From NCBI GenBank assembly GCA_001797815.1, contig MGQK01000131.1, positions 1,800 through 7,337 of the forward strand: a stretch of 5,538 nucleotides of DNA, written 5' to 3'. Source of the stretch: Deltaproteobacteria bacterium RBG_13_61_14 (GTDB taxonomy: Bacteria; RBG-13-61-14). The position numbers and the translations under genes are program-made. Of the stretch, positions 1 through 5,538 are shown piece after piece (the stretch's first letter is position 1; each line of letters begins with the position of its first letter). The notes below the pieces were generated by a model. It was not told the DNA's origin, searched no databases, and worked only from the letters and a program-made list of their open reading frames with translations.

Positions 1-782
1 CTATTGCCATGACCGAGCCCAACTGCGGCTCGGACCTCCAGGCCATCCGCGCCACCGCGGTCCAGGACGGCAACGATTACGTGCTCAACGGACAGAAGAC
101 CTTTATCACCAACGGGATGAGCAACGACCTGGTGGTGGTGGCCGGCATGACCGACCCCCAGGCCAAGCCCCGGCACCAGGGCATGAGCCTGATCGTGGTG
201 GAAGCCGACACGCCGGGTTATACCAAACTGCGGAAGCTGGAAAAGATCGGGCTTAAGGGCCAGGACACGGCCGAGCTCTTGTTCGAGGACTGCCGGGTGC
301 CCCAGTCCAACCGGCTGGGCGAGGAGGGGGCCGGGTTCAAATACCTGATGCAGAAGCTGCAGCCGGAGCGGCTGGTGGTGGCGGTGCGCTGCCAGGCCTG
401 GTCGCGGGCGGTGCTCATGCGGGCGATCCGGTATTGCCAGGAGCGGCAGGCCTTTGGCCGGCCCATCTCCCAGTTTCAGAACACGCGCTTCAAGCTGGTC
501 GAGCTCTTCACCGCGATCGAGGTCTCCCAGGCTTTTGTGGACCGGCTGATCCTGGACCACGCGGCCGGCAAGGACGTGGTCACCGAGACCTGCATGGCCA
601 AGTATTGGACCAGCGAGATGCTGAAAGCGGTAGTGGACCAGTGCCTGCAGTTTTACGGCGGCTACGGTTACATGATGGAGTATCCCATTGCCAAGGACTA
701 CCTGGACGCGAGGGTGCAGACCATCGTGGCCGGGACCTCCGAGATCATGAAAGAGGTGATCGGCCGGCGGCTGGGGATCTGA
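1..782 (+). CDS. Acyl-CoA dehydrogenase, long-chain/isovaleryl type (5' end outside window)
   Basis: The enzyme is an FAD-dependent alpha,beta-dehydrogenase of acyl-CoA thioesters, passing electrons to electron-transfer flavoprotein. The frame is open from the window edge, so the start and roughly 130-150 N-terminal residues are missing; 259 residues are visible. Numbering from the Met at 9-11, residues 1-10 (MTEPNCGSDL) match the first family signature, with Cys where Gly/Ala is usual. The second signature is complete at about 215-234 (Q-x2-GGYGY-x2-E-x4-K-x3-D). Residues QERQAFGRPI and FQNTRFKL fit the FAD-contacting part of the C-terminal helical domain. The catalytic base of medium- and short-chain enzymes would sit just before GTSEIM, but that residue is Ala241. 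Glu120 in QPERLVVA occupies the alternative position used by long-chain (ACADL) and isovaleryl-CoA dehydrogenases, and remembered ACADL sequence matches well throughout. The family call is very secure; chain-length specificity is inferred. Confidence 0.96.
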   Translation, partial: IAMTEPNCGSDLQAIRATAVQDGNDYVLNGQKTFITNGMSNDLVVVAGMTDPQAKPRHQGMSLIVVEADTPGYTKLRKLEKIGLKGQDTAELLFEDCRVPQSNRLGEEGAGFKYLMQKLQPERLVVAVRCQAWSRAVLMRAIRYCQERQAFGRPISQFQNTRFKLVELFTAIEVSQAFVDRLILDHAAGKDVVTETCMAKYWTSEMLKAVVDQCLQFYGGYGYMMEYPIAKDYLDARVQTIVAGTSEIMKEVIGRRLGI

Positions 783-839
783 GGGGGCCGCGGTCTTTAT
801 GCAAAGTCGCAACTGAGGATGCGGGGACGGCCGCCAGCG

Positions 840-869
840 TTGACAATGCCGCCTCGGGCAAGCTATGAT
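840..869 (+). promoter_or_regulatory. Near-consensus sigma70 promoter for the kinase gene
   Basis: A perfect -35 hexamer TTGACA lies at 840-845. An 18-bp spacer follows, then TATGAT (5 of 6 consensus) at 864-869. Transcription would start near 875-878, giving a leader of about 25 nt before the TTG start at 902. No extended -10 TG is present. The site falls in the only non-coding gap between the acyl-CoA dehydrogenase and the kinase gene and faces the right way, so the kinase probably has its own constitutive-looking promoter. Confidence 0.75.
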
Positions 870-890
870 AGAAAAATTGAATATGAAAAT

Positions 891-900
891 GGAGCCAAGG
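891..900 (+). promoter_or_regulatory. Ribosome binding site that favours the TTG start at 902
   Basis: GGAG at 891-894 lies 7 nt before the TTG at 902, and AAGG at 897-900 is a second purine patch too close to serve. The first in-frame ATG (1001-1003) has only a pyrimidine-rich sequence before it (CCCTCCCTTCTCAATCCC) and no Shine-Dalgarno match. An in-frame stop at 884-886 rules out any earlier start in this frame. Confidence 0.6.
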
Positions 901-901
901 C

Positions 902-3475
902 TTGTCTGAATTGCTGCACGAGATTTCCCAACCCTTCCTGATCGTTTTGGATTTCAGCCGGAGCTTGGTGGCGAGTCCGCGGCCCTCCCTTCTCAATCCC
1001 ATGGATTCCTTCTTCGACCTGCTCCAGCGGCTCTTGAGCCATCCTTATATTTACGGGCTCCTCGGCCTCTGGGACATCTACCTCGGCCCAGTGCCCTACA
1101 ACCGCTATCTCCTGGCGGCGCTCCTGCTCCTGATCCCCGCACTCCTGATTTTCCTGGTCTGGTATGTGCGCCGGCCCCGGGAAATCACGCCCTCCCGCCT
1201 GCAGAGCGGAAAAGATCTCTTGCGCGGGGCCAAGCGCGCCGCGAAACAGGGCGACCTGGTCCGGGCCGGCGAGCTTTACGAGATGAGCGAGCGCTACGAC
1301 CTGGCGATCAAGATGTATCTGGAGGGCAAGTCGCCCGCCCGGGCCGGCCAGGTCTATCTCAACCGGCTCAAGGACCCGGACAAAGCCATCGCCCTCTATC
1401 TGAAATACAACCTCTACGAGGGCGCGGCCAAGGCCTGCGTCCAGGCCGGCCGTTACCTGGAGGCCGGACAACACTATGTCAAAGCCAACAAACCCCAAGC
1501 CGCGGCGGAGATGCTGGAGCGGGGCGGTGACTGGCTTCAGGCCGGCGAACTCTATTTCCAAAACGGGATGTTCCGCGAAGCCAGCCGCTGCTTCGGCAAA
1601 ACCCCCAACCACCACCGCGCCGCGGAAAGCTACGAGGCTTATTATAAGGAGGTCCGCGAGGGCTACCACGATATCATCCCCCAGGAGAAAGCCAAGGCCA
1701 TCGCCGACCTGGCGAAAAAAGCCGCCTATTACTACAAGAGCGCCGGCGATCTCTCCCCGGCCGTCTCCATCCTCCTCCAGGCCGGGCTCAAGCCCTATGC
1801 CGCGGAACTCCTGGTGGAACAGACCCAGATTGACCAGGCGGTGGAGTTGTTCACGGAAGCCGGACAGCATCTGCGCGCGGCCGAGGTCTGCGCCGGCGCC
1901 GGCCGGCCCCGGCAAGCCGCGGAAATCCGCGCCCAGTATCACATGAAGCAGGGCCAGAGCCGGGAGGCGCTGCGCTATTATGAGGAAGCCGGGGATTATC
2001 TTTCCGCGGCCGACCTGTATGCCTCCCAGGGCGAGTTGCTCAAGGCCGGGGAACTGTTCCTCAAGGGCGGCGACTCCAAAACCGCGGCCGAAACTTTCTT
2101 CGCGGCCGGCCAACCGGAAAAGGCGGCGGAAGCGTATGAGTCCATGGGTGATCTCACCCGCGCCATCCAGGCCTATGAACAGGCCGGCAACGAGACCAAG
2201 CTCACCGAGCTTTACGAAAAGGTGCAAAACCATTACGAGGCCGGGGCCCTTTACCAAAAGCGCGGCCTCCTGGAAAAAGCGGTCGCCTGTTTTCAAAAGG
2301 TGGGCAAGGAGGACTATCAATTCGCCGAGGCCGCGCGCCGGCTGGGCGATATCTACCTGGAGACCGGCAAGTATCCGCAGGCGCTGGAACGCTACCAGCA
2401 GTTGATGGCGCAAAAGCCGCTGAGTCCCGACAACCTCGACCTGTATTACAACCTGGCAGTTCTCTACGAGCGCCTTAACCAGCCCCAGTATGCCCATACC
2501 GTTTACGGCCGCATCCTGGCCATCCACCCGCATTTCAAGGACGTGGCCATGCGCGAGACCACGCTGCGCCAGCGGATCAGCGGCGCGTCCGCGCCCCCGA
2601 CCGGCTCTTCGCCCTCGCTCGGCCCGCACGATTACACCATGGTCGGCGGCGGGCCGGCGGCGCCGGTGGGCCGGCCCGGAGGCCCGCGCTACCAGATCCT
2701 CCGGGAGATCGGCCGGGGCGGCATGGGCGTGGTCTTTCTGGCCAAGGACTTGAACCTGGGCCGGCAGGTGGCCTACAAGGTCTTGCCGCCCGAGCTCAAG
2801 AACAATCCCCAGTTCGTGGCCAACTTTGTGCGCGAGGCCAAGTCCTTGGCCCAACTCAGCCATCCCTACATCGTCTCGATCTTTGACGCGGGGGTGGAAG
2901 CCGGCAACTACTATATCGTCATGGAATACGTGGAGGGCCAGAACCTCAAGGACCTGCTCACCCGCAGCCGGCGCATCCCCATCACCTCGGGCATCCAGAT
3001 CTTTTCCCAGCTCTGCCAGGCCCTGGATTACGCCCACGGCAAGAAGGTGGTCCACCGCGACATCAAGACCGGGAACCTGATGTGGACCCAGAGCCAGATC
3101 GTCAAGGTGATGGACTTCGGCCTGGCCAAGGTGATCGAGGAGGCGCAGGCCGGCCGCACCACCGTGGCCGGGACCCCTTATTACATGTCGCCGGAGCAGA
3201 CCCTGGGCAAGCCGGTGGACCACCGCACCGACATCTATTCCCTGGGCGTGACCGTTTACGAGACCCTCACCGGCCAGGTGCCGTTCAAGGAGGGCGACAT
3301 CGGCTACCAGCAGATCCATTCCCCGCCCAAGCCGCCCAAAGATCTCAACTCCGAGATCCCGGAAGCCCTTAATAAAATCATCCTCAAGTGCCTGGCCAAG
3401 GACCCGGCCCAGCGCTACCAGAGCGCGCGGGACATCTACCTGGAGCTGAAGGCGCTGGAAAGGCAGAGCGGATGA
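902..3475 (+). CDS. Membrane-anchored helical-repeat/TPR protein with C-terminal Ser/Thr protein kinase
   Basis: This 857-residue protein is a predicted Hanks-type kinase that phosphorylates Ser/Thr on unknown targets. One transmembrane helix spans about 69-89 and is followed by RRPRE, so the positive-inside rule places everything after it in the cytoplasm. Residues 117-247 and 282-467 form a solenoid of 13-residue units. Two ordinary TPRs follow (about 475-508 and 512-545), then a Pro/Gly-rich linker (560-595). The kinase domain (about 597-853) is complete: Gly loop GRGGMGVV 604-611, Lys626 in VAYK, helix C Glu645, Met674 gatekeeper, HRD 718-720, Asn725, DFG 738-740, SPE 763-765, Asp777 and Arg838. 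Thr753, Thr754 and Thr758 in the activation segment are candidate phosphorylation sites. It therefore looks active. TTG at 902 is preferred for its ribosome site and promoter; ATG at 1001 (residue 34) would keep all domains. The C-terminal position of the kinase is unusual. The stop overlaps the next gene. Confidence 0.95.
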   Translation: MSELLHEISQPFLIVLDFSRSLVASPRPSLLNPMDSFFDLLQRLLSHPYIYGLLGLWDIYLGPVPYNRYLLAALLLLIPALLIFLVWYVRRPREITPSRLQSGKDLLRGAKRAAKQGDLVRAGELYEMSERYDLAIKMYLEGKSPARAGQVYLNRLKDPDKAIALYLKYNLYEGAAKACVQAGRYLEAGQHYVKANKPQAAAEMLERGGDWLQAGELYFQNGMFREASRCFGKTPNHHRAAESYEAYYKEVREGYHDIIPQEKAKAIADLAKKAAYYYKSAGDLSPAVSILLQAGLKPYAAELLVEQTQIDQAVELFTEAGQHLRAAEVCAGAGRPRQAAEIRAQYHMKQGQSREALRYYEEAGDYLSAADLYASQGELLKAGELFLKGGDSKTAAETFFAAGQPEKAAEAYESMGDLTRAIQAYEQAGNETKLTELYEKVQNHYEAGALYQKRGLLEKAVACFQKVGKEDYQFAEAARRLGDIYLETGKYPQALERYQQLMAQKPLSPDNLDLYYNLAVLYERLNQPQYAHTVYGRILAIHPHFKDVAMRETTLRQRISGASAPPTGSSPSLGPHDYTMVGGGPAAPVGRPGGPRYQILREIGRGGMGVVFLAKDLNLGRQVAYKVLPPELKNNPQFVANFVREAKSLAQLSHPYIVSIFDAGVEAGNYYIVMEYVEGQNLKDLLTRSRRIPITSGIQIFSQLCQALDYAHGKKVVHRDIKTGNLMWTQSQIVKVMDFGLAKVIEEAQAGRTTVAGTPYYMSPEQTLGKPVDHRTDIYSLGVTVYETLTGQVPFKEGDIGYQQIHSPPKPPKDLNSEIPEALNKIILKCLAKDPAQRYQSARDIYLELKALERQSG
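1250..1642 (+). repeat. Protein-level tandem repeat, block 1: ten 13-residue TPR-like units
   Basis: Residues 117-247 of the kinase protein divide into ten consecutive units starting at 117, 130, 143, 157, 170, 183, 196, 209, 222 and 235. All are 13 residues except the third, which has 14. The consensus is G-D-x-x-x-A-A-E-L-Y-x-x-A: Ala at position 6 in all ten units, and Tyr or Phe at position 10 in eight. The spacing from turn Gly to Ala (5) and from Ala to the aromatic residue (4) is the same as in the TPR A-B turn, so each unit is probably one short helix plus a turn. The codons have diverged, so this is an old expansion and not a recent DNA duplication. Confidence 0.85.
1745..2302 (+). 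repeat. Protein-level tandem repeat, block 2: fourteen 13-residue TPR-like units
   Basis: Residues 282-467 hold units starting at 282, 295, 308, 321, 334, 351, 364, 377, 390, 403, 416, 429, 442 and 455. Only the fifth departs from 13 residues (17, with four extra). Position 6 is Ala in all but the unit at 429, which has Leu. The turn Gly recurs exactly every 13 residues from 351 to 429. A 34-residue non-repeat stretch (248-281, rich in Lys, Ala and Tyr and probably one long hairpin) separates this block from the first. At its C-terminal end it passes directly into two canonical 34-residue TPRs. Confidence 0.85.
3460..3475 (+). promoter_or_regulatory. ATGA stop/start overlap with internal ribosome site, kinase to hydrolase
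   Basis: AAGG at 3460-3463, inside the end of the kinase gene, lies 8 nt before the ATG at 3472. The ATG shares bases with the kinase stop TGA (3473-3475). This arrangement normally gives translational coupling. It also fixes the hydrolase start: earlier in-frame codons lie within the kinase gene and would add a Pro/Gly-rich tail foreign to the family. Confidence 0.8.
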
Positions 3476-4116
3476 TCTTCCATTACCTGGAAACCGGGCC
3501 GCTCCTGGTCAACTGTTACCTGGTCGGCGACGAGGAGACCCGCGAGGCGGTAGTGGTGGACCCGGGCGGCGACGAGGACCGGATCCTGGCCCTGCTCGCG
3601 GAAAAAGAGCTGAAACTCACCCGGATCATCAACACCCATTCCCACTTTGACCACATCGGCGGCAATGCCGGGCTGCATCGGGCCACCGGCGCACCCATCC
3701 TGATCCATCCCGCGGAAAAGGGCATGTTGACCGGGATGTCGGCCATGGCCCGCTCCTTCGGCCTGGAGCAGGAGCGCTCGCCCGCGGCGGAGGGTTTCCT
3801 GGAAGAAGGCGACACCGTGGCCGTGGGCCGGATCGTGCTGGAGGTGCTCCACACCCCGGGCCACTCGCCCGGAGGCATCTGCCTGAAAGTGCGCGGCCAG
3901 GATCTCGTGATCGTCGGCGACACCCTCTTCCAGTTCTCCATCGGCCGCACCGATTTTCCCGGCGCCGACTACCAGACCCTGATCCAGAGCATCAAGACCA
4001 AGCTCTATCCCCTGGGCGACAACTGCCAGGTTTATCCCGGCCATGGTTCGCCCACCTTGATCGGACGGGAAAAAAAGTTCAATCCTTTCTTGAACGAAGA
4101 CAGCTCCTTAGTATAA
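3472..4116 (+). CDS. Metallo-beta-lactamase fold hydrolase, YcbL/glyoxalase II-like
   Basis: This 214-residue protein is a single-domain dinuclear metal hydrolase, the length of E. coli YcbL-type glyoxalase II proteins. The metal ligands are all present: THSHFDH with His56, His58, Asp60 and His61; His131 in HTPGHSPGG; Asp150 in GDTLF; and His191 in PGHG. Further family features are SIGRTDFPG (156-164) and the NPFL tail (204-207). It has no signal peptide and lacks the separate C-terminal substrate-binding domain of classical GloB, so it acts in the cytoplasm on an uncertain thioester, perhaps S-lactoylglutathione or another small thiol conjugate. It overlaps the kinase gene by ATGA and is probably co-translated with it. 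Its stop codon lies within a TATAAT box of the next promoter region. The fold and metal site are certain; the substrate is not. Confidence 0.95.
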   Translation: MIFHYLETGPLLVNCYLVGDEETREAVVVDPGGDEDRILALLAEKELKLTRIINTHSHFDHIGGNAGLHRATGAPILIHPAEKGMLTGMSAMARSFGLEQERSPAAEGFLEEGDTVAVGRIVLEVLHTPGHSPGGICLKVRGQDLVIVGDTLFQFSIGRTDFPGADYQTLIQSIKTKLYPLGDNCQVYPGHGSPTLIGREKKFNPFLNEDSSLV

Positions 4117-4125
4117 TAGTATAAT
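4090..4125 (+). promoter_or_regulatory. Candidate tandem promoters for coaBC, with duplicated TATAAT
   Basis: The 8-mer GTATAATA occurs twice back to back at 4111-4118 and 4119-4126, giving perfect -10 boxes at 4112-4117 and 4120-4125. TTGAAC at 4090-4095 (4 of 6) is 16 nt from the first box, and AAGACA at 4097-4102 (4 of 6) is 17 nt from the second. Either could fire toward coaBC, starting around 4123-4133. The first -10 box contains the stop codon of the hydrolase gene. This is the most AT-rich patch in the neighbourhood, but the -35 elements are weak. Confidence 0.55.
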
Positions 4126-4141
4126 AAGGGGAAGATGGGCT

Positions 4142-4156
4142 GGCCGACCCTCGGCC
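4142..4156 (+). other. Small inverted repeat in the coaBC leader
   Basis: GGCCGA at 4142-4147 and TCGGCC at 4151-4156 can pair perfectly around a CCC loop. The stem is 6 bp and does not extend further. No T-run follows, so it is not an intrinsic terminator. It lies upstream of the ribosome site AAGGTGA (4171-4177) without covering it. It could be a minor leader structure or chance in GC-rich DNA. Confidence 0.3.
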
Positions 4157-4186
4157 TCCGGGCAGAGAAGAAGGTGAGCGGAAAAG

Positions 4187-5413
4187 ATGTTGACCAAGCG
4201 TGAGATTGTGCTAGGGGTTACCGGCGGCATCGCCGCCTACAAGGCGGCTGAGGTCTGCCGCGAACTCATCCGTCGGGGGGCCGAGGTGCAGGTGGTGATG
4301 ACCCCAAACGCCACCCGCTTCGTCACCCCCCTCACCTTCCAGGCCCTGTCCAGCCGGCCGGTGGTGACCGACATGTTCGCGCCCTGGCAGGAGCCCGGGA
4401 TCGGCCACATCCAACTGGCCGACCGGGCCGAGCTGGTGCTGGTGGCGCCGGCCACCGCCAACCTTATCGGCAAGATCGCCTCCGGCCTGGCCGACGACAT
4501 GCTCACCACCCTGATCATGGCCACCAAGGCGCCGGTGCTCCTGGCTCCGGCCATGAACGTCAACATGTATGAGAACATGATCGTGCGGGAGAACCTGAAG
4601 AAGCTTTTGCGCCGGGGCTACCTCTTGGTGGAGCCGGCCGTGGGCGAGCTGGCCTGCGGCTGGGAGGGCAAGGGCCGGCTGGCGGAGATCGAGGACATCA
4701 TCGAGGAGGTGGAGCACGCGCTCTCGCCCAAGGATTTCCTGGGGAAAAGGGTGATGGTCACCGCCGGCCCGACCCGCGAGCCGATTGACCCGGTCCGCTA
4801 CCTGACCAACTATTCCTCGGGCAAAATGGGCTACGCGGTGGCCCGGGTCGCCCGCCGGCGGGGGGCCGACACCGTGCTCATCTCCGGCCCCACCGCGCTG
4901 CGGCCGCCGACCGGGGTCCGTTTTATGCCGGTGGCCTCGGCCCGCGACATGTTCAAGGCCGCGCTCAAGGAGGCGGAGTGGGCCGACATCATCATCAAGG
5001 CCTCGGCGGTGGCCGACTATCGGCCGCTCAAGCCGGTCACCAGCAAGATCAAGAAGAGCAAGGGCCAGGAAAAGCTGACCCTGGAACTGACCGAGAACCC
5101 GGACATCCTGTTCGAGATCGGCCGGCGCAAGGGCGAGCGCATCCTGGTCGGGTTTGCCGCCGAGACCTCGGACCTGGTCAAGAACGCCCGCACCAAGCTG
5201 AAGGAAAAGAACCTGGACCTGATCGTGGCCAACGACGTGACCCAGCCCGGGGCCGGGTTCGGCTACGACACCAATATCGCCCTGATCGTTGACCAGGAGG
5301 GCAAGGCCCACCGCTGGCCGCAGATGAGAAAGGTGGACGTGGCGGAGAAGATTTTCGACCGGATCCAGTCCTTGCTGGAAAAGAAGAAAAAGCAGGTGGC
5401 GAAAAAGGGATGA
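4187..5413 (+). CDS. coaBC: Bifunctional phosphopantothenoylcysteine decarboxylase / phosphopantothenate-cysteine ligase
   Basis: This protein catalyses two successive steps of coenzyme A synthesis in the cytoplasm: joining 4'-phosphopantothenate to cysteine with CTP, then FMN-dependent decarboxylation to 4'-phosphopantetheine. At 408 residues it is the normal length. The N-terminal CoaC half has the flavin-binding GVTGGIAAYK (10-19), His74 in GHIQLAD, the PAMNVNM substrate motif with Asn124 (121-127) and the active-site lid Cys157 in ACGWEGKGR. The CoaB half, from about 186, has TAGPTREPIDPVRYLTNYSSG with Asn208, AVADYRP (274-280), Lys289 in KIKK, GFAAET (322-327) and the VANDV region (348-352). 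All key residues match the E. coli enzyme. The start is set by AAGGTGA at 4171-4177, 9 nt before the ATG. The tail is very Lys-rich. The stop overlaps the following ATG, suggesting an operon with the downstream gene. Confidence 0.98.
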   Translation: MLTKREIVLGVTGGIAAYKAAEVCRELIRRGAEVQVVMTPNATRFVTPLTFQALSSRPVVTDMFAPWQEPGIGHIQLADRAELVLVAPATANLIGKIASGLADDMLTTLIMATKAPVLLAPAMNVNMYENMIVRENLKKLLRRGYLLVEPAVGELACGWEGKGRLAEIEDIIEEVEHALSPKDFLGKRVMVTAGPTREPIDPVRYLTNYSSGKMGYAVARVARRRGADTVLISGPTALRPPTGVRFMPVASARDMFKAALKEAEWADIIIKASAVADYRPLKPVTSKIKKSKGQEKLTLELTENPDILFEIGRRKGERILVGFAAETSDLVKNARTKLKEKNLDLIVANDVTQPGAGFGYDTNIALIVDQEGKAHRWPQMRKVDVAEKIFDRIQSLLEKKKKQVAKKG

Positions 5414-5538
5414 CCCAGTCCTCCCCAAACCCCGCCGGCCCGGCCGAGGCCAGGAAGCTCCTGCGGCAACTGCTCCAGGCGGTGGAGGGCCGGGTCCGCT
5501 TCGATCAGCACCTGGGCCGGCTTGGCTATCTCACGGCC
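5410..5538 (+). CDS. N-terminus of an unidentified protein (3' end outside window)
   Basis: The frame begins at an ATG overlapping the coaBC stop (ATGA, 5410-5413) and stays open for 43 codons to the window edge. AGGTGG at 5394-5399, 10 nt upstream, is a plausible ribosome site. The visible peptide has a Pro/Ala-rich start (MTQSSPNPAGPAEA) and then an amphipathic, Leu/Arg-rich helix (about 15-30), with no signal peptide or transmembrane segment. Third-position GC bias fits real coding. I do not recognise it from this fragment. A family 4 uracil-DNA glycosylase is one guess, because such genes often follow coaBC in deltaproteobacteria and begin with a Leu/Arg-rich helix, but no diagnostic motif is visible. 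Confidence 0.7.
   Translation, partial: MTQSSPNPAGPAEARKLLRQLLQAVEGRVRFDQHLGRLGYLTA

Follow-up and report, generated by a model that had tools for sequence, protein, structure and literature searches.

A TPR-like array of predicted 13-residue helix-turn units in a family of bacterial Ser/Thr kinases

Canonical TPRs are 34-residue repeats of two helices, A and B, and proteins of the IFT/protocoatomer type carry an N-terminal WD40 beta-propeller followed by an alpha-solenoid. The helices of SNAP proteins are longer than those of the array described here. Among bacterial kinases, PknB of the PASTA type has an extracellular sensor after its transmembrane helix. Within a partial coverage of the literature we found no description of a 13-residue or half-TPR repeat, and the portion available to us of a review of alpha-solenoid subfolds mentions no such 13-residue repeat (PMC11514114).

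The window, by which we mean the whole 5,538-nucleotide stretch of DNA that was analysed, contains a kinase gene that holds a long array of such units (Table 1). The open reading frame list starts this gene at TTG 902. The orthologue L005 begins with MDQVIE... at the position of ATG 1001 and shares the following WDIYLG stretch with the window protein, so the start is probably ATG 1001. That ATG also agrees with the orthologues L005 and L006, and the TTG (902-1003) probably lies too far upstream. Other genes in the window are an acyl-CoA dehydrogenase gene, present only in part, a metallo-beta-lactamase-fold gene and coaBC; the dehydrogenase gene and coaBC were identified from their sequences. 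The metallo-beta-lactamase-fold hydrolase gene (3472-4113) overlaps the kinase stop codon (ATGA) and is followed by coaBC, and this order of the three genes is kept in all three genomes of the order.

Table 1. Features of the array-kinase gene, in window coordinates and in residues of its product.
Feature	Residues	Position	Strand	Basis
Array-kinase gene		1001..3475	+	open frame 902-3475; likely start ATG 1001
Single predicted transmembrane helix	about 67-90	1100..1171	+	hydrophobic stretch; helix 34-57 in model of residues 34-590
Array part 1: ten 13-residue helix-turn units	117-247	1250..1642	+	unit parse, AF2 helices
Conserved interruption	248-281	1643..1744	+	AF2; same place in relatives
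Array part 2: fourteen 13-residue units, one helix +4 residues	282-467	1745..2302	+	unit parse, AF2 helices
Two canonical TPRs, helices of 14-16 residues	476-501 and 513-538	2327..2515	+	Pfam TPR_2/TPR_1; AF2
Ser/Thr protein kinase domain	597-840	2690..3421	+	Pkinase 6.4e-58; motif check

The first-pass annotation had placed the array at 1250-2302, which is correct, and its counts by eye were all reproduced. There are 24 units, with Ala at position 6 in 23 of them, Gly at position 1 in 16 and an aromatic residue (Y/F/W) at position 10 in 18, and the unit consensus is G-D-Y-x-K-A-A-E-L-Y-E-K-A. In the unit parse, 22 of the 24 are exactly 13 residues long; the exceptions are the unit at residue 143, after which there is 1 extra residue, and the unit at 334, after which there are 4. 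The proposed period was confirmed by BLOSUM62 autocorrelation of residues 117-467 against shuffles, which gave z = 9.7 at lag 13, 8.8 at lag 26, 6.0 at lag 39 and 5.8 at lag 52, and residues 282-467 by themselves gave z = 10.6 at lag 13. No DNA tandem repeat of this kind was found in the array region, so the array is not a recent expansion. The high content of Ala and of Glu/Lys, together with smaller peaks at lags 6 and 7 in the window protein, would suit a coiled coil or one long helix rich in alanine, in which the period is an accident of composition. However, the period is lost in shuffles that preserve composition (the observed concentration of Ala in one 13-residue phase was reached by 2, 187 and 1 of 100,000 shuffles in the three blocks), a helix-breaking Gly returns at 13-residue intervals, and the AlphaFold2 (AF2) models split the chain into 10-residue helices, all of which makes this explanation barely plausible.

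The AF2 model of residues 114-470 (mean pLDDT 88.3, pTM 0.69) contains 25 helices, nearly all of 10 residues and joined by 3-residue turns. A second run on residues 34-590 reproduced the 10-residue helices and gave helices of 14-16 residues for the adjoining canonical TPRs, which serve as an internal control. Helix starts are 13 residues apart in both models, as expected from the helical periodicity that had been proposed from sequence. In the interruption, the last helix of part 1 continues into the stretch (model 204-220) and is followed by a second long helix (model 227-247). In the full-length kinase members that were aligned, this stretch of longer helices splits the array at about the same position. 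Both models are single-sequence predictions, and in the run on residues 114-470 the best of the five models had a pLDDT of 88.3 compared to 64-71 for the others; for these reasons the superhelix as a whole is uncertain, and because the other models of each run were worse, we trust the local helix register and not the global curvature. Foldseek and VIA-align returned TPR, IFT-A, SNAP and Gemin5 structures, with low global TM (0.33 or less in Foldseek) or high rmsd, and a viral fold library gave low-TM matches only. We consider it very likely that the array is a pure short-helix alpha-solenoid of about 25 helices, in which the unit is one 10-residue helix plus a 3-residue turn.

An ordinary but degenerate TPR domain of 34-residue repeats, in which 13 is merely the distance from helix A to helix B, would explain why Pfam TPR_2, TPR_1 and other models exceed their cut-offs on the whole protein and why the unit consensus hardly differs from TPR helix B. 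However, the best TPR matches fall in residues 475-545, beyond the array, and the array helices have 10 residues in AF2, not 14-16. Lag 13 is dominant in the array and a lag-34 signal is absent, and the relatives behave the same way (lag-13 z about 6-14, lag-34 z near zero or negative), whereas canonical bacterial TPR controls from other genomes show the opposite, with lag-34 z up to 20.6 and lag-13 z about 0 in nearly all. The array thus lacks the 34-residue two-helix repeat that defines a canonical TPR, and we regard the degenerate-TPR explanation as very unlikely.

The unit itself does carry the consensus positions of TPR helices A and B. When the family unit profile was scored along a consensus TPR, it peaked at residues 15-27, which are helix B (19.9). 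The only other clear peak, at residues 2-14, ends helix A (3.3, P 0.0035 for a single 13-mer) and is contiguous with the helix B peak, and the remaining 8 residues are the B-to-A' linker. Likewise, each of the canonical TPRs in the window protein divides into two 13-mers, and stretches of 8 and 11 residues set these pairs off. A TPR amounts to an A unit, a B unit and an 8-residue linker, so the array amounts to TPR without the B-to-A' linkers. Family units one apart are about as similar as those two apart (0.828 vs 0.845), so that there is no odd/even (26-residue) alternation and each helix can play both the A and the B role. The first-pass annotation had suggested a symmetrised half-TPR, and the array comes close to that idea, given the strong match to helix B, the match to helix A and the lack of alternation. 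Its suggestion of a distinct, poorly described repeat class fared less well: the long regular array is genuine, but Pfam TPR models match parts of it, the eukaryotic IFT140/IFT172, SNAP, Clathrin, WDR35 and GEMI5 models match the array or its relatives above their cut-offs, and IFT172, IFT144 and IFT140 hold 13-residue units. With Pfam TPR-clan matches and TPR, IFT and SNAP fold neighbours, the array belongs in the broad TPR-like alpha-solenoid superfamily, and we read it as the short-helix solenoid of TPR and IFT proteins in a purified variant, not as an unrelated class. To our knowledge, its period would be the shortest in the TPR world.

A loose likeness to IFT and coatomer solenoids had also been pointed out in the first-pass annotation, and it holds for segments of IFT172, IFT144 and IFT140, transport proteins of eukaryotic cilia, in which two to four 13-residue units run contiguously. 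In one rival reading, the array and the eukaryotic IFT/coatomer-type solenoids have a common ancestor, so that the array would be their bacterial member or source and not an independent purification of TPR helix B. An array-only profile run against the PDB placed IFT172 first (1.7e-20) with IFT144 close behind, and the Pfam IFT140/IFT172 model (PF24762) scores 37.6 bits on the window protein against a cut-off of 26.8. Across 60 bacterial genomes at E<=1e-5, PF24762 matched four places, all of them array genes, with no match in 14 control genomes, and the sole match of the Clathrin profile was the array gene L003, a paralogue from the same genome as the window. None of these models is among the best 25 matches listed for each of ten canonical bacterial TPR proteins. 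Against shared ancestry, designed consensus TPRs scored almost as well as IFT172 (2e-19), so an amplified helix-B consensus alone can yield such scores. The WDR35 profile found nothing at E<=1e-5 in the 60 genomes, but it was silent in the controls as well and is therefore uninformative. In addition, the arrays of IFT proteins have interruptions and are linked to WD40 domains; no WD40 domain is among the Pfam matches listed for the array proteins, which have a transmembrane helix and a kinase instead of the propeller-then-solenoid layout. On balance, we think shared ancestry unlikely. The stronger proposal, in which the 13-residue helix is a distinct ancient block that bacteria keep pure in signalling proteins anchored to the membrane, and in which arrays of this kind gave rise to the solenoids of eukaryotic IFT trains, seems to us rather improbable.

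With the array profile, 35 of the 386 genomes sampled gave a match at E<=1e-25; they belong to 24 family-level groups. In 34 distinct proteins the profile and a unit PSSM gave 959 units, and of the 858 spacings between units 669 measure exactly 13. Alanines spaced by 13 residues do not vary among relatives of 25-43% identity. Compared with L005, orthologous units are more alike than non-orthologous ones (identity 0.44 vs 0.25), a gap that fades in the most distant relatives, so at least in close relatives the units have long held their places. The 13-residue register is ancient and well conserved. Most of the 34 members have a kinase with intact motifs and many have an N-terminal hydrophobic helix, and array and kinase divergence are correlated (Mantel r 0.79, null maximum 0.22); deep conservation and co-inheritance with the kinase are thus supported directly, as are the 13-residue register and the predicted helices. 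When a full-length family alignment was searched against genome contigs it found generic kinases, and the array was in none of those 80 loci. The array family was not found in viral contig scans or in plasmid and phage tblastn searches.

Four array members (L009, L142, L143 and L145) have no kinase, and for this reason the array is not solely a kinase regulator. In the same genome as the window, a paralogue on contig C67 (L003:1204-2709) combines a 13-residue array with a cyclic-nucleotide-binding domain, and L011, from another genome, is built likewise. One array-kinase gene is adjoined by a gene with FHA and DUF4388 (L178:8967-9725), possibly a phospho-readout partner. Fusions to two signalling domains, kinase and cNMP-binding, and the neighbouring FHA gene fit a general sensory or scaffold module without proving one. 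Genes for pentapeptide-repeat proteins lie beside or near array-kinase genes in three genomes (L174:4669-6453, L175:4391-6160 and L176:9845-10933).

In the window protein, the transmembrane helix is followed by a basic stretch, RRPREITPSRLQSGK, and because a helix with this basic flank precedes both array and kinase, both are predicted to be cytosolic. A sizeable outer sensor is predicted to be absent. The kinase catalytic motifs are intact (GRGGMG, VAYK, HRDIKTGN, DFG within DFGLAK, and SPE), including the catalytic Lys, the HRD Asp and the DFG expected of a Hanks-type Ser/Thr kinase. Many family kinases have a GD(I/L/V)GYHHIHTPP motif after the catalytic core, which in the window is GDIGYQQIHSPP at about 3292-3340. 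Anti-phage kinase systems (PD-T4-6, MADS) were considered and set aside; the PADLOC matches listed cover the kinase domain only.

We propose that the array either descends from a TPR that lost its 8-residue B-to-A' linker or has the architecture of one, so that the A-to-B turn would be used everywhere. The resulting rod would be cytosolic, with one membrane helix before it and a Hanks-type kinase, its catalytic motifs intact, after it. Topology, ligand binding and activation are all inferred: the rod may bind a partner, either a peptide or another copy of itself, and binding could cluster or reorient kinase domains and so lead to phosphorylation in trans, and the rod may also bring substrates to the membrane. 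That the array is a cytosolic protein-binding or self-associating scaffold controlling kinase proximity and substrate access is, in our estimate, somewhat probable. A short-helix solenoid built like a linker-less TPR, with a scaffold role for the kinase, is as a whole the explanation we favour, and we hold it with reasonable confidence.

The novelty lies in finding so pure and long an array within a conserved family of bacterial kinases, and with a cyclic-nucleotide-binding domain in paralogues; the unit itself also occurs in IFT proteins. A natural, nearly perfect one-helix alpha-solenoid across many bacterial families would offer a simple template for repeat-protein design, and it shows how solenoid pitch can change through loss of one linker. 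It also provides IFT-type solenoids with a bacterial counterpart at the level of sequence; a 2010 study of bacterial membrane-coat-like proteins stated that eukaryotic coat proteins escape sequence-only searches of prokaryotes (PMC2799638). Finally, it gives a widespread kinase family, absent from the literature we found, a testable input domain.

Among known systems, TPR (PF00515/PF07719) is close in its residue pattern: unit positions 1-3-6-10-13 correspond to TPR positions 15-17-20-24-27, and positions 6-7-10 to helix A positions 7-8-11. In contrast to TPR, the array has no B-to-A' linker, a period of 13 instead of 34, 10-residue helices and no A/B distinction. The TPR domains of IFT140/IFT172/IFT144 and WDR35 (PF24762, PF25170) are likewise short-helix solenoids with cross-matches between profiles, but they are interrupted, eukaryotic and placed after WD40 propellers, whereas the bacterial array has runs of 9-11 units with a transmembrane helix and a kinase. 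Profiles of alpha/gamma-SNAP and of the Gemin5 TPR-like domain (PF14938, PF23774) exceed their cut-offs in array relatives, and 159 residues of gamma-SNAP (4.2 A, Z 10.3) and 203 residues of Gemin5 (8.7 A, Z 9.6) align to the array model, although a strict 13-residue period is shown for the array alone. PknB-type bacterial Hanks kinases share the kinase domain, the one transmembrane helix and the full catalytic motifs, but compared to PASTA-type PknB the repeat domain here lies between the transmembrane helix and a C-terminal kinase, both predicted to be cytosolic.
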